A stretch of 64,000 nt of DNA. Source: Methylocella tundrae (GTDB lineage Bacteria; Pseudomonadota; Alphaproteobacteria; Rhizobiales; Beijerinckiaceae). Location: NCBI RefSeq assembly GCF_901905185.1, contig NZ_CABFMQ020000087.1, positions 124,001 through 188,000 of the forward strand. Direction: 5' to 3'. Position 1 is the stretch's first letter, and each line of letters opens with the position of its first letter. The notes beneath the pieces were generated by a model, which was not told where the DNA came from, searched no databases, and worked only from the letters and a program-made list of their open reading frames with translations. Position numbers and translations under genes: made by a program. This document shows, piece after piece, positions 1 through 64,000 of the stretch.

Positions 1-41
1 GCGGTTTTGGCGACTCCCAGAACAGTATAAGGATCACGCAT
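1..41 (-). CDS. J-domain (DnaJ-like) protein, 5' end only
   Basis: Reading the minus strand from an ATG at 41-39, the first residues are MRDPYTVLGVAKTA, the typical start of a J-domain (helix I, 'dYytvLGV'). Such proteins stimulate DnaK/Hsp70 ATPase activity. The gene runs off the left edge, so DnaJ cannot be told from CbpA or another J-domain co-chaperone. The lipoprotein gene at 234-749 lies upstream on the same strand, and the 192 bp between them hold no convincing gene and presumably the promoter. Confidence 0.7.
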   Translation of the reverse strand, partial: MRDPYTVLGVAKT

Positions 42-233
42 GAATTGAGCCCACTCCCACGCTCGCCCTGCATTGGCGCGAACGCCTATGTCTCTTCTCG
101 AATTTGGGGGATGTCCAAGCGCGGCGCAAGGCTTGCCGCGCTTTATCGCGACGCTTGCGGCAAAGTTTGTGACAAATGTTTGGCGCAGTGGCGAAAATAT
201 AGAGCGTTTACCGATTAGGCAAACCCTGACGGG

Positions 234-749
234 TCAACCTTTTTTCGAAGGATTGATTTGAGCGATCGTCCACTCGTCGCCCTTGTCGGAGCAGGCGACG
301 CCCTGCATCGACTGGGAGCCGCTTTTGCTGTCGATGTCCGTTCTGAAAGCGCGACAGATTTTGGCGTCCGACGCATAGGCATTGCCGAGCGGAGCGAAAG
401 AGCCTTTGGCGCCGGATTCCGGATTATCCCACGACACGAGCGAGCCGTTGCCCTGCGGATCAAGCGCCGTCGACAGAGCGGCCCTGGCCCTGCGCCAATC
501 CTCGGGGTTGAGCTGACGCTCCAGCGCCGAACTTGGAATGGCGCCCGTCGCATCCTCGTTGGAGGTCGCGAGAGTAGCGATCGGCATGGACACGGCGCAG
601 CCCGCGAGGGTCATGGCCATACAGGCCAAAGGCAGCCATCGAGCCGCGACGCCATGCGCGCGGCACAAGTCCGGCGGCGATGATGTAAACCGGGAAAGCC
701 TGGAGACAGATTGTGTTTGATGATAATGCCGCACGAGCCGTCCCGTCAC
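234..749 (-). CDS. RT0821/Lpp0805-like surface lipoprotein
   Basis: A 171-aa ORF whose N-terminal part contains a hydrophobic stretch ending in a lipobox-like MTLAGC (Cys about residue 51), so export and lipidation are likely. The C-terminal half has the pattern VSWDNPESGAKGSF, then CRAF and GVAC, seen in the alphaproteobacterial RT0821/Lpp0805 surface-antigen family. The true start is uncertain: an internal start just before the hydrophobic stretch (for example the GTG at Val35) would give a more normal signal peptide than the ATG at 749. It is read in the same direction as the downstream J-domain gene and away from pdxH. Molecular function is unknown. Confidence 0.65.
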   Translation of the reverse strand: MTGRLVRHYHQTQSVSRLSRFTSSPPDLCRAHGVAARWLPLACMAMTLAGCAVSMPIATLATSNEDATGAIPSSALERQLNPEDWRRARAALSTALDPQGNGSLVSWDNPESGAKGSFAPLGNAYASDAKICRAFRTDIDSKSGSQSMQGVACSDKGDEWTIAQINPSKKG

Positions 750-793
750 GAATTAAGCCGCTCGCGAAAGAGTTACTTTAAGGAGATTTAGCC

Positions 794-1408
794 TTGAACA
801 AGTTAACGGGGCGTGACTTCACCGAGGCCGGGGAGCCCTTCGATCTGTTTGATTCCTGGCTCACTGAGGCGCGCAAGAGCGAGGTGAACGATCCCGAAGC
901 GATGGCGCTCGCAACCGTCGACGCCAACGGCCTGCCGGACGTGCGCATGGTGCTGTTGAAGGAGGCAAAGCCGAAAGGTTTTGTCTTTTACAGCAACGCC
1001 GAAAGCGCCAAGGGACGGGAGCTTCAGGCAAATCCCAAGGCGGCCGGCGTGCTGCATTGGAAATCGCTGCGCCGGCAGGTCCGCTTTCGCGGAGCGGTCG
1101 AGCGCGTTTCGGACACCGAGGCCGACGCCTATTTCGCCAGCAGAGCTCTGCAAAGCCGCATCGGCGCCTGGGCGAGCCAGCAATCGCGTCCGCTCGAAAG
1201 CCGCTTCGCGCTCGAAACGGCGGTCGCCAAATATGCCGCGAAATTCGCCTTCGGGGAAATTCCGAGGCCGCCCTATTGGGTCGGCTATCGCGTCGCGCCG
1301 GTCTATATTGAATTCTGGTCGGACGGCGCTTTTCGTCTGCACGATCGAATTGTGTTCGAGCGCGCAACGCCTGACGCGCCGTGGCGCAAGGAACGGCTCT
1401 ATCCATGA
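794..1408 (+). CDS. pdxH: Pyridoxamine/pyridoxine 5'-phosphate oxidase
   Basis: A 204-aa FMN-dependent oxidase that converts PNP/PMP to pyridoxal 5'-phosphate, the last step of vitamin B6 synthesis and salvage. Family hallmarks: '[21 protein letters not shown]' near residues 36-56 (FMN/substrate contacts), '[14 protein letters not shown]', '[10 protein letters not shown]', and the C-terminal '[13 protein letters not shown]' and WRKERLYP ending. Length fits the family. The start is TTG at 794, favoured by a strong Shine-Dalgarno (AAGGAG) about 8 nt upstream and by the N-terminal alignment. The stop overlaps the ATG of the Nudix gene (ATGA), indicating translational coupling. Confidence 0.95.
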
Positions 1409-1893
1409 GCGCGATCGAGGCTGAGCCGCCGCGGCTCTATCCGAGCCGCCCCTTCCTTGCCGTGAGCATCGCCGTCTTCCGCGCCGGCAAGGTGCTGATG
1501 GCGACGCGCACACGGGCGCCTTTCATCAACGCTTTCTCGCTGCCCGGCGGCCTCGTCGAAACCGGCGAAACCCTGGCCGAGGCCGCTTTGCGCGAACTTC
1601 GCGAAGAGGTCGACGTCGAGGCGCGCGTCATCGCATTCAACCGCCATGTCGAATCGATTGAACGCGACGACGCCCGCGGCATCAAACGCCATTTCGTCAT
1701 CGCTTCTTTTATCGGCGAATGGATCGCGGGCGAAGGGACGCCGGGTCTTGAAGCCGGAGAAGTCGTCTGGGTTGAGCCATCACAACTTTCGCGGCTTCAT
1801 TGCACCCCCCATACCGCCGAAGTCGTGGCTGGCGCGGCGGCGATGCTTGAATCAGGTCGATTTAACTTGCCGGAAAGCGGCGTAAGCTTATGA
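1405..1893 (+). CDS. Nudix hydrolase
   Basis: A 162-aa protein with a full Nudix box, [20 protein letters not shown] plus EV (G-x5-E-x7-REUxEE-x-U; about residues 49-71), which binds Mg2+ and hydrolyses a nucleoside diphosphate linked to a moiety X. The short preceding beta strand and the tail give a single-domain enzyme resembling ADP-ribose pyrophosphatase/MutT-like clades; the substrate cannot be read from sequence. ATG 1405 is chosen because it overlaps the pdxH stop (ATGA); an in-frame GTG at 1381 lies inside pdxH. The pairing with pdxH suggests one operon. Confidence 0.9.
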
Positions 1894-2493
1894 ATGCGCT
1901 TTCACAACCGGCGAATTAAAATGGCAGCGGTCCTTCTGACGCCTCTCAAAAGCTGGCTGCGCGTCATTATCGCCGCTGCGACCGTCGGGGCGGTGTGCTC
2001 CCTCGCGGTCGCCGCGCCTCAAGACGCGCAGCCTCGGCCCGCGAGCAAGCGACCGCATCTGAAAGCGATCCATCCCGGCAAAGCAGCCAACACCAAGGAT
2101 AAGCCTGCGTCGAAATCCGAGGCGAAGCAGGAGCCTGGCCAGAAAAATCCCGGCGCGGCCGATCCACACGATCCTGCCCCGCCGGAATCGCCGCCGCCGC
2201 CTTACGAGCCCGAGGTTCTGCGGCTTGCGGAGATTCTCGGAGCCCTCGCCTATCTCGACGACCTCTGCGGATCCAAGGCCGATTGGCGCGCAAAAATGCA
2301 GAACTTTCTCGAGGCCGAAGCAAAGACGGAAGATCGCAAGGAGCGGCTCGCCGGGACCTTCAACCGCAGCTTCCATGATTACGAACAATCCTACCAAGCC
2401 TGCACGCCGAATGCGCAGATCATCATCAGCCGCTTCCTCAGCGAAGGCGGCCGGCTGGCGCATGAGGTGGTCAATCGTTTCAGCGCGTCCTGA
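1894..2493 (+). CDS. TIGR02301 family exported protein
   Basis: A 199-aa protein of the alphaproteobacterial TIGR02301 family, function unknown. A hydrophobic segment at about residues 18-38 ending in VAAPQ looks like a signal peptide; a Pro/Lys/Ala-rich linker follows (about 40-100), then a helical domain starting 'LRLAEILGALAYLDDLC' with a second Cys in 'QACTPN'. The two Cys may form a periplasmic disulphide (inference). The first ATG follows the Nudix stop directly; an internal ATG at 1921 would shorten the basic n-region and is an alternative start. Confidence 0.75.
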   Translation: MRFHNRRIKMAAVLLTPLKSWLRVIIAAATVGAVCSLAVAAPQDAQPRPASKRPHLKAIHPGKAANTKDKPASKSEAKQEPGQKNPGAADPHDPAPPESPPPPYEPEVLRLAEILGALAYLDDLCGSKADWRAKMQNFLEAEAKTEDRKERLAGTFNRSFHDYEQSYQACTPNAQIIISRFLSEGGRLAHEVVNRFSAS

Positions 2494-2526
2494 TATTTCG
2501 GCGCGCGACGCACAGAGGGCCCCACG

Positions 2527-3531
2527 TTGAACAACCTCATCACTGACATCGCGGGACTGAGCGTCGGCAATGCGCAAGACGCAAAACTCGCCTCCGGGGT
2601 CACCGCCGTGCTGTTCGATGCCCCCGCGATGGCCTCGATCGCTGTTCACGGCGGCGCGCCGGGTCTGCGCGACGCGACTCTGCTCGAACCTGGAATGACG
2701 GTCGAGCGGGTCGATGCGCTGGTCCTCTCCGGCGGCTCCGTCTATGGGCTCGATTCGATGGGCGGCGTCCTCGCCTTTTTGCGCGAGAGCGGCCGGGGCT
2801 TTCCGGTCGGCTCGATCAAGGTCCCGATCGCGCCGGGCGCGGTTCTCTTTGATCTTTTGAACGGCGGCGACAAGGATTTCGGCCGTGAGCCTTTATATTG
2901 GCGCCTTGGCTACGAGGCGGCAGCCGCGGCGGGGCAAGATTTCGCGCTCGGCAATGCGGGAGCTGGCTATGGCGCGACCACCGCCAATCTGAAGGGCGGC
3001 CTGGGTTCTGCGAGCGCTGTGACGGCGAGCGGCTTTCACGTGGGCGCCCTCGTCGCCGTCAACGCCGTCGGCTCGGCGACGATCGGCGGGGGGCCGCATT
3101 TCTGGGCGGCCCCCTATGAACGAGACGACGAGTTCGGCGGGCTCGGCTGGCCTCCCGCGTGGCCGGGCGAGCCCAAGGACTTTCACATGAAAGGCCTCGA
3201 CCCGCAGAACACCACGATCGCCATCGTCGCCACCGACGCCGCGCTGACCAGAGCGGAGGCCAAACGCCTCGCCATCATGGCCCATGACGGCATGGCCCAT
3301 GCGCTGCGCCCGGCCCATGCCGCTATGGACGGCGACACGATTTTCGCCGCGGCGACCGGCCGCGCAGCCGCGACGCCAACGGTGAGCGATGCGGCCGAGA
3401 TCGGCATGCGCGCCGCCGACTGTCTCGCACGAGCGATCGCGCGCGCGGTTTTTGAGGCCGAAGCCCTGCCCTTCGCCGGCGCCTTGCCGGGCTGGCGGGA
3501 AAAGTTCGGCGTGCATGAGAAGAATTTTTAG
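2527..3531 (+). CDS. P1/S58-family N-terminal-nucleophile peptidase
   Basis: A 334-aa member of the DmpA/BapA-like P1 family (DUF/COG3191), self-processing aminopeptidases or amidases. Recognisable segments: 'ITDIAGLSVGNAQD' at the N-terminus, 'DALVLSGGSVYGLDSMGG' (about 61-78), 'GNAGAGYGATTANLKGGLGS' (about 139-158), and the 'NTTIAIVATDAALTRAEAKR' segment (about 228-247), which contains the usual autoprocessing/nucleophile region. No signal peptide, so cytoplasmic. Start is TTG at 2527, supported by family alignment (LITDIAGLxVG). The peptide substrate is unknown. It lies 33 nt after the TIGR02301 gene on the same strand. Confidence 0.88.
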   Translation: MNNLITDIAGLSVGNAQDAKLASGVTAVLFDAPAMASIAVHGGAPGLRDATLLEPGMTVERVDALVLSGGSVYGLDSMGGVLAFLRESGRGFPVGSIKVPIAPGAVLFDLLNGGDKDFGREPLYWRLGYEAAAAAGQDFALGNAGAGYGATTANLKGGLGSASAVTASGFHVGALVAVNAVGSATIGGGPHFWAAPYERDDEFGGLGWPPAWPGEPKDFHMKGLDPQNTTIAIVATDAALTRAEAKRLAIMAHDGMAHALRPAHAAMDGDTIFAAATGRAAATPTVSDAAEIGMRAADCLARAIARAVFEAEALPFAGALPGWREKFGVHEKNF

Positions 3532-3546
3532 CGCCGGGGGAAGAGA

Positions 3547-4548
3547 ATGACGACGCTTCTGGCGCGATATGGCCTTGCCATTCTTGCATTGATTGCACTC
3601 GCATCTCCGCAGCAAAGCCGAGCGCAGACATCACCAAGCGGCGCGGTCTGGAGCATTCCGGACATTGACGCCCTGCCCGATGACGCTCACGGCCAAAATG
3701 TCCGGTTCGGGCGCCGCCTGGTGACGCAGACCTACGCTCTGATCGGACCGCTGACGGCGGATCCCGCGAGGCGCTTCGCGGGCAATAATCTCGCCTGCGG
3801 CGATTGCCATCTCGAAGCCGGAACAAAGAAATTCGGCGCGCCTCTGTTCGGGCTATTCGACGCGTTTCCCCGTTACAGCGCCCGGCGGGGCCTTAAGATT
3901 TCCATCGAGGAGCGCCTCAACGCCTGCATGACGCGAAGCATGAACGGGCGTCCGCTGCCGGGCGAAAGCCCCGAAATGCAAGCGCTCGTCGCCTACGTCA
4001 AATTCCTTTCGTCTGGGCTCGCGCGAGCCGACACATTGGCCGGACACGGATCGGGCGACATGCCGGAACTCGATCGCGCGGCGGACCCAAAGCGCGGCGC
4101 AGCCGTCTACGCCCGCGTTTGCGCCGGCTGCCATCGAAGCGATGGGGCGGGACTTCCAATGGATCCCGAAGCCTTGAACCTCGGTTATGCCGCCCCGCCC
4201 CTTTGGGGCGACGACAGTTTCAACGATGGCGCGGGCATGGCGCGCATCAGCTCCTTGGCGAATTTCGCTCATTCCAACATGCCGCCCGGAGCCGATTATC
4301 TGAACCCGAGGCTGCCGGTTGAAGACGCCTGGGATGTCGCGGCCTATGTCGAGTCGCAGCCCCGCCCGCGCAAAGCGGGTCTTGACCACGATTTCCCCGA
4401 TCTTCTCGATAAGCCGGTTGACGCGCCCTATGGCCCCTATGCCGATGGCTTCAGCGCGGCGCAGCACAAATACGGCCCCTTTGCGCCGATCCGGGCGGCG
4501 ATCGCGCGCCTGAAGGCTGACGAGGAGGCGACTGGCAAGGCGCCATAG
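3547..4548 (+). CDS. Dihaem cytochrome c, thiosulfate dehydrogenase (TsdA)-like
   Basis: A 333-aa exported protein: signal peptide residues 1-27 (...ALASPQQSRAQ), haem motif CGDCH at 84-88 and CAGCH at 192-196. The segment 'ERLNACMTRSMNGRPLP' (about 122-138) closely resembles TsdA, a bifunctional thiosulfate dehydrogenase/tetrathionate reductase; in that family a Cys here is an unusual axial ligand of haem 1, and Cys127 is in the right place. A periplasmic electron-transfer role is secure; thiosulfate activity is an inference. RBS GGGGGAAGAG precedes the ATG. No sox genes are nearby. It follows the P1 peptidase by 15 nt. Confidence 0.8.
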   Translation: MTTLLARYGLAILALIALASPQQSRAQTSPSGAVWSIPDIDALPDDAHGQNVRFGRRLVTQTYALIGPLTADPARRFAGNNLACGDCHLEAGTKKFGAPLFGLFDAFPRYSARRGLKISIEERLNACMTRSMNGRPLPGESPEMQALVAYVKFLSSGLARADTLAGHGSGDMPELDRAADPKRGAAVYARVCAGCHRSDGAGLPMDPEALNLGYAAPPLWGDDSFNDGAGMARISSLANFAHSNMPPGADYLNPRLPVEDAWDVAAYVESQPRPRKAGLDHDFPDLLDKPVDAPYGPYADGFSAAQHKYGPFAPIRAAIARLKADEEATGKAP

Positions 4549-4596
4549 GCTTTCGTCGCGTGGCTTTCTTTTGCGTTTCGCCCGCCGCGCGTGCTA

Positions 4597-4623
4597 GAGC
4601 GCTCCCTTACCAAGGGAGTGCTC
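4597..4623 (+). promoter_or_regulatory. RNA hairpin over the purB ribosome-binding region
   Basis: A near-perfect inverted repeat, GAGC-g-CTCCCTT-acc-AAGGGAG-t-GCTC, ends 7 nt before the purB ATG. The right arm contains the only Shine-Dalgarno-like run (AAGGGAG), so folding could mask it. No U-tract follows, which argues against a simple terminator. A regulatory role is inference. Confidence 0.5.
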
Positions 4624-4630
4624 CACCTCA

Positions 4631-5938
4631 ATGATCCCCCGTTATTCCCGCCCCGAAATGGTCGCCGTCTGGGACGCGCAAACGCGCTTCAGAATCTGGT
4701 TCGAAATCGAGGCCTACGCCTGTGACGCGCTTGCGGAAATCGGCGTCATCCCGAAATCCTCGGCCGAGGCGATCTGGGCCAAGGCGGGCAACATCGAATT
4801 CGATGTCGCGCGGATCGACGAGATCGAAAAAGTCACCAAGCACGACGTCATCGCCTTTTTGACCCATCTTGCCGAGTTCATCGGCCCGGATGCGCGTTTC
4901 GTGCATCAGGGCATGACCTCCTCGGACGTGCTCGACACCTGTCTTTCGGTGCAGCTTGCGCGCGCCTCCGACATTCTGATCGCCGATGTCGAGGCGCTGC
5001 TCGCCGCCCTGAAGCGTCGCGCTTTCGAGCATAAGCTGACGCCGAGCATTGGCCGCTCGCATGGCATTCACGCCGAGCCGGTGACGTTCGGCCTGAAACT
5101 GGCGCAGGCCCATGCCGAATTTGCGCGGGCGAAAGAACGCCTCGTCAATGCGCGCAAGGAAATCGCGACCTGCGCCATTTCGGGCGCGGTCGGCACTTTC
5201 GCCAACATTGATCCGCGCGTCGAGGCGCATGTCGCGCAAAAACTCGGCCTTTCCGTAGAGCCCGCCTCGACCCAGATCATTCCGCGCGACCGGCACGCCA
5301 TGTTTTTCGCGACCCTTGGCGTCATCGCCTCCTCGCTGGAGCGGCTCGCCATCGAGATCCGGCATTTGCAGCGCACGGAAGTGCTCGAGGCGGAGGAGTT
5401 CTTTTCGGAAGGGCAAAAAGGCTCCTCGGCGATGCCGCATAAGCGCAATCCGGTGCTGACCGAGAATATCACCGGCCTTGCCCGGCTCATACGCGGCATG
5501 GCGCTGCCGGCGATGGAAAATGTCGCGCTGTGGCATGAGCGCGACATCTCCCATTCCTCGGTCGAACGGATGATCGCCCCCGATGCGACGATCACGCTGG
5601 ACTTCGCCCTGAACCGCATGACCGGCGTCATCGACAAGCTGCTGGTCTATCCGGCCAACATGCAAAAGAACCTCGATCGGCTCGGCGGCCTCATCCATTC
5701 GCAGCGGGTTCTGCTCGCCCTGACGCAAAAGGGCGTCAGCCGCGAGGACGCCTACGCCTATGTCCAGCGCAACGCCATGCCCGTCTGGCGCGGCGAGGGC
5801 GATTTCCTGACGCTGCTCAAAGCCGACCCAGACGTCGGCAAAGCGCTGAGCGCGGCGGAACTCGAACAGCTCTTCGATCTCGGCTATCATCTGAAAAACA
5901 TCGATTTCATTTTCAAGCGGGTCTTTGGACACGCGTGA
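4631..5938 (+). CDS. purB: Adenylosuccinate lyase
   Basis: A 435-aa fumarase/aspartase-superfamily lyase that releases fumarate from SAICAR and from adenylosuccinate in purine synthesis; homotetramer in the cytoplasm. The family signature SSAMPHKRNP lies at about residues 264-275, the TSSDVLDT segment at about 97-104, and the catalytic His region 'GRSHGIHAEPVT' at about 141-152. Length matches bacterial PurB of the short class (about 430-435 aa). It begins 7 nt after a hairpin that may control translation. A 434-aa antisense ORF is a shadow of it. Confidence 0.97.
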   Translation: MIPRYSRPEMVAVWDAQTRFRIWFEIEAYACDALAEIGVIPKSSAEAIWAKAGNIEFDVARIDEIEKVTKHDVIAFLTHLAEFIGPDARFVHQGMTSSDVLDTCLSVQLARASDILIADVEALLAALKRRAFEHKLTPSIGRSHGIHAEPVTFGLKLAQAHAEFARAKERLVNARKEIATCAISGAVGTFANIDPRVEAHVAQKLGLSVEPASTQIIPRDRHAMFFATLGVIASSLERLAIEIRHLQRTEVLEAEEFFSEGQKGSSAMPHKRNPVLTENITGLARLIRGMALPAMENVALWHERDISHSSVERMIAPDATITLDFALNRMTGVIDKLLVYPANMQKNLDRLGGLIHSQRVLLALTQKGVSREDAYAYVQRNAMPVWRGEGDFLTLLKADPDVGKALSAAELEQLFDLGYHLKNIDFIFKRVFGHA

Positions 5939-5988
5939 CGCTTGAACGCGCCAGGATAACCGCTTGAATTTTATGAAGAGAGACTACA

Positions 5989-6630
5989 ATGCTTGCACAA
6001 AATCGTCTTGAAACCGCCGTCGGCGCGATCGTCGCGAATTCGCAGCTTCATGCGCGGTGGCTGAACACATTCTCCTATCTGGAATATGTCGGCTTCCGCA
6101 AAATCGTGAAAAGCCAGAGGGCGGAGGCGCTAACGGCGGAAATCCTCACCCATGCGCTGGAAGAAGGCCGCCATGCGCTTGGCCTCAAGAAGATCGCGCT
6201 GAAGATCGGCGGCGACGCCTTCTCCGCCTATGCGCCGGAAACCATGCTGTGCGGCGACGAGGCGGAGGACTATTTCCAAAAACTCGACGCCGCCTGCGAT
6301 GAGGTTTTCGCCGACCGGCCCGACGCTCTGCGCGCAAAACTCGTCTATTGCTATGTGACCTGGCTGGTCGAACGGCGCGCGCTGCAGGTTTACGGCGTCT
6401 ATAAAACGGCGCTCGGGGCTTCGCCGGTCGCCGGTCGCATCGGCGGCTTGCTGATGGAGGAAGAAAAGCACCTGTCCGACGTCGAGAGCGAGATCGCCAA
6501 AGCCGATCCCGATTTTGCAACGCGCGCCCCGAAACTCGAGGCGATCGAGGGACGGCTCTATGAGACCTTCATCGACGCCCTCGTTGCCGATCTCGCGAGG
6601 CCAAAGACCCTGGCCGCGGCGTCCGCCTAA
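5989..6630 (+). CDS. Ferritin-like dimetal-carboxylate protein, function unknown
   Basis: A 213-aa, mostly helical protein that I do not recognise as a named enzyme. It carries a complete ferritin-like dimetal pattern: Glu32 (LEY), E59-x-x-H62 (EEGRH), Glu128 (VER) and E158-x-x-H161 (EEEKH), with helix spacing typical of a four-helix bundle. This predicts a di-iron (or Fe/Mn) centre, so an oxidase, oxygenase or metal-handling role is inferred. There is no signal peptide. It starts 50 nt after purB with GAAGAGAG before the ATG, and the next gene (hydrolase) begins 4 nt after its stop, suggesting cotranscription. Confidence 0.65.
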   Translation: MLAQNRLETAVGAIVANSQLHARWLNTFSYLEYVGFRKIVKSQRAEALTAEILTHALEEGRHALGLKKIALKIGGDAFSAYAPETMLCGDEAEDYFQKLDAACDEVFADRPDALRAKLVYCYVTWLVERRALQVYGVYKTALGASPVAGRIGGLLMEEEKHLSDVESEIAKADPDFATRAPKLEAIEGRLYETFIDALVADLARPKTLAAASA

Positions 6631-6634
6631 AGCC

Positions 6635-7186
6635 ATGCGGACTTCGGAGGCAGATATTCTGATCGTTCCCGGTCTTGGCGGATCGGGCGCGGACCATTGG
6701 CAAAGCCGCTGGGACGCCAAGCTGCCGACGGCCCGGCTGATCCTGCAGGACAGTTTCGACCGGCCGGTGCTCAGTGAATGGCGCGAACGCCTGATCGAGG
6801 AGATTCTTCGCGCCGAGCGTCCCGTGGTCCTCGTCGGTCATAGTCTCGGGTCGCTTGCCATCGCTCACGCCGCGCCTCACTTGCGCGATTCGGGCGTCAA
6901 GGGCGCCTTTCTCGTCGCGCCGCCCGCCCCCGATGTGGTGGCGACGCTTTCATCGATCGATCCGGCCTTCGCCGCATCGCCGATGGAGCCGCTGCCCTTC
7001 CCGAGCCTTATTATCGCCAGCCGGGACGATCCCTATTCCTCCTACGCCGAGAGCGAGCGGCTAGCCGGAAGCTTGGGAGCCGAACTGGTCGACGCCGGCA
7101 ATTCCGGCCATATCAACGCCGACAGCGGCCATGGACCCTGGCCCGAGGGTCTCATGCGTTTCGCGGGATTCTTGAAGAACCTTTAG
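6635..7186 (+). CDS. RBBP9/YdeN-type alpha/beta hydrolase
   Basis: A 183-aa compact serine hydrolase. The N-terminal 'DILIVPGLGGSGADHWQSRW' is characteristic of the RBBP9/YdeN family; the nucleophile is Ser70 in VGHSLGS, the acid Asp131 or Asp132 in SRDDPY, and the base His159 in NSGHINADSGHG. These enzymes have esterase activity but natural substrates are generally unknown. The chosen ATG lies 4 nt after the stop of the ferritin-like gene; a longer in-frame reading from 6515 would overlap that gene and is rejected. Confidence 0.85.
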   Translation: MRTSEADILIVPGLGGSGADHWQSRWDAKLPTARLILQDSFDRPVLSEWRERLIEEILRAERPVVLVGHSLGSLAIAHAAPHLRDSGVKGAFLVAPPAPDVVATLSSIDPAFAASPMEPLPFPSLIIASRDDPYSSYAESERLAGSLGAELVDAGNSGHINADSGHGPWPEGLMRFAGFLKNL

Positions 7187-7215
7187 CGTTGCAGTGGAAA
7201 AGCTACTCGCGCGTA

Positions 7216-7584
7216 GCGCCCCTGTTCCTCTCCCAAGGCCTTCGGGACGGCCATGCTTTCAAGAGGGAAATCCTTGAATTTTTTGAATGAAACGGCAGAC
7301 GGAGACTCCGCGTCGAAACAGGAGCCTCCGAGTTTGATCGTCGGGCGCGACGACGCAAATCATTGGGTCGTTGTCGAAGCGCACGGCCTTTGCGGCGGCA
7401 TTTTCGGAACCGAGGCGGCGGCGATGCGCTACGCTTGCGAAGAAAGCCGCGGCCGCGCAGGGGCGGTGCGCGTCGCGCGTCACCTTGTGGCCTTTGATCT
7501 CGCCTCGCCGCCGCGACGGCGCGCGCTCGGCCAATCCTGATCCTTACCCTTCCTGCGAGCGCGGTCTTGATCTGACGTCAAGCC
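7216..7584. repeat. 369-bp inverted duplication, copy 1
   Basis: This segment recurs in reverse orientation at 13927-14295. Base-by-base comparison gives 14 substitutions in 369 positions with no indels, about 96% identity. It spans the whole small gene at 7253-7540 plus 37 bp upstream and 44 bp downstream; flanking sequence is unrelated. No terminal inverted repeats or target duplications are evident. Confidence 0.9.
7253..7540 (+). CDS. Hypothetical protein, copy 1 of an inverted duplicate
   Basis: A 95-aa soluble protein, not recognised. It has a polar N-terminus and a compact central stretch 'LIVGRDDANHWVVVEAHG' followed by 'CGGIFGTEAAAMRYACEES' (two Cys) and a basic tail. The centre resembles short DUF2188-like domains in which a WVV.. 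strand precedes a helix, but this is only a resemblance. The near-identical paralogue is at 13971-14258 on the other strand. Most of the 14 nucleotide differences leave the reading frame intact and only some change an amino acid, which supports real coding function in both copies. Confidence 0.7.
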   Translation: MLSRGKSLNFLNETADGDSASKQEPPSLIVGRDDANHWVVVEAHGLCGGIFGTEAAAMRYACEESRGRAGAVRVARHLVAFDLASPPRRRALGQS

Positions 7585-7615
7585 TTTTGGACTATCAGCG
7601 CCGGCGCGATGCGCC

Positions 7616-8302
7616 TCAGCCGATCGTGATCGTCAGCGGCTCCAGTCCTTCGATTGTCGCTTCAATCATGTCGCCTGGCATCACCGGCCCGACGCCGGCG
7701 GGCGTCCCCGTGAAGATGAGATCCCCCGGCCTGATTTCGACGAGAGCCGACAGGAATTGCACGATCTGCGGCACTTTCCAGGTCATGTCGCTCAAATCAG
7801 CGGACTGGCGGAGTTTCCCGTTCACCTTGCAGGCGATAGCGCCTTTGACGAGCGCACCCGTCTCGGCTTTCGGCGTGATCGCCGCGCAAGGAGCTGAAGA
7901 ATCAAAGGCCTTCGACATGTCCCAGGGGCGCCCTTTTTTTTTCGCCGCCGCCTGAATGTCGCGCCTTGTCATGTCGAGCCCGACGGCGTAGCCGAAAATC
8001 AGATCCTCGACCTTCTCGGCCGCTATATTGGAGCCGCCGCCGCTGAAGGCGACGACGAGTTCAACCTCGTGCTGGAAATCGCTTGTGCCGGGGGGATAGG
8101 GCACGCTCGCGCCATTCGCGACGATCGCATCGGCCGGCTTTGTGAAGAAAAACGGCGGATCGACGTCCGGATTGCTTCCCATCTCCCTTGCGTGCTCGGA
8201 ATAATTTTGGCCGACGCAAAAGATGCGGCGCACCGGAAACGGTTTTGTCGAAGTCGAGGCAAGCGCGACGACCGGCGGCGCGGCGAATGCGTAATCACCC
8301 AT
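7616..8302 (-). CDS. Fumarylacetoacetate hydrolase-family protein
   Basis: A 228-aa FAH-fold enzyme. Metal-binding acids Glu79 and Glu81 in HEVELVV and Asp110 in GLDMTRRD form the expected triad; 'GTPAGVGP' near the C-terminus is the family signature. Members include fumarylpyruvate hydrolase, oxaloacetate decarboxylase and acylpyruvases; the size and 'ICVGQNYSEHAREMG'-type N-terminus fit the FAHD1/acylpyruvase-like group. The exact substrate is not decidable. AAGGA lies 9 nt before the ATG, which overlaps the stop of a small upstream ORF (TGATG). Confidence 0.87.
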   Translation of the reverse strand: MGDYAFAAPPVVALASTSTKPFPVRRIFCVGQNYSEHAREMGSNPDVDPPFFFTKPADAIVANGASVPYPPGTSDFQHEVELVVAFSGGGSNIAAEKVEDLIFGYAVGLDMTRRDIQAAAKKKGRPWDMSKAFDSSAPCAAITPKAETGALVKGAIACKVNGKLRQSADLSDMTWKVPQIVQFLSALVEIRPGDLIFTGTPAGVGPVMPGDMIEATIEGLEPLTITIG

Positions 8303-8505
8303 CAGTCGGTATCCTTTGTCGGTGATGTATGCCTCAGCAGCTTTTCGCGTGTTGCGGTGAAAGGCGCAATCTTTCGAGCAACTTCACGTGGCGGGAGGTT
8401 TGAGGAAATACCGTCGAGGCCCGAAGAGTCGAGGCTCGACTTCGACATAAGGGCGCGATGGCGCGCCAGCACGACCTCGCTTGGGAGTTCTGACACCGCA
8501 GCCAT
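8302..8505 (-). CDS. Possible small ORF coupled to the FAH-family gene
   Basis: A 67-aa reading frame (MAAVSELPSE...SPTKDTD), hydrophilic and unrecognised, whose TGA overlaps the ATG of the FAH-family gene. The overlap would suit translational coupling, but no Shine-Dalgarno sits near the ATG at 8505 (an internal Met at residue 20 is another start). The frame is part of a longer spurious open frame that runs antisense/out-of-frame through 8544-9192, so it may be chance. Confidence 0.25.
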   Translation of the reverse strand: MAAVSELPSEVVLARHRALMSKSSLDSSGLDGISSNLPPREVARKIAPFTATREKLLRHTSPTKDTD

Positions 8506-8543
8506 TTTATCCGAAAAATCGGCTCCGCCTTTCGGGAATAAAG

Positions 8544-9176
8544 CTAGCGGCGCGCGCCGAGCAAAGCAGTTCTGCACGCCTCGGATAAAGATGCTGCGTT
8601 GGCGCGAAGGCACGCCGCGATGCGGCCCTGGCCCGGGCGCTCTCCTGCGCAAAGCGCACGATAATCGGGGCCGCAAGCCCGGCGGATCACCATCATTTCT
8701 TCGCGCGGGGATAGCGGCGGATAGGTTTTTGCGGGAGCCGCTGTCTTTGGCGTGGCAGGCGCAGGCGCGGCGGGCGTGGGGGCCGGCGAGGCCGCGCCGG
8801 CGGCAGGGGGCGCGGCGGGCGCGGCGGGCGCGGATTGAGGCGTCGTCGAGGCGGCTGGGGGTGAGGCCGGCTCGCTTTTGGCGGGAGCCGGCGCAGCTTC
8901 CGCTGGCGCCGCCGCGCCGCCGGCGGCGTTGACCGCTGTCTGGCAGGAGGGCGACAGATTTGCGAGGTTCTTGCGCAAGCAGGCGAGCGCCGCCGACCCG
9001 CCGGGCGGCACGCCGGCGCAATTGGCGCGGTAATCGCTCTGGCATGACGCGCGGATAGCGCCGATTTGCGCTTGCGTCGGTTCGGCGCGCCCCGGCGACG
9101 TTAGCGTGAGAAGCACAGCCGTCGCGGCGGCGCCCAAGAGTTGCGCCGGACCAGCGCTGCGCATAGCTTTGAACAT
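8544..9176 (-). CDS. Secreted Cys-rich repeat protein (GLG1-type repeats)
   Basis: A 210-aa exported protein: signal peptide residues 1-31 (...LTSPGRA), then two copies of a 'IRxxCxxDYRxxCAGxxPGxxxxxxCLRxNxxxLSxxCxxA' module at about 37-80 and 163-206, joined by a long Ala/Pro linker. The modules match the cysteine-rich repeat found in Golgi apparatus protein 1 and in many alphaproteobacterial periplasmic proteins, with four Cys each that probably form two disulphides. Function unknown; a metal- or stress-related periplasmic role is often proposed but not shown here. Confidence 0.75.
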   Translation of the reverse strand: MFKAMRSAGPAQLLGAAATAVLLTLTSPGRAEPTQAQIGAIRASCQSDYRANCAGVPPGGSAALACLRKNLANLSPSCQTAVNAAGGAAAPAEAAPAPAKSEPASPPAASTTPQSAPAAPAAPPAAGAASPAPTPAAPAPATPKTAAPAKTYPPLSPREEMMVIRRACGPDYRALCAGERPGQGRIAACLRANAASLSEACRTALLGARR

Positions 9177-9242
9177 TGTTGTTTCCCCTCACCTGCGGGC
9201 AGCATGCCAGCGCCGCCGATTCAGCGCAATGGCGGCGGGGGG

Positions 9243-9500
9243 TTATTCGACGTCGAGGGGCTCCGTGCCGGTGGGGCGCCCGTCAGGACCGAAGGTGATT
9301 TTTTCGATTCTCTGTTCCGCGCTTGTCAGCATGGTCGCGCAGTGCGTCTTGAGCGCCTCGCCGCGCGCGTAGATCGCAATCGATTCTTCGAGGCCGACGG
9401 AGCCCTTTTCGAGTTGGTCGACGATCTTTTCAAGCTCGGCGAGCGCAATCTCGAAAGAGAGGCTCGCGACGTCTTCATTCGGCCCGGGCTGCGCAGCCAT
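9243..9500 (-). CDS. xseB: Exodeoxyribonuclease VII small subunit
   Basis: An 85-aa helical protein with the XseB pattern '[35 protein letters not shown]'. It joins XseA to degrade single-stranded DNA to oligonucleotides. The xseA gene is not in this window. ATG 9500 (MAAQPG...) is favoured over the ATG at 9515 because a GAGG motif lies about 9 nt upstream of it. The tail [15 protein letters not shown] is typical of Rhizobiales XseB. Confidence 0.93.
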
Positions 9501-9571
9501 TTTCGCAATCCTCATCCAGTGTCGCCGTTGTTGGAGGGTTTCTGCGACTCTGGTCTAGGGGGGGATTGGCC

Positions 9572-10084
9572 TCAGTGCAACTCGAGGGCGAACGGGACGC
9601 CCTCGAAACACTCTTCGCCGCGGCCGATCTGTTCGATCGCCGCCGTCATCCGTCCCCTGCGGCGCAGCATTGCGTCGGCGATGGTGACGAGCCGCGCATT
9701 TGGCGTCGCAGTCGGCGATACGCGTCTGATCGCCAGCGCGATCTCGACCTCGTTGCGCTCCGGATTCAGGGCGCAGGCGGCGATGAAGGCGGCGGCGGTG
9801 GAGCGGCTGACCCCCGCGTAGCAATGGATCAGCATGGGTTCGGAAAGATCCCAACGCCGCACAAAATCGAGAAGTTCGGCGACATGCGCGTCAGTTGGCA
9901 GAACATGGCCGTCGATCGCCTTAACGATGTCGGATATGGACACGTGGAGGTGCCGGTCCGCCGCAATTTCCAGCGGGCGCGCGACCGGCGTGCCCTGATC
10001 GAGCAGCGTGACGAGACTGCGGGCGCCTGTCTCACGAACGGTCTGAGGCACTTTTGCCAGCGAACAGACATGCAAACGGCCCAT
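9572..10084 (-). CDS. Tyrosine phosphatase-superfamily protein
   Basis: A 170-aa protein with the Cys-x5-Arg P-loop HCYAGVSRS (Cys88 nucleophile, Arg94), as in dual-specificity phosphatases; Asp52 in 'HVSISDI' is the likely general acid. It belongs to a small alphaproteobacterial group of orphan protein tyrosine phosphatases found near xseB. The substrate is unknown. It is separated from xseB by 71 bp and both are read leftward. Confidence 0.82.
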   Translation of the reverse strand: MGRLHVCSLAKVPQTVRETGARSLVTLLDQGTPVARPLEIAADRHLHVSISDIVKAIDGHVLPTDAHVAELLDFVRRWDLSEPMLIHCYAGVSRSTAAAFIAACALNPERNEVEIALAIRRVSPTATPNARLVTIADAMLRRRGRMTAAIEQIGRGEECFEGVPFALELH

Positions 10085-10235
10085 CCATCACCTCTTCGAG
10101 GCTGCGCCCAATTTGTGGCGTTGCAGCATCCGCCACGGTTCAACCAGCCCAGGCGGTTTACCTATATACCGCATTGCAACAAAATTCGAAAGGAAAGTTA
10201 CGAATTTTGCTGCGTTGCGTCCGGTCCAAATGACA

Positions 10236-10904
10236 TCACCCCGATGCGCCGAGACGCCCGCTCAAGCGATGAAGCTCGTTGAGGAAACGCTCCGCCGCGA
10301 GCGCCGGCGGCCAGGGCTCCCAGGCCGTTCCGCCGTAGATCGCCGTCAGCGGATCCTTGGCCAATGGCTGATGCGGGATGCGCAAGGTCGTGCGCACCTC
10401 TTGTCGCGTCCAGCCGACGACGTGGACGGCTTCGGAGGCCGCCGCGACGCGATCAGCCCTTTTGTGCGGCTTCCTCTCGAGGGAAGTCCACGGCGCCAGG
10501 CCGTAGCGCAGCGCCACCGCTCTCTCCAGGGCTTCGGTCAGTTTGCGATAGGCCTCGCCGAGGAAAGGCTTCACGACCGAGATGCAGTCGAAGCCGAGGA
10601 GCCCTTCGTCCGCGTCATGCAGCAATTCGCGCAGATCCGCCCGCGGATCGTCGATCTGGGGAAACCAGAGGCCGCGGAGCGCCAGAACGAGCAACGAATG
10701 CTGGGCGACGGAAAGCGGCAGATCCCAGGCCGAATGGCCGCCCCAGCGATAAGTCCGCGCGAGTCCGATCGCAAGATCGGCGTCCTCCCAATCGAATGGC
10801 GTCGGATTTAACAGATCGAGGCGCTTGCCTGAATAGAGCCGCACCCAGGCGCGGGTGGGGGCTCGTTCTCCCGCGGGTCGAAATTGAAGCGTTTCTGAAC
10901 TCAT
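10236..10904 (-). CDS. HD-domain hydrolase (YfbR-like)
   Basis: A 222-aa HD-superfamily metal-dependent phosphohydrolase. Metal ligands: His in 'VAQHSLLVL' (about residue 66), the HD pair in 'LLHDADEGLLGFD' (about 94-95) and a downstream Asp in the helical tail. The layout resembles YfbR 5'-nucleotidase-like proteins, but the substrate is unproven. The ATG at 10904 overlaps the last 4 nt of tag (ATGA), so the start is well fixed and the two are coupled; a longer in-frame N-terminus to 10946 would run inside tag. Confidence 0.82.
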   Translation of the reverse strand: MSSETLQFRPAGERAPTRAWVRLYSGKRLDLLNPTPFDWEDADLAIGLARTYRWGGHSAWDLPLSVAQHSLLVLALRGLWFPQIDDPRADLRELLHDADEGLLGFDCISVVKPFLGEAYRKLTEALERAVALRYGLAPWTSLERKPHKRADRVAAASEAVHVVGWTRQEVRTTLRIPHQPLAKDPLTAIYGGTAWEPWPPALAAERFLNELHRLSGRLGASG

Positions 10905-11491
10905 GTCCTTTTGGCCAAAGCCGCGCATTCGGCGTGGCGCCAGCACGTCACAAGATGATCATTGACCATGCCGATCGCCTGGCAAAAGGCATAGATGATG
11001 GTCGGTCCGCAGAAATTGAACCCCTTGCTTTTCAGATCCTTGGACAGCCGGAGCGAAAGCTCGGTCTGCGCGGGGATCTCCGACGAATGGCGATAGGCGT
11101 TCTGCACCGGCTTTCCGTCGACGAAATCCCAAAGATAATTCGAGAAGCCCGGGCCTTCCTGAATCTTCAGATAGGCGCGCGCCGAAACAATCGCCGCCTC
11201 GATCTTGGCGCGGTTGCGGACGATGCCGGCGTTCTGCATCAGGGTTTCGACCTTGTCCGGCCCATAGAGCGCGATCTTTTCGGGGTCAAAGCTGTCGAAA
11301 GCCGCGCGAAAAGCGTCGCGCTTGCGCAAGATGGTGATCCAGGAGAGGCCAGCCTGAAATCCGTCAAGGATCAGCTTCTCATAGAGCGCGCGATCGTCGC
11401 GCTCGGGCACGCCCCATTCCTCGTCGTGATAGGCGCGGTAGAGCGGATCAGCCCCGGGCCAGACGCAGCGGATCTTGTCGTCGTCAGTCAT
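10901..11491 (-). CDS. tag: DNA-3-methyladenine glycosylase I
   Basis: A 196-aa helix-hairpin-helix repair glycosylase that excises N3-methyladenine. Diagnostic segments: 'IRCVWPGADPLYRAYHDEEWGVP' start (Cys and His zinc ligands), 'GLSWITILRKRDAFRAAF', and the C-terminal 'HLVTCWRHAEC' carrying the remaining zinc ligands. Full length for Tag. It begins directly after the ygfZ stop and overlaps the HD hydrolase gene by 4 nt, giving a ygfZ-tag-HD operon on the minus strand. Confidence 0.95.
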   Translation of the reverse strand: MTDDDKIRCVWPGADPLYRAYHDEEWGVPERDDRALYEKLILDGFQAGLSWITILRKRDAFRAAFDSFDPEKIALYGPDKVETLMQNAGIVRNRAKIEAAIVSARAYLKIQEGPGFSNYLWDFVDGKPVQNAYRHSSEIPAQTELSLRLSKDLKSKGFNFCGPTIIYAFCQAIGMVNDHLVTCWRHAECAALAKRT

Positions 11492-12340
11492 TCAGCCGGC
11501 TCGCTCCGGCGCCGTGACGGCGATCGGCGTCTCGCCCGCTTTCACGATGGCGCCGGCCGCCCGCGCGTCCTCCAGCCTGTCGAGCCGCATCATGGCGAGC
11601 CCTTCGGAATGCGCGGTCGAGCCCACTTGCCCGATCGGCGCGCCGCCCGCGACGATATCCGCGCCGGGGGGCGGCGCCTCTCCGTCGAAATGAAATTTCA
11701 GGATGCGCTTTTTGGCCGATTTGCGGAAATGCACGCGCGCCACGACTTCCTGGCCGACGTAGCAGCCTTTTTTGAAGTCGACGCCATTCAGCCAGTCGAG
11801 ATTGGCGTCATGCACGAACGTGTCGCCATAGACGAAATCGCGGCCGCCCCGCGGCACGCCGTGCGCGATCCGGCGGGCCTCATAGTCGGATTCATCGGCG
11901 TTGCTGATCTTTTCCAACGCCTCGCGCGCCGCGATAATGCGCTGCCCCATGCCCGGCGCGCGCATGTCGCGGTAGACGACGCCTTCCACGCCCTCTGGCG
12001 CCCCGCCTTCCAAAATCGCGGCGACGCCGAACGTTTCGGACTGGTCCTGAATGTCGATTTTCGCGCGCATTTTGTGCAGATTCAGACGCTGCGCCAAGGC
12101 GGCGCTTTGGTCGCGCACGCAATCCATCAGATAGCCGGCGTCAGGGCCTTCCGGCAGCGGAACCACGAAAAAGTCGAACATCAGCTTGCCCTGCGGCGAT
12201 AAAAGCGCCGAAAAACGGCTTTCGCCGGGGTCAATTTCGAGCACGCTATTGGTGATGAGCCTGTGCAGGAGCTTGGTCGCGTCGGCGCCGGCCAGTTTGA
12301 TCACGCCGCGATCGGCAAGAAGGCAAATCTTATTTTCCAT
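11492..12340 (-). CDS. ygfZ: Folate-binding iron-sulfur assembly protein YgfZ/IBA57
   Basis: A 282-aa member of the GcvT-related YgfZ family, which uses folate to help maturation or repair of Fe-S enzymes. The invariant motif KGCYVGQEVVAR lies at about residues 186-197, with the catalytic/structural Cys. The N-terminus 'LADRGVIKLAGADATKLLHRLITN' is also typical. ATG 12340 is preferred; the open frame extends upstream to 12427 but the added residues are unlike the family. It diverges from the dihydroorotase-like gene. Confidence 0.92.
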   Translation of the reverse strand: MENKICLLADRGVIKLAGADATKLLHRLITNSVLEIDPGESRFSALLSPQGKLMFDFFVVPLPEGPDAGYLMDCVRDQSAALAQRLNLHKMRAKIDIQDQSETFGVAAILEGGAPEGVEGVVYRDMRAPGMGQRIIAAREALEKISNADESDYEARRIAHGVPRGGRDFVYGDTFVHDANLDWLNGVDFKKGCYVGQEVVARVHFRKSAKKRILKFHFDGEAPPPGADIVAGGAPIGQVGSTAHSEGLAMMRLDRLEDARAAGAIVKAGETPIAVTAPERAG

Positions 12341-12450
12341 GCAACATCCTCGACTTTGGTCCCGCCCGGCTTGTATGTGTTCCGCGCCCGACATATCGCA
12401 AGTTTTATCGCAAGCCTTGTGCCCCACGCTTTGTAGACAGGAATGAACCC

Positions 12451-13776
12451 ATGCCGCAAACCTTTGATCTCATCGTAAAGGGCGGCGTCGTGGTCGATCA
12501 TAATGGTGTTGGCGCGCGGGACATTGGCGTTCGCGCCGGAAAAATCGCTGAAATTGGCGATCTTTCTTGCGCCAGCGCGGGCGAGACCATTGACGCGACG
12601 GGCCTCACGATCCTTCCCGGCGTCATCGACACGCAGGTTCATTTTCGCGAGCCGGGCCTGACGCATAAGGAAGATCTTGAGACCGGCTCCCGAGCGGCCG
12701 TTCTTGGCGGAGTGACGGCGGTGTTCGAGATGCCGAACACAAATCCGCTGACCACCAGCGCTGAGGCCCTCGCCGATAAGGTTTCGCGCGCAAAGCATCG
12801 GATGCATTGCGATTTCGCCTTCTGGGTCGGCGGCACCGCCGACAATCCAAAAGATATTCCAGAACTTGAGCGTCTGCCCGGGGCGGCGGGGATCAAGGTG
12901 TTCATGGGATCTTCAACCGGATCGCTGCTGGTCGAGGACGACGCCGGCATCGCTGCGATCTTGCGCCAGACGCGGAGGCGCGCGGCTTTCCACAGCGAGG
13001 ACGAGCCAAGGCTCAATGCGCGGAAAAATCTGCGGGTGGAGAATGATCCCTCGTCCCATCCCGTCTGGCGCGACGAGATCGCGGCGCTGCAATCGACCCA
13101 GCGGCTCGTGCGCATCGCGAGAGAGTGCCGCGCGCAAGTGCACGTGTTGCACGTCTCGACTGCGGAAGAAATTGATTTCCTGAAAGATCACAAGGACATC
13201 GCCAGCATTGAAGTGACGCCGCATCATCTGACGCTTTCCGCCGAGGATTACGCGCGCCTCGGCACGAAGCTGCAGATGAATCCGCCGGTCCGCGACGCAC
13301 GCCATCGCGATCATCTCTGGCGCGGGGTACGACAGAGCATCGCGGATATTCTCGGCTCCGATCACGCGCCACATACGCTGGAGGAGAAAGCGAAATCCTA
13401 TCCGCAGAGTCCCTCCGGCATGACCGGCGTGCAGACGCTTGTGCCGATCATGCTGGATCATGTCGCGAGCGGGCGGCTCAGCATCGAGCGCCTCGTTGAT
13501 ATGACGAGCGCGGGGCCTGCGCGGCTGTTCGGCATCGCGGGCAAGGGCCGGATCGCCGTCGGCTATGACGCCGATCTCACCATTGTGGATCTGAAGCGCC
13601 GCGCCACGATCGAGGATCGCTGGATCGGATCGCGCTGCGGCTGGACCCCCTACGACGGCAAAAGCGTTCTGGGCTGGCCGGTTGGAACGATTATTCGCGG
13701 CGCGCGCGTGATGTGGGAAGGCGAGATCGCGGCTCCCTCGCGCGGCGAGGCTGCGCGCTTCTGGCAGGCGCTTTGA
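12451..13776 (+). CDS. pyrC: Dihydroorotase-family amidohydrolase, first metal His replaced
   Basis: A 441-aa type-I dihydroorotase homologue (COG0044; pyrimidine ring formation from carbamoyl-aspartate). Seen: 'DTQVHFREPGLTHKEDLETGS' at about residues 60-80, the Lys of 'GIKVFMGSSTGS' (candidate carboxylated bridge), HSEDE, HVLHVS, and catalytic Asp in SDHAPHTLEEK. In classical enzymes the first motif reads D-x-H-x-H; here the first His is Gln (DTQVH). The same substitution is, to my recollection, present in related alphaproteobacterial proteins annotated as dihydroorotase. Function as DHOase is likely but not certain; an allantoinase-like or non-catalytic role should be considered. Confidence 0.78.
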   Translation: MPQTFDLIVKGGVVVDHNGVGARDIGVRAGKIAEIGDLSCASAGETIDATGLTILPGVIDTQVHFREPGLTHKEDLETGSRAAVLGGVTAVFEMPNTNPLTTSAEALADKVSRAKHRMHCDFAFWVGGTADNPKDIPELERLPGAAGIKVFMGSSTGSLLVEDDAGIAAILRQTRRRAAFHSEDEPRLNARKNLRVENDPSSHPVWRDEIAALQSTQRLVRIARECRAQVHVLHVSTAEEIDFLKDHKDIASIEVTPHHLTLSAEDYARLGTKLQMNPPVRDARHRDHLWRGVRQSIADILGSDHAPHTLEEKAKSYPQSPSGMTGVQTLVPIMLDHVASGRLSIERLVDMTSAGPARLFGIAGKGRIAVGYDADLTIVDLKRRATIEDRWIGSRCGWTPYDGKSVLGWPVGTIIRGARVMWEGEIAAPSRGEAARFWQAL

Positions 13777-13926
13777 TAAATCAAAATATTTGAACCGGAA
13801 CTTGCCGCACATGCCTCGTGTGTCATAGGGGAGAGGCGCGCGGCGGTTGGATTTCGGTGGAATGACGGGCTTGGCCTCGCGTTTGAGGACAGCCTCACGC
13901 AAGTGATCGGCGTCATGATCCTTGTC

Positions 13927-14295
13927 GGCTTGACGTCAGATCAAGACCGCGCTCGCAGGAAGCGTAAGGCTCAGGATTGGCCGAGCGCGCGTCGTCGCGG
14001 CGGCGAGGCGAGATCAAGGGCCACAAGGTGATGCGCGATGCGCACCGCCCCTGCGCGGCCGCGGCTTTCTTCGCAAGCGTAGCGCATCGCCGCCGCCTCG
14101 GTTGCGAAAATGCCGCCGCAAAGGCCGTGCGCTTCGACAACGACCCAATGATTTGCCTCGTCGCGCCCGACGATCAAACTCGGAGGCTCCTGTTTCGACG
14201 CGGAGCCTCCGTCTGATGTTTCATTCAAAAAATTCAAGGATTTCCCTCTTGAAAGCATAGCCGTCACGAAGGCCCTGGGAGAGGAACAGGGGCGC
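13927..14295. repeat. 369-bp inverted duplication, copy 2
   Basis: Reverse-complement partner of 7216-7584, same length and about 96% identical (14 substitutions, no indels). Identity begins at the dinucleotide-precise point GGCTTGACGTCAG and ends at GGCGC. It sits between the dihydroorotase-like gene and a low-GC FkbM gene. Confidence 0.9.
13971..14258 (-). CDS. Hypothetical protein, copy 2 of an inverted duplicate
   Basis: A 95-aa paralogue of the protein at 7253-7540. Visible changes are few and mostly mild (for example AD to SD near residue 15, DD to DE at the VGRD site, GT to AT after CGGIF, RVARH to RIAHH). An in-frame GTG lies three codons upstream in this copy only, so the conserved ATG is taken as the start. 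Function unknown; the central WVVVEAHG and CGGIF segments are unchanged, suggesting selection on them. Confidence 0.7.
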   Translation of the reverse strand: MLSRGKSLNFLNETSDGGSASKQEPPSLIVGRDEANHWVVVEAHGLCGGIFATEAAAMRYACEESRGRAGAVRIAHHLVALDLASPPRRRALGQS

Positions 14296-14360
14296 CCCGT
14301 GCGAGCAACTTTTTTCCGAAACAGATCAAAGCCGATACGCGGAATCCGATGACGATTTAA

Positions 14361-15257
14361 TCAGCTCGAATTCCGCTCTGGCGGGAGCCACGCCTTGGGA
14401 ATCTGAGCTTCCTTGTCGCGGGGAATGAACAGATAATCATTGGCCTCTGTTGTTTCCGTGCTCCAAACGTCCAACGGGAATTCAGTTAGCGGCGTCAGGC
14501 TGACCACATGGCTGGCGTCAGTGGTCTTGTTGATACGAAACACAAGGTAATTTGAACTGGCCAGTAGCGACATGAGGCGGCCAACATTGTTCTGGTAATT
14601 GACCTTATCTGCATGAGCATCCATGCGCAGTACTTCGCAAGTGATGGGCGGCTTCAACTCAGCCAATATTTCTGGCATACCTTCAAGAACCTGTCGTTCT
14701 GCCCCCTCCACGTCGATTTTCATGAAGGCTATTTTATCTATAGCGAGGGCTTCGCGGATATCATCGAAACGATGAACAGGTACTAATTGGAAATCACATC
14801 TCTTTGCTGGTCGCAGATCGGCAACCGTGGTTGCTCCCGGATCTCTGAGCGAGGTAGAACCGGAGTAAAGGGACAGGATCGTATTTTTGTCCGACAGTCC
14901 GACAGGAGCGATGGAATAGCCCTCCAATCCATTCTGCCGAATGATCTCCTGCAAAGCAGAAACGCAATCAGGGTTAGGCTCAAAGCCGATGTATCTGCCT
15001 TGATGATTCAGACTATAGAAATCGGACAAGGTTTGCCCGACGTTCGCTCCGATGTCGATAAAATCCCCGGAATTCAACTTGACGAAATGCCCGATTAGCT
15101 CAGTTTTCCAGGATGGTCTCCATTTGTTAAGGTACGTCGCAAATGGAACACGAAGAGTCTTTTCTCCGAGTTTAACTGTGAATCTGGGCTTAATCCGGCT
15201 CCATAGCAGTGGAAGCCGAGCCATGTAATAATTTATGTCAGTTGTTATATCCATCAA
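14361..15257 (-). CDS. FkbM-family SAM-dependent methyltransferase
   Basis: A 298-aa protein with the FkbM pattern: 'GDFIDIGANVGQTLSDFY' (SAM-binding motif I, about residues 64-81), 'GFEPNPDCVSAL' (acidic ribose contact), and 'IAFMKIDVEGAERQVLEGM' (motif with DVEGAE, about 178-196). Such enzymes O-methylate sugars in surface glycans or natural products. Codon and base usage differ strongly from the neighbours: sampled 60-bp lines are about 48-50% G+C against about 70% in pyrC. No glycan genes surround it. Transfer from a lower-GC donor is likely. Cytoplasmic. Confidence 0.88.
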   Translation of the reverse strand: MMDITTDINYYMARLPLLWSRIKPRFTVKLGEKTLRVPFATYLNKWRPSWKTELIGHFVKLNSGDFIDIGANVGQTLSDFYSLNHQGRYIGFEPNPDCVSALQEIIRQNGLEGYSIAPVGLSDKNTILSLYSGSTSLRDPGATTVADLRPAKRCDFQLVPVHRFDDIREALAIDKIAFMKIDVEGAERQVLEGMPEILAELKPPITCEVLRMDAHADKVNYQNNVGRLMSLLASSNYLVFRINKTTDASHVVSLTPLTEFPLDVWSTETTEANDYLFIPRDKEAQIPKAWLPPERNSS

Positions 15258-15376
15258 AATAGACTTTGGAGGACAATGCGCAGGCCTATAAATGGCCTCG
15301 TTACTTGGGGCAGACTTTCAGAAATTTACGCGAAAGTCTAGACACGATAAGCCCGTCGATGGAGGCGCTTATTATG

Positions 15377-15502
15377 CTACGGCAGCGGCAGAATTCCCAT
15401 TGCCCGCGCCATCAATCCGACGCCTATGATCAGCGCGACAAGGCCCGCATAGACGAGATCTGGATGGTTGAGGAGGGCTCTCACCTTTGATCTTGCTTTC
15501 AT
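15377..15502 (-). CDS. Small single-span membrane protein (41 aa)
   Basis: A short minus-strand frame encodes a basic N-terminus (MKARSKVRALLNH) followed by one hydrophobic helix (LVYAGLVALIIGVGLMARAMGIL) and a LPLP end. A GGAG Shine-Dalgarno lies 6 nt before this ATG. The N-in topology follows from the positive charges. No homologue is recalled. It occupies the gap between the FkbM gene and glyS; the rest of that gap shows no gene except a repeat at its right end. Real coding is plausible because hydrophobic helix, RBS and stop are well arranged. Confidence 0.45.
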   Translation of the reverse strand: MKARSKVRALLNHPDLVYAGLVALIIGVGLMARAMGILPLP

Positions 15503-15644
15503 CTTTTGCTCCATCGGCCGATTGAACCGGCCTCAGCACGAAAGATGGGACAACTGGCATAAGGGATCGAGCCGAAAGACGAAGCGCGGGCCTAAGGGAA
15601 AGATAAGGACGCGTTTACAGCAGAATGTCCTATCAGCGAGGCCG

Positions 15645-15717
15645 CATCCTGCTCCTTAAGCCTTTGTCTTGATGCATGACATGGGTCCGAAAACTCTGCT
15701 GCTTTTGAGCGACGGGG
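15645..15717. repeat. Dispersed repeat, family A, copy 1
   Basis: The segment beginning ATCCTGCTCC, with TTTGTCTTGATGCATGA and a TCCGAAAACTC...GCTTTTGAG inverted pair, aligns with 44371-44440 (ATCCTGCTCT...CTTTGTTTTGACGCATGATGG...CTTTTCGG). It lies just beyond the 3' end of glyS. It resembles intergenic palindromic elements common in Hyphomicrobiales. Confidence 0.6.
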
Positions 15718-15718
15718 T

Positions 15719-17890
15719 CTAACCGGCGATGCGGGAGAGATCCGCGACCTCGTTCACCACGCGGCGCAGGCGCGCAAACAGCCGCAGCCGATTGAGCCGA
15801 AGTTCCGGGTCCGGCGCATTGACCGTCACCTTTTCGAAAAAGGCGTCGACCGGCGCGCGGAGCGAGGAGAGCTCCGCCATCGCGTCTTCGAACGGCCTTT
15901 GACCATCGAACCCCGGCCGTCCGACGCGCTCTTCCGCAAGCCGCAAATGCCTGCGCGCCTCGATGGCGAGGCTTTCGATCTTGTCCCACAGCGCGACTTC
16001 TTCCGGCTCTTGCAGCAAAGAGCGGTCCGGCGCTCCTTCGAAGGCGCCAATGGCCTCTTTCTTTTCTTCCGCACGCAAAATATTCGTGGCGCGGCGATAG
16101 CCCGCCAGCAGATTGACTCCATCTTCCGTGTCCAGAAAGCCGCCGAGCGCCTCGACGCGGCGGACGATCAGCAGCAGATCGTCCTGGCCCGGCAGAGCGA
16201 AAACCGCGTCGATCAGATCATGGCGGGCGCCGCGCTCGCGCAGATAGATTTTTAGGCGGTCCCCGAAAAAGGCGAGAAGCTGGGCGCAGATCTCTTCTTC
16301 CTCAACGCGCAACGCCGAGCGATCCAAAGCGCCCTGCCCGACATGATGCGAGAAGGCGGAACGTAAAATCGGCAGAAGCGGCAGCCGCAGTCTGTTTTCG
16401 AGAACGAGCGCAATCACGCCAAGGGCGGCGCGGCGCAAAGCGTATGGATCCTTGCTGCCGGTCGGCTTTTCGTCGATCGCCCAAAAGCCGACCAGAATGT
16501 CGATTTTGTCGGCCAGCGCGACGGCGACGGCGACGAGCGCATTTGGCACCCGATCGTTCGGCCCTTGCGGTTTGTAATGATCCTCGATCGCCTCGGCGAC
16601 TTCAGTGCGCTCGCCCTGCGCGAGCGCGTAATAGCGGCCCATCAGTCCCTGCAGCTCGGGAAACTCGCCGACCATTTCAGAGGGCAGATCCGCCTTGGCG
16701 AGAAGCGCCGCGCGACGGGCGACTTCAGGGTCGGCGCCGATTTTTCCCGCGATGTCTTCCGCGAGCCTGACAAGCCTTCCGACCCGCGCGCGTTGCGTGC
16801 CGAGCTTTTCATGAAACACGACAGAATCAAGCTTTATGAGACGATCCTCAAGCTTGATCTTAAGATCCGTCTCCCAGAAAAACTTGGCGTCCGACAGGCG
16901 CGCGCGCACCACGCGGGCGTTGCCGGCGGCGATCGCGGCCCCGCCGTCGCTGGCGTCGATATTCGCCACCAGAGCGAATTTATGGGCGAGCCGGCCCGTC
17001 GTCGCATCGCTCAGTACGAAACATTTCTGATTGGCGCGAATGGTCGCGCGAATGACCTCCGGCGGAATTTCGAGAAAGGCCGGATCGAATTCGCCGATCA
17101 GCACGACCGGCCATTCGACCAGTCCAGCGACCTCATGCAGCAAAGCCTCATCCTCGATCAGCTCGAGGCCCTGCGCGAAGGCGAGATCGCGCGCGTCATG
17201 AAGGATGATGTTGCGCCGGCGCGCGGGATCGAGCACCACCTTGGCTTTTTCGAGGGCTGGAGCGTAATCGTCGAAACGGCGCACGAGAATTGCCCGCGGC
17301 GCCATGAAGCGATGCCCGTAAGTGACATTGCCGGCGGCGATCCCATCGACTGAAAAGGGCACCACCTCCGGGTCTTCCGTTTCCGGTCCGAAAGTGGCGA
17401 GGATCGAATGCAGCGGGCGCACCCAACGCAGCGAATCCGGCCGGATCGACGCCGCGCCCCAGCGCATCGACTTCGGCCAGGGAAAGCGCCTGACGACCGA
17501 GGGCAGAAGCTCGGCCAGAACCTCGATCGTCGCCTGCCCCTTGCGTTCGACGACCGCGATATAGAATTCGGTCTTTTTCTTCGGGTCCACTTCGATCTTC
17601 GCTTCGGAAATCGAAGCAAGGCCGGCGCTTTTCAAAAAGCCCTGCACCGCCGCGTCGGGCGCGCCGACGCGCGGGCCCTTTTTTTCCTCCCGCACGTCCG
17701 GCTGGCGCGCCGGCAATCCGGCGACATGCAAAGCGAGCCTGCGCGGCGTTACAAAACTCGCGGCGCCCTCGAACGCAAGGCCACGCTCGCCCAAAGCCTC
17801 CGTGACGAGACGTTTCAAATCATCGGCCGCCTGCGCCTGCATACGGGCCGGAATTTCCTCGGAAAACAATTCAAGAAGGAGGTCGGGCAT
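15719..17890 (-). CDS. glyS: Glycyl-tRNA synthetase beta subunit
   Basis: A 723-aa subunit of the bacterial alpha2beta2 glycyl-tRNA synthetase, responsible mainly for tRNA recognition and needed for charging. Marker segments: '[25 protein letters not shown]' start, '[21 protein letters not shown]' (about 141-160), 'YGHRFMAP', '[21 protein letters not shown]', and the C-terminal anticodon-binding part ending '[16 protein letters not shown]'. Length is as expected. The usual partner glyQ lies upstream on the same strand but is separated by 792 bp holding an opposing secreted-protein gene. Confidence 0.97.
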
Positions 17891-18135
17891 GATCTCGTTT
17901 CGGTTTGGGCTCAGTCTTCGCGACCTCGACCGGAGGAAACCAGCCGGGCATGCGTCCGCCGCTCGAACCGTTGACTAAGCTCTGAATTTCCCTTCGCCAA
18001 GCGGAAATTTGGTCTCAGAGCGCCCCGCATCGGCCGCTTTGGAGTCGATCACGCAAATTGTGCATTCGATTCGGGCGCCCCGAGGGAACATGGAAAGCGC
18101 CCAGGCGTTGCCATAACTCCTATGGAGGCATTGCT

Positions 18136-18663
18136 ATGAACACTCCAAGATTTCTTGCGCTTTCTGGCGCGGCCTTGATTGCCTTGACCTCAAGCGTTTC
18201 CGCGGGTCCCATGAGCATAGCGACCAGCGGTGTGGCGCCGCCGACGCAGTCTCAGATCGAAACGGTCGCCTACCGCCGCCATTACCGTCACTACGCCCAT
18301 GGGCGCCATTACCATCACTACGCCTATCGGCGCCACTACTACGGCGTAAATCCCGGCGCGGCTATCGCGGGCGCGGCGCTCGGCGCACTTTCGCTCGGCG
18401 TGACAGCAGCGACGCTTGGCGACTGCGGCTTTTATGGCTGCGGATATGGCTATGGCGGCCCATATTACGGCGGCTACTATGGCGGCGGGCCCTATTATGG
18501 CGGCGGCTACTACGGTGGACGCTATGCGGGATGGGGCGGCGGAATGCGCACCGGCCGCAGCGTCGGCTTTGGCCATGCGGGCGGTTTCCATGGCGGTGGG
18601 TTCCACGGCGGCGGCGGAGGCTTCCATGGCGGAGGTTTTCATGGCGGCGGCATGCACCGCTGA
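18136..18663 (+). CDS. His/Tyr/Gly-rich secreted protein between glyQ and glyS
   Basis: A 175-aa exported protein of low complexity. Signal peptide residues 1-23 (MNTPRFLALSGAALIALTSSVSA); a His/Tyr/Arg-rich segment follows (YRRHYRHYAHGRHYHHY, about 46-62); next an Ala/Gly hydrophobic stretch with one or two Cys (GDCGFYGCGYG); then Gly/Tyr repeats (GGPYYGGYYGGG) and a GGFHGGG tail. The many His side chains suggest metal binding, which is an inference. GGAGG lies 8 nt before ATG 18136. It runs opposite to glyQ and glyS, so the synthetase pair is interrupted. Related small proteins lie at 19962 and 20410. Confidence 0.7.
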   Translation: MNTPRFLALSGAALIALTSSVSAGPMSIATSGVAPPTQSQIETVAYRRHYRHYAHGRHYHHYAYRRHYYGVNPGAAIAGAALGALSLGVTAATLGDCGFYGCGYGYGGPYYGGYYGGGPYYGGGYYGGRYAGWGGGMRTGRSVGFGHAGGFHGGGFHGGGGGFHGGGFHGGGMHR

Positions 18664-18682
18664 CCCCTTGCCTCGCGCCTGA

Positions 18683-19657
18683 TCAGTCCTGAACGAGACC
18701 ATCTCCGCCGCCGGCCGCCGTCTTGAGCCAGGCGGCGCCGCAGGCCTTGGCGAGTTCGCGAACGCGCAAAATGTAACTCTGCCGCTCGGTGACGGAGATG
18801 ACCCCGCGCGCATCGAGCAGATTGAAGAGATGCGAGGCCTTGAGGCATTGGTCATAGGCAGGCAATGCCATCAGATGGCGCCCACCCCGATCGCCCGCCG
18901 CGAGCAGAGCCGCGCATTCGGCTTCGGCGTCGCGGAAATGCTGGAAGAGAAGCTCGACATTGGCCGCTTCGAAATTATAGCGCGAGTATTCTTCCTCGGC
19001 CTGCTTGAAGACATCGCCGTAAGTGACCTTGCTGTCTCCTTCGCCGCCGTTGAAATTAAGATCAAAGATGCTTTCGACGCCCTGCACATACATGGCGAGG
19101 CGCTCCAGCCCATAGGTCAATTCACCTGAAACCGGAGCACATTCGATCCCTGCGACCTGCTGAAAATAGGTAAATTGCGAGACCTCCATGCCATCGCACC
19201 AGCACTCCCAGCCAAGGCCCCAGGCGCCGAGCGTCGGGCTTTCCCAATCATCCTCGACGAAGCGTATGTCGTGCAGGCGCAGATCGACGCCAATCGCCTC
19301 GAGCGAACGCAGATAGAGCGACTGAAGATCGGGCGGCGACGGCTTCAGGATCACCTGAAACTGATAGTAATGCTGCAGCCGGTTGGGGTTTTCGCCGTAA
19401 CGCCCATCCTTTGGCCGGCGCGAGGGCTGCACATAGGCCGCCTTCCACGGCCGCGGACCGAGCGAGCGCAAGGTCGTGCCCGGATGAAATGTCCCGGCGC
19501 CGACTTCCATGTCGTAAGGCTGCAGGATGACGCAGCCCTGCGCCGCCCAGAATTGCTGCAGGGTCAGCAGGAGGCCTTGAAACGAACGTGATGGAGCGAG
19601 CGCTTGGGGCGCCGCTTTTTGGGTGGATAAGGAGGTTTCGTGCGCAAGGTCGGTCAT
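18683..19657 (-). CDS. glyQ: Glycyl-tRNA synthetase alpha subunit
   Basis: A 324-aa class II synthetase subunit that forms glycyl-adenylate. Recognisable motifs: '[35 protein letters not shown]' (about 24-58), '[34 protein letters not shown]' (motif 2 region) and 'GLERLAMY' (motif 3). Full family length with a modest N-terminal extension. It should cooperate with GlyS despite the inserted opposing gene. Confidence 0.97.
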
Positions 19658-19961
19658 GAGGCGCCTTGTATCGCTACTCGGGATCGCATGGAAGAGCGAT
19701 TGCGCCAGCGACGCGTCGACGGAACGATAAGCTCAAAAGGTCAAGATGGCGGTTCAGACAGCATGATGATCGAAGTCACGGTCGCGCCTGGGCAATTGTC
19801 AAGGCTATGTCATAATACTTTAAGTTGAAAAACAAAATGCCTGTAAAAACAAGTTTCCCATTGCGTGATGCTAACTTTCAATGCACGCTTTCATGGGAGA
19901 TGATTGTTGCAAGTCAACTGGTCTCTTGATCCTCCAACGCTTGCGCTTCCGGGAGGGATAA
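19658..19961. other. Intergenic region, glyQ / secreted protein
   Basis: A 304-bp divergent region between glyQ and the Tyr-rich gene at 19962. It holds no convincing gene. It is visibly AT-richer than its surroundings around 19800-19900 and ends with a GGGAGGG Shine-Dalgarno before ATG 19962. Promoters for both sides are expected here, but no motif is clear enough to place. Confidence 0.4.
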
Positions 19962-20270
19962 ATGAAATTTCATTGCCTATTGGCTTCCGCCGCCCTCGCC
20001 GCTTCAGTGTTTTTCATAGGCGACGTCGCCGTCCAGGCCACTCCGGCCTCCGGTCTTTCACAGGCCGGGTCCAGCATCCGCGCTTTGGAAACGCCCGCCG
20101 CTCAGCAAGGCGTCGAAAAGACCTATTACTACCGTCGCTATTACCATCGGCGCTATTACCACCCTTATTATCGCCATTACTATCGGCGCCATTACTATCG
20201 CCCTTATTATCGCAGACATTATTACCATCCATACTATCATCGCTACCGCTATTATCGTCCGTTTTACTGA
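19962..20270 (+). CDS. Tyr/Arg/His-rich secreted protein
   Basis: A 102-aa exported protein: signal peptide residues 1-27 (...AVQA), a short linker with 'SSIRALETPAAQQGVEKT', then about 48 residues composed almost wholly of Tyr, Arg, His and Pro in a YYRRxYxP-like rhythm (residues 55-102). Function unknown; the clustered aromatic and basic residues could bind metals, polyanions or cell envelope polymers (inference). Paralogue-like proteins occur at 18136 and 20410. The DNA of the tail is a degenerate tandem array of TATTACC/CGC-type units. Confidence 0.7.
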   Translation: MKFHCLLASAALAASVFFIGDVAVQATPASGLSQAGSSIRALETPAAQQGVEKTYYYRRYYHRRYYHPYYRHYYRRHYYRPYYRRHYYHPYYHRYRYYRPFY

Positions 20271-20306
20271 TAGACAGGCCAGAGTGCTTTCCGCCTGAAT
20301 GAAATC

Positions 20307-20332
20307 ATTGGAGCGATTGAAATCGCTCCAAT
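20307..20332. repeat. Palindrome with ATT-GA-AAT core
   Basis: A perfect 12-bp inverted repeat, ATTGGAGCGATT-ga-AATCGCTCCAAT, 36 bp after the Tyr-rich gene stop. It could act as a transcription terminator without a T-run. The same core arrangement occurs in the hairpin at 30188-30213. Confidence 0.6.
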
Positions 20333-20346
20333 ATCAGAAGTTTGAG

Positions 20347-20390
20347 CATATTCTTGTCGATCAGATTAAAACGATCTGATCGGAATATGC
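20347..20390. repeat. Dispersed palindromic repeat, family B, copy 1
   Basis: A long imperfect inverted repeat: GCATATTC-ttgt-CGATCAGAT-taaaacg-ATCTGATCG-GAATATGC. It ends 19 nt before the ATG of the next secreted-protein gene. A homologous element in reverse orientation is at 26545-26600, so it is a mobile-type or structured intergenic repeat rather than a gene-specific operator. Confidence 0.65.
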
Positions 20391-20409
20391 TGTGGATAGG
20401 GATGAAAAC

Positions 20410-20634
20410 ATGCGTAGATTTGCAAAGATTTTGTGGGCCGCCGGAGCGCTTTGCGGCTTCGGTTTTGGCCTTGCGGGGCTGGCGCAGGCAATGCCGATGG
20501 CGGCCAGCGGGATCACGACCGCCGGGAGCCCGGCCTCCGCCGTGGAAAAAGCGCATTATTATCACCGTCACTATAACTATCACCACCATTACTATCATCA
20601 CCATCACCACTACTATCATCGCAGGGGTTGGTGA
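20410..20634 (+). CDS. His/Tyr-rich small secreted protein
   Basis: A 74-aa exported protein. Signal peptide residues 1-26 (MRRFAKILWAAGALCGFGFGLAGLAQA), a short Ser/Ala linker, and a C-terminal 28-residue tail built from His and Tyr (HYYHRHYNYHHHYYHHH...), ending RRGW. Metal binding is a reasonable guess from about 15 His; nothing confirms it. ATG 20410 with AGGGA upstream is preferred to an in-frame GTG at 20392. Third member of the local His/Tyr-rich family. Confidence 0.6.
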   Translation: MRRFAKILWAAGALCGFGFGLAGLAQAMPMAASGITTAGSPASAVEKAHYYHRHYNYHHHYYHHHHHYYHRRGW

Positions 20635-20702
20635 CGAGGGAGGCTCATCAAAGGAGGCGTCTCCGCCGGAGGCGCCTTTCCGATCAATAAGCTCCGGAGT
20701 TC

Positions 20703-21476
20703 CTACCAATCAATCGCCGCCTCGCCGCGGTGAATCGCTTCGGCCATCGCCGTGAATCGCGATCCTTCGTGTAGCGTCAGCGCCGGCGCGATCGACAAGG
20801 GCGCGCGGCTGCCCTTTTTCGCGCGCAGAAGAATGCGGATCGCCGGCGCGCCCTCGCGCGCATGCACGGGCAAGACGGTGACGCCCCCCGCGCGTCCCTC
20901 AAGGCTCGCAAGAATCGCGGCGAGATTTTCCGGCCGGTGAATAAGGATGAATGATCCGCCGGGCCGGGCGAGCGCGAGGCAGGCGGCGATCCATGCCTCG
21001 AGCGCGCCCGCGCCCTCTCCCGGCATCACATGGGCGCGGCGTTTGCCCTCGTCGGGCGATGGGCGCGACCGGCGCGCATCGAAAAAAGGCGGATTGGAGA
21101 TCACAAGTCCCGCGCTTTCATCGGCGAGGCCGGCGGCCCGGCGGCTTCGCGGAGAAAGCGCATCGGCTTCGAAGACCTGCCCGCGATCCGGCATTCCGTT
21201 GAGAACGAGATTTTCCCGCGCGAGATCCGCGGTCCGCGGATCATTCTCGATCAGACCGACTTTCGCGCCTCGCCGCGTCAAGGCGAGCGTCAGGCCGGCG
21301 GCTCCGACGCCCGAACCCACGTCAAGCGCCAAACCGGCATATTCCGCTGGCGCCGCGGCGGCGAGCAAGATCGCGTCGGTGCCGGCGCGATGGCCGCGCT
21401 CAGGCTGGCGCAGGAAGAGCCGCCCGCCCAGAAATGCGTCCGGCTCGCGTGAGCGGGCCTGCGCCGGTTCAGCCAT
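20703..21476 (-). CDS. TrmN6-like tRNA/N6-adenine methyltransferase
   Basis: A 257-aa Rossmann-fold SAM methyltransferase. 'LALDVGSGVGAAGLTLALTRRG' is motif I; NPPFF is the N6-adenine methyltransferase catalytic motif (N-P-P-[FY]). The best match by layout is tRNA1(Val) adenine-37-N6 methyltransferase (YfiC/TrmN6). ATG 21476 (MAEPAQ...) is chosen because the longer frame to 21554 overlaps the DUF2007 gene extensively. It overlaps that gene by 8 nt and is probably cotranscribed with it. Confidence 0.8.
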   Translation of the reverse strand: MAEPAQARSREPDAFLGGRLFLRQPERGHRAGTDAILLAAAAPAEYAGLALDVGSGVGAAGLTLALTRRGAKVGLIENDPRTADLARENLVLNGMPDRGQVFEADALSPRSRRAAGLADESAGLVISNPPFFDARRSRPSPDEGKRRAHVMPGEGAGALEAWIAACLALARPGGSFILIHRPENLAAILASLEGRAGGVTVLPVHAREGAPAIRILLRAKKGSRAPLSIAPALTLHEGSRFTAMAEAIHRGEAAIDW

Positions 21477-21693
21477 CGGATAATTCCTCGGAGAGCCCGC
21501 CCTCGGCCAACGCCGCGCGGGCTTCCGCCGCATCGTCCTCCAGGACCAGAACACGCCGCGGCAGAAAGCCCAGCGATCCCTCCAGCGCGCTCATATGCTG
21601 ATCGGCGATGAAGATATCGATGCCGGCTTCACGAAGGATTGCTTCGACCAGAGAAATCAGCACAAGGTCGTTGGTGCGCAGCAGTTCGACCAA
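21469..21693 (-). CDS. DUF2007-family putative signal-transducing protein
   Basis: A 74-aa protein with the DUF2007 pattern: 'MVELLRTNDLVLISLVEAILREAGIDIFIADQHMSALEG' followed by 'RRVLVLEDDAAEARAAL'. The ferredoxin-like fold resembles PII-interacting or GlnB-like domains, but no role is established. It commonly sits beside the small-subunit-like methyltransferase in Hyphomicrobiales, as here, and diverges from the prenyl synthase gene. Confidence 0.85.
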   Translation of the reverse strand: MVELLRTNDLVLISLVEAILREAGIDIFIADQHMSALEGSLGFLPRRVLVLEDDAAEARAALAEGGLSEELSDG

Positions 21694-21856
21694 TGGGCCT
21701 CCTTGGAATCACGTGCGCGCGCAAGACGCCGGAGCGCGGCTACAAGACCTCGCATGCGGCAAAAGAACCGGCAAGATGGTTCGCGCGGCTGTCGCGAGTT
21801 GAAAAGTGTCCGGGAGCGCCCTAATAAGCGCAGGCGGATCCGCGGAGTGTTGGATA

Positions 21857-22867
21857 TTGGGCGTTGTCATTCCTTTAGAAGAAAAAGCAGAGCCCGGCAT
21901 CGAGCCGCTTCTTGGCCTTGTCGGCGCGGACATGGACCGCGTCAACCAGACCATCCTCAGCCGCTCGGCTTCCGACGTGTCGATGATACCGGAAGTCGCG
22001 AACCACCTGATTTCCTCCGGCGGCAAGCGCCTTCGCCCCATGCTCACTCTGGCGACCGCCGGCTTATGCGGCTACCAGGGCTCCGGCCACATCAAGCTCG
22101 CCGCCTCGGTGGAGTTCATGCACACGGCGACGCTTCTGCATGATGACGTTGTCGACGAGAGCGACATGCGGCGCGGCAAGCTCGCGGCGCGCATGCTCTG
22201 GGGCAACGAGGCAAGCGTCCTCGTCGGCGATTTCCTGCTCGGCCAAGCCTTCAAGATGATGGTCGAGGTCGGCTCCTTGCCCTGCCTTGACGTCTTGTCC
22301 TCCGCCGCCGCCGTGATCGCGGAAGGCGAAGTCATGCAATTATCCGCCGCCAAGGATACGCAGACGAGCGAAGATGACTACCTCGCGGTGATCCGCGCCA
22401 AGACCGCCGCCTTGTTCGGCGCGGCTTCCGAGGTCGGGCCCTTGCTGGCGGGGCGCCCAAAGGCTGAAATCGCCGCCTGCCGCGGCTATGGCCTCAATCT
22501 CGGCATCGCCTTTCAGCTGATCGACGATGCGCTCGATTATGGCGGCACCTCAGCCAAGCTCGGCAAGAATGTTGGCGACGACTTCCGCGAAGGAAAGATC
22601 ACCCTGCCGGTGGTGCTCTCCTTTCGCCGCGGCACGACGGAACAGCGCGAGTTCTGGCGCCGCACGCTGGAAAAGGGCGAGATCGAGGACGCCGATCTCG
22701 AAGCCGCGATCGCCACCATGCACAAGCACCGAGCCCTCGAAGATACGGTTGAACGGGCGCGCCATTATGGCGCGATGGCGCGCGACGCGCTGGAGCTCTT
22801 TCCGTCGTCTCCCTGGAAATTCGCGCTGAGCGATGTCGTCGACTTTTGCGTCAACCGCGCTTTTTGA
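21857..22867 (+). CDS. ispB: Polyprenyl (octaprenyl) diphosphate synthase
   Basis: A 336-aa trans-prenyltransferase that elongates farnesyl diphosphate with isopentenyl units; the likely product is the ubiquinone side chain. First Asp-rich motif DDVVD at residues 96-100, second DDALD at 223-227, SGGKRLRP at 53-61. Start: an in-frame TTG at 21857 with GGAG 9 nt upstream gives MGVVIPLEEK, similar to related proteins; the open frame extends upstream to 21806 without family-like residues. Chain length (C40 versus C50) cannot be read reliably. Confidence 0.9.
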   Translation: MGVVIPLEEKAEPGIEPLLGLVGADMDRVNQTILSRSASDVSMIPEVANHLISSGGKRLRPMLTLATAGLCGYQGSGHIKLAASVEFMHTATLLHDDVVDESDMRRGKLAARMLWGNEASVLVGDFLLGQAFKMMVEVGSLPCLDVLSSAAAVIAEGEVMQLSAAKDTQTSEDDYLAVIRAKTAALFGAASEVGPLLAGRPKAEIAACRGYGLNLGIAFQLIDDALDYGGTSAKLGKNVGDDFREGKITLPVVLSFRRGTTEQREFWRRTLEKGEIEDADLEAAIATMHKHRALEDTVERARHYGAMARDALELFPSSPWKFALSDVVDFCVNRAF

Positions 22868-23006
22868 ACGGCCTGCTCCATTCTGGTACGGCGCCGCCCG
22901 TTCAGCGGTAATGGTTTCGCAAGCGTAACCGAGAATATTCAAATCGAGTGGCGGAATTGGCGCTTCGCAAGACGCCGCGAGAGCTCGGGATGAGCGTGAG
23001 ACGCGT

Positions 23007-24278
23007 ATGGGTGGGTCACGGTTCGGTTGGGCGGTGGGCGCGATCGCCCCTTGGTGGCTAGGCGTCGCGCTCGCGCTATCAATGCCCGCCGACGCGGAAC
23101 AGGAGGCCGTCTCCGGCGCTTCGCTCGCGGCTTTGTCCCTGCGCGCCCCGGCTCCCCCGCAGGAGTTGATACCCCCTCAAATTCCCGGACTGGCTGGCGC
23201 GCTCCGCCAGGCGCCGGCCGCTGACTCAACTGGACGAGCAGACGCTTTCGACTCGATGCCGCGTCTGCTGCGCGAGGCGAGCCTTGTCGTCGGCGAGGCG
23301 GACCGTTCCGAGCGCCTTCCCGACGAGATTGAGCCGCGCTCTGATCTTAAGCGCAATGCCGGGAAATTCCCGACGCTCGACCGCAGCCGCAGGGCGGATC
23401 CGGTCGTCGGGCTTCGTCCGACCTTCGACACGCGCCTGCGCCAACGCGGCGGCCTCGCCAATCTGCGGGCGCACGATCTCCTGTTCGAACACGATGAAGC
23501 GTGGCCGGTCAGCGGCTTTGATGTATCAGAAGGCGATTTCGCCGGGCCGGACAGCGTCTCAGCCTTCGAGCCTTGGCCCGATGGCGAAACCCCAACGACC
23601 GCGCCCTCGGCCGCCGACGCCTCCCCGCGTCAGAATGGCGGCGCCCAGACGATGCGCCCCGCGGCGCTCACCGAGCGTCTGATGCAAGGCGCGACGCCCG
23701 AGGTCCGCCGCGCCGAGGCGCTCGCGTCAACGACGCCCGCTCCGACTGATTCGACGCCGGTTGAGGTCGCCGCCATCGCAGCGCCGCCTCAGGTCGAAGC
23801 TCCAGACGACAGCACCGCGTCCTACGTCCCGTCGCGGCCCGGCTTTGCCGCTCTGATCGGCCACGATCGCGCCGCGCAGGAGCAACGCTGCCTTGCCGAA
23901 GCCATCTATTTCGAAGCGCGCGGCGAATCCGACGAAGGACAAGCCGCGGTGGCGCAAGTCGTCATGAACCGCGTCTCAAGCGGCCTTTATCCGCCGACGA
24001 TCTGCGGCGTCGTCTTCCAGAACCGGCATCGCCGCAACGCCTGCCAGTTCTCCTTCGCCTGCGAAGGCAGGGCGCTGCGCATCACCGAAGCGGAGGCCTG
24101 GCGCAGGGCCGTAAGGATCGCGGGGGAAGTCACCGCCGGCACAACCTATGTGTCCGACGTCGGAGGCGCGACCCATTATCACGCCAATTATGTCCGGCCG
24201 CGCTGGGCCAGAAGTCTTGAAAAAATGGATGTGATCGGGCATCATATATTTTACAAGCTCAGGCCGGGCCAGACTTGA
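23007..24278 (+). CDS. SleB-type cell wall hydrolase
   Basis: A 423-aa exported protein. N-terminal hydrophobic segment (about residues 8-29, ...ALSMPADA) acts as signal peptide; a long low-complexity Pro/Ala/Ser region follows; the C-terminal domain (about 290-415) is a Hydrolase_2/SleB domain with 'RCLAEAIYFEARGESDEGQAAVAQVVMNR' (catalytic Glu in YFEARGE) and 'CQFSFACEG', 'YHANYVRPRWA'. In spores SleB is a cortex-lytic transglycosylase; in non-spore alphaproteobacteria homologues are peptidoglycan hydrolases of undefined role. It starts 140 bp after ispB. Confidence 0.85.
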   Translation: MGGSRFGWAVGAIAPWWLGVALALSMPADAEQEAVSGASLAALSLRAPAPPQELIPPQIPGLAGALRQAPAADSTGRADAFDSMPRLLREASLVVGEADRSERLPDEIEPRSDLKRNAGKFPTLDRSRRADPVVGLRPTFDTRLRQRGGLANLRAHDLLFEHDEAWPVSGFDVSEGDFAGPDSVSAFEPWPDGETPTTAPSAADASPRQNGGAQTMRPAALTERLMQGATPEVRRAEALASTTPAPTDSTPVEVAAIAAPPQVEAPDDSTASYVPSRPGFAALIGHDRAAQEQRCLAEAIYFEARGESDEGQAAVAQVVMNRVSSGLYPPTICGVVFQNRHRRNACQFSFACEGRALRITEAEAWRRAVRIAGEVTAGTTYVSDVGGATHYHANYVRPRWARSLEKMDVIGHHIFYKLRPGQT

Positions 24279-24555
24279 TGCTGATATGGGATTGTGACCG
24301 TTTTAGCCTCAAGGCATGGCTCTAGACTTCAGCCGCTGGACGTCAATACGCGCGCTTTTTATCGGCGACGCGAAAAAAATCAGCCGATCGGCTGTGAATT
24401 TGCTGGCGCCGTTCTTTCGCCGATCGCGAAAACGTGGCCGGCCAAGCAAATCCACGCACTTGCTTGGCCGACGCAAAACGGCCATGTTCGGCGTGAGAAC
24501 TCACCCTGAACTCATCCCCCTCGGGGCGCCGCCTCCGGTACGGAAAAACGATCGC

Positions 24556-26433
24556 ATGTCGCTTACGCACACATCAGTACGCAGAGAGTGTAACGAGGCC
24601 ATTGCTGGCCAGCCTGCCGCCGCTCATTTCGCTCAGCGCGCCGCCACCAAGGCGCTGAACTGGCGCGGCGTGGCCCTTGGCGGTTTCGTTCTGGCGGTTC
24701 TCACGAGCTTTTTCTTGCCGGTGACCCTCGCCAGCGCCGAAGCGCGAGCGCGCGAGAATCTGGCCATCGCGGCGCCGTTCGAAGTAGGCGAGAGTCCGGC
24801 GGGCAATTACCTCGCGGCGCTTGTCGCCGGCGCCGAACGCGACACCGTCGCAGCGGCGACGTTCTTCCGTGAGGCTCTGCGATTCGATCCGCATAATCCG
24901 AAACTGATCGAGCGCGCCTTTGTCGCCTCCCTGTCAAACGGCAATATGGACGACGCCTTCAGCCTGGCGCAGCGTCTTGTCACGCGTGAGCCCGACAACA
25001 GCCTCGCCCATCTCGCGCTCGGCGTCGAAGCGATCAAGAATAAGCAGTTCGCCGCCGCGCGCGCTCATTTTGGCAGAGGCGGCGCCGGACAGCAGCGCGA
25101 TATCACCGCGACGCTGCTCACCGCCTGGTGCTACCTTGGCGAGGGCAATCCCAAAAAAGCGCTGGAGCTGGTCGACCGCTTGCGCGACGAGAATTTTGCG
25201 GTGTTCCGCGATTATCATGCAGGCCTCATCGCGAATGTCGCCAATAATGTCCCGGAAGCGACGCGACGGCTGAAGGCCGCTTATGAGGCGGACAAGAATA
25301 CGCTGCGCCTCGTCGATACTTACGCCCGCTTCGTCGCCAAGCGGGGCGATCCGGCCCAAGCGGCCAAGATCTATGAGGCTTTCGACCAGATCCTGCCGAG
25401 TCATCCGATCGTTGTCGCGGCGCTTGCCGACCTCAAGGCTGGCAAGCCCCTCGATTTGCTGGTCAAGAACGCGGAACAGGGCTCCGCCGAAGTCCTTTAT
25501 GGCTTGGGCGCCGCCGGCGGCCGGCAGGGCGATGAGCTCGCTGCGATGATCTATCTGCGGCTGTCGCTCTACCTTGCGCCACAAAACAGCCTCGCCATCA
25601 TCAGTCTCGCGGACATATACGAGCGCATCAAACAAAACGAGCAGGCGATCGACGTCTATGCGCTGGTTCCGGCAAAGGATCCGCTGCGCACCACCGCCGA
25701 CGTTCAGACCGGCCTCATCCTTGAGACGCTGGGGCGCACGGAGGAATCCGCGACGTTCCTGAAGCGCATCGTCGATGAGCATCCGGACAATGGCGACGCT
25801 CTCTCGGCGCTCGGCAATCTGCAGCGCGCGCACAAGCAATATGCCGAAGCGATCGCGACCTATACGCGAGCGATCGACCAGGCCAATAAAACCGGGAAAG
25901 CGAGCTGGGCGCTTTACTATTTCCGGGGCATTTCCTACGAGCGCGACAAAAAATGGCCGCTCGCCGAGGCCGATTTCAAACAGGCTTTGACGCTTTACCC
26001 TGATCAGCCGCTCGTTTTGAATTACCTCGGCTACAGCTGGGTGGATCAGGGCGTCAATCTCGATGAAGCCTTCGCCATGCTGCACAAGGCAGTCGAACTG
26101 CAACCGACCGACGGCTACATCGTCGACAGTCTCGGCTGGGCCAATTACAAGCTCGGCCGCTACGACGAGGCAGTGAAGGAGCTGGAGCGCGCCATCGACC
26201 TTAAATCATCGGATCCGGTCATCAACGATCATCTCGGCGACGCCTATTGGCGCGTGGGACGCAAGCTCGAAGCGCACTTTCAATGGAATCACGCGCGCGA
26301 TCTCGGCCCCGAGCCGGACGATAAGGAAAAGATCCTCGACAAGATCGAGCATGGCCTGCCGGACGATCCAAAGCCCGCCGCGGCGGAGGCGACTCCGAAG
26401 GAGCAAGAGCCCAAAAAGGAAAATGGCGGCTGA
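24556..26433 (+). CDS. Exported tetratricopeptide-repeat protein
   Basis: A 625-aa protein made mostly of TPR units (at least eight visible, for example 'AGNYLAALVAGAERDTVAAATFFREAL', 'NYLGYSWVDQGVNLDEAFAMLHKAVEL' and 'YIVDSLGWANYKLGRYDEAVKELERAI'), preceded by a hydrophobic segment at about residues 36-60 ending ASAEA, probably a signal peptide. TPR proteins scaffold protein complexes; no partner can be named. The C-terminus is charged (KPAAAEATPKEQEPKKENGG). ATG 24556 is a guess: the open frame continues upstream to 24316 with an Arg/Lys-rich stretch. A similar TPR gene precedes ispE in other Hyphomicrobiales, so cotranscription with ispE is plausible. Confidence 0.75.
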   Translation: MSLTHTSVRRECNEAIAGQPAAAHFAQRAATKALNWRGVALGGFVLAVLTSFFLPVTLASAEARARENLAIAAPFEVGESPAGNYLAALVAGAERDTVAAATFFREALRFDPHNPKLIERAFVASLSNGNMDDAFSLAQRLVTREPDNSLAHLALGVEAIKNKQFAAARAHFGRGGAGQQRDITATLLTAWCYLGEGNPKKALELVDRLRDENFAVFRDYHAGLIANVANNVPEATRRLKAAYEADKNTLRLVDTYARFVAKRGDPAQAAKIYEAFDQILPSHPIVVAALADLKAGKPLDLLVKNAEQGSAEVLYGLGAAGGRQGDELAAMIYLRLSLYLAPQNSLAIISLADIYERIKQNEQAIDVYALVPAKDPLRTTADVQTGLILETLGRTEESATFLKRIVDEHPDNGDALSALGNLQRAHKQYAEAIATYTRAIDQANKTGKASWALYYFRGISYERDKKWPLAEADFKQALTLYPDQPLVLNYLGYSWVDQGVNLDEAFAMLHKAVELQPTDGYIVDSLGWANYKLGRYDEAVKELERAIDLKSSDPVINDHLGDAYWRVGRKLEAHFQWNHARDLGPEPDDKEKILDKIEHGLPDDPKPAAAEATPKEQEPKKENGG

Positions 26434-26544
26434 GGGCGCGAAGCCTTCTCTTTGACCGCCAAAGTCGGAAGCCCTCGTCCCGGGCACCTCGGGATTGCGT
26501 GGAGACGCCGAGGCTATTGACCACGAGTTGCCTTGCTAGAGCCT

Positions 26545-26600
26545 TTATCGATCGGATCGGTTCAATCTGATCGATAAGAACATGTTCAAGCTTTTCAAAC
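26545..26600. repeat. Dispersed palindromic repeat, family B, copy 2
   Basis: An inverted repeat TTATCGATCGGAT-cggttca-ATCTGATCGATAA (one mismatch) followed by AGAACATGTTCAAGCTT. The reverse complement aligns across about 45 bp with 20338-20390 (GAACATGTTCTTATCGATCAGATT versus GAGCATATTCTTGTCGATCAGATT). It lies in the gap before ispE. Confidence 0.65.
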
Positions 26601-26669
26601 CGGCTCAGTTTCCCTCGCGCCTTGCTCCCACTGACGCTTTCACAACGAAATCCATTGCAGCGAAATCCA

Positions 26670-27545
26670 TTGCCTAGACTTCTCAGAGAACGCGCGCCCG
26701 CGAAAATCAATCTCACTCTGCACATCCTTGGCCGTCGCGAGGACGGCTGGCATAGGCTAGAGAGCTTTGTCGCTTTTTCCCGCACGGGCGACCTGTTGTC
26801 CTTCGTCGAGGATCAGCCCCTGGCGCTATCGATCGAAGGTCCTACAGCCCCCGCGGCGGGAAACATCGCCGACAATCTCGTGCTGCGCGCGGCGCGGCAT
26901 TTCGCTGAGAGTTTTCCGGGCGCAAAACTCGGCGCGTTCCATCTTGTCAAACGGCTGCCGGTCGCAGCCGGGATTGGCGGCGGCTCGTCGGACGCCGCGG
27001 CGGCCCTCCGGCTTCTCGCCCGCGCCAATGGCGTTTCGCTCGACGATGAAAGATTGATCGCGGCCGCTCGCAAGACCGGCGCGGACGTTCCCGTGTGTCT
27101 TGCGGCGCGCGCCCGCATGATGCGGGGGCTTGGCGAAGAACTCGGACCTTTGCTGAAGCTGCCGCCGCTCATTGGCCTGATCGTCAATCCCGGCGCGCCG
27201 CTCGAGACCAGACATGTATTCGCGCGCATGAATATCCCGCCGGGCGGCTCGACTGCCTTCGGCGGACATCCCGAGCTTTCTTCCGGCATGCATGTCGAGG
27301 ATTTGGTCGGCGCCTTGGGCAAGGGCCGCAACGACATGGAATCGGCGGCTTGCCGGCTTGCTCCCATCATCGGCGACGTGCTCGCGGTCTTGAGCGCCGC
27401 GCCCGGATGCCGCCTCGCGCGGATGTCGGGATCGGGGGCGACCTGCTTCGCCCTTTTCAAGGATTGCAAATCCGCCGCGCGCGCGAAAAAAGCAATTCTT
27501 CGTGCGCATCCGGGCTGGTGGGTCAAGAGCTGCGTCTTGAACTGA
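26670..27545 (+). CDS. ispE: 4-diphosphocytidyl-2-C-methyl-D-erythritol kinase
   Basis: A 291-aa GHMP kinase of the non-mevalonate isoprenoid pathway that phosphorylates CDP-ME. Seen: 'APAKINLTLHILGRREDGWHRLES' (N-terminal catalytic Lys/Asn), 'LPVAAGIGGGSSDAAAALRLL' (ATP-binding glycine loop, about 96-116) and 'ARMSGSGATCFALF' near the C-terminus. Start choice: TTG 26670 gives MPRLLRERAPAKINL, matching family length; a longer TTG start at 26622 is also open. The upstream bases contain a short tandem duplicate of CGAAATCCATTGC. Confidence 0.95.
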   Translation: MPRLLRERAPAKINLTLHILGRREDGWHRLESFVAFSRTGDLLSFVEDQPLALSIEGPTAPAAGNIADNLVLRAARHFAESFPGAKLGAFHLVKRLPVAAGIGGGSSDAAAALRLLARANGVSLDDERLIAAARKTGADVPVCLAARARMMRGLGEELGPLLKLPPLIGLIVNPGAPLETRHVFARMNIPPGGSTAFGGHPELSSGMHVEDLVGALGKGRNDMESAACRLAPIIGDVLAVLSAAPGCRLARMSGSGATCFALFKDCKSAARAKKAILRAHPGWWVKSCVLN

Positions 27546-27627
27546 GGCAAGGCCGACTGGCTTTTCGAGGTCTTTCCGGGGCATGCGGAGCCGCCCGTCA
27601 GGACTCTCGCGATGAGCAAGGTAAGGA

Positions 27628-28278
27628 TTACTCCAGATAACTGAGATAGGCGGCGACGGCTGCTATTTGCGCCTGCGTCAGCTTGTGTGCAATCGGCTCC
27701 ATGATAGCTGATGTGTCTGGATGCGCCGGATCCTGACCTCGCTCTTTGGTCCAGTTCGTCAGCTTGTTGAAGATGTAGTCATTGAGCTGGCCGGCCAAGC
27801 GGGGAAACGAGCCGTCGCCCTTAGCCTCCGGACCGTGACAGGAAGCGCATGGGGGAACATCGGCGCTGGGAAGTCCGTCCTCGAAGATCGTTTTACCCTC
27901 TGCGACAAGCTCCTTCGGAGCGCCGCCCAATGGTTTGGGATTGAGTTCCTTGAACCGCTCGGCCAGGCCATCGATCATCTCCGGGCTCAACACATGGGCC
28001 ACGTTGAACATGACGGGGTTCGTGCGCCTGCGCTCGATAAAGGCCCGCAACTGATTCTCGATGTACTCGGGCTGCTGACCGGCAAGCCGCGGCATGGGAT
28101 AAGCTCCGCGAAAACCCTGCCCCGACACCCCATGACATGTTCTGCAATAATCAAACTTGGCCTGGAGCTCCTGCGCCGGAACGGTGCCCTTTTGGTTTTC
28201 TTCCGCGTGACCGGCTGTTGTGAAAGCAATTGCGAGAATTGCGGCGCGCCACGGGGACATTGAGCTTATGATTTTCAT
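27628..28278 (-). CDS. Dihaem c4-like cytochrome, paralogue 1
   Basis: A 216-aa periplasmic cytochrome: signal peptide residues 1-25 (...FTTAGHA), haem motifs CRTCH at 45-49 and CASCH at 144-148, each followed by 'PRLAGQ', the internal duplication typical of cytochrome c4. Candidate Met ligands lie in PMPRLAG and in RTNPVMFNVAH. Close to paralogue 2 (28686), including the identical stretch around 'ENQLRAFIERRRTNPVMFNVAHVLSPEM'. It shuttles electrons to terminal oxidases or from dehydrogenases (family knowledge). RBS GGAGG precedes the ATG. It diverges from paralogues 2 and 3. Confidence 0.92.
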   Translation of the reverse strand: MKIISSMSPWRAAILAIAFTTAGHAEENQKGTVPAQELQAKFDYCRTCHGVSGQGFRGAYPMPRLAGQQPEYIENQLRAFIERRRTNPVMFNVAHVLSPEMIDGLAERFKELNPKPLGGAPKELVAEGKTIFEDGLPSADVPPCASCHGPEAKGDGSFPRLAGQLNDYIFNKLTNWTKERGQDPAHPDTSAIMEPIAHKLTQAQIAAVAAYLSYLE

Positions 28279-28685
28279 GATCCGGCCTCCAACATTATCT
28301 CACGCCGCGACATGACTGACGCACTGATCGAGACCGAGGCGGCGGCTTGGGGCGCCGGCCGCTGACAAAGGCCTCCCTCTTCCGCGCTGGCGCCTCGAAC
28401 ATCTTTTTCAGTCATAACCGAGAGCGGCCCAACTGAAAAACTGAACTTCCCCACCAATTCGCTTTTACGCTCGGAAAACAGTTCTTCTTAGTGGACGGCG
28501 GTGAAACGAGAATTGTTCTACATCAAAGGACATTGTAGAAGGATACGATAATTGTTAGCGCGCGCAATTGCCTTCGGCTCTATCTCGCCAAAGCAAGCTG
28601 ATCGAACAGCCGCTTAAGTCCGGTTCCCACTGATGGCGGGAAGGTCAGTTGGCCAATAATATAGAGCAAGGGCGGAGACCGGATC
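28279..28685. other. Divergent cytochrome promoter region
   Basis: A 407-bp non-coding region between paralogue 1 and paralogues 2/3. Besides the FNR-like box at 28513-28526 it holds a 7-bp dyad TTCTACA...TGTAGAA overlapping that box, and no credible ORF. Both sides begin with the same leader CGGATCATGAA, so the duplication included the translation start. Base composition is lower in GC than the flanks in the middle. Confidence 0.5.
28513..28526. promoter_or_regulatory. Candidate FNR/FixK-type operator
   Basis: TTGTTCTACATCAA matches the TTGAT-N4-ATCAA consensus in 9 of 10 positions. It sits about 160 bp before paralogue 2 and about 235 bp before paralogue 1, so either promoter could be controlled by oxygen-responsive CRP/FNR regulators. 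No regulator gene is in the window. Confidence 0.45.
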
Positions 28686-29333
28686 ATGAAGGTCATTAGC
28701 TTACGATTGGCGTTTCAAACAGCAATCCTTGCATTGGTGTTCGCCGCGCCGGGTCGCGCGGAAGTGAAAGGCCCGACCGACCCTTCGCCGCAAGGGCTGC
28801 AGGCGAAGCTGACATATTGCAAAACCTGCCACGGACTGTCGGCGGAGGGCTATCGCGGATATTATCCCATGCCGCGACTCGCGGGGCAGCAGCCGGTATA
28901 CATCGAGAATCAGTTGCGGGCCTTTATTGAGCGCAGGCGCACGAACCCCGTCATGTTCAACGTAGCCCATGTGTTGAGCCCGGAGATGGTCGCGGCCCTG
29001 GCCGCGCATCTCAAGGAGCTCAATCCCGCTCCATACGGCGGCGCTCCTAAGGGATCGCTGGCCTTGGGAAAGACAATCTTTGAGCAGGGATTACCTGAGT
29101 CCAACGTTCCTGCGTGCTCCGCTTGCCACGGTCCGGAGGGCAACGGTAAAGACGAAATTCCCCGGTTGGCGGGTCAACTCTTCTGGTACACCGAAAAAAC
29201 AATGACGAACTGGACCAAAGAGCGAGGTCACGGCTCTGTGAAAGACACATCGGCCATTATGGTGCCGACTACGCACGACTTGAGCCAATCACAGATTGCC
29301 GCCGTCGCGGCTTACGTAAGCTACCTGAAGTGA
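28686..29333 (+). CDS. Dihaem c4-like cytochrome, paralogue 2
   Basis: A 215-aa exported cytochrome: signal peptide residues 1-25 (...FAAPGRA), haem motifs CKTCH at 45-49 and CSACH at 144-148. Spacing is identical to paralogue 1, and long runs such as 'YIENQLRAFIERRRTNPVMF' are shared, so the two arose by a recent inverted duplication or intragenomic copy. GGAG lies before the ATG. It precedes paralogue 3 by 60 nt and is probably cotranscribed with it. Confidence 0.92.
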   Translation: MKVISLRLAFQTAILALVFAAPGRAEVKGPTDPSPQGLQAKLTYCKTCHGLSAEGYRGYYPMPRLAGQQPVYIENQLRAFIERRRTNPVMFNVAHVLSPEMVAALAAHLKELNPAPYGGAPKGSLALGKTIFEQGLPESNVPACSACHGPEGNGKDEIPRLAGQLFWYTEKTMTNWTKERGHGSVKDTSAIMVPTTHDLSQSQIAAVAAYVSYLK

Positions 29334-29393
29334 ATCCGATCGTTTTATAGGGCGCCGGTTTCGATGAATGCATAAAGCGCGAGAACTCGGATC

Positions 29394-30005
29394 ATGAAGC
29401 TCATCAGGTCAAAACTAGCAATTCTGGCGATCATTTCCGTTGCTGCCGGTCCACTGTCAGCGGATGAGTCCCTGCCCGTGCGAAATTGCACCTGGTGCCA
29501 CGGGTCCTCGGCGCAAGGATTTATGATGGCGCCACGATTGGCCGGACAGAGAGATCAATACATTGGAAATCAGCTTCTGAGCTTTCGCGACCACATCCGG
29601 GATAATCCGCTTTCGAGGCAATATATGTGGGGCGCCGCGGCAAACCTCAGTGCCCAGACGGTGCATGACTTATCAGCTTATTTTTCGACCTTGCCGACCC
29701 TGCCCGCCGATGACGGAGATCGGCAGCTGGCAGCCGCGGGAAGAACGATCTACGAGCAGGGAATCGCCGAATCCAACATCGTGTCCTGCCTCGTCTGTCA
29801 TGGCCCAAATGCAGAAGGGGTCAGAGAAATTCCCCGTTTGGGAGGACTATCCTATTCCTACCTAAAAAGAAGGCTCGAGCAGTGGGGCGAAGGGTTTCAC
29901 GCAGCCGCTGGCCCGATGCCGCACATTGCAAGCACATTGTCTCCAAACGAAATTGACGCCCTCGCCTCATACCTGAGCTTCGTCGGATCCGCTTCCGTGG
30001 AATGA
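29394..30005 (+). CDS. Dihaem c4-like cytochrome, paralogue 3 (divergent)
   Basis: A 203-aa exported cytochrome: signal peptide residues 1-23, haem motifs CTWCH at 32-36 and CLVCH at 132-136, with PRLAGQ/PRLGGL after each. It differs from paralogues 1 and 2: the N-terminal linker is shorter by about 13 residues and the sequence is only distantly similar, though the overall two-domain layout and the leader GGATCATGAAG are retained. Three such cytochromes in a row suggests partners for one or more periplasmic dehydrogenases (inference). Confidence 0.9.
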   Translation: MKLIRSKLAILAIISVAAGPLSADESLPVRNCTWCHGSSAQGFMMAPRLAGQRDQYIGNQLLSFRDHIRDNPLSRQYMWGAAANLSAQTVHDLSAYFSTLPTLPADDGDRQLAAAGRTIYEQGIAESNIVSCLVCHGPNAEGVREIPRLGGLSYSYLKRRLEQWGEGFHAAAGPMPHIASTLSPNEIDALASYLSFVGSASVE

Positions 30006-30187
30006 TTGTGCGGCGACATCTTTTTCCGCGCGCGTTTTGGCGTTGAGGAGTCGGACCGCAGAAGGCGCCCCTTGGCCGCCCGAGCCCTTATCTTCTGATC
30101 GCCGCTGTTTTCATGCGCCGAACATGGCTCTTTCGATGGCCGCTCTCGGTTGGAGTCGGTCGAGTTTCAAACGTGCTGCGCGACAGC

Positions 30188-30213
30188 GCCATCGCCATTG
30201 AAATGGCGATGGC
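30188..30213. repeat. Palindrome with ATT-GA-AAT core
   Basis: Perfect 12-bp inverted repeat GCCATCGCCATT-ga-AATGGCGATGGC, 22 bp before tRNA-Gly. The ATT-GA-AAT core matches that of the palindrome at 20307-20332. Confidence 0.55.
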
Positions 30214-30235
30214 TGTGGGCTAAGGTTTCGCCGTC

Positions 30236-30309
30236 GCGGGCGTAGTTCAATGGCAGAACGGAAGCTTCCCAAGCTTCATACGAGGGTTCGATTCCCTTCG
30301 CCCGCTCCA
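30236..30309 (+). tRNA. tRNA-Gly (anticodon CCC)
   Basis: Cloverleaf: acceptor GCGGGCG pairs with CGCCCGC, anticodon stem GAAGC/GCTTC around loop TTCCCAA (anticodon CCC), T-arm with GGTTCGATT, discriminator T and encoded CCA at 30307-30309. It reads GGG glycine codons. Glycyl-tRNA synthetase genes occur elsewhere in the window, but the linkage is probably chance. Confidence 0.93.
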
Positions 30310-30386
30310 CGCCTTCCGCGAGGCGGCTTGATAGCCGACCGCCGTTCCACCAACGCCACCCATTGCCAGAAGCACGAGGATTCGCG

Positions 30387-30671
30387 TCAGTGTGCCGACT
30401 GGGCGCTCGCTTCAGTGTCGGGGCTGGCTTTAACGCGAAGCACGGCCGGGTCATCAAGATCGCGCCTGGTTTGGATCCTGAAAGCCTCCGCGAGCAAAAA
30501 TGCGTCGCGCTCGATCGCGCCGGAGGGCGCCATCCGAACGGCGCCGATGCGTTCAAGCGTAATCGTATCTTGCGCTGAAGCCGCGCCGATCATGGCCTGA
30601 AGAATCAGCGCCGCGAAGAGGTGAGCCGGCAACCGAGGTTTGATCTTCATGTCGCAAATATTCAAAGTCAC
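30387..30671 (-). CDS. Hypothetical exported protein
   Basis: A 94-aa protein of unknown function. A signal peptide (PRLPAHLFAALILQAMIGAASAQ) is followed by a mature part of about 60 residues starting DTITLERIGAVRMAPSG, rich in charged residues and without Cys. GTG 30671 is chosen as start because AAGGAG lies 8 nt upstream; an in-frame ATG at 30650 is an alternative. It stands alone between tRNA-Gly and the class II aldolase gene. Confidence 0.6.
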   Translation of the reverse strand: MTLNICDMKIKPRLPAHLFAALILQAMIGAASAQDTITLERIGAVRMAPSGAIERDAFLLAEAFRIQTRRDLDDPAVLRVKASPDTEASAQSAH

Positions 30672-30877
30672 GGCACGATCTCCTTTCGTGCGTCGCTGGG
30701 CTTTGCCCGAGCGCGCTTCTGTCCTGGCGACTGATCGCCAGAGACGCGGCGCCCCGCGAGGGCTGCGCCAATAGATTTCGAGGATGATGTTTTTAGCTTG
30801 CGGTAAGCTTGCGCTGCACAATGCCGTTTTGCAACGCACCAAATTGTCTCAGGGGGATGCTGCCCCGCCTGACCTTC

Positions 30878-31546
30878 TCAAGCGTTTTTGGGGTTTCGCC
30901 TGCGCCGCAGGCCGTAGTCCCTGAATTTCTCGACCGTTCTCGCGACCTCGGCATCGCTGAGAATATGCGGCGTCCCTATTTGTAGCGCCGCCGCATATTG
31001 CCGGGCAAGCGTCTCCAGTTCGACCGCCAGCCACAGCGCCTCGCTCAGATCGGGCCCTGTCGCGATCATGCCGTGATTGGCGAGCAGCGCGCAGGCGCGG
31101 TCCTCAATCGCTTCCAGAACCGCGACAGAGAGTTCCGGCGTGCCATAGCTTTCATAACGCGCGCACCGGATCGTCGGGCCGCCCGCCGCAGCGATCATAT
31201 AATGCGCCGCCGGAATTTCCATGCGGCACATGGCGAAAGCCGTGCAATAGACCGGATGTGCGTGCACGACCGCGTTGACCTCGGGCCGATGGCCCAGAAT
31301 ATCGCGATGGAACCGCCACTCGGAGGAAGCGACGAGATCGTGCTCGTAGACGCCATCCATCGTCATGAAGACGATGTCGTCGGCGCTCATCTCGTCATAC
31401 GGCAGGCCGGACGGCGTGATCAAAAGCCCGTCGGTCCAGCGAACCGAAATATTGCCCGCGGTTCCCTGATTGACCCCGAGCCGCGCCAGGCTGCGGCAGC
31501 CGTCGATGATGGATTGTCGAACGGCGAATTCTCTGGTTTTCGCCAA
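30878..31546 (-). CDS. Class II aldolase/adducin-family protein (fuculose-phosphate aldolase-like)
   Basis: A 222-aa zinc-dependent aldolase-fold protein: 'NQGTAGNISVRW' (phosphate loop), 'TPSGLPYDEMSADDIVFM', zinc ligands HAHP (about residues 93-95) and His in LLANHGM (about 156). The family cleaves sugar phosphates such as L-fuculose-1-phosphate or acts as epimerase/dehydratase; the exact substrate is open. The start chosen is TTG 31546 with GAGAGAGG upstream; the frame is open to 31612. It is the last gene of the zwf-edd-eda string, so it may feed a sugar acid or glycolaldehyde branch (inference). Confidence 0.78.
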   Translation of the reverse strand: MAKTREFAVRQSIIDGCRSLARLGVNQGTAGNISVRWTDGLLITPSGLPYDEMSADDIVFMTMDGVYEHDLVASSEWRFHRDILGHRPEVNAVVHAHPVYCTAFAMCRMEIPAAHYMIAAAGGPTIRCARYESYGTPELSVAVLEAIEDRACALLANHGMIATGPDLSEALWLAVELETLARQYAAALQIGTPHILSDAEVARTVEKFRDYGLRRRRNPKNA

Positions 31547-31661
31547 TTTCCCTCTCTCAACGCAAATCACGCTATGATCCGGGGGCTCATTTCTGAACTG
31601 GCCTTGCGGCAAAGCACAACGCGGGGGCCGAACGAGCCGATCTTCTCAAGGCGATGATACT

Positions 31662-32309
31662 CTAAACGGGCGCCCGAAGCGCGCAAGCTTCCTTCGCCAG
31701 ACGCTCGACGGCGGCGTAATCGCCGGCGTTGATCAGCGCGGGCGCGACCATCCATGAGCCGCCGACGCAAGCGACATTGCTGAGCTCGAGATAAGCCTTG
31801 GCTTTCTCTGGATTGATGCCTCCGGTCGGGCAAAAGACAAGATCCTGCAGGGGCCCGGCAAGCGACGAGAGATATTTCACGCCGCCCGCGGCTTCGGCCG
31901 GGAAAAACTTCATACAGCGAAACCCATGCTCATGAAGCGTCATCGCTTCGGACGCTGTGGCGACGCCGGGAAGCCAGGGGATCGGCGATTTCCGCGCCGC
32001 CTTCAAAAGTCGCCGCGTCATTCCAGGGCTGACGAGAAAGGCCGCGCCCGCGTCGATCGCCGCCTCCATCTGATCCGCGTCTGTGACCGTCCCCGCGCCA
32101 ATGATCGCTTCCGGGAAGGCGCGCGTCAGCATCTCGATGGATTTCAGCGCCGCCTTGGTGCGTAGCGTAATTTCGAGCACGGTGAGGCCGCCGCCGATCA
32201 ATGATTTCGCCTGGGCCAGCGCATCCGCCGCATCGGCGACCTGCATGACGGGGATCACCGGCGCTTGCTTCATCAAAGCCAGGGTGGCATCGGTGTGTTG
32301 GTATTGCAT
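31662..32309 (-). CDS. eda: 2-dehydro-3-deoxy-phosphogluconate (KDPG) aldolase
   Basis: A 215-aa class I aldolase that splits KDPG to pyruvate and glyceraldehyde-3-phosphate, the last Entner-Doudoroff step. Schiff-base Lys134 is in RCMKFFPAEAAGG; Glu46 (LEITLR) and Arg50 complete the active site, with GAGT and PTGGI as phosphate loops. Trimeric, cytoplasmic. It lies 163 bp after edd on the same strand, giving the order zwf-edd-eda. Confidence 0.96.
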   Translation of the reverse strand: MQYQHTDATLALMKQAPVIPVMQVADAADALAQAKSLIGGGLTVLEITLRTKAALKSIEMLTRAFPEAIIGAGTVTDADQMEAAIDAGAAFLVSPGMTRRLLKAARKSPIPWLPGVATASEAMTLHEHGFRCMKFFPAEAAGGVKYLSSLAGPLQDLVFCPTGGINPEKAKAYLELSNVACVGGSWMVAPALINAGDYAAVERLAKEACALRAPV

Positions 32310-32472
32310 AGATCCGCGCCTCTCCGCAGCGATGAATCATTTTCAGGCGAAGCACAATTCTGGTTCGCGTCGAGAAAATGCGATCGAACCGAGAGATAAA
32401 GATTTTTCTGATTTTGTGAATCGGAAAATCACGCGGCGGCGGCGCGCATCATCCCGCCGCGCATGACCCGCG

Positions 32473-34284
32473 TCAGCTGATGCTGCTCGCGCCGAGTTCA
32501 GGCCCGCTCGCAACCATGCGAAACATATGGAAAAGTTCGCGGCCATATCCATGCTGATATGAGTCAAGATCGCAGGTCGCGAGTTCGCGCCGCTCGAACT
32601 CCTCAGGGGAAACATCAGCGCTCAACACGCCTGCGACGGCGTCGAGGGTGATGATGTCGCCGTCGCGCAATTTCGCGATCGGTCCGCCCGCTTGCGCCTC
32701 CGGCGTCACATGGATCGCCGCCGGGACTTTTCCCGAGGCTCCCGACATGCGCCCGTCCGTGACGAGCGCCACCTTATGGCCATGCGCCATCACCGACGCC
32801 AGAATTGGCGTCAGCTTGTGCAGTTCCGGCATTCCGATCGCCTTGACGCCCTGGAAGCGCACCACCGCGATGAAGTCGCGATTGAGCTGACCCGCCTTGA
32901 ACGCCGCCTCGACCTCCTCCTGCGCATGAAAGATCAGCGCTGGCGCGCGCACGATATGGCGCTCGGGCGCGACCGAGCTGATCTTGATCACCGCGCGGCC
33001 GAGATTACCGTCCAGCACTTTGAGCCCGCCATCGGCCGAAAAGGAGTTCGCCAAGGGGCGCAAGACGGACCGATCGTGGCTCTCAACCGGCGCATCGCGG
33101 AACCTGAGTTCGCCGTTTTCGAGATAAGGCTCTTTTGCATAGTCCGCGAGCGGCGTTCCCGTGACTGTGTTCGCATCGGGGTGCAACAGCCCTCCCTTCA
33201 GCAATTCACCGATGAGATAGCCCGTGCCGCCAGCGGCGCTGAAGTGGTTCACGTCGGCCGTTCCATTGGGATAGATGCGCGTCAGCAAAGGAACGACCTT
33301 CGAAAGCTCGCCGAAATCCTCAAGCGTCAGGATCATTCCGCCCGCGCGCGCCATGGCGACGAGATGGATCACATGATTGGTTGAGCCGCCCGTCGCATGG
33401 AGAGCGACGACGCCGTTCACGAAAGCGCGCTCGTCGAGGATTTTCGAGGCGGGCGTATAGTCATTCCCGAGCGCTGTGATGGCGAGAGCGCGCTTGGCGG
33501 CGGCGCGGGTGAGCGCATCGCGCAGCGGCGTATTCGGGTTAACGAAGGAGGCGCCGGGCAAATGCAGTCCCATCGCCTCCATCAGCATCTGGTTGGAATT
33601 GGCCGTTCCATAGAAGGTGCAGGTTCCGGGCGCATGATAGGAGGCGGCCTCGGCGTCCAAAAGTTCGGCGCGTGACACCTTTCCTTCCGCATAGAGCTGG
33701 CGGATCTTCGATTTTTCGTCATTGGGAATGCCGGATGGCATCGGGCCTGCGGGAATGAACACGGCCGGCAGATGGCCATAGGCTTGCGCGGCGATGACAA
33801 GGCCAGGCACGATCTTGTCGCAGATGCCGAGAAACACGGCGGCGTCGAACATGTCATGTGAGAGGGCGATCGAGGCCGAGAGCGCGATGACATCGCGCGA
33901 GAACAGCGACAATTCCATGCCGGCGCGGCCCTGCGTGACGCCGTCGCACATGGCGGGAACGCCGCCCGCGACCTGCGCGACGCCGCCCGCCTCCCTCGCC
34001 GCCTGCTTGATGATCGCAGGAAAACCCTCATAAGGCTGATGCGCCGAGAGCATGTCATTGTAGGCGGTGACGATGGCAAGGTTCGGCGCGATGTCGGCGC
34101 GCAGCTCCTGCTTGTCGTGGACGCCGCAAGCCGCAAATCCATGCGCAAGATTGGCGCAGCCGAGCGCCCCGCGGCGCGGCCCCTTGCGCGCCATCGCCTC
34201 CATGCGCGCGAGATAGGCCTCTCTTGTCGGCCGGCTGCGTTCGACGATGCGCGCCGTCACGCTGGCGACTGTCTGATGAACCAT
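32473..34284 (-). CDS. edd: Phosphogluconate dehydratase
   Basis: A 603-aa Fe-S dehydratase of the IlvD/Edd family that turns 6-phosphogluconate into KDPG. Edd-specific segments: '[13 protein letters not shown]' (about 48-60), '[20 protein letters not shown]' and '[27 protein letters not shown]' with cluster Cys, '[23 protein letters not shown]', and '[23 protein letters not shown]'. ATG 34284 (MVHQTVA...) is chosen; the open frame extends to 34350 without family residues. It ends the zwf-edd part of the cluster, 71 bp after zwf. Confidence 0.96.
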
Positions 34285-34355
34285 AGCGCCTCTCGATCTT
34301 TTCTGCCGTGCATGAAATCGGGCCGCGGGGAGCGCGCTCCGGCAAGCCAAGAAGC

Positions 34356-35828
34356 TTAACTCGTCTCCTCGTACCAGCTTCTTCCATCCCGCTCAACGAG
34401 GGCGGTGGCGGAGGCTGGCCCCCACGTGCCGGCAAGATAGAAACGCGGCTCCAACGGCGATTGGTTCCATGCCTCACGGATCGGATCGATCCAGCGCCAC
34501 GCCGCCTCGACTTCGTCCCGGCGCATGAACAAGGTCGCATTGCCGCGGATAACGTCCATCAGCAGGCGTTCATAGGCTTCCGGCGCGTAGATCTTGAACG
34601 CTTTGGCGAAGTTCATGTCGAGCGGCACATGGCGCATGCGCATGCCGCCGGCCCCCGGCTCCTTCAGCATCAGCCAAAGCTTGATCCCCTCATCAGGCTG
34701 GAGCCGGACAACGAGCCGCGTCGGCAATATCTTCACATCCGCCCCGAAGATCGAATGGGGCACATTGCGGAACGACACGATAAGCTCGGACACCCTCTTT
34801 GGCAGGCGCTTTCCGGTGCGCAAATAGAATGGCGTGCCGGCCCAACGCCAATTGGCGACATTCACCTTCAACGCGACGAAAGTTTCGATCTCCGTCGCCG
34901 GATTGCCGACCTCCTCGGGGTATCCTGGCACGGCTCCCGCGGCGCTGGCGCCGGCGCGATATTGACCCCGGACGGTCAGCGTCTCGGCGTTGCTTGCGTC
35001 GATCGGCGCCAGCGCCTTCAGAACTTTGAGCTTTTCGTCGCGCACGGCGTCGGCCTCCATCGAGGCGGGCGGCTCCATGGCGACGAGGCAAAGAAGCTGG
35101 AGGAGATGGTTCTGCACCATATCGCGTAAAGCGCCGGAGGATTCATAATAGGCGCCGCGGCCTTCGACGCCGATCGCCTCGGCGACGGTAATCTCGACAT
35201 GGTCGATATGGGCCGCGTTCCACAAGGGCTCGAACAGAGCGTTGGCGAAACGCAGCGCCATCAGGTTCTGCACGGTCTCCTTGCCGAGGTAATGATCGAT
35301 TCGATAGATCTGACTTTCGGCGAAGACCGCGCCGATGGCGTCATTGATCTTCGCGGCCGAGGCGGCGTCGCGGCCGATCGGCTTTTCGACGATGATGCGG
35401 GAGCTTGGCGTAATCAGGCCGTAGGCGGCGAGCTGGGCGGAGATGGCGCCGAACCTGTCCGGCCCGGTCGCCAGATAAAAGGCCCGGATCGGCGTCGAAT
35501 TTTCCGGAAATTTCATGCCGAGGACGTCCCATCCGGCGTCCGTTCCAATATCGAGGCTGACATAATCAACTATGCGCAGAAAATCGTCGACGGCCTCCCC
35601 TTTGGTGCCTTCGGGCGCATATTGGCGCAGGGCCTTGGCGATCGTCTGCCGGAAGGCCTCCCCGTCATAATCGTGGCGCGAGGCGCCGATGATGCGCGTC
35701 GGCTCGGAGAACTGCCCGTCGAGGAAGCGCCTGAACAAGGCGGGAAATAGCTTGCGGTAAGCGAGATCGCCGGTCCCGCCAAAGACGACGAGATCAAAAG
35801 GATCGACCTTTACAATGCGCGAAACCAT
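34356..35828 (-). CDS. zwf: Glucose-6-phosphate 1-dehydrogenase
   Basis: A 490-aa NADP-linked oxidoreductase, the first step of the Entner-Doudoroff and oxidative pentose phosphate routes. Markers: '[22 protein letters not shown]' (coenzyme Rossmann loop, about 11-32), '[15 protein letters not shown]' (catalytic His and substrate Lys, about 180-194) and the C-terminal 'RPGRGA'-free, Zwf-type '[22 protein letters not shown]'. ATG 35828 with GGAGGAAAGG upstream is clear. No pgl gene is next to it; lactone hydrolysis may be spontaneous or encoded elsewhere. Confidence 0.96.
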
Positions 35829-36185
35829 CGCTTGCCTTTCCTCCATCGTTGACGCGAACACTGCAAGATCCGGTCCGCAGGGCCGATATGATTTCCTTAT
35901 CTCCGGCAAACGCTTATCATCGCCGCAGGCATCATTTCCGGCTAATGGACGCCGGTTCCCGGATCAAAATTATGCGAAATCAGTAAATTCCGAGCGCGAG
36001 TGCGTTGGCGGACAAGCTGCAAACCTGCCCGGCGGACGAACGCGCGCCAGAAATGCCCAAGGATTTGGCGTCATCGCACCGACTCGCCGAGCTTTTGCTT
36101 TGCAAGCCGCGCCGCGAAACGCTAACCCTGAAACGTGACGATGGCGCCGCCCTTCGACGATTTTGCGGCTTTGGGGAGTTTTTCA
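35829..36185. other. Divergent intergenic region, zwf / aminopeptidase
   Basis: A 357-bp gap upstream of both zwf (minus) and the M17 peptidase gene (plus). Two short open frames near 35980-36202 overlap on opposite strands and look like chance. No promoter motif is strong enough to place. GGGGAG before ATG 36186 and GGAGGAAAGG before the zwf start are the only clear signals. Confidence 0.4.
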
Positions 36186-37667
36186 ATGTCTCTTCTTCGT
36201 GAACCTTCGGCAGAGGCTACGCCGATCTGGTTCGTCACGACCGAGACATGGCCGGAGATTCGCGCCGGCCTGCCTCCCGCGGCGGCGGCTTTCGCAGACG
36301 CCAATGGCTTTGAGCCAAAGCCCGGGCGCAGTCAAATCCTGCCGAGCGAGGCCGGCGCGATCGCCGCCGTGCTGTTTGGCATTGAGGCCCATGGCGCGCG
36401 CGCAAAAGACCTGCTTTTGCCGGGAAAGCTCGCGACCTTGCTTCCGCCGGGACTCTACCGTTTCGCCAACGGCCCGCATGATTCCACACTCGCCGCGCTG
36501 TCCTGGCTGCTGTCCGCCTATCGATTCGACCGTTATAAAGCCAATCCGTCCAAGCTGCCGCAGCTCGCTACGCCAGACGGGATCGACATTGCGCGCATTG
36601 AGCGCATCGCCAAGGCCGTGGCTTTCGGGCGCGACCTCATCAGCACGCCCGCCAATGATCTTGGCCCCGCGGCGCTGGAGGCCGCCGCTTTGAGCGTCGC
36701 GGCGCAGTTTCAGGCGAGCGCGTCAGTGACGCGCGGCGAAGCCTTGCTCGCGGCCCGGCTGCCGCTCATCCACGCCGTCGGCCGCGCCGCCGAAGAGGCC
36801 CCGCGCCTCGTCGATTTCAGCTGGGGTGATCCGGCCTATCCGAAGCTCACTCTTGTGGGAAAAGGAGTCTGCTTCGATTCAGGCGGCCTCGACATCAAGC
36901 CTTCGGCGGGCATGCTTTTGATGAAGAAAGACATGGGCGGCGCGGCGACGGCCTTGGCGCTCGCTTCGATGATCATGGAGGCGGGATTGAAGCTGCGCCT
37001 TCGCGTACTGCTGCCGATCGTCGAAAACGCCATCGCCGGCAACGCTTTCCGGCCCGGCGACATCTACCCGAGCCGCAAGGGTCTTTCGGTCGAAATTGGC
37101 AACACGGACGCGGAAGGACGCCTCATTCTCGCCGACGCGCTGGCGCTGGCCGATGAAGACGCGCCGGACCTCCTCATTGATTTCGCGACCTTGACCGGCG
37201 CGGCGCGGGTCGCGCTCGGCCCCGATCTGCCGCCCTTCTATACGGCGGACGAGCAGCTTGCATCGGAGATCGCCCGCTTCGGCGCCTTGAGCCAGGACCC
37301 CGTGTGGCGGCTGCCGCTTTGGGACGCCTACGACAAGATGCTCGATAGCAAGGTCGCTGACATCAACAATGTCGGCGGCGGCCCCTTCGCCGGCTCGATA
37401 ACGGCGGCGCTGTTTCTGCGGCGTTTTGTAGAAAAGGCCAAATCCTGGGTCCATTTCGACGTTTACGGCTGGACCCCGGCGCAACAATCCGGCCGGCCCG
37501 AGGGCGCCGAGATCCAGTCCGCTCGGCTGCTCTATGAGCTGGTCGAGGCGCGCTTTGGCGCCCCGGAAGGAGACAGCCCGAGGATCGTCCATCACATCGT
37601 CGCCCATATAGACGAGAGCGAGGAAGAATTCGAAGAAGAGATCGGCCACGATGACAAATCGCCGTAA
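36186..37667 (+). CDS. M17 (leucyl) aminopeptidase-family protein
   Basis: A 493-aa metallo-aminopeptidase. Signatures: 'LVGKGVCFDSGGLDIKPSAGM' (metal Lys/Asp), 'MKKDMGGAATALALA' and NTDAEGRLILADAL, the M17 hallmark with catalytic Arg and metal Glu; 'PLWDAYDKMLDSKVADINNVGG' follows. It trims N-terminal residues in peptide recycling. ATG 36186 sits 7 nt after GGGGAG; an upstream in-frame ATG at 36141 lacks an RBS. The acidic tail EESEEEFEEEIG is unusual for the family. The NlpC/P60 gene starts 15 nt after it, suggesting an operon. Confidence 0.92.
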   Translation: MSLLREPSAEATPIWFVTTETWPEIRAGLPPAAAAFADANGFEPKPGRSQILPSEAGAIAAVLFGIEAHGARAKDLLLPGKLATLLPPGLYRFANGPHDSTLAALSWLLSAYRFDRYKANPSKLPQLATPDGIDIARIERIAKAVAFGRDLISTPANDLGPAALEAAALSVAAQFQASASVTRGEALLAARLPLIHAVGRAAEEAPRLVDFSWGDPAYPKLTLVGKGVCFDSGGLDIKPSAGMLLMKKDMGGAATALALASMIMEAGLKLRLRVLLPIVENAIAGNAFRPGDIYPSRKGLSVEIGNTDAEGRLILADALALADEDAPDLLIDFATLTGAARVALGPDLPPFYTADEQLASEIARFGALSQDPVWRLPLWDAYDKMLDSKVADINNVGGGPFAGSITAALFLRRFVEKAKSWVHFDVYGWTPAQQSGRPEGAEIQSARLLYELVEARFGAPEGDSPRIVHHIVAHIDESEEEFEEEIGHDDKSP

Positions 37668-37682
37668 CGCTTCGACTTGCTT

Positions 37683-38546
37683 ATGCCCCCTCCGGATCGC
37701 CGCCTGACCCCTGCCCGCCCCGACCTCGCCGCCGCGCATCTGCGCGGAAAAGTCGAGGCGGACGACTTCGTCGAAGGCCGGCGCGTCACAATCCGCGCGG
37801 GACTCGCGGATCTGCGCCCCGAGCCCGCCAATGACGTCTCGATCGACACGCAGGCGCTCTATGGCGAAACCGCGATGCTCTATGAGGACAGCGAGGGGTT
37901 CGGCTGGCTTCAGCTCGAGCGCGATGGTTATGTCGGCTATGTTTCGATGGTCGCGGTCGGGGAGTTCGATGCGCCGCCCACCCATCGGGTGAAGGTCAAC
38001 CGCAGCTTCATTTATCCAGCGCCGAACATGAAGCTTCCCGTCATCGACGCCCTCCCGCTGGGCGGGAGAGTCAGCGCCGGCGAAACGAGCGGCGCCTTCG
38101 TCGCGCTCCAGGGCGGCGGCTTTATGTTCGCCGATCATCTCAGCCCCTTGAACGAGCCGGACCGCGACTTCGTGACCGTCGCCGAGCGTCTTTTACATGC
38201 GCCCTATCTCTGGGGCGGCAAATCGAGCCTTGGCGTCGATTGCTCGGGCCTCGTGCAGATCGCGCTCGACGCGGCGGGCGTAAAATCGCCGCGCGACACG
38301 GATTTGCAGGAAAAGGCGCTTGGGGTTCCGCTGGCCATAAGTGACGATCTCAAAGGTCTCGCGCGCGGCGATCTTGTCTTCTGGCGCGGCCATGTCGGCG
38401 TCATGCGCGACGCGCAAACGCTTCTGCACGCCAATGCGCATCATATGCAGGTCGCAAGCGAACCCCTCGCAGAAGCGCGGGCGAGAATCGCGGCGGGGAC
38501 CGGCGCCGCGATTACGTCGATCCGAAGACTGGCGCCGGCCGGCTGA
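37683..38546 (+). CDS. NlpC/P60-family cell-wall peptidase
   Basis: A 287-aa protein: two SH3-like N-terminal regions (for example 'RVTIRAGLADLRPEPAND' and 'DTQALYGETAMLYEDSEGFGWLQL', about 32-90) and a C-terminal NlpC/P60 domain (about 165-280) with catalytic Cys in GVDCSGLVQ, His in RGHVGVM and a second His in ANAHHMQ. It hydrolyses gamma-D-glutamyl-diaminopimelate links in peptidoglycan stem peptides. No signal peptide is evident, so it may act on turnover peptides in the cytoplasm, which fits the adjacent aminopeptidase. Confidence 0.9.
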   Translation: MPPPDRRLTPARPDLAAAHLRGKVEADDFVEGRRVTIRAGLADLRPEPANDVSIDTQALYGETAMLYEDSEGFGWLQLERDGYVGYVSMVAVGEFDAPPTHRVKVNRSFIYPAPNMKLPVIDALPLGGRVSAGETSGAFVALQGGGFMFADHLSPLNEPDRDFVTVAERLLHAPYLWGGKSSLGVDCSGLVQIALDAAGVKSPRDTDLQEKALGVPLAISDDLKGLARGDLVFWRGHVGVMRDAQTLLHANAHHMQVASEPLAEARARIAAGTGAAITSIRRLAPAG

Positions 38547-38628
38547 CAGGGCCGAGGCCTCGAGATATCACCGGCTCCGCGCTGGCCTCTGCAAAGTCTG
38601 AGCTTAATCCATTGTTGCCGCGGGAAAT

Positions 38629-38656
38629 ATAATGTAGTGCAATTATAATACATTAT
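38629..38656. promoter_or_regulatory. AT-rich dyad, possible operator
   Basis: A perfect 8-bp inverted repeat ATAATGTA-(12 nt)-TACATTAT in an AT-rich island, 76 bp before the small secreted protein gene at 38733. The symmetry and spacing suit a dimeric regulator; identity unknown. Confidence 0.4.
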
Positions 38657-38732
38657 CGCCAAGCTGCGCGATATCTATGTATCTCTCGTGGTCTTGAGAC
38701 AGAGTCTTCTCAAGATCTGAGGAGATATCAAA

Positions 38733-38957
38733 ATGAAAATGATCAAACTCTCTATCGCCGCGCTGGCTCTGGTGTCGTCTCTTTCAGCCGCTTCAGCCAA
38801 AGATGCTTACGTGGATCATACCAACAAAGCAGCTACACTGATGACGGGCCGCTCCATCGGCGCCGATAGCGCCGCCAAAGAGGCGCCCGACCCTCTGCAT
38901 CAGCAGATTTTCCGCCGCGGCTGCACGCAGAATTACGGCACTGGCTATTGCGATTGA
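38733..38957 (+). CDS. Small secreted hypothetical protein
   Basis: A 74-aa exported protein: signal peptide residues 1-23 (MKMIKLSIAALALVSSLSAASA), mature part about 50 residues with two Cys (RRGCTQNYGTGYCD) that could form a disulphide. Nothing recognised. GAGGAGAT precedes the ATG. An AT-rich dyad upstream may control it, which would suggest regulated expression. Confidence 0.7.
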   Translation: MKMIKLSIAALALVSSLSAASAKDAYVDHTNKAATLMTGRSIGADSAAKEAPDPLHQQIFRRGCTQNYGTGYCD

Positions 38958-39197
38958 TCGCGTCTCTGTGAATCAATCGGACATTCCCCCAAATAGCGCT
39001 GGTCCCGTCCCTGGTTCGGGACGGGCTGGCTCTTCGTTCAGCGCCGCACCATAGCGCTTCTTTCCTGGTCTTGGGCCCGAACAGAGGTTTTGGCCGCACG
39101 GACAGTTGTTCGAGCAGCGAGGAAACCGCAGCGAGCGACGCGGCGTTATCGTGCTAGACGCATGGTGCGACTCATCGCGGAACTGGAGATGCGGACG

Positions 39198-39704
39198 ATG
39201 CGCTGGGGACAACATATGGCAATCGTCTTGGCGTTCGTGGCGCCCGCGGTGACGGGCGGGTCCCCTTCGATGGCGTCGCCCCGCGCGCGTCACATAAGCG
39301 CTCATCATGTCGAAGCCCGTAGCGTCGTCCGCGGCACATACGCCTCACACCGCATGCGCGGGCGGCTCACAACGGTTCGGCGGCATGGCCACTTTGCCGA
39401 ACTGGTCGGTGATCCGGGCAGCGGATACGGCTTTTACCCCTTGCCCTGGGTCTATCGCGCCGGCGCATGGCGCGCGCGGCAAAGACGGGCGATGGCCTCC
39501 GCCGAGGCCATCGGCGTCGCCGTCGCAAGCACGGCCATTTACAGCTATGGCTTCCCCTATGGCGACGACTATGGCTTTGGTCATCACCACGGGGTGTTTA
39601 ATCCCATTGATGGCTATGGCACGCCCTTTTTCGCGGGCTATTACGGCCCCGCCGGCGGCGCCGGCCGGGAACGCGGACCATTTGGAACTCCCTACAACAA
39701 CTAG
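39198..39704 (+). CDS. His/Gly/Tyr-containing exported protein
   Basis: A 168-aa protein with a signal peptide (MRWGQHMAIVLAFVAPAVTGG, cleavage near PSMASP) and a C-terminal half rich in Gly, Tyr, His and aromatic residues (GDDYGFGHHHGVFNPIDGYG, FFAGYYGPAGG). Function unknown; composition resembles the His/Tyr-rich group at 18-20 kb but with less repetition. GGAG lies 9 nt before ATG 39198; an ATG 9 nt earlier overlaps that GGAG and is less likely. Confidence 0.6.
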   Translation: MRWGQHMAIVLAFVAPAVTGGSPSMASPRARHISAHHVEARSVVRGTYASHRMRGRLTTVRRHGHFAELVGDPGSGYGFYPLPWVYRAGAWRARQRRAMASAEAIGVAVASTAIYSYGFPYGDDYGFGHHHGVFNPIDGYGTPFFAGYYGPAGGAGRERGPFGTPYNN

Positions 39705-39817
39705 ATAATCGGTCCCCGATTTCGCGTAACGACTCGAAATCAAGGAATCCTCGGCTGGCGGGCCACTCGCTTCATTAGCAAATTGATTTTCAAGCTCCGC
39801 CGCCTTATTTCTTTGTC

Positions 39818-40405
39818 ATGTCGCTTCGCCCCATCATCATTCTGCCCGATCAACGTCTGCGCGTCGTCGCCAAGCCGGTCGTCGCCGTCGACCACGGCGT
39901 TCGCACGCTGATGGACGATATGCTCGAGACCATGTATGACGCGCCCGGCATCGGCCTGGCCGCGACGCAAATCGCCGTCGATCAGCGCGTCATCGTGCTC
40001 GACGTCGCCAAGCGCAAGGACGAGGGGTCGGCGCGGGAACCTATGTGCTTCGCCAATCCCGAAATCCTCTGGGCCTCGGAGGAACTCTCTGTCTATGAAG
40101 AGGGCTGCCTCTCGATTCCCGAATATTACGAGGAGGTCGAGCGCCCTGCCCGCGTGCGCGTCGGCTATTTCGACCGGGAGGGACGGCGCTGCGAAATCGA
40201 AGCCGACGGCCTTCTGGCGACCTGCTTGCAGCATGAGATCGATCATCTCGACGGCGTGCTGTTCATCGACCATATTTCGCGGCTGAAGCGCGAGCGCGTC
40301 GTCAAGAAATTCACCAAAGCGGCCAAGCTGGAGGCGCCCGAACGCAAACGCGCGCCAAAGCCAGAGCGCGCAGCGAGCGCCGCAAGCGGCGGCGAGATCA
40401 GATAA
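39818..40405 (+). CDS. def: Peptide deformylase
   Basis: A 195-aa metalloenzyme that removes N-formyl from nascent proteins. Motif I GIGLAATQ at residues 44-51, motif II EEGCLS at 94-99 (metal Cys97), motif III HEIDH at 139-143 (His139, His143, catalytic Glu140). A basic/Ala tail (about 160-195) extends beyond the usual core. It heads def-fmt-truA, three protein-synthesis genes in a row. Confidence 0.97.
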
Positions 40406-40543
40406 AGGCCTCGAAGATCGAGGCGCATTGAACGTCATCCGCGTCATTCTGAGCAACGCCAAGCCAAGACACGAGCCAGACACGCTCGTTAAAGCTTCTT
40501 CACTTCGAAACGGACTTTCCCTCCATCATCCCGGGCTCATCCT

Positions 40544-41500
40544 TTGCGCATCGTCTTCATGGGAACGCCGGAGTTTGCGGTTCCCGTCCTCACCGAGATC
40601 GTCGGCCAGGGCCATCTGGTTGCCGCTGTCTATACGCGCGCGCCGAAACCCGGCGGACGGCGCGGCCTCGAGCCGACGCTCTCCCCCGTCCATGCGGCCG
40701 CGCTACGCTTTGGACTTCCCGTTCTAACGCCATCGAGCCTACGCACCGAGGACGCCGCTGCGACCCTCGCGGCGTTCGAGCCGGACGCCATCGTCGTCGT
40801 CGCCTACGGCCTCATACTGCCAAAAGCAATTCTGGAGATTGCGCCGCGCGCGTGCCTCAATCTGCATGCCTCCCTGCTGCCGCGCTGGCGCGGCGCGGCG
40901 CCAATCCAGCGCGCCATCATGGCCGGAGACGATGAGACCGGCGTCATGGTGATGGCGATGGAGGAAGGTCTCGATACCGGCCCCGTGGCGATGGTCGAAC
41001 GCATCGAAATCGGCCCGGAAGCGACGGCGGACGAAATCCATGACAGGCTCTCCCTGATTGGCGCCGATCTGATGGTGCGCGCGCTAGCGGCCCAAAATCG
41101 CGGCAGCCTGCACTTTACGCCGCAGGCCGAGGAAGGCGTCACTTACGCGAAGAAAATTGAAAAGGCCGAGGCGCGGATCGATTGGGAGAGGCCAGCCGCC
41201 GAGGTGCATAATCTGATCCGCGCGCTCGCGCCTTTTCCGGGCGCCTTCTTCGAGGCCGATCTCGGCAAGGGTTCCGAGCGCATCAAGATTTTGCGCGCCC
41301 ATCTCGTTGATGGATCAGGCGAACCCGGCGAAGCGCTTGATGATGCGCTGACCATCGCCTGCGGCGAAGGCGCGATCGCAATCATTGAGCTTCAACGCTC
41401 CGGCAAGGCGCCGATGTCGGCGGCGGATTTTCTGCGCGGCGCGCGCCTTTCGGCAGGAACCCGGCTCGCGGCGCAAAAAAGCTCCGATGCCGCGCTATAA
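40544..41500 (+). CDS. fmt: Methionyl-tRNA formyltransferase
   Basis: A 318-aa enzyme that formylates initiator Met-tRNA with 10-formyl-THF. Seen: '[16 protein letters not shown]' start, '[21 protein letters not shown]' (formyl-THF binding and catalytic Asn/His), EEGLDTGPV, and a C-terminal tRNA-binding domain from about residue 207. Start is TTG at 40544. Its last 14 nt overlap the start of truA in another frame. Confidence 0.96.
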
Positions 41501-42245
41501 GCTCATCATCGAATATGACGGCGCGCCTTTTGTCGGCTGGCAGAGACAGGCCAATGGCCTTGCCGTGCAGGAGGCGATCGAAACCGCGCTGCATGCGCTG
41601 ACCGGCGACAGGGGGGCGATTCGCGGCGCGGGGCGTACCGACGCCGGCGTTCACGCCAGAGGCCAGGTCGCCCATGCCGATCTGACGAAAGACTGGCGTC
41701 CTGACGTCTTGCGCGATGCGCTCAATGCCTATCTGCGTCCCCGCCCTGTCGCGATCCTCGCCGCAGAGCGGGTCGCCCACAGCTTCGATGCGCGTTTCTC
41801 GGCGGTGCGGCGGCATTATCTTTACAAAATCACCAATCGCCGCGCGCCGCTGACATTGGAGGCCGGCCAAAGCTGGCTGGTCAAAAGGAGACTTGACGCA
41901 GGCGCCATGCATGAGGCCGCGCAAATGCTGCTCGGCTACCATGATTTTACGACCTTTCGAGACTCAGAATGCCAGGCGCAAAGTCCGTTGCGAACGCTCG
42001 AACGGTTCGACGTCATGCGCACGCACGAGGAAATTCACATCTTCGCGGCGGCGCGATCCTTCCTGCATTCGCAGGTGCGCTCGATGGTCGGCTCGCTGGA
42101 GCATGTCGGCTCCGGCAAATGGAGCATCCATGACCTCGTCGCCGCGCTGGAGGCGCGCGATCGCCGCCGCTGCGGCATGGTGGCGCCGCCCGATGGGCTC
42201 TATCTCATGCAGGTCGATTACGCGGACGAAAACCCGGCGGATTAG
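41487..42245 (+). CDS. truA: tRNA pseudouridine(38-40) synthase
   Basis: A 252-aa pseudouridine synthase modifying positions 38-40 of tRNA anticodon arms. '[21 protein letters not shown]' is the N-terminal signature; catalytic Asp52 is in [12 protein letters not shown]; '[19 protein letters not shown]' and '[18 protein letters not shown]' are also typical. ATG 41487 begins before the fmt stop, a 14-nt overlap indicating coupling. Confidence 0.96.
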
Positions 42246-42560
42246 GCAACCGCCATTGATGCGCCAGCGCTCTTGCGCGATTTACATGATTTACATCATT
42301 TCATATGGAAGCATCGCGGCCGCCTTTAGAAAACTGACGCTGAACCTGCGGGTCTTTCGCGTGGTCGAGGGCGCAACAAAGACGATCGAAATAATGCGAA
42401 GAATTGAGGGCGGCCACAGCGCGATGAACGCAAGGGCGTCCGCCTTTTCCGCCAGTACATTGCAGACCGCGGCGCCGAACATTCTATTCATATTACGTTC
42501 AGTTCGTCCCTGTCATGCTCTCAACGTTGAAAGTTATGATCCGCAAATCTGGAGACACAT
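42246..42560. other. Intergenic region, truA / PepSY gene
   Basis: A 315-bp region with an AT-rich patch (ATTTACATGATTTACATC) and no credible ORF. CTGGAGACACAT before ATG 42561 is the RBS of the PepSY gene. Nothing else identifiable. Confidence 0.35.
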
Positions 42561-42881
42561 ATGATTATAAATATCTTGCGGCGGGGCGGCCTCGGCTGCG
42601 CGGCTTTGAGCCTCGTTGCATTGGTCTCATCGCCGGCATTTGCCTACACTGGCGAGAAGCTGGCCGGGGAAGCAAAAGTGACCATCGCTCAGGCCCGCGC
42701 GATTGCCTTGAAAGCGCATCCGGGCAAGATAACGGATGAGGAACTCGAACGTGAGTCCGGTGGCACTGGCCTTCGCTATTCATTCGATATCAAAAGCGGC
42801 GGCATTGTACAGGAGGTCGGCGTGGATGCTAAAACCGGCCAGCTATTGGAGAACGCCAAGGAAGGTCCACACCCCGACTGA
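42561..42881 (+). CDS. PepSY-domain periplasmic protein
   Basis: A 106-aa exported protein: signal peptide residues 1-28 (...VALVSSPAFA), then one PepSY domain ('VTIAQARAIALKAHPGKITDEELERESGGTGLRYSFDI', about 40-78, ending VGVDAKTGQLLE). PepSY domains are proposed peptidase-inhibitory or regulatory modules. In proteobacteria such genes often accompany COG4705 membrane proteins, as here (72 bp apart, same strand). Confidence 0.87.
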   Translation: MIINILRRGGLGCAALSLVALVSSPAFAYTGEKLAGEAKVTIAQARAIALKAHPGKITDEELERESGGTGLRYSFDIKSGGIVQEVGVDAKTGQLLENAKEGPHPD

Positions 42882-42952
42882 GACATAACTTAATGCGCCT
42901 GAGCGGGCCGATTGTCTGCTCGCAGCCTGGCTGACAAAACGGGGCCCGTCGC

Positions 42953-43729
42953 GTGAATCGTATTCCTTCGGCTGGATTGAGCAAGGTTCCTGAAGTCACC
43001 CTCGTCTTCTGGATCATCAAGATTCTCGCGACGACTCTCGGCGAAACGGGCGGCGACGCGGTATCCATGACGATGAATCTGGGCTATGCGGTCAGCAGCG
43101 TCATTTTCATCGGCATCTTTGTCGTCGCCGTCGCCGCCCAGATTGCCGCGAGATCCTTCCATCCGTTCCTGTACTGGGCCGTGATCGTCGCCACCACGAC
43201 CGCGGGCACGACGATGGCGGATTTTGCCGACCGCTCGCTCGGCGTTGGCTATGCCGGAGGAGCGTCGGTCCTGTTTGTGCTGCTTATGGCTTCGCTTGCT
43301 GTGTGGCGCTGGTCCGCCGGGTCCGTTTCAGTTGACGTCATCACTTCGCCGAAAGTTGAAATGTTTTATTGGGGGACCATCCTGTTCTCGCAGACCCTGG
43401 GCACGGCGCTGGGCGACTGGATGGCCGACACGACCGGGCTCGGCTATGAAGGCGGGGCGCTCGTATTCGGCGCTGGCCTGTTGTTAATCGCATGGGCGTA
43501 TTTCTATACGAATGTGTCGCGCACACTCCTGTTCTGGGCCGCATTCATCCTCACGCGGCCGCTCGGCGCAACGGTAGGCGATCTGCTCGACAAGCCACTG
43601 GCCGACGGCGGCCTCGCCTTCAGCCGCCTTTATGCTTCGGCTATTCTTGCGGCCGTTATCATCGCCTGCATCCTGTTTCTCCCGCAAAAGGCCGGCAAGC
43701 ATCCGGAAGCGCGCGAGCAGAGCATATGA
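42953..43729 (+). CDS. COG4705-type integral membrane protein
   Basis: A 258-aa protein with about eight predicted transmembrane helices and internal repeats each carrying a polar motif of type TxGTxxxD: 'TTLGETGGDAVSM', 'TTAGTTMADFADRSLGVGY', 'TLGTALGDWMADTTGLGY' and 'RPLGATVGDLLDKPL'. The conserved acidic motifs in the membrane suggest ion binding, but the family is uncharacterised. GTG start at 42953. It follows the PepSY gene and precedes a DUF2380 gene. Confidence 0.85.
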   Translation: MNRIPSAGLSKVPEVTLVFWIIKILATTLGETGGDAVSMTMNLGYAVSSVIFIGIFVVAVAAQIAARSFHPFLYWAVIVATTTAGTTMADFADRSLGVGYAGGASVLFVLLMASLAVWRWSAGSVSVDVITSPKVEMFYWGTILFSQTLGTALGDWMADTTGLGYEGGALVFGAGLLLIAWAYFYTNVSRTLLFWAAFILTRPLGATVGDLLDKPLADGGLAFSRLYASAILAAVIIACILFLPQKAGKHPEAREQSI

Positions 43730-43771
43730 ATGGGTGATTCTTGGGTTGAGGCCGATTATGGGAGAAAGCGA

Positions 43772-44332
43772 ATGGATGGATTACGGGATCGGATCGCCGG
43801 CGCCCGTCACAAGGCAACGCGCGGGGCCACGCGGACGTCAGCCATTTTGGCTCGATGGACGCTCATAGCTTTCGCGCTCGCCTCTAGCGATAGCGCGGTC
43901 GCGGCGGAGCGGAGCGACCCCACCGCCGTCGCGGTGGCTGAGTTCAGCTATGTGGACACTTCGGGGGAAGAACGCGATCAGCGCGCGGACCATGCGGCGC
44001 GCATCGCCGCGTTTTCGGAGACGCTTCGCGCTTCTCTTACTGACGGCGGCTCCCGCGTCGTGGCGCCGCTCACCTGCCGCGAAGTCCCCTGCTCAACGCC
44101 TGAAAGTCTCATCGAGAGCGCGCGTCAGGCGCGCGCCAGAATTCTGATCTATGGCGGCATCCATAAAATGAGCACGCTCGTGCAATGGGAGCAGCTCAAT
44201 GTCGTCGACGTCGATGACGGAAAGCCTGTCTTGACGCGCCTTCTGACCTTTCGCGGCGATAATGACGAGGCTTGGCGAAAAGCCGCGCTCTACACCGCAA
44301 ATCTGGTTAATGAGATGATCTCGGCGCACTGA
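43772..44332 (+). CDS. DUF2380/DUF3280-type exported protein
   Basis: A 186-aa protein: signal or membrane segment about residues 25-45 (...LIAFALASSDSAVAAE), then 'VAVAEFSYVDTSGEERDQRADHAARIAAFSETLRASL' and 'ARILIYGGIHKMSTLVQWEQLNVVDVD', matching the alphaproteobacterial DUF2380 group that often accompanies PQQ/methylotroph genes. Two Cys (CREVPC) may form a disulphide. ATG 43772, with GGGAG upstream, is preferred to ATG 43730 because it gives a more normal signal sequence. Confidence 0.7.
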   Translation: MDGLRDRIAGARHKATRGATRTSAILARWTLIAFALASSDSAVAAERSDPTAVAVAEFSYVDTSGEERDQRADHAARIAAFSETLRASLTDGGSRVVAPLTCREVPCSTPESLIESARQARARILIYGGIHKMSTLVQWEQLNVVDVDDGKPVLTRLLTFRGDNDEAWRKAALYTANLVNEMISAH

Positions 44333-44370
44333 TGGCGCGGCTCTACCCGAATGCGTTCGAGCAAAACCCC

Positions 44371-44440
44371 ATCCTGCTCTCTAAACCTTTGTTTTGACGC
44401 ATGATGGTCGAAAAAGTCAGCAACTTTTCGGCGTCATGGC
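44371..44440. repeat. Dispersed repeat, family A, copy 2
   Basis: ATCCTGCTCTCTAAACC...TTTGTTTTGACGCATGATGGTCGAAAA...CTTTTCGGCGTCATGG. Inverted halves (TCGAAAA/CTTTTCG, GACGCATGA/GCGTCATG) flank a short centre. It aligns with 15645-15717. It sits directly at the 3' end of pgeF, as copy 1 sits at the 3' end of glyS. Confidence 0.6.
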
Positions 44441-45217
44441 CTAAACCAGCGCGATCGCCGAAATCTGGCGGCCGTAGTCGGGCTCCTGCCTGTGCACCGA
44501 CCGCCGGTAGGAAAAGAACTGCTCGGGCTCGGCGTATGTGTCGCGGCCAAGATCCTCGAAGGCGCCGACTCCGGCCTGCCGCAGGCGCAGGGCGATAAAG
44601 GCCGGGAGGTCGAACATGAAGCGGCCCCAGTTCTGCGACGGCCTGAAGAAGTCCGCATAGGCTTGGGCGGTCTCGACAAAGCGATCGTAAAACTCCGGCC
44701 CGACCTCATAGCTGTTCTGGCCGATCGCCGGTCCCAGAGCCGCGATGATCGAGGATCGCGATGCGCCAAGGCCTTCCATGGCGAAGAGGGTCGCTTCGAG
44801 CACGCCGGTCAGCGCGCCCTTCCAGCCCGCATGGGCGGCGCCGATCACCCGCGCTTTGGCGTCGGCGAAAAGGATCATGCCACAATCGGCCCCCGTCACG
44901 CCAAGCGCGACGCCTGGCGTCGAGGTCACAAGGCCGTCGCAATGCGGACGCCCATCAACGGGGCCCGAAATGACAAGGACATCCGGCGAATGGACCTGGT
45001 AGGGTACGATGAGCCGCTCCGCATCGACGCGCAGAACCGCCGCCATCCGGCGCCGGTTTTCCGCCACCGTTTCCGGCGCGTCCCTCGATCCCACTCCGCC
45101 ATTGAGGCTGGCGTAGACCCCACTCGATACGCCGCCCCTGCGCGTGAAAAATCCATGCGAGACGCCGGCGATCTGCAACACAGGGGCGAACAGGGCGTCT
45201 GCTTTCAACTCATCCAT
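44441..45217 (-). CDS. pgeF: Peptidoglycan editing factor / purine nucleoside phosphorylase-like (YfiH/LACC1 family)
   Basis: A 258-aa Cu/Zn-type cyclase-fold protein. Metal ligands: His in YQVHSPDV (about residue 77), Cys in GADCGM (about 110), His in AAHAGWKG (about 128). Homologues hydrolyse or phosphorylate purine nucleosides and remove L-Ser from UDP-MurNAc in E. coli. Substrate here is unproven. It overlaps the MidA-type gene by 8 nt, and that gene overlaps lgt by 4 nt. Confidence 0.92.
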   Translation of the reverse strand: MDELKADALFAPVLQIAGVSHGFFTRRGGVSSGVYASLNGGVGSRDAPETVAENRRRMAAVLRVDAERLIVPYQVHSPDVLVISGPVDGRPHCDGLVTSTPGVALGVTGADCGMILFADAKARVIGAAHAGWKGALTGVLEATLFAMEGLGASRSSIIAALGPAIGQNSYEVGPEFYDRFVETAQAYADFFRPSQNWGRFMFDLPAFIALRLRQAGVGAFEDLGRDTYAEPEQFFSYRRSVHRQEPDYGRQISAIALV

Positions 45218-46313
45218 TGCTTGCCTCTTCGAAGCCCGGCGGCGGATCGAACTCGCGCCGGGTCACGGCGAGGACTTTGAAAAGTCGCGCCATGTCGGTC
45301 GCGCGATCGAGGCCCGGCCCCTCCCCCGCAAGGCGTTCCCGCGCCGCGTCGATGGCCGCGCTTTGCGCCTGACTCGCATGATGCTTCAGCATCGCCGCGC
45401 GCTCGAAGATGCCAAGGCGGGTCAAAAACCGGCCCTGCTCCACGGGGCCATGCACGGCGGCCCCCGCCCCCCGCGCGGAGCGCATAAGGCTGGAGAAATT
45501 GACATGGGTTGTGAGGTCCGCCTCGCCGGGATCAGCCAAAGGATCGACGAATTGATGCGCGCGCATGGCCTGCAGCGTTTCGCCGCGCGCCGGCTCCGTA
45601 TAGCCATAGTCGATGGCGAGCAGCGCGCCGCCCTGCGTGACGATCCGCACCGCAAGCTGCGTCATCAGGCGGGAGGCGGCGACGCCGACCTCGAGAACAT
45701 CGTCCGCTTCGCCGCGGGCGGCGATCGCCGTTTCATGCGTCGCGCCAAGGCCAAAGGCGAGACGCCCATTCTCGTCGAGGCCAATGAGCCTTTCGCGCCA
45801 GCCGCCGTCTCGATGAACGTAATGCCGCACCGGAAGAGCGTCGAAGAACTCATTGGCGATGAAAATGGCCGGCCCCGGAGGAATCTCGTCGACGCTCGCA
45901 TGCCAGACGACCTTGACGCCACGCCCTTCCAGCGCCGCGCGCTGGGCTTCGCGCAGCGGCAGGCTGATCTCGACCAGGTGAACTTCGAGCGCGGCGAGAA
46001 AATCAGGCGCGACCTTCACGGCGCGCAACGCGTCGGCCATCAATGTGCCGCGGCCAGGACCAAGTTCAACAAGACGGACGGCCTCGGGCGCCCCCATGAG
46101 GCGCCAGACTTCGACGCACCAGAGTCCGAGCAGTTCGCCGAACATCTGGCTGATCTCCGGCGAGGTGATGAAGTCGCCCTTGGCGCCGATCGCCTCTTTC
46201 GATCTGTAATAGCCATGAACGGGATGGCTCAGCGCCAGCGTCATATAACGTTCGAGGCTGATCGGACCGCCTTCGAGGATCAATTCGCTGAGGATGGTTT
46301 CGAGCGCGGTCAT
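45210..46313 (-). CDS. MidA/NDUFAF7-family SAM-dependent methyltransferase
   Basis: A 367-aa class I methyltransferase of COG1565. 'RLVELGPGRGTLMADALRA' (SAM motif I, about 78-96) and 'GPAIFIANEFFDALPVRHYVHRDGGWRERLIG' (acceptor region) are diagnostic; 'FGELLGLWCVEVWRLMGAP' precedes. In eukaryotes the homologue dimethylates an arginine of complex I subunit NDUFS2, so bacterial NADH dehydrogenase assembly is a likely (inferred) role. Middle gene of lgt-midA-pgeF. Confidence 0.9.
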   Translation of the reverse strand: MTALETILSELILEGGPISLERYMTLALSHPVHGYYRSKEAIGAKGDFITSPEISQMFGELLGLWCVEVWRLMGAPEAVRLVELGPGRGTLMADALRAVKVAPDFLAALEVHLVEISLPLREAQRAALEGRGVKVVWHASVDEIPPGPAIFIANEFFDALPVRHYVHRDGGWRERLIGLDENGRLAFGLGATHETAIAARGEADDVLEVGVAASRLMTQLAVRIVTQGGALLAIDYGYTEPARGETLQAMRAHQFVDPLADPGEADLTTHVNFSSLMRSARGAGAAVHGPVEQGRFLTRLGIFERAAMLKHHASQAQSAAIDAARERLAGEGPGLDRATDMARLFKVLAVTRREFDPPPGFEEASNG

Positions 46314-47128
46314 GCGAGCGCCGCCTTCTGACGGGCCGTCCGCAGGATCAAGACAACCCCCACAGCGATCAGGGGCAGCGACAGCAGCATTCCCATGGTT
46401 GCTCCTCCGAATAGAAAGCCGAGCTGAGGATCGGGCTCACGAAAAAATTCACAAATAATCCGCGCGACGCCGTAACCCACCGCGAAAATGCCGGTGACGA
46501 GGCCCGGGCGACGAAGCGCGCCAAGGCGCACGGCGACAAATAAGATAAGGAACAGAACGACGCCCTCAAGCGCCGCTTCATAGAGCTGGCTCGGATGGCG
46601 AGGCACGGGACCGGCGCCGGGGAACGCCATCGCCCAGGGAACGTTGCTCGAGCGGCCCCAAAGCTCCGGCTTGATGAAATTGGCGATGCGGCCGAGGAAA
46701 AGCCCGATCGGAACGACCGCGCTGACCACATCGCCGAGGCGCAGCACAAGAATGCCGCGACGGCGCGCGAGCACGTAGACCGCGACCACCGTTCCCGCGA
46801 AGCCGCCATGAAAAGACATCCCGCCCTGCCAGACTTTGAAAACATCAACTGGATGGTCGAGATAAAAGGCCGGATTGTAAAACAGCACGTAGCCGAGACG
46901 CCCGCCGAGGATGACGCCGATGGCGGCGTAGACGAGAAGATCGTCGATGCAGGTGGCGTCGGGACGTGGCGAGGGTCCCCAAAGAGACGGGCGCCGAACG
47001 AGATATTGCGCATAGGCCCAACCGATGACCAGCCCCGAGATATAGGCGAGGGCGTACCAGCGGATCGGAAAAGGCCCGATCGAAATCAGCACCGGATCAA
47101 TGACGGGATAGGCGATAACAAATGGCAT
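46310..47128 (-). CDS. lgt: Prolipoprotein diacylglyceryl transferase
   Basis: A 272-aa inner-membrane enzyme with about seven helices that attaches diacylglycerol to the lipobox Cys of prolipoproteins. Signature 'GGRLGYVLFYN', catalytic His/Gly 'MSFHGGFAG', and 'GRIANFIKPELWGR', 'PRHPSQLYEA' are all present. It would serve the lipoprotein at 234. First gene of lgt-midA-pgeF (4-nt overlap with the next). Confidence 0.96.
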   Translation of the reverse strand: MPFVIAYPVIDPVLISIGPFPIRWYALAYISGLVIGWAYAQYLVRRPSLWGPSPRPDATCIDDLLVYAAIGVILGGRLGYVLFYNPAFYLDHPVDVFKVWQGGMSFHGGFAGTVVAVYVLARRRGILVLRLGDVVSAVVPIGLFLGRIANFIKPELWGRSSNVPWAMAFPGAGPVPRHPSQLYEAALEGVVLFLILFVAVRLGALRRPGLVTGIFAVGYGVARIICEFFREPDPQLGFLFGGATMGMLLSLPLIAVGVVLILRTARQKAALA

Positions 47129-47500
47129 CTGCGCTCCGAAGTCGTGGCGTGATGCGACGTCGGCGCCGCCGCGTCAAGCTGCACGCCGGTCCCGCAGCAA
47201 AATCGTAACGACCCCATGTCAGGGGCTGCAAGCCGTGCTAGATCGTGATTCTGCCGGAGACGCCGGCGGCGCGGCCTCTGTTGGCGTCGGACGCTGGAGT
47301 GTGACGCCGAAAAGCGGAAACCGGCTTTCTGACGACTCATGCTCTAACCTATAGATGAGAGACGGATTGAGACTTTTGACGTAATCGCATTGTGATTCCG
47401 GCCAAACTCATCCGGCTCCAGGACAGGCCGCAGGACGTCACGGCTTCGAAGTCGAGGCTGGCCGCCTACACGCCGGAGCGCGGCCGATCGGAGGACAAAA
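47129..47500. other. Divergent intergenic region, lgt / ubiK, with a family A-like palindrome
   Basis: A 372-bp gap. 47301-47347 holds an imperfect palindrome GTGACGCCGAAAAGCGG...CCGGCTTTCTGACGACTCAT followed by GCTCTAA; its reverse complement resembles the family A repeats. The two short open frames near 47392-47664 overlap ubiK and are rejected. GGAGGA lies 6 nt before the ubiK ATG. Confidence 0.5.
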
Positions 47501-47767
47501 ATGGCTCAGAACAAGGTTTTCGAGGATTTGACCCGCCTGATGGCGGACGCGACAGAGATGGCGCAGGGCGTGCGGCGCGAGGCCGAGACCGCCATGAAGA
47601 GCCAGCTCGAGCGGCTGCTCGCGACGATGGACGTCGTGACGCGCGAGGAATTCGAGGCGGTTAAGCAAATGGCGGCCAAAGCGCGCGACGAAAACGAAAG
47701 GCTGAGCGCACGACTCGCGGCTTTCGAGGCTGAACTCGCTCAAAAAGCCAAAGCAGCGGGCAATTAG
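47501..47767 (+). CDS. ubiK: Ubiquinone biosynthesis accessory factor UbiK (BMFP family)
   Basis: An 88-aa protein with a short N-terminal domain and a C-terminal coiled coil ('EEFEAVKQMAAKARDENERLSARLAAFEAELAQ', heptads about residues 50-82). UbiK binds UbiJ and lipids and helps the aerobic ubiquinone complex. The N-terminal 'MAQNKVFEDLTRLMADATEMAQGVRREAE' is typical of alphaproteobacterial members. It is a single gene here. Confidence 0.9.
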   Translation: MAQNKVFEDLTRLMADATEMAQGVRREAETAMKSQLERLLATMDVVTREEFEAVKQMAAKARDENERLSARLAAFEAELAQKAKAAGN

Positions 47768-48139
47768 AGCGTCGCGGCCCGCATTTTTATCGGCGCCCCC
47801 AGAAGCTCGCGCAAGAGTTGTTTTCGGGACAAAATCGGTCTTTTCGCGGCTGAATCGCGATTTTAAGGGCGTCTAAAGCGCCAAAAGACGGATTCTTATC
47901 TTTCGCGAAACTGCTGGGACGCTGCCTTGGGGCTTGCTAGGCAGGGGACAACCGCCTCCCGCCCAGTTGCGCAGGGACGCCACCTTGTGATTCCTTCGTG
48001 TTCAGTGATCGAACGGGGTTTTTGAGTCGGCGCCGCGGCGCCAAGCCACCGTTCAATGTTTGAATGCGCGTCGCCGCGCCGTGCCGTCGCGTCCGGGGTG
48101 TAAATGCTCCCTGGCCGCATTGTCTTCAAAGGCCCTGGA
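47768..48139. other. Intergenic region, ubiK / ybjN
   Basis: A 372-bp region with no supported gene. An in-frame ATG at 48104 would extend the YbjN-like protein by 12 residues (LPGRIVFKGPG). The stretch 47790-47890 (TTTTCGGGACAAAATCGG...CTGAATCGCGATTTT) is lower in GC and shows imperfect inverted repeats, and could be promoter or terminator. Confidence 0.35.
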
Positions 48140-48640
48140 ATGTCGCTTTTGCAATTCGAAGCTGTCCGCTCGGAACATCCCGTGGATCTCATCGAGAGGC
48201 TGGCCGCGCATAATCAGTGGCCTTTCGACCGCGACGAAGAGGATGAAATCTCCATTACCGTCGCGGGCAGCTGGACCGATTATAATGTCGCCTTCACCTG
48301 GCTCGAGGATCTTGAGGCGCTGCATGTCGCCTGCGCGTTCGACCTCAAGGCGCCGTCGGCGCGCAAGGCCGAAGTCGTTGCGCTGATCTCGCTCATCAAC
48401 GAGCAATTGTGGCTTGGCCATTTCGACATCTGGCCGGACGATGGCGTCGTCATGTTCCGCCACGCGATTGTTCTGTCCGGCGGCGCCGAGCTCAATGGCC
48501 ACCAGTGCCAGACTGTCCTCACCAGCGCGGTGCGCGCTTGCGAGCGCTATTACCAGGCGTTTCAATTCGTCGTCTGGGCCGGCAAGAACGGCCGCGAAGC
48601 GATCGAGACGGTCATGCTCGAGACCAAGGGCGAAGCCTAG
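48140..48640 (+). CDS. YbjN domain-containing protein
   Basis: A 166-aa YbjN-fold protein (COG-type T3SS-chaperone-like fold). 'HPVDLIERLAAHNQWPFDRDEEDEISITVAG' and 'FDLKAPSARKAEVVALISLINEQLWLGHFDIW' are recognisable. YbjN in E. coli is linked to stress and motility regulation, but no biochemical role is known. ATG 48140 is chosen because 12 residues before it are not family-like. The proC gene starts 2 nt after its stop. Confidence 0.85.
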   Translation: MSLLQFEAVRSEHPVDLIERLAAHNQWPFDRDEEDEISITVAGSWTDYNVAFTWLEDLEALHVACAFDLKAPSARKAEVVALISLINEQLWLGHFDIWPDDGVVMFRHAIVLSGGAELNGHQCQTVLTSAVRACERYYQAFQFVVWAGKNGREAIETVMLETKGEA

Positions 48641-48641
48641 A

Positions 48642-49463
48642 ATGACGATGACGCAAAAGCCCCGCTTTCCCGCCTCTCTAGTTCTCGCCGGCGCCGGAAA
48701 GATGGGCGGAGCTTTGCTGCGCGCCTGGCTCGATCGGGGCTTTGACCCCGCCGGGCTTTACGTCCTCGATCCGAACGCGAGCGAAGATATCACGGAGCTT
48801 TCAACAAAGAGCGGCTTTGCGCTGAACGCGCCGGCGCAGGCGCCGGAGGTGCTCGTCCTTGCGATCAAGCCGCAGGCTCTCGATGAGGCGAGATCGCTCG
48901 CAGCGCTCGCGGGGCCGCAAACGCTGGTCATCTCGATTCTCGCCGGCAAGACGATCGCCAATCTCGCGGCCCGGCTGCCTGACGCCGGGGCGATCATCCG
49001 CGCCATGCCGAACCTTCCCGCATCCGTCGGTCGCGGCGTCACCGGGCTCGCCGCCAGTGCGGGACTGACCGAAGCGCAGCGCAGCGCCGCCGAAGCCCTT
49101 ATCGGCGCGACCGGAGCGTTCGAATGGGTCGACAACGAGCGCCTGATCGACGCCATCACCGCCATCTCCGGCTCGGGGCCGGCCTATGTGTTCTATCTCG
49201 TCGAATGTCTTGCCGAGGCGGGCGCGGCTCTTGGCCTGCCTGCGGAGGTCGCCGCGCGGCTGGCGCGCGCGACTGTTGCCGGCGCCGGCGAATTATTGTT
49301 CCAAAGCGAGAGCTCTGCCGCCCTCCTGCGCGAAAGCGTCACCTCGCGCGGAGGAACGACCGCCGCTGCCCTCGAAGTGCTGATGGCGGACGATGCGCTG
49401 GCTCCTTTAATCCTCCGCGCCGTCAAGAAGGCGCGAGACCGGGCCGAGGCGCTCTCCGGCTAG
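48642..49463 (+). CDS. proC: Pyrroline-5-carboxylate reductase
   Basis: A 273-aa Rossmann enzyme that makes proline. 'LVLAGAGKMGGALLRAW' binds NADP; 'VLVLAIKPQALDEA' follows; the family signature 'MPNLPASVGRGVTGL' and C-terminal 'SRGGTTAAALEVLMAD' are clear. ATG 48642 lies 2 nt after the YbjN stop, so the two genes are coupled; a second ATG six bases on is possible. Confidence 0.95.
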   Translation: MTMTQKPRFPASLVLAGAGKMGGALLRAWLDRGFDPAGLYVLDPNASEDITELSTKSGFALNAPAQAPEVLVLAIKPQALDEARSLAALAGPQTLVISILAGKTIANLAARLPDAGAIIRAMPNLPASVGRGVTGLAASAGLTEAQRSAAEALIGATGAFEWVDNERLIDAITAISGSGPAYVFYLVECLAEAGAALGLPAEVAARLARATVAGAGELLFQSESSAALLRESVTSRGGTTAAALEVLMADDALAPLILRAVKKARDRAEALSG

Positions 49464-49465
49464 CC

Positions 49466-49918
49466 ATGACGCCAAATCCCGCCTCGGCTCTTCGGTTTGC
49501 GATCGTTTTCACGACTGTGCTGACCACGGGGCTGACGCTCTTCGCGTCCTCTGGCGTGAGCGTCGCGGCGGATGCGTTTCTCAGCTTGCGCGCGGCGACG
49601 CCAGGCGCCTTCAATTACGCGCGGCTATCCGACATCCAGGTTTTTCTGGACGCCAGTCCGACCCGCTGCAGCGTGCTGCTGACTGATGGTCTGGAGATCA
49701 AGGCCTTTCAGAAATGCGCCTCGATCACCGAGCATCTGGAACAGATCGGGTTGGTGACTTTCCCGAACGCTTTTGGCTCGGTTCTGCTCGCGCCCTCATT
49801 CGTCTCGAGTCTCATCGCCACCAATAATGGCGGATGCCGGCTGAACCTCAGAAACGGCAGATGGGTTCCTGTCAGCCTCTCCTGCGACGCTGTTCATGAC
49901 AAGCTGTCGCATCCCTGA
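49466..49918 (+). CDS. Hypothetical exported protein
   Basis: A 150-aa protein not recognised. Signal-peptide-like segment residues 9-35 (LRFAIVFTTVLTTGLTLFASSGVSVAAD), then a mature region with three Cys (RCSVLLTDGLEIKAFQKC and GGCRLNLRNG), so disulphides are possible. Its ATG is 2 nt after the proC stop. No family is assigned. Confidence 0.6.
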   Translation: MTPNPASALRFAIVFTTVLTTGLTLFASSGVSVAADAFLSLRAATPGAFNYARLSDIQVFLDASPTRCSVLLTDGLEIKAFQKCASITEHLEQIGLVTFPNAFGSVLLAPSFVSSLIATNNGGCRLNLRNGRWVPVSLSCDAVHDKLSHP

Positions 49919-50197
49919 CTTTCCCTTTCTGATCGAGACATTGAATGGCGCGAACCACGGCTTCGCTCCCGCATCAAAATGATGCGGCAAGCGTCTGAAC
50001 TGATGGCATGTCTTGAAGTTATGCAAAAAGAGCGCGGCGCCGGCGCAAAGCGCCGCGCGGGCGGGTCGAGCCCTTGGAAGCGGCGTCCACACCCGCTAGA
50101 CTGATCTTGGGGAGCGCAAGGCTCTCGGGTAAAGCCGCTGACCATCCGACTGCCCGCTTTGCGGGACAGCAGTTCGGCGTTCAGCCGGGAGGCGACG

Positions 50198-50938
50198 ATG
50201 ATCGATCATAAAGAAGACGTCGGGAAGAGCGGCGCTGGCGACAAGAGCGCCAAAGATATCAAGACGACGCCTAAGGATCCGAAAGACGCCATTCTCGAAG
50301 CGCTGGTGGAGCTCGCCGGCGAACGCGAGTGGAACGACATCACGATTTCCGACATCGCCGCCAGGGCCAATGTCTCTCTCTCGACCTTCCGCGATTTTTT
50401 TCCCGCGAAGGGCGCGATCCTTCCGCTTTTCTTCCGCAAGATCGACAAGGCGGTTCTCGAAAGCGGCGGCGACGAGCTGGTTGGCGAGCCCGCCAAGGAA
50501 CGTTTGTTCGACGTGTTGATGCGCCGTCTGGACGTTTTGAGACCCTATAAGCTCGGGGTGGAGGGGATTTTTGACTGGACGCGCGGCGATCCCATCGCCG
50601 CCGCGGCCGTCAATCGTCTTACCGTCAATTCGATGCGCTTCATGCTGGAAGCGGCTGGAATTGATACGGAAGGCCCTGTCGGCGCCATCAAGCTGCAAGG
50701 GCTGGCGCTCGCCTGGGCGCGCATCCTGCCGATCTGGTTTCGCGATGACGACCCGGGACTCGCCACGACGATGGCGGCGCTCGACCGCGAATTGACCCAA
50801 GGCGAACGGCTCGTCGCCCGCGCGGAGGATCTGAACCGGCTCGCCACGCCGCTGCTGACGCTGACGCGTTCTCTCTTCGAGCGGCGTCGCCCAAGTCCGA
50901 CGCGCGCCCACCCAATGAAGGAGGACGCCGACGGCTAA
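50198..50938 (+). CDS. TetR-family transcriptional regulator
   Basis: A 246-aa regulator. Helix-turn-helix residues about 47-72 ('WNDITISDIAARANVSLSTFRDFFPAKGAILP'); a divergent ligand domain follows, with 'FDWTRGDPIAAAAVNRLTVNSMRFMLEAAG'. Target unknown; TetR proteins often repress neighbours. ATG 50198 has GGGAGG upstream and gives a normal N-terminus; an in-frame ATG at 50159 is less likely. The C-terminal RRRPSPTRAHPMKEDADG is long. Confidence 0.87.
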   Translation: MIDHKEDVGKSGAGDKSAKDIKTTPKDPKDAILEALVELAGEREWNDITISDIAARANVSLSTFRDFFPAKGAILPLFFRKIDKAVLESGGDELVGEPAKERLFDVLMRRLDVLRPYKLGVEGIFDWTRGDPIAAAAVNRLTVNSMRFMLEAAGIDTEGPVGAIKLQGLALAWARILPIWFRDDDPGLATTMAALDRELTQGERLVARAEDLNRLATPLLTLTRSLFERRRPSPTRAHPMKEDADG

Positions 50939-51253
50939 GGGACGCGGAAACATTTCGCCGAAGGCCCGCCGAACGCAGTCCCTTTAGATCACGATGTGGG
51001 CGCACTTTTAGGGTCGCGGCGTCCCGTTTCGCTGGATCGGGCGCCTCGTGCCCAACCGCACGGCGCTTTCGAGCGCGAGCGCCTAGCTTTTGCCGCGTCC
51101 GCTTTTCCAGCACGGACTGGAACGGCGCGAACAATGCAAAGTCCGCGAATGCGCTGCTTCTCCTGACGTCAAAGCATCAACGCCGACGCGGATCGTTCTG
51201 AAGCGGAAGCGTCCGGCCGGCGGGGCGGCGTATGACGTCACGGAGGAAGTGCG
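50939..51253. other. Intergenic region, tetR / peptidase-like gene
   Basis: A 315-bp gap with no supported ORF. Two TGACGTCA-type elements occur near its right end (TGACGTCAAAGC at about 51169 and TGACGTCACGG at about 51233), about 65 bp apart; the second is 11 bp before the ATG of the next gene, whose GGAGGAAGTGCG is the RBS. A role in control of that gene is possible. Confidence 0.35.
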
Positions 51254-52270
51254 ATGGCGAGCTTTGAACTTCCGAACGGGGACGGACAGAATTTCCTCAC
51301 GAACTCCAACGGAGAGCGCGTTGTCTGGCTGCACGTCGGCTCTCAGATCCTGATGGATTTCGTGACGCCGGCCGGCGCATCATCGCCTGACCGGCGCAAC
51401 GTCGTCTCGCCCTTGCCGAGCGTTTCTGTTGCAGTTACAGCTAGATCCACAGCAAAACTCAGCTTTTCCATCAAGGCGAGCGCGGCTCAAGCTCTGACGC
51501 TCGAGGGTCATGACGCCAATGGAGACATCAAGGCGAAGCTGGCGGTGTTCGCTGGGGATTTCAAGAATCAGCCGGGCATGGAGATAGATCTGCTCGCGAA
51601 TGCCTGCCGCGGATCGGACCCCGTCAAAATCGCCAAAATTCAGCATCTTCTGATGGGTTTTGACGACAACATCTTCGATCAGAACAATAGTGCAAATAAA
51701 AAGAAATTCGGACCCATGATGTGCGGCGCGGTCGCCAAGGGGCGCTCGCAAGAACTGTTCGGCGACACCAGCCTGCTCTTGTACGAAAAGCCCTATCATG
51801 AGCCGCTTGACGCCGTCACGGAGCGCTACGACGTCAAGTATAAGTCAGACACGATCGCGAGAGTAAGGCTTGCAATTAAGGCTTTGTTGGCGAAAGGCGT
51901 GCCTGTTCGCGTCGGCGTTCTTGATTCCCCGGTCGGCATGCATGTCGAACATCACAAGATCATCGCCTGGTATGCTGGAGGACATACCGTCGTCATCGTC
52001 GGCTGCGACAAGTCGGCGTCGGAATTTCTCTATATCGACCCCTGGGGCGGTGGTTCGAAGATGAAATATGAGGGCGGCATCGCCGGCGCCGCTCCCTCCG
52101 TCGAATGTCCCTATATGGGCATATTCATCGCACAATCGAACGGAACGCGACGGGTCGAGGCTGTCGATACGGACGAACCTAACGTTCTCGTCCAGAAATG
52201 GACGACCTACGGATCGTTCAGCAGCGTTGGCGGCAATTATCTTGAGATCGTCTCCGGACCGCCTATCTGA
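51254..52270 (+). CDS. Unknown protein with C39/papain-like peptidase features
   Basis: A 338-aa protein without signal peptide. N-terminal 110 residues look beta-rich (TLEGHDANGDIKAKLAVFAGD). The centre and C-terminus resemble a papain-like fold: Cys157 in GPMMCGAVAKG, His244 in AGGHTVVIVGCD, and Asp262 in FLYIDPWGGGSK, with the 'VVIVGxD...YIDPWGG' layout of C39-like cysteine peptidases. The spacing supports a Cys-His-Asp triad but it is not proven. No immunity, ABC transporter or secretion gene lies nearby. Could be a peptidase, a toxin-type effector or a transglutaminase relative. A TetR gene lies upstream. Confidence 0.6.
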   Translation: MASFELPNGDGQNFLTNSNGERVVWLHVGSQILMDFVTPAGASSPDRRNVVSPLPSVSVAVTARSTAKLSFSIKASAAQALTLEGHDANGDIKAKLAVFAGDFKNQPGMEIDLLANACRGSDPVKIAKIQHLLMGFDDNIFDQNNSANKKKFGPMMCGAVAKGRSQELFGDTSLLLYEKPYHEPLDAVTERYDVKYKSDTIARVRLAIKALLAKGVPVRVGVLDSPVGMHVEHHKIIAWYAGGHTVVIVGCDKSASEFLYIDPWGGGSKMKYEGGIAGAAPSVECPYMGIFIAQSNGTRRVEAVDTDEPNVLVQKWTTYGSFSSVGGNYLEIVSGPPI

Positions 52271-52271
52271 G

Positions 52272-52793
52272 CTACGCGCCACGCGGCGAACGCGGCCGCG
52301 CTTTCGTCGCTCTCAATTTAGGCTGGGGCGCCGCGGCCCCAGGGTTGTCCAGTCGCGACCATTCCTGCGGATCGAGATCGACGAGCGCCGGACCGGCTTT
52401 GCGCCCGCCCCGGCCACGGCTCGTGCCGCCTTTTTGAATTCTGTCGCTCAGCCACCCCCGCACCGAGGGCGCGGCCAAAGCAAGGCCAAAGAAGTCCGAC
52501 ACAAATCCGGGAAGAATCAACAAAATCGAGCCGACGCCGACGAGCGTGCCGTCCACCACGGCCTCACGCGACAGGCCGGCTTCCTCATGCGAGCGCGTCG
52601 CCATCGCCCGGCGCAGCCTGAAAGCGGTGGAAAGACCGAGGCGCCGCAGCATCGCGACGCCGACGAGGCTGGTCAGCAGGCAAAGGAACATCGCCCCGCC
52701 GAAGCCGGCCGCATGCGCGACGACGGCAAAGGCGACGATCTCGGCGACGAGCCAAAGAGCGATATAAAGCGGAAGCCGGGCGCTGAGGCGCAT
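52272..52793 (-). CDS. fxsA: FxsA-family membrane protein
   Basis: A 173-aa FxsA-type inner-membrane protein with three to four helices ('LYIALWLVAEIVAFAVVAHAAGF', 'AMFLCLLTSLVGVAMLRRLG', 'VDGTLVGVGSILLILPGFVSDFFGLALAAPSVR'). FxsA of E. coli relieves F-plasmid exclusion of T7. The C-terminus is polar and Arg-rich. ATG 52793 is chosen because the longer open frame overlaps the timA upstream region. Here it diverges from timA, a common alphaproteobacterial arrangement. Confidence 0.88.
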   Translation of the reverse strand: MRLSARLPLYIALWLVAEIVAFAVVAHAAGFGGAMFLCLLTSLVGVAMLRRLGLSTAFRLRRAMATRSHEEAGLSREAVVDGTLVGVGSILLILPGFVSDFFGLALAAPSVRGWLSDRIQKGGTSRGRGGRKAGPALVDLDPQEWSRLDNPGAAAPQPKLRATKARPRSPRGA

Positions 52794-52935
52794 TCGAAAA
52801 CCGTTCAAGTGAGTGGAAGGTCCGCCGCCGCCCGATCTGGACTTTAGCGATCCGCCTTCCCAGATACGAATATATGATAAGGATACACTGGCGGCGCAAC
52901 TGGCCGCGACCGGACCTGGGGCGTCAAGCGCAACG

Positions 52936-53670
52936 ATGCAAAATTCTTTTGATTTGACGACGATCATTTTCGCTTTCCTCGCCGCTTTCATCGTGTGGAA
53001 GCTGCGCAGCATTCTCGGCGCGCGCACAGGCGAGGAGAAGCCGCCGAGAAACCCCTTCATAAATGACGCGCGCGGCGCCGCGCCGCGAGCGGCGGGCGAT
53101 TCCGAGGCAAAAATCATTTCGCTGCCGGGAGCAGCGGCGCCGAACGCCGCGCCGCCCTCGACGGTTACCCCAACCGATACGGCCGAGCGCTGGAGGCCCT
53201 ATGCCGAGCCGGGCTCAAAAGCATGGGTGGGCCTCGACGCCATAGCAGCGGCCGATCCGTCTTTTGCGATCAAGCCATTCCTCGACGGCGCCAAAGCCGC
53301 TTATGAAATGATCGTGACGAGCTTCGCCGATGGCGACCGGCAGGTTCTGCAAAATCTTCTCGCCAAGGATGTCTACGACAGCTTCGCCGCGGCCTTGAGC
53401 GAGCGTGAAAAGCGCGGCGAAAAGGTCGAGACCACTTTTGTCGCCATCGACAATGGCGGCATTGGCGACGCCGCCCTGCGTGGCCGCATTGCCGAGATCG
53501 CGGTGCGCTTCTCCGCGCAGATGATTACCGCGACTCGCGATTCGACCGGCGCCGTGATCGAGGGCAGCGCGGACAAGGTTGTCGAAATCAATGACACATG
53601 GAGCTTCGCGCGCGATGTCGGCTCGCGCGATCCGAATTGGAAGGTCGTCTCGACCGGAGCCGGGCATTGA
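52936..53670 (+). CDS. TimA/Tim44-like protein
   Basis: A 244-aa protein with an N-terminal membrane segment (MQNSFDLTTIIFAFLAAFIVWKL, residues 1-23), a Pro/Ala linker and a C-terminal Tim44-like domain (about 110-240; 'AYEMIVTSFADGDRQVLQNLLAKDVYDSFAAALSEREKRGEKVETTF'). In mitochondria Tim44 anchors the import motor; in Alphaproteobacteria the homologue (TimA) is an inner-membrane protein of unclear role. ATG 52936 is in the frame opened at 52813; the upstream residues are unlike the family. mltA follows 27 nt later in the same frame. Confidence 0.88.
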   Translation: MQNSFDLTTIIFAFLAAFIVWKLRSILGARTGEEKPPRNPFINDARGAAPRAAGDSEAKIISLPGAAAPNAAPPSTVTPTDTAERWRPYAEPGSKAWVGLDAIAAADPSFAIKPFLDGAKAAYEMIVTSFADGDRQVLQNLLAKDVYDSFAAALSEREKRGEKVETTFVAIDNGGIGDAALRGRIAEIAVRFSAQMITATRDSTGAVIEGSADKVVEINDTWSFARDVGSRDPNWKVVSTGAGH

Positions 53671-53697
53671 CGGACGCCTGATTATCGCTTCGCGCTC

Positions 53698-54759
53698 ATG
53701 CCAACAGCAGCGTCCCTCCATTACGGCTTCTCGCCTCTCGCCTTCGCTGATCTGCGCGGTTTCGCGGAGGACGACCATGCTGACGCTTTCGCCGTTTTTC
53801 AACGCTCCTGCGTCCGCGTCATCGAGGGACGGCCGAGCTTGCGCAAAGCCGTCGCGCCCTCGCCGGCGCTCGTCGAGATTTGCCGGCGCGCCCTCGCGCC
53901 GCGCTCGATCGGGAGGCGCGAAGCACGAGAGTTTTTCGAGCGGCATTTTCGACCGTTCAGGGTCACACCGCCGCGCAACCCCGCGCCTTCCGGTTTCTTC
54001 ACCGGCTATTATGAACCGATCGTCAACGGATCTTTGAGTCCTTCGGCCGATTTTGCCGCCCCGATTCTATCGGCTCCGGGGCCTTTGTCTGCACACTTCC
54101 CTTTGCCGGATCGCGCAGCGATCGAAGCCGGAGCGATTGCTGATGGGGCGCGCCCGATCGTCTGGCTGCGCGACCGCGTCGAGGTGTTTTTGATTCAGGT
54201 GCAGGGCTCCGCCCGCGTGCGCCTTGAAGACGGGCGATCGCTGCGTCTCGTCTATGCTGGCCGCAATGGGTGGCCCTATACGTCGATCGGGCGAATCCTG
54301 ATCGACACCCGCGAGATCGCCCAGGACTCCATGTCGCTCGCCGCGCTGAAACAATGGATTCGCGCGCATGGGCAACGTCCGGGCGAAGAAGGCGCCGAAC
54401 TGATGCGCCGCAATCAATCCTATGTTTTTTTCGCTCTCGCGCCGGACCTCGAGGCCGAGGCGGGACCGATCGGCGGCGCGGGGCTGAGCCTTACCCCTTT
54501 GCGGTCGCTCGCGATCGACCGGGACATCTATCCTTATGGCGCCCCGATCTGGGTCGACGCCGACATCCCCGGGGCTCTGCCCGAAGGGCGCCTGCGACGC
54601 CTGATGATTGCGCAGGACACCGGCTCTGCTATTGTTGGACCGGCGCGCGCGGACATTTTCTTCGGATCTGGAGATGAAGCGGGCGCGCGCGCCGGCGCCG
54701 TTCGACATGCCGGCGAATTCATTGTTTTTCTTCCCGTCGAAGAGGGTTCGCTCCGGTGA
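53698..54759 (+). CDS. mltA: Lytic murein transglycosylase A
   Basis: A 353-aa MltA-family enzyme that cleaves MurNAc-GlcNAc with 1,6-anhydro ring formation. 'SGFFTGYYEPIVNGSL' (about 99-114) and the C-terminal 3D domain 'RSLAIDRDIYPYGAPIWVDADIPG' and 'RLMIAQDTGSAIVGPARADIFFG' (catalytic Asp) are diagnostic. The predicted N-terminus (MPTAASLHYGFSPLAFADL) has no signal peptide, although the enzyme should act outside the cytoplasm. The frame is closed upstream by the timA stop (27 bp away). Smr overlaps its end by 4 nt. Confidence 0.9.
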   Translation: MPTAASLHYGFSPLAFADLRGFAEDDHADAFAVFQRSCVRVIEGRPSLRKAVAPSPALVEICRRALAPRSIGRREAREFFERHFRPFRVTPPRNPAPSGFFTGYYEPIVNGSLSPSADFAAPILSAPGPLSAHFPLPDRAAIEAGAIADGARPIVWLRDRVEVFLIQVQGSARVRLEDGRSLRLVYAGRNGWPYTSIGRILIDTREIAQDSMSLAALKQWIRAHGQRPGEEGAELMRRNQSYVFFALAPDLEAEAGPIGGAGLSLTPLRSLAIDRDIYPYGAPIWVDADIPGALPEGRLRRLMIAQDTGSAIVGPARADIFFGSGDEAGARAGAVRHAGEFIVFLPVEEGSLR

Positions 54760-55364
54760 AGGAAAGCGCTTCGTCTTTCGGCAAGGGCCGGCTGCGCCTG
54801 TTGAGCGCCGAAGAAATCTCGCTCTGGCTGGCGGTGACCAAATCGGTCTCGCCACGGCCCTCCAACGTTCTTCCTCAGGCGCCCGCTCCGCCAGCCGCGA
54901 ACGGCGCCGGCGTCAAAGCACAGGCTCCCCTCCAGCCGGCGAGCAAGCCCCCGCCGAAACAGCCGCTCGCCGAGCGGGCCAAAGCCCCGCCCCTGGCGCC
55001 GCTGGAGCGCCGGCTTCGGCAAAAACTCTCGCGCGGACGCGTGGCGCCGGACGCAGTGATCGATCTGCATGGCCTTCGCCGTCAGGAGGCTTTCGTCGCC
55101 CTGCATCAGTTCCTGACGCGAGCGCAGCGCGATGGCGCCAAACTCGTTCTCGTCGTGACCGGCAAAGGCGGACGCAGTCTCCCGGCTGACAGCGGCGCTT
55201 TTGACGATGACTCGTCTGGCGTCCTGCGCAGGAGCGTGCCGCAATGGTTGCGCGGTCACGAATATCACACGATCGTCGTCGGATTCGAGGAAGCGTCGCG
55301 GCCGCATGGCGGCGCAGGAGCGCTTTATGTGCGCATCAAGCGGCGCCGGCCCCTACACGAGTAA
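54756..55364 (+). CDS. Smr-domain protein
   Basis: A 202-aa protein: a disordered Ala/Pro-rich N-terminus (about 1-90) and a C-terminal Smr domain ('VIDLHGLRRQEAFVALHQFLTRAQRDGAKLVLVVTGKGG', about 101-139; then 'LRRSVPQWLRGHEYHTIVVGFEEASRPHGGAGALYVRIKR'). Smr domains resemble the MutS2 C-terminus and have nicking or nucleic-acid-binding activity. GTG start overlaps the mltA stop by 4 nt. The tim44-mltA-smr order is common in Alphaproteobacteria. Confidence 0.9.
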   Translation: MKESASSFGKGRLRLLSAEEISLWLAVTKSVSPRPSNVLPQAPAPPAANGAGVKAQAPLQPASKPPPKQPLAERAKAPPLAPLERRLRQKLSRGRVAPDAVIDLHGLRRQEAFVALHQFLTRAQRDGAKLVLVVTGKGGRSLPADSGAFDDDSSGVLRRSVPQWLRGHEYHTIVVGFEEASRPHGGAGALYVRIKRRRPLHE

Positions 55365-55442
55365 GCTGCCTCTTTCCGCGGTGAAATCACTGCATTATAC
55401 TGTAAATATTAAATATTCCTGTCCCAACGATGAGAGCTGTCG

Positions 55443-55862
55443 ATGACTTCCCGCAATCTCGACTGGACAAATATTGCCGCGCCCTCGATCGAAGACTTCG
55501 ATCTGATAGCAAGGGACGCGTTCGCCGAACTGCCGGAAGAGTTTCGCCGTCTGTGTGAAGGCGTGATCATCCGGGTCGAGGATTTTCCCGACGAGGAGAC
55601 CCTGAAAGACATGGATTGCGAGACCGAGTTCGACCTGCTCGGGCTTTTTCGCGGCCGCGGCCTCGCGCAGGGCGCCTCGACGCTCCAGACTGGGCAGTTT
55701 CCCAATATGGTCTGGCTCTACCGCCGCCCGATCCTCGATTTCTGGGCTGACCAGGAGGATACGCTAGGGGCAATCATTACCCATGTGCTGGTGCACGAGA
55801 TCGGGCACCATTTTGGGCTGTCGGACGCGGATATGGAGGCGATCGAGGAGTCGATGCGCTGA
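55443..55862 (+). CDS. PF06262-type zinc metallopeptidase
   Basis: A 139-aa zincin. HEIGHHFGLSD at about residues 118-128 is the HExxHxxGxxD zinc motif (His118, Glu119, His122, Asp128). The N-terminal 'FAELPEEFRRLCEGVIIRVEDFPDEE' is typical of this short family, found across Alphaproteobacteria and Actinobacteria. No signal peptide, so probably cytoplasmic; substrate unknown. Confidence 0.9.
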   Translation: MTSRNLDWTNIAAPSIEDFDLIARDAFAELPEEFRRLCEGVIIRVEDFPDEETLKDMDCETEFDLLGLFRGRGLAQGASTLQTGQFPNMVWLYRRPILDFWADQEDTLGAIITHVLVHEIGHHFGLSDADMEAIEESMR

Positions 55863-56021
55863 AGCGTCAGATTTCGGGCCGCTGGCGTTTGCCTGCCGCA
55901 GAACGCTTTGATAAGAGCTTCGGATAAACGCTGGACGCCCGCGCGCCAGGCGGGAAAGCGCAGCAAATCCTTCGGCGCGCCCTCATGGAGGCGCCGCCCG
56001 TAGGCGATCAGGACGAACACA

Positions 56022-56627
56022 ATGGAAAAATTCACTTCCCTCAACGGCGTCGCGGCGCCGCTGAAAATCACCAATGTCGACACCGACATGATCATTCCGA
56101 AACAATATCTGAAGACCATCAAGCGGACCGGTCTCGGCAGCGGACTGTTCGCGGAATTGCGCTATAATGAAGATGGTTCGGAAAATCCGGATTTCGTGCT
56201 GAACAAGTCCGCTTATCGCAACGCGAAGATCCTGGTCGCTGAGGATAACTTCGGGTGCGGCTCATCGCGCGAGCATGCGCCTTGGGCTTTGCTTGATTTC
56301 GGCATCCGGTGCGTGATTTCGACAAGCTTCGCAGATATTTTCTACAATAATTGCTTCAAGAACGGCATTCTGCCGATTGTCGTCGCACCGGAAGACCTTG
56401 AAAAGTTGATGGATGACGCCGAGCGGGGCGCCAACGCCACTCTGTCCATCGACCTCGAATCGCAGGAGATTCGCGGACCGGACGGCGGCGTGGTCAAATT
56501 CGACATCGACCCCTTCCGCAAGCATTGCCTGATGAACGGGCTGGACGACATCGGCCTTACGCTCGAGAAGGCCGCCCACATCGAATCCTATGAAAAAAAC
56601 TCCGCCGCGGCGCGCGGATGGCTCTGA
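56022..56627 (+). CDS. leuD: 3-isopropylmalate dehydratase small subunit
   Basis: A 201-aa subunit of isopropylmalate isomerase (leucine pathway). '[24 protein letters not shown]' start, substrate loop '[44 protein letters not shown]' (swivelling domain) are typical. leuC is not in the window. It immediately precedes the pqq region but is a separate function. Confidence 0.95.
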
Positions 56628-56860
56628 AAGGCTCGATCGGGCGCGGCTATGGTTTTCATCGAATATAACGTCGCGCCCAGGAAATGAGCCTTAATCCCCT
56701 CAATATCAAAGGGTTGGCGCCAAAAAACCGCAGATGTCAAAAAAAAATGCGTGGCGAGATGCCACACGCGATGTTATATGCGTCTGGAACGGGCTGAGAC
56801 CTGTTCAAGGTAGGAAACTTTAACTCGGCTCAATGCCCGGCAATTCTAAGGAGGCTTAAT

Positions 56861-56938
56861 ATGGCTTGGTCAACCCCCGTCATCACAGAAGTTTGCGTCG
56901 GCATGGAAGTCACCAGCTACGCTTCTGCTGAAATCTGA
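56861..56938 (+). CDS. pqqA: PQQ precursor peptide PqqA
   Basis: A 25-aa peptide MAWSTPVITEVCVGMEVTSY...EI. Glu16 and Tyr20 sit in the E-x3-Y motif whose side chains become the PQQ ring after cross-linking by PqqE with PqqD. A strong RBS (AAGGAGG) lies 7 nt before the ATG. Too short for standard gene calls. It opens pqqABCDE; a hairpin overlaps its stop. Confidence 0.97.
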   Translation: MAWSTPVITEVCVGMEVTSYASAEI

Positions 56939-56957
56939 AGCTTGAAACTGAAGCTTC
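56937..56957 (+). promoter_or_regulatory. Hairpin at the pqqA stop
   Basis: Perfect stem GAAGCTT-gaaactg-AAGCTTC starting inside the pqqA stop codon and ending 24 nt before the pqqB start. It could stabilise the pqqA message or reduce transcription into pqqBCDE, giving excess precursor peptide, as reported for other methylotrophs. No U-run follows. Confidence 0.5.
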
Positions 56958-56981
56958 TGTAAACGCTGATCGGCTCGCGCC

Positions 56982-57881
56982 TTGCGCATTCTCGTTCTCG
57001 GCTCGGCGGCGGGCGGTGGCTTTCCGCAATGGAACTGCAACTGTCCTGTCTGCCAACTTGCATGGAGCGGCGATAAACGCGTCAAGGCGCGCAGCCAGTC
57101 CAGTTTGGCGGTGAGCGCTGACGGCGAGCGTTGGGTTCTTCTCAACGCCTCGCCTGATCTCCGCCAGCAAATCATCAATTCTCCGGCGCTGCATCCGCGC
57201 GGCGCCAGCAGACAATCGCCGATTTCGGCGGTCTTTGTCACCAATGGCGACATCGATCATCTCGCTGGTCTTTTGACGCTGCGCGAACAACAGGCTTTTA
57301 CGCTGTTCGGCAGCCACGCGACCTTGGCGCAAGTGGCGAACTCGAGTGTTTTCGGGGTTTTGAATAAAACCCTCGTCCAAACCCGCGCCGTGGATCTTGA
57401 GTCCAGCGTCGATACGGGCATCGGATTAAAAATCACGCCCTTCGCGGTGCCCGGCAAGATCCCGCTTTATCTCGAGGAAGAGGTCGTCGACGTCGGCGCC
57501 GAAGGCGAATCGACCGTTGGCCTCGAAATCAGCGACGGAGCGAAGAGCTTCTTTTACGTTCCCGGCTGCTCCGACGTGAATGAGCGCGTCTTAAAGCGGT
57601 TGCGGGGCGCCGATGTCCTTTTCTTCGACGGCACGACCTATACGGACGATGAGATGTTGGCCCTCGGCCTTTCGCCGAAGACGGCTCACCGCATGGGCCA
57701 TGTCGCGCTGAGCGGAGAAAACGGCTCGCTGGCGCGTTTCGCGTCTAGCGGAATCGCCAGAAAAATCTATGTGCATATCAATAATACGAATCCGATTCTT
57801 ATCGAGGATTCGAAAGAGCGCGAAAGCGTCGAAAAGGCAGGGTGGGAGGTCGCCTATGATGGCATGGAGGTCAAGCAATGA
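56982..57881 (+). CDS. pqqB: PQQ biosynthesis protein PqqB
   Basis: A 299-aa metallo-beta-lactamase-fold hydroxylase that acts on the Glu-Tyr intermediate. 'MRILVLGSAAGGGFPQWNCNCPVC' start, 'FVTNGDIDHLAGLLTLREQQAF' (altered metal motif, about 86-107), 'YVPGCSDVNERVLKRLRGADVLFFDGTTYTDDEM' are diagnostic. TTG start at 56982, 43 nt after pqqA. It overlaps pqqC by 4 nt. Confidence 0.97.
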   Translation: MRILVLGSAAGGGFPQWNCNCPVCQLAWSGDKRVKARSQSSLAVSADGERWVLLNASPDLRQQIINSPALHPRGASRQSPISAVFVTNGDIDHLAGLLTLREQQAFTLFGSHATLAQVANSSVFGVLNKTLVQTRAVDLESSVDTGIGLKITPFAVPGKIPLYLEEEVVDVGAEGESTVGLEISDGAKSFFYVPGCSDVNERVLKRLRGADVLFFDGTTYTDDEMLALGLSPKTAHRMGHVALSGENGSLARFASSGIARKIYVHINNTNPILIEDSKERESVEKAGWEVAYDGMEVKQ

Positions 57882-58642
57882 CGGATGATTCGGCAAAACT
57901 GACCGCCAAAGAATTGGAAGCGCGGCTGCGCCAGGTCGGCGCGGAACGCTACCATAATCTGCATCGCTTCCATCGCCGCCTGCACAGCGGCGGCTGCGCC
58001 TATGAAGAGGTGCAGGCCTGGGCGCTGAACCGCTACTATTATCAATCCATGATTCCGATCAAGGATGCGACCGTGCTGACGCGTCTCTCAAATGCGGAAG
58101 ACCGGCGGCAATGGCGCAAACGGATCGAGGACCATGACGGCCTGCGCGAAGGCGACGGCGGCATCGAGCGCTGGCTGAAGCTCACCGACAGCCTAGGATT
58201 TTCACGCGACTATGTGATCTCGACGGAGGGCATTCTGCCCGGAACGCGCTTCGCTGTTGAAGCCTATGTCGAATTTTGCCGGACCCGCAGCGTGACCGAA
58301 GCCGTCGCCTCGTCTTTGACGGAATTGTTCTCGCCAAACATCATTGGCGAGCGTGTCGCCGGCATGCTGGCGCATTATAGCTTCGTCAGCTCCGAGACGC
58401 TCGCCTATTTCTCGCAACGTCCGCCGCAGGCCAAGCGCGACGCAGAATTCGCACTGAATTTCGCCGTTCAGCACGCTAAAACGCGCGCCGAACAGGAGCT
58501 CGTCGTCAAGGCGCTCGAGTTCAAATGCTCGGTGCTGTGGGCCCAGCTCGACTCTTTGTGGAGCGCCTATGTGGAAGGCGCGGTCCCTCCCGGCGCCTGG
58601 GAGCCCGGCTCAGTCGCCAAGGCGCGCGGAGAAGCGGCGTGA
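57878..58642 (+). CDS. pqqC: PQQ synthase PqqC
   Basis: A 254-aa cofactor-less oxidase that performs the last ring closure and eight-electron oxidation. 'RYHNLHRFHRRLHSGGCAYEEVQAWALNRYYYQ' (about 21-51), 'IPIKDATVLTRLSNAEDRRQWRKRIEDHDG' and 'HYSFVSSETLAYFSQRPPQAKRDAEFAL' match closely. ATG overlaps the pqqB stop; its own stop overlaps pqqD (GTGA). Confidence 0.97.
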   Translation: MTDDSAKLTAKELEARLRQVGAERYHNLHRFHRRLHSGGCAYEEVQAWALNRYYYQSMIPIKDATVLTRLSNAEDRRQWRKRIEDHDGLREGDGGIERWLKLTDSLGFSRDYVISTEGILPGTRFAVEAYVEFCRTRSVTEAVASSLTELFSPNIIGERVAGMLAHYSFVSSETLAYFSQRPPQAKRDAEFALNFAVQHAKTRAEQELVVKALEFKCSVLWAQLDSLWSAYVEGAVPPGAWEPGSVAKARGEAA

Positions 58643-58923
58643 ACGAAACGGCGCAAACGAGCGGCCTGATCCCGCGCATGCCGCGCGGCGTAAGATTGAA
58701 GCAGGATGAGACTCGGGGCGAATGGCTGCTGCTCGCCCCCGAGAGGGTCGTCAAGGTTGACGCGATCGCGGTGGCGATCCTGCAGCGCGTCGATGGCGAG
58801 ACGACGATCGAGACGATCGTCGATGATCTGGCGGCGGCTTACGCAGCCGATCGCGCGCGAATCGATGCCGATGTGCGCGCCCTTTTGAATGGTCTTGCCG
58901 CCAAACGCATGGTGGACCTATGA
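58639..58923 (+). CDS. pqqD: PqqA-binding chaperone PqqD
   Basis: A 94-aa winged-helix RRE protein that presents PqqA to PqqE. '[57 protein letters not shown]' is typical. GTG start at 58639 overlaps the pqqC stop; the frame stays open upstream to 58525 but that part belongs to pqqC. It overlaps pqqE by 4 nt. Confidence 0.96.
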
Positions 58924-60041
58924 ATGCTCCGGTCAAAACGCCAAATCCGGTCGGCCTTCTCGCCGAACTGACGCATCGCTGCCCGCTCGGCTGCCCTTAC
59001 TGCTCCAACCCGCTGGAACTCGACGCGCGCGCAGACGAGATCGACACGGCGGCGTGGAAGAAGGTGTTTTCGGAAGCCGCGGCTCTCGGCGTCCTGCACG
59101 CGCATCTGTCTGGCGGCGAGCCCGCCGCGCGGCGTGATCTTCTGGAGATCGTCGCGCATTGCGCATCCGTTGGCCTCTATACCAATCTCATCACGTCGGG
59201 CATCGGCCTGACGCGGGAGCGCGTCAAGGCGCTTGCCGACGCGGGGCTCGATCACGCCCAGCTCTCGATCCAGGATTCGGTCGGGAAATCCGCCGATCGC
59301 ATCGCCGGCTATGAGGGCGCCTTCGCGCGCAAGCAGGCGGCCGCCGGGTGGATTATCGAGGCTGGCCTGCCGCTCACGGTCAACGCCGTCATTCATCGCG
59401 CCAATATTTCCCGCGCCGGCGAGATGGTGAAACTTGCCGTAGCGCTCGGCGCAAGGCGCGTCGAGATCGCTCATACGCAGTATTACGGCTGGGGCATGGT
59501 CAACCGGGCGGCGCTGATGCCGACGAAAGCGCAGGCGGACGCTGCGATAGCCGAAGTTGAGGCGCTGCGTGAGACCTACGCCGGCGTCATCGTCATCGAC
59601 CATGTGATTCCAGACTACCACGCGCAATATCCCAAGGCCTGCATGGGTGGCTGGGCCAAACGGACGCTGAACGTCACGCCCAGCGGCAAGGCTTTGCCTT
59701 GTCATGCCGCGGAAACGATTCCAGGACTGGAATTCTGGAATGTGCGCGATCATTCCCTTGAGGACATCTGGTTCCGATCGCCGGCGTTCAACGCGTTTCG
59801 CGGCACGGAGTGGATGCAGGAGCCCTGCCGCTCCTGCCCCCGCAAGGAAATTGACTTCGGCGGCTGCCGCTGCCAGGCGCTCGCCCTCACCGGCGATGCG
59901 CGCGCCGCTGATCCGGTCTGCCACCTCTCGCCCCATCACGACAAGGTGGCCGCGATTGCCGCACATGCCAGCGAGGAAGAAGCCGCCACCGAGGCTGCAT
60001 ACGTCTATCGCGCCATAAAATCGCCCCTGCCAGCGGAATAA
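58920..60041 (+). CDS. pqqE: Radical SAM peptide cyclase PqqE
   Basis: A 373-aa radical SAM/SPASM enzyme that forms the Glu-Tyr carbon-carbon bond in PqqA. SAM cluster motif CPLGCPYC (Cys21, 25, 28); SPASM cluster Cys in '[10 protein letters not shown]', '[21 protein letters not shown]' and '[11 protein letters not shown]'. Last gene of the operon; the next gene (60247) is 205 bp away and may have its own promoter. Confidence 0.97.
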
Positions 60042-60246
60042 GCTTCCTCGCCGGCCGGTTTCCGCCGGCGCGGCGCGCATCAGCGGTGGAAAACTCGGCA
60101 AAGCCGCTTCGATCAGCGCCTTATGGGGACCCGAGGCTTTGCGCCCTTACGTGACAATGCTCTAGAATCTTGGCAAGCGCACTGTCCCGGCCTATAGGTT
60201 GGACGATGCAGTTTGGCTGGCGGGCCCCGGCAGGAGAAAAAGAGCG

Positions 60247-63200
60247 ATGGCGGAGGTGGTGAAAGGCCCGCTCGATCGCATCGGGGAGCCGAAGCTCATT
60301 TCTGCCGCCGACGTCTCCCTCGCCGATAAATATGACCTCACGAGACAAAGAGTGTTTGTCTCGGGTCCGCAGGCGATCGTCCGGCTTTTGCTCATGCAAA
60401 GGGAACTCGACCGCCGCGCCGGATTGAAGACGGCGGGGTTCATCTCAGGCTATCCGGGTTCCCCCCTCGGCGGCCTCGACCATAATTTCCTGCGCGCGAA
60501 AAGCGTGCTGGAGCCCAACGGCATTCGGTTTCAGCCGGGCCTCAACGAGGATCTCGCCGCCACAGCCATCTGGGGCTCGCAGCAAGCCGAGATGCGCGGT
60601 GAAGGCGCTTTCGACGGCGTTTTCGGGGTCTGGTACGGCAAAGGCCCCGGAGTCGACCGCAGCGGCGATGTGTTTCGGCACGTCAATCTCGCTGGCGCGT
60701 CCAAATATGGCGGAGTTCTCGCCCTGATGGGCGACGATCATACGGCCGAGTCCTCAACGACCGCGCATCAGTCGGAGTTCAACTTCATCAACGCCATGAT
60801 GCCCATTCTCTCGCCGGCGGGCGTGCAGGAGATCATTGATTACGGGCTTTTTGGCTATGCGATGAGCCGCTACGCCGGCGTATGGGTCGGCGTGAAGCTC
60901 GTTAAGGAGACCGTCGAATCGACCGCCTCGATCGAGGCTTCGATCGACCGCGCAAGGTCCGTCACGCCGGCTGATTTTGTCATGCCGCCCGGCGGCCTCA
61001 ACATTCGCGCGCGCGATCCGGTCCTCGAACAGGAACGAAGACTGCACAATTTCAAGCGCGACGCAGTGCTCGCCTGGGTTCGCGCAAACCGCCTGAACAG
61101 GATCATCACTTCGGGCGGGACCAATGCAAAAATTGGCGTGATCGCCGCGGGCAAGTCCTATCTCGACGTGCGCCAGGCGATGGACGAACTCGGCCTCGAC
61201 GAAGTCGGCGCCAATGCGCTTGGCCTGCGCATCCTCAAGATCGGCTGCGTCTGGCCGCTCGAGCCCATCGCCTTGAGGCAATTCGCACAAGGACTCGATC
61301 TCATCATCGTCGTCGAGGAGAAGCGTTCGCTGATCGAGGCGCAGCTGCGCGAAGAACTCTACGGATCGCCAAACCAGCCGACGCTGATCGGTAAAAAGGA
61401 TGAAAACGGCCGCTGGCTATTTCCAGCCGCTGGCGCTCTTGACGCGAATGACATCGCCATCGCCATCGGGCGTCGCCTGCTGCGCGCCAATCGGAGCGAG
61501 AGGCTCGAGCAGCGCCTCGAGGCGCTTGAGCGCGCGCAGGCGATGCTCGGCTCCGGCGAGACGCTTCCGGCGCGCTCACCCTATTTCTGCTCTGGCTGTC
61601 CCCATAATAGTTCGACGCAGGTGCCGGACGGCATGCGCGCTTATGCCGGCATCGGCTGCCACTATATGGTCCAGTCGATGGACCGCGCCACCGAGGGGGT
61701 TACCCAGATGGGCGGCGAAGGCGCCAATTGGGTCGGCGAAGCGCCTTTCTCGAAACGCCCGCATGTTTTCCAGAATCTTGGCGACGGCACCTATAATCAC
61801 TCCGGCATTCTCGCCTTGCGCTTCGCCGTCACGGCGCGCGCCAACATCACCTATAAAATCCTCTTCAACAGCACGATCGCGATGACGGGCGGCCAGCGGC
61901 TCGAAGGCGACCTTTCGGTGGACCGCATCGCAAGGCAGGTCGCCGCCGAAAACGTCGCCCGCATCATTGTCGTGACGGATGATCCAGAGAAATATCCGGC
62001 CAACCTCAAATGGCCCCCCGGCCTTTCCGTCCGCCATCGCCGCGAACTTGACGAGGCGCAGCGCGAACTCGCCGCCGTTTCGGGCGTCACCGTGCTGATT
62101 TATGATCAGACATGCGCCACCGAGAAGCGCCGGCGCCGCAAGCGCGGCGAATATGCCGATCCCGAAAAGCGCGTCATCATCAACGAACTCGTCTGCGAGG
62201 GCTGCGGCGATTGCGGCGTGAAATCGAATTGCGTGTCCATTCAGCCTCTCGAAACTGAATTCGGGCGCAAGCGTGTCATTGATCAATCAAGCTGCAACAA
62301 GGATTTTTCCTGCGCTGAAGGCTTTTGTCCTTCCTTCGTGACCGTTCACGGCGCCACGTTAAAAAAGGCGTCGGGGCGGCAGGATTTCGGCGCCCCGGCT
62401 CCGCCACGTCCGCGGTTGCCCGTGATCGGGCCGCGTCCTTATGGCATTCTCGTCACCGGAGTCGGCGGCACGGGAGTTGTGACCATTGGCGCCATTCTCG
62501 GCATGGCCGCCCATATCGAAGGCAAGGGCTGCGGCGTCATCGACATGGCAGGGCTCGCGCAAAAGGGCGGCGCCGTGCTGAGCCATGTCAAGATCGCCCA
62601 AAATCCCGCCGACATTCACGCCATTCGCGTCGCCGCCGGCGAGGCCGATCTCATTCTCGGCTGCGATCTTGTCGTGTCGGGATCGGCTCAGGCGCGCGCC
62701 GCCATCCGCAGAGGCGAGGCTGGCGTCGTCGTCAACACCGCCGAAATCTACCCCGGCGAGTTTACGCGCGACGCCGATTTCACTTTGCCCAGCGCGGCGA
62801 TCAAACGCGCCATCGAGCAGGCCGCCGGCGATGGCGCGCGCTTCATCAACGCCACCGGAATGGCGACAGCGCTGCTCGGCAATTCGATCGCGGCCAATAT
62901 GTTCATGCTCGGCTACGCATGGCAGCACGGTTTTGTGCCCCTTGACGACGCATCGCTGCTTCGCGCCATCGAACTGAATGGCGAAGCGGTCGAGATGAAC
63001 AGCCAAGCGTTTTTGTGGGGGCGCCGCGCCGCCGCGGATATGGAGGCTGTCGCAGCCTTCATCGGCGGGCTGGGTCGGAGCCCGCTGGCTCCAAAGGCGA
63101 CGCAAACGCTCGAAGAACTCATTGCGTCGCGCGCCGCTTTTCTTTCGGCTTACGAGAACGCTGCTTACGCCAGGCGTTATCTGTCCACGGTGTCCTTCAT

Positions 63201-63765
63201 CAAAGAGGCTGAGCGCGAACGGACCCCTGGAAGCCTGGAATTGACGCAAGCGGTCGCGCGCGCTCTTTTCAAACTGATGGCTGTCAAGGACGAATATGAG
63301 GTCGCGCGGCTCTATACCGACGGGAGCTTTGCAAAGCAGGTCGCCCAAACCTTCGAGGGCGATCTCAGATTCGAATTCCATCTCGCGCCGCCCATTCTCG
63401 GCCGAAAGAACGCCAGAGGCGAAGCGGTCAAGACGAGCTTTGGCCCCTGGATGATGACCGCGTTCAAAGCGCTCGCACGGCTGAAGTTCTTGCGCGCAAC
63501 GCCGTTTGATATCTTCGGCTATACGGCGGAGCGTCGGCTGGAGCGCAAACTCATCGCCGATTATGAAATATTGCTCAATGAGATCGTCGAAAGGCTATCG
63601 CCCGACAATCACGCGCTCGCCGTCGCGCTGGCGGAGGTTCCCCAGAAGATCCGCGGCTTCGGGCATGTGAAGCTGCGCAGTCTCGAAGCCGCGAAGAACG
63701 AAAGCCATGCCCTGCTCGACCAGTTTCGACAGGAAACGAGACCGATGAAAATCGCGGCGGAATAG
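60247..63765 (+). CDS. Indolepyruvate ferredoxin oxidoreductase (fused alpha/beta)
   Basis: A 1172-aa single-chain 2-oxoacid:ferredoxin oxidoreductase, oxidising arylpyruvates (or related oxoacids) with CoA. Order: N-terminal pyrimidine/TPP-related region ('GFISGYPGSPLGGLDHNF', about 61-78), TPP-binding part ('PYFCSGCPHNSSTQVPDGMRAYAGIGCHYM', about 442-472), ferredoxin Cys clusters (CEGCGDCGVKSNC and CNKDFSCAEGFC, about 651-700), then the gamma-type domain with 'ILVTGVGGTGVVTIGAILGMAAHIEGKG' (about 733-760). ATG 60247 is chosen; the frame opens 48 nt earlier. It may regenerate amino-acid-derived acyl-CoA under low oxygen; link to PQQ is only proximity. Confidence 0.9.
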   Translation: MAEVVKGPLDRIGEPKLISAADVSLADKYDLTRQRVFVSGPQAIVRLLLMQRELDRRAGLKTAGFISGYPGSPLGGLDHNFLRAKSVLEPNGIRFQPGLNEDLAATAIWGSQQAEMRGEGAFDGVFGVWYGKGPGVDRSGDVFRHVNLAGASKYGGVLALMGDDHTAESSTTAHQSEFNFINAMMPILSPAGVQEIIDYGLFGYAMSRYAGVWVGVKLVKETVESTASIEASIDRARSVTPADFVMPPGGLNIRARDPVLEQERRLHNFKRDAVLAWVRANRLNRIITSGGTNAKIGVIAAGKSYLDVRQAMDELGLDEVGANALGLRILKIGCVWPLEPIALRQFAQGLDLIIVVEEKRSLIEAQLREELYGSPNQPTLIGKKDENGRWLFPAAGALDANDIAIAIGRRLLRANRSERLEQRLEALERAQAMLGSGETLPARSPYFCSGCPHNSSTQVPDGMRAYAGIGCHYMVQSMDRATEGVTQMGGEGANWVGEAPFSKRPHVFQNLGDGTYNHSGILALRFAVTARANITYKILFNSTIAMTGGQRLEGDLSVDRIARQVAAENVARIIVVTDDPEKYPANLKWPPGLSVRHRRELDEAQRELAAVSGVTVLIYDQTCATEKRRRRKRGEYADPEKRVIINELVCEGCGDCGVKSNCVSIQPLETEFGRKRVIDQSSCNKDFSCAEGFCPSFVTVHGATLKKASGRQDFGAPAPPRPRLPVIGPRPYGILVTGVGGTGVVTIGAILGMAAHIEGKGCGVIDMAGLAQKGGAVLSHVKIAQNPADIHAIRVAAGEADLILGCDLVVSGSAQARAAIRRGEAGVVVNTAEIYPGEFTRDADFTLPSAAIKRAIEQAAGDGARFINATGMATALLGNSIAANMFMLGYAWQHGFVPLDDASLLRAIELNGEAVEMNSQAFLWGRRAAADMEAVAAFIGGLGRSPLAPKATQTLEELIASRAAFLSAYENAAYARRYLSTVSFIKEAERERTPGSLELTQAVARALFKLMAVKDEYEVARLYTDGSFAKQVAQTFEGDLRFEFHLAPPILGRKNARGEAVKTSFGPWMMTAFKALARLKFLRATPFDIFGYTAERRLERKLIADYEILLNEIVERLSPDNHALAVALAEVPQKIRGFGHVKLRSLEAAKNESHALLDQFRQETRPMKIAAE

Positions 63766-63802
63766 ACCGGACCCGTCCGGCGCCTCAAGCCCTCATAGCG
63801 AA

Positions 63803-63821
63803 GAGGCCCCAAAGGGGCCTC
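63803..63821. terminator. Convergent hairpin, likely bidirectional terminator
   Basis: Perfect inverted repeat GAGGCCCC-aaa-GGGGCCTC 38 bp after the oxidoreductase stop and 79 bp beyond the 3' end of the following minus-strand gene. Lacks a clear U-tract but its position between convergent genes and GC-rich stem suit a terminator. Confidence 0.6.
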
Positions 63822-63899
63822 TCTGCCCACGAGGGCGGGCTTGCTCCGTTGGCTCACACTTTCGAGACGCGCCCTGGGGCGCTTCCCGGGATGTGCTTT

Positions 63900-64000
63900 T
63901 TACCGCACGATGACGTTCTTGAATTGCCACGGGCTATCCGTGTCGAGGTCTTCGGCGAACAAAACGCCCCTGTCCTTCAGCGGCGTCCAATCGGTATATT
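63900..64000 (-). CDS. 3' end of an unidentified gene
   Basis: The minus frame ending at TAA 63900-63902 encodes a C-terminus YTDWTPLKDRGVLFAEDLDT... ending KNVIVR, running off the right edge. The final residues resemble ends of sugar- or polymer-binding enzymes, but no family can be named from about 32 residues. It converges on the oxidoreductase gene. Confidence 0.55.
   Translation of the reverse strand, partial: YTDWTPLKDRGVLFAEDLDTDSPWQFKNVIVR

Follow-up and report, generated by a model that had tools for sequence, protein, structure and literature searches.

Tyr/His/Arg-rich exported proteins around glyQ in Methylocella tundrae: tails apparently constrained in composition and a candidate stress promoter

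We analyzed a 64,000-nucleotide stretch of the Methylocella tundrae genome (GCF_901905185.1, contig NZ_CABFMQ020000087.1, positions 124,001 to 188,000; here, the window), in which glyQ is flanked by three plus-strand genes (A, B, and C; Table 1), all encoding small predicted exported proteins. Judging from the sequences, it seems to be the chemistry of the B and C tails (i.e., positive charge and aromatic residues, or histidines) that is kept, and not their exact sequence, and A carries a conserved predicted sigma-EcfG (general stress response) promoter motif that B and C lack. The explanation that we tentatively favor, at somewhat below an even chance when taken as a whole, is that the three are exported, largely unfolded envelope proteins, each built of a prefix and a tail defined by its composition, with A acting as a stress-induced envelope stabilizer, B as a polycation, and C as a His polymer.

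Table 1. Features at the glyQ locus (positions in the window).
Feature	Position	Strand	Remarks
glyS	15719-17890	-	
Sigma-EcfG-type promoter motif of A, GGAAC-N16-CGTT	18085..18109	+	26 bases from motif end to ATG
Ribosome binding site of A (GGAGG)	18124..18128	+	
Gene A	18136-18663	+	175 aa; ATG start, purine-rich ribosome site upstream
glyQ (glycyl-tRNA synthetase alpha)	18683-19657	-	Label from sequence and glyS-glyQ order
Gene B	19962-20270	+	102 aa; ATG start, purine-rich ribosome site upstream
Inverted repeat GGAGCGATT...AATCGCTCC	20310..20329	.	Between B and C
Nested palindrome AGCATATTC/GATCAGAT...ATCTGATC/GAATATGCT	20345..20391	.	Directly upstream of C
Gene C	20410-20634	+	74 aa; paralogue of B; ATG start, purine-rich ribosome site upstream
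trmN-like methyltransferase	20703-21482	-	Label from sequence; marks far side of B/C site

A, B, and C are real genes that have long been kept at this locus; because their positions around glyQ recur across genomes of the genus, they are not chance open reading frames. Among the 13 genus genomes with a glyQ match (window included), 12 had A on the side of glyQ that faces glyS (with glyS itself visible in the stretch in 11 of these), 12 had B on the opposite side, and 7 had C downstream of B. Each protein begins with a predicted Sec-type signal peptide, called by our own simple rule (hydrophobicity and A-x-A). A first-pass annotation of the window had placed three signal-peptide genes here, and their starts, ribosome sites, signal peptides, and genus-wide positions bear this out. 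The conserved neighbors that were named (glyS, glyQ, the trmN-like gene, and a polyprenyl synthase gene; labels assigned from sequence) included no metal gene, and an Rfam scan of the window yielded nothing but one tRNA.

In A, the signal peptide is followed by a prefix (GPMSI...QIETVAYRR), a His/Tyr/Arg stretch, a glycine-zipper helix (at about residues 73 to 94 in a low-confidence model), a Gly/Tyr region, and a tail comprising TGRSVGFG and GGGFHGGG. In B, a prefix ending in VEK leads into a 49-residue Tyr/Arg/His/Pro tail that starts at residue 54 (23 Tyr, 13 Arg, 7 His, 4 Pro, 1 Thr, and 1 Phe). The 27-residue tail of C consists of 12 His, 8 Tyr, 3 Arg, and one each of Trp, Gly, Ala, and Asn. 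The mature parts had been described as made up almost entirely of Tyr, His, Arg, or Gly, which is apt for the tails of B and C but not for the whole mature parts: the share of these four residues after residue 30 is 62% in A, 65% in B, and 59% in C, owing to the ordinary prefix of each protein and to the Ala/Gly-zipper helix of A. AlphaFold2 gave no confident fold for A or B (mean pLDDT, 42.9 and 54.7, respectively), and the B alignment, searched against PDB sequences, had no match at E values up to 1.

The prefix profiles of B and C aligned with a score of 29.0, whereas the highest score among 100 shuffled controls was 11.5. When the whole B protein was used as the query, C was retrieved at an E value of 8.9e-5, with the low-complexity tails forming part of the match. 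These comparisons indicate that B and C are tandem paralogues. A, with its predicted glycine-zipper helix (absent from B and C) and GGxHGGG tail, is of a different build, and all that it has in common with them is the junction [IV]-E-x-[AV]-x-Y. The first-pass view that the three are not obvious paralogues holds for A and fails for the B/C pair.

Against Pfam and NCBIfam, A, B, and C produced only subthreshold matches (best E value, 0.08), and none matched PF07886 (BA14K) at E values up to 1. Of ten relatives searched, three (L080, L096, and L053) matched PF07886 at 44.8 to 58.7 bits (cut-off, 26), and a search of the family genomes with an A profile (A5) retrieved L080 and L096, both BA14K-domain proteins. 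A-type proteins shade into the known BA14K group. Like BA14K-like proteins, A combines a signal peptide, a short prefix with an [IV]-E-x-V-x-Y-R type junction, a cationic His/Tyr/Arg stretch, a putative glycine-zipper segment (the low-confidence helix above), and an EcfG-type motif or control; unlike them, it has no C-terminal BA14K motif (30 residues) and terminates instead in TGRSVGFG and GGxHGGG, while B and C have neither the zipper nor the promoter motif. OsmB and SlyB, enterobacterial glycine-zipper envelope lipoproteins under other regulators, are possible analogues of A, being likewise small, exported, and stress linked. Residues 5 to 53 of a distant A relative (L091) matched NF047414 (His-rich protein BRANT; a 62-position His-rich model) at 20.1 bits, far under its 44-bit cut-off, which was exceeded in none of 149 family genomes; A, B, and C did not match this model. 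The cluster had been called an unexplored family, a description that suits B and C, which appear to form a family new to Pfam and NCBIfam, but not A; among open-licence PMC papers, literature searches returned no title or abstract opening describing a cluster of this kind. Of the BA14K genes themselves, ba14K of B. abortus is counted in a passage of PMC12354254 (citing Kim et al. 2014) among the three genes most strongly activated by EcfG, and the fifth row of an M. loti heat-shock table is a BA14k gene with an M-value of 5.82 (PMC3989490).

The candidate promoter motif of A, GGAAC-N16-CGTT, begins 51 bp upstream of the ATG; the EcfG consensus is given as GGAAC-N17-20-GTT in PMC6599016, and membership was judged here by a motif of the GGAAC-N16-18-GTT type. 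Across the genus, this locus holds 14 A genes; within 100 bp of these, the strict motif was present in 9 and the strict or loose motif in 12 (shuffle means, 0.012 and 0.05, respectively; largest shuffle count, 2), the exceptions including the A orthologue of G009 and one tandem copy in G011. By comparison, the strict motif occurred in 36 of 11,118 plain 100-bp windows of these loci, A's own windows included. Of another seven A-type genes in the genus, five lie at other loci and two on contigs of genomes without a glyQ match; within 150 bp, 6 of the seven had the strict motif and all 7 the strict or loose motif. For 24 A-like genes of other genera, the counts within 130 bp were 6 and 9 (shuffle means, 0.05 and 0.12), with 15 lacking the motif. 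Upstream of B and C the motif was absent (0/12 B and 0/7 C orthologues, 0/19 in all, within 260 bp), and 15 distant B/C-like genes had no strict and one loose motif. In the ortholog scan and in the tail counts below, C of G012 was read from one codon downstream of its true start, with no effect on its tail. The genome itself carries phyR-nepR-ecfG (L102; phyR and ecfG identified by sequence and gene order, NepR by Pfam PF18557), and NepR was found in 15 of 15 genomes; the same motif stands upstream of nepR but is weak by itself, as 38 of 200 shuffles of the nepR locus contained a match. In the single genome, the strict motif was not enriched (62 matches versus 123 for the reversed pattern); the case for it rests on position and on recurrence in relatives that are not independent of each other. 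An alignment of the B and C upstream regions revealed, by eye, a block TTGC...ATGCAC in 7 of 12 B genes, which fits no promoter type that we could name.

The tails are low in complexity, variable in length, and written with few codons, features that would suit functionless by-products of codon-repeat slippage. Against this reading, which we consider highly unlikely, the 612 B-tail residues from 12 genomes included no Asp, Glu, Lys, or Cys, and their Arg was encoded by all six codons. Only 7 of the 612 residues fell outside the set YHRWPGFA, whereas simulations of neutral change placed 13, 25, and 37% outside it (0.1, 0.25, and 0.5 substitutions per site, respectively); the dN/dS of the A tail was low (about 0.05 and 0.11), and synteny was kept. 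For the B tail, dN/dS was about 0.14 in the G004-G005 pair, a value from five changes only and from counts too small to say much, and the G000-G014 pair differed by one amino acid change and no silent change; 4-fold-site distances for G000-G013, G000-G005, and G004-G005, reduced to 11 to 19 sites by a frame offset, were left out. Random drift of the tails across relatives, which had been named in advance as one outcome that would count against the first-pass proposal, was largely not what we found, and the amino acid make-up of the B tail is under constraint. The net charge of the B tails was +10 to +14 in all 12 genomes, and each held 20 to 31 Tyr/Trp residues.

The same compositions bear on what the tails might bind. 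Transition-metal buffering, in which the His/Tyr-rich tails of A, B, and C would serve as periplasmic ligands for Cu, Ni, or Zn, like poly-His proteins known elsewhere, would be consistent with the GGxHGGG repeats of A and with the His-rich segment of C (each tail with 6 to 27 His across seven genomes; strongly poly-His in G001, G002, G008, and G012). However, His varies from 3 to 14 per B tail while Arg holds at 10 to 14, the promoter motif of A is of the general-stress type, and the identified neighbors are not metal genes; we regard such buffering as unlikely, with transition-metal binding plausible mainly for C. The poly-His tails of several C orthologues may be likened to those of metal-binding proteins such as Hpn, from which C differs in its signal peptide and in a His content that varies. 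Lanthanide sites prefer carboxylates, which are absent from the 612 B-tail residues and number 6 among the 201 C-tail residues, and the whole of A has one Asp and one Glu; neither acidic loops of the lanmodulin type nor a family match (Pfam and NCBIfam) was found in A, B, or C. Lanthanide binding or delivery for methanol dehydrogenase, proposed at first pass, is thus disfavored and seems scarcely credible, even though M. tundrae strain T4 is reported to have xoxFJG, a lanthanide-dependent methanol dehydrogenase (PMC6522787). The B-tail composition (i.e., no Asp, Glu, Lys, or Cys, a steady charge, and a floating His count) fits a disordered polycation instead. Dityrosine cross-links that tie the tails into an insoluble layer of the envelope or matrix would agree with the Tyr share of the B tails (25 to 47%) and the Tyr/Gly richness of A, but Trp replaces Tyr in several genomes (0 to 11 Trp per B tail) and the neighbors named above include no cross-linking oxidase, and we think such cross-linking quite unlikely. 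A secreted antimicrobial-like role for B, cationic and aromatic, could draw on its positive charge and on same-site relatives in several genera that end in a two-cysteine cationic module (e.g., CRIRYTAWGPRRVC), which may resemble beta-hairpin host-defense peptides; B is, however, kept at a housekeeping locus across many genomes, unlike a typical bacteriocin, and the neighbors named above include no immunity or export gene. We think this role very unlikely.

Under the envelope explanation, A would be induced through the general stress response (PhyR-NepR-EcfG); its glycine-zipper helix would insert or oligomerize in a membrane of the envelope, over which its His/Tyr/Arg and Gly/His segments would spread as a stress-time stabilizer. 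B would be a made-to-charge polycation, with 10 to 14 Arg among 20 to 31 Tyr/Trp and neither acidic residues nor Cys, and its composition alone suggests that it may bind anionic envelope polymers (lipopolysaccharide phosphates and peptidoglycan) through charge and aromatic stacking. The C tail may have become a His polymer that serves, in this acid-dwelling cell, to bind transition metals and/or to buffer protons. An envelope role had been offered beside metal binding in the first-pass annotation and is the better-supported half of that proposal, with partial support from the predicted signal peptides, the stress-sigma motif of A, the relation of A to BA14K, and the charge of B without acidic residues.

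In other genera, the position between glyQ and trmN is often occupied by an exported cationic protein whose two-cysteine end is unnamed. Ten relatives from this site had only subthreshold matches in Pfam and NCBIfam (one irrelevant match, E value of 0.22), and on a weakly resolved GlyQ tree (11 of 50 inner branches well supported) each C-terminal type requires two changes. As a long shot when taken jointly, the Beijerinckiaceae glyQ-trmN junction might keep a fast-evolving exported cationic aromatic peptide with interchangeable C-terminal modules (two-cysteine, or a [nearly] cysteine-free Tyr/His/Arg/Trp tail); this would be the cell's own nonlethal LPS-binding polycation, doing in dilute acidic waters the job of Mg2+ bridging elsewhere, with C as a metal- or proton-binding offshoot and A as a stress-induced membrane partner.

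Among Alphaproteobacteria, exported proteins of low complexity are common and for the most part unnamed. For the A class, the present analysis adds a predicted regulator, EcfG, and a tie to BA14K proteins, which are strongly stress induced in the passages cited above (PMC12354254 and PMC3989490) yet poorly understood. The evidence of selection concerns composition (charge, aromatics, no acid, and no cysteine) over sequence, and the fixed genomic site lets one kind of peptide be followed through several genera.

Genes A, B, and C, encoding the three putatively exported proteins that the first-pass annotation placed around glyQ, are present as it described, all on the plus strand and each with a ribosome site. 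Searches of the three against Pfam and NCBIfam gave no family match above the cutoff (the best, to a channel helix at an E value of 0.08, was disregarded), and no fold was predicted for A and B. glyQ was found in 13 of the 15 genomes of the genus, and synteny was counted in these 13 neighborhoods, the window included. An A gene was found in every neighborhood except that of G007, toward glyS from glyQ, and a B gene in every one except that of G003, on the opposite side (12 each); C followed B in 7, and glyS was absent from the examined stretch of G011. Second A copies occurred in tandem in G011 and G012, and G009 had an additional C-like open reading frame (ORF) with a doubtful start. A, B, and C are real genes kept in place around glyQ.

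Coordinates of the genes and sequence elements in the window
Feature	Position	Strand	Remark
glyS			Before the cluster
EcfG-type motif	18085-18109		GGAAC-N16-CGTT, 26 bases to the ATG of A
A	18136-18663	+	175 aa
glyQ	18683-19657	-	Flanked by A on one side, B and C on the other
Block upstream of B	19854-19890		TTGC...AATGCAC
B	19962-20270	+	102 aa
Nested palindrome	20345-20391		Precedes C
C	20410-20634	+	74 aa
trmN-like methyltransferase gene			After the cluster
Second, imperfect palindrome core	26550-26572		6 kb off
Exported-looking ORF	39162-39704	+	180 aa, Gly/Tyr/His/Arg-rich, outside the cluster

Mature prefixes (i.e., without the signal peptide and with at most the first few tail residues) were compared against 100 column-shuffled controls. 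B versus C scored 29.0 (best control, 11.5), B versus A 15.3 (11.3), C versus A 16.3 (10.5), and the pooled B/C prefixes versus A 16.6 (control, 9.8). Judged by these prefixes, B and C are paralogues, and A is at most a cousin, linked to them by a ten-column junction, [IV]-E-x-[AV]-x-Y. Profiles of A and B/C that included the signal peptides aligned at a probability of 96.9, to which the signal peptides contributed. Both profiles matched the family genes L056/L087 and L065/L077; L077 combines a C-like VEKAHYRRYY junction with an A-like zipper. Within its own genome, the A profile matched C itself (E, 7.7e-8). At an E value of 1e-3, the A profile matched 51 of 149 family genomes (20 of 43 genera) and the B/C profile 35 (19 genera), with proteins of the A and BA14K types, and probably chance hits, among the weak B/C matches. 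At the order level (E, 1e-5), the A profile matched 10 of 249 genomes, six of them outside the family.

The site upstream of A resembles promoters of EcfG, the general stress response sigma factor, for which PMC6599016 gives the Sphingomonas melonis motif as GGAAC-N17-20-GTT. The window contains two GGAAC-N16-CGTT sites, that of A included (0.9 expected), and genome-wide the strict motif (GGAAC-N16/17-CGTT) occurs 62 times versus 123 for the pattern read backwards; a single site therefore means little, and the weight of the motif evidence lies in its recurrence at the same place. Among the 14 genus A genes at the glyQ locus (12 orthologues and 2 tandem copies), 9 had the strict motif within 100 bp and 12 the strict or loose motif (GGAAC-N17/18-GTT), against shuffle means of 0.012 and 0.05 (2,000 sets; largest, 2 each). 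Plain windows of the same loci contained strict sites in 36 of 11,118 and strict or loose sites in 51, with A's own windows counted in. Another seven A-type genes in the genus, five from other loci and two from the genomes without a glyQ match (G006 and G010), had 6/7 strict and 7/7 strict or loose sites within 150 bp; the second A-like ORFs in G003 and G009 lie outside this set. For A-like genes of other family genera (24 genes from 23 of the 24 best-match loci L076 to L099; L093 lacked a clear ORF), the counts within 130 bp were 6 and 9 (shuffles, 0.05 and 0.12). Three of six order-level loci were resolved, with one strict site (L106, whose C-terminal end resembles a BA14K protein).

No EcfG motif was found within 260 bp before the B (n = 12) and C (n = 7) orthologues. 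Distant B/C-like genes had 0/15 strict and 1/15 loose sites, in a set that omits the other B/C-profile loci outside the genus (A-type, BA14K-type, or without a clear ORF). The block upstream of B recurs, by eye, in 7 of 12 genomes and was not recognized as any promoter or regulator type. The palindrome before C, whose second core had an expectation of 0 in shuffles, looks like an extragenic repetitive palindrome. In the window's genome, phyR, nepR, and ecfG follow their usual order, and NepR is present in 15/15 genus genomes; the same motif as before A precedes nepR-ecfG (38 of 200 shuffles of this locus contain a match too).

The A profile also drew in two family proteins ending in a BA14K domain (L080 and L096), and the B/C profile drew in a third (L053), with domain scores of 44.8 to 58.7 bits; a Pfam search did not find this domain in A of the window. 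PMC12354254, with reference to Kim et al. 2014, describes dps, ba14K, and rpoH as the three B. abortus genes most strongly activated by EcfG, and a heat-shock table for M. loti in PMC3989490 places a BA14k gene fifth (M-value, 5.82). A is thus BA14K-like in architecture and predicted control, but it is not a PF07886 member. Four A-type genes at other loci of the genus (L018, L020, L024, and L025) have a cysteine-rich end, CATPVKTCLLY...GCSCKV, after a shared TGRSV motif, and EcfG-type sites (three strict, one loose) 90 to 93 bp before the start.

Tail composition is constrained. In 12 B tails (12 genomes, 11 species, 612 residues), we counted Y232, R146, H105, W55, P42, G13, A10, and nine others, with zero D, E, K, C, I, Q, or M. 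Net charge was +10 to +14 in all 12 (Arg, 10 to 14; Tyr plus Trp, 20 to 31; His, 3 to 14). All six Arg codons are in use; thus, the tail is not a codon repeat alone. Only 7 of the 612 residues fall outside YHRWPGFA, versus 13%, 25%, and 37% in neutral simulations of the window's B tail at 0.1, 0.25, and 0.5 substitutions per site, where 51%, 75%, and 87% of runs acquired a stop. The window's genome (G000) differs from nine congeners with >100 sites by 0.33 to 0.52 at glyQ 4-fold sites. After residue 44 of A, dN/dS was about 0.05 (G000 versus G014 of the same species) and 0.11 (G004 versus G005). For the B tail, it was about 0.14 (G004-G005; five changes), with one amino acid change and zero silent changes between G000 and G014; with so few changes, the case for B rests on composition rather than dN/dS. 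C tails (7 genomes, 201 residues) contain 103 His, with net charges of -2 to +4, and showed no change at all between G000 and G014. The B tail appears to be kept for its positive charge and aromatic residues and the C tail for histidine.

B/C-profile matches in five more genera adjoin trmN (L045 to L052, L059, and L066), with glyQ also in the stretch except at L047. We surveyed 40 other genera with a single genome each, a choice that was not blind, at least five genera being represented by a genome already known to match (G023, G045, G058, G104, and G142). On that side of glyQ, 14 lacked trmN within the stretch, and 5 had a glyQ-trmN gap of <250 bp. By an automatic rule, the remaining 21 comprised 11 with an exported protein with a two-Cys C terminus, 3 with an HYRW tail (one with two Cys inside it), and 7 with neither; minus the five prechosen genomes, the counts were 9/16, 1/16, and 6/16. 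In a looser listing, such a gene does appear for two of these seven genomes (G050, two-Cys; G058, aromatic His/Tyr tail). In 13 aligned two-Cys ends, the cysteines are spaced by 12 or 20 to 21 residues, and R-[VIR] precedes the second one. None of ten relatives encoded at this site had a Pfam or NCBIfam match above the cutoff, and the GlyQ tree does not order two-Cys and Cys-free forms in time. Exported cationic two-Cys-ended proteins occur at this site at L118, L126, L127, L134, L135, L138, L142, L144, L147, L148, L152, and L154. Among the ORFs that the script listed for the 40 genomes, none on the glyS side was of the A type. At L149 (G134), the gap corresponding to the B site holds an ORF that opens with FHGGG repeats like the A tail and has a strict EcfG-type site. 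In another genus, the protein of L055 looks exported in a Tat-like manner (RRGFL) and has the tail YYRRRYWRPRR, its TAT signal matches being below the cutoff.

Of the roles proposed in the first-pass annotation, lanthanide binding fits poorly because carboxylates are wanting. All three proteins would be exported to the envelope, where A, predicted to be induced by general stress, may be seated in a membrane by its zipper helix; B could act as a polycation for anionic envelope polymers, and C may serve as a His polymer that takes up metals or protons.
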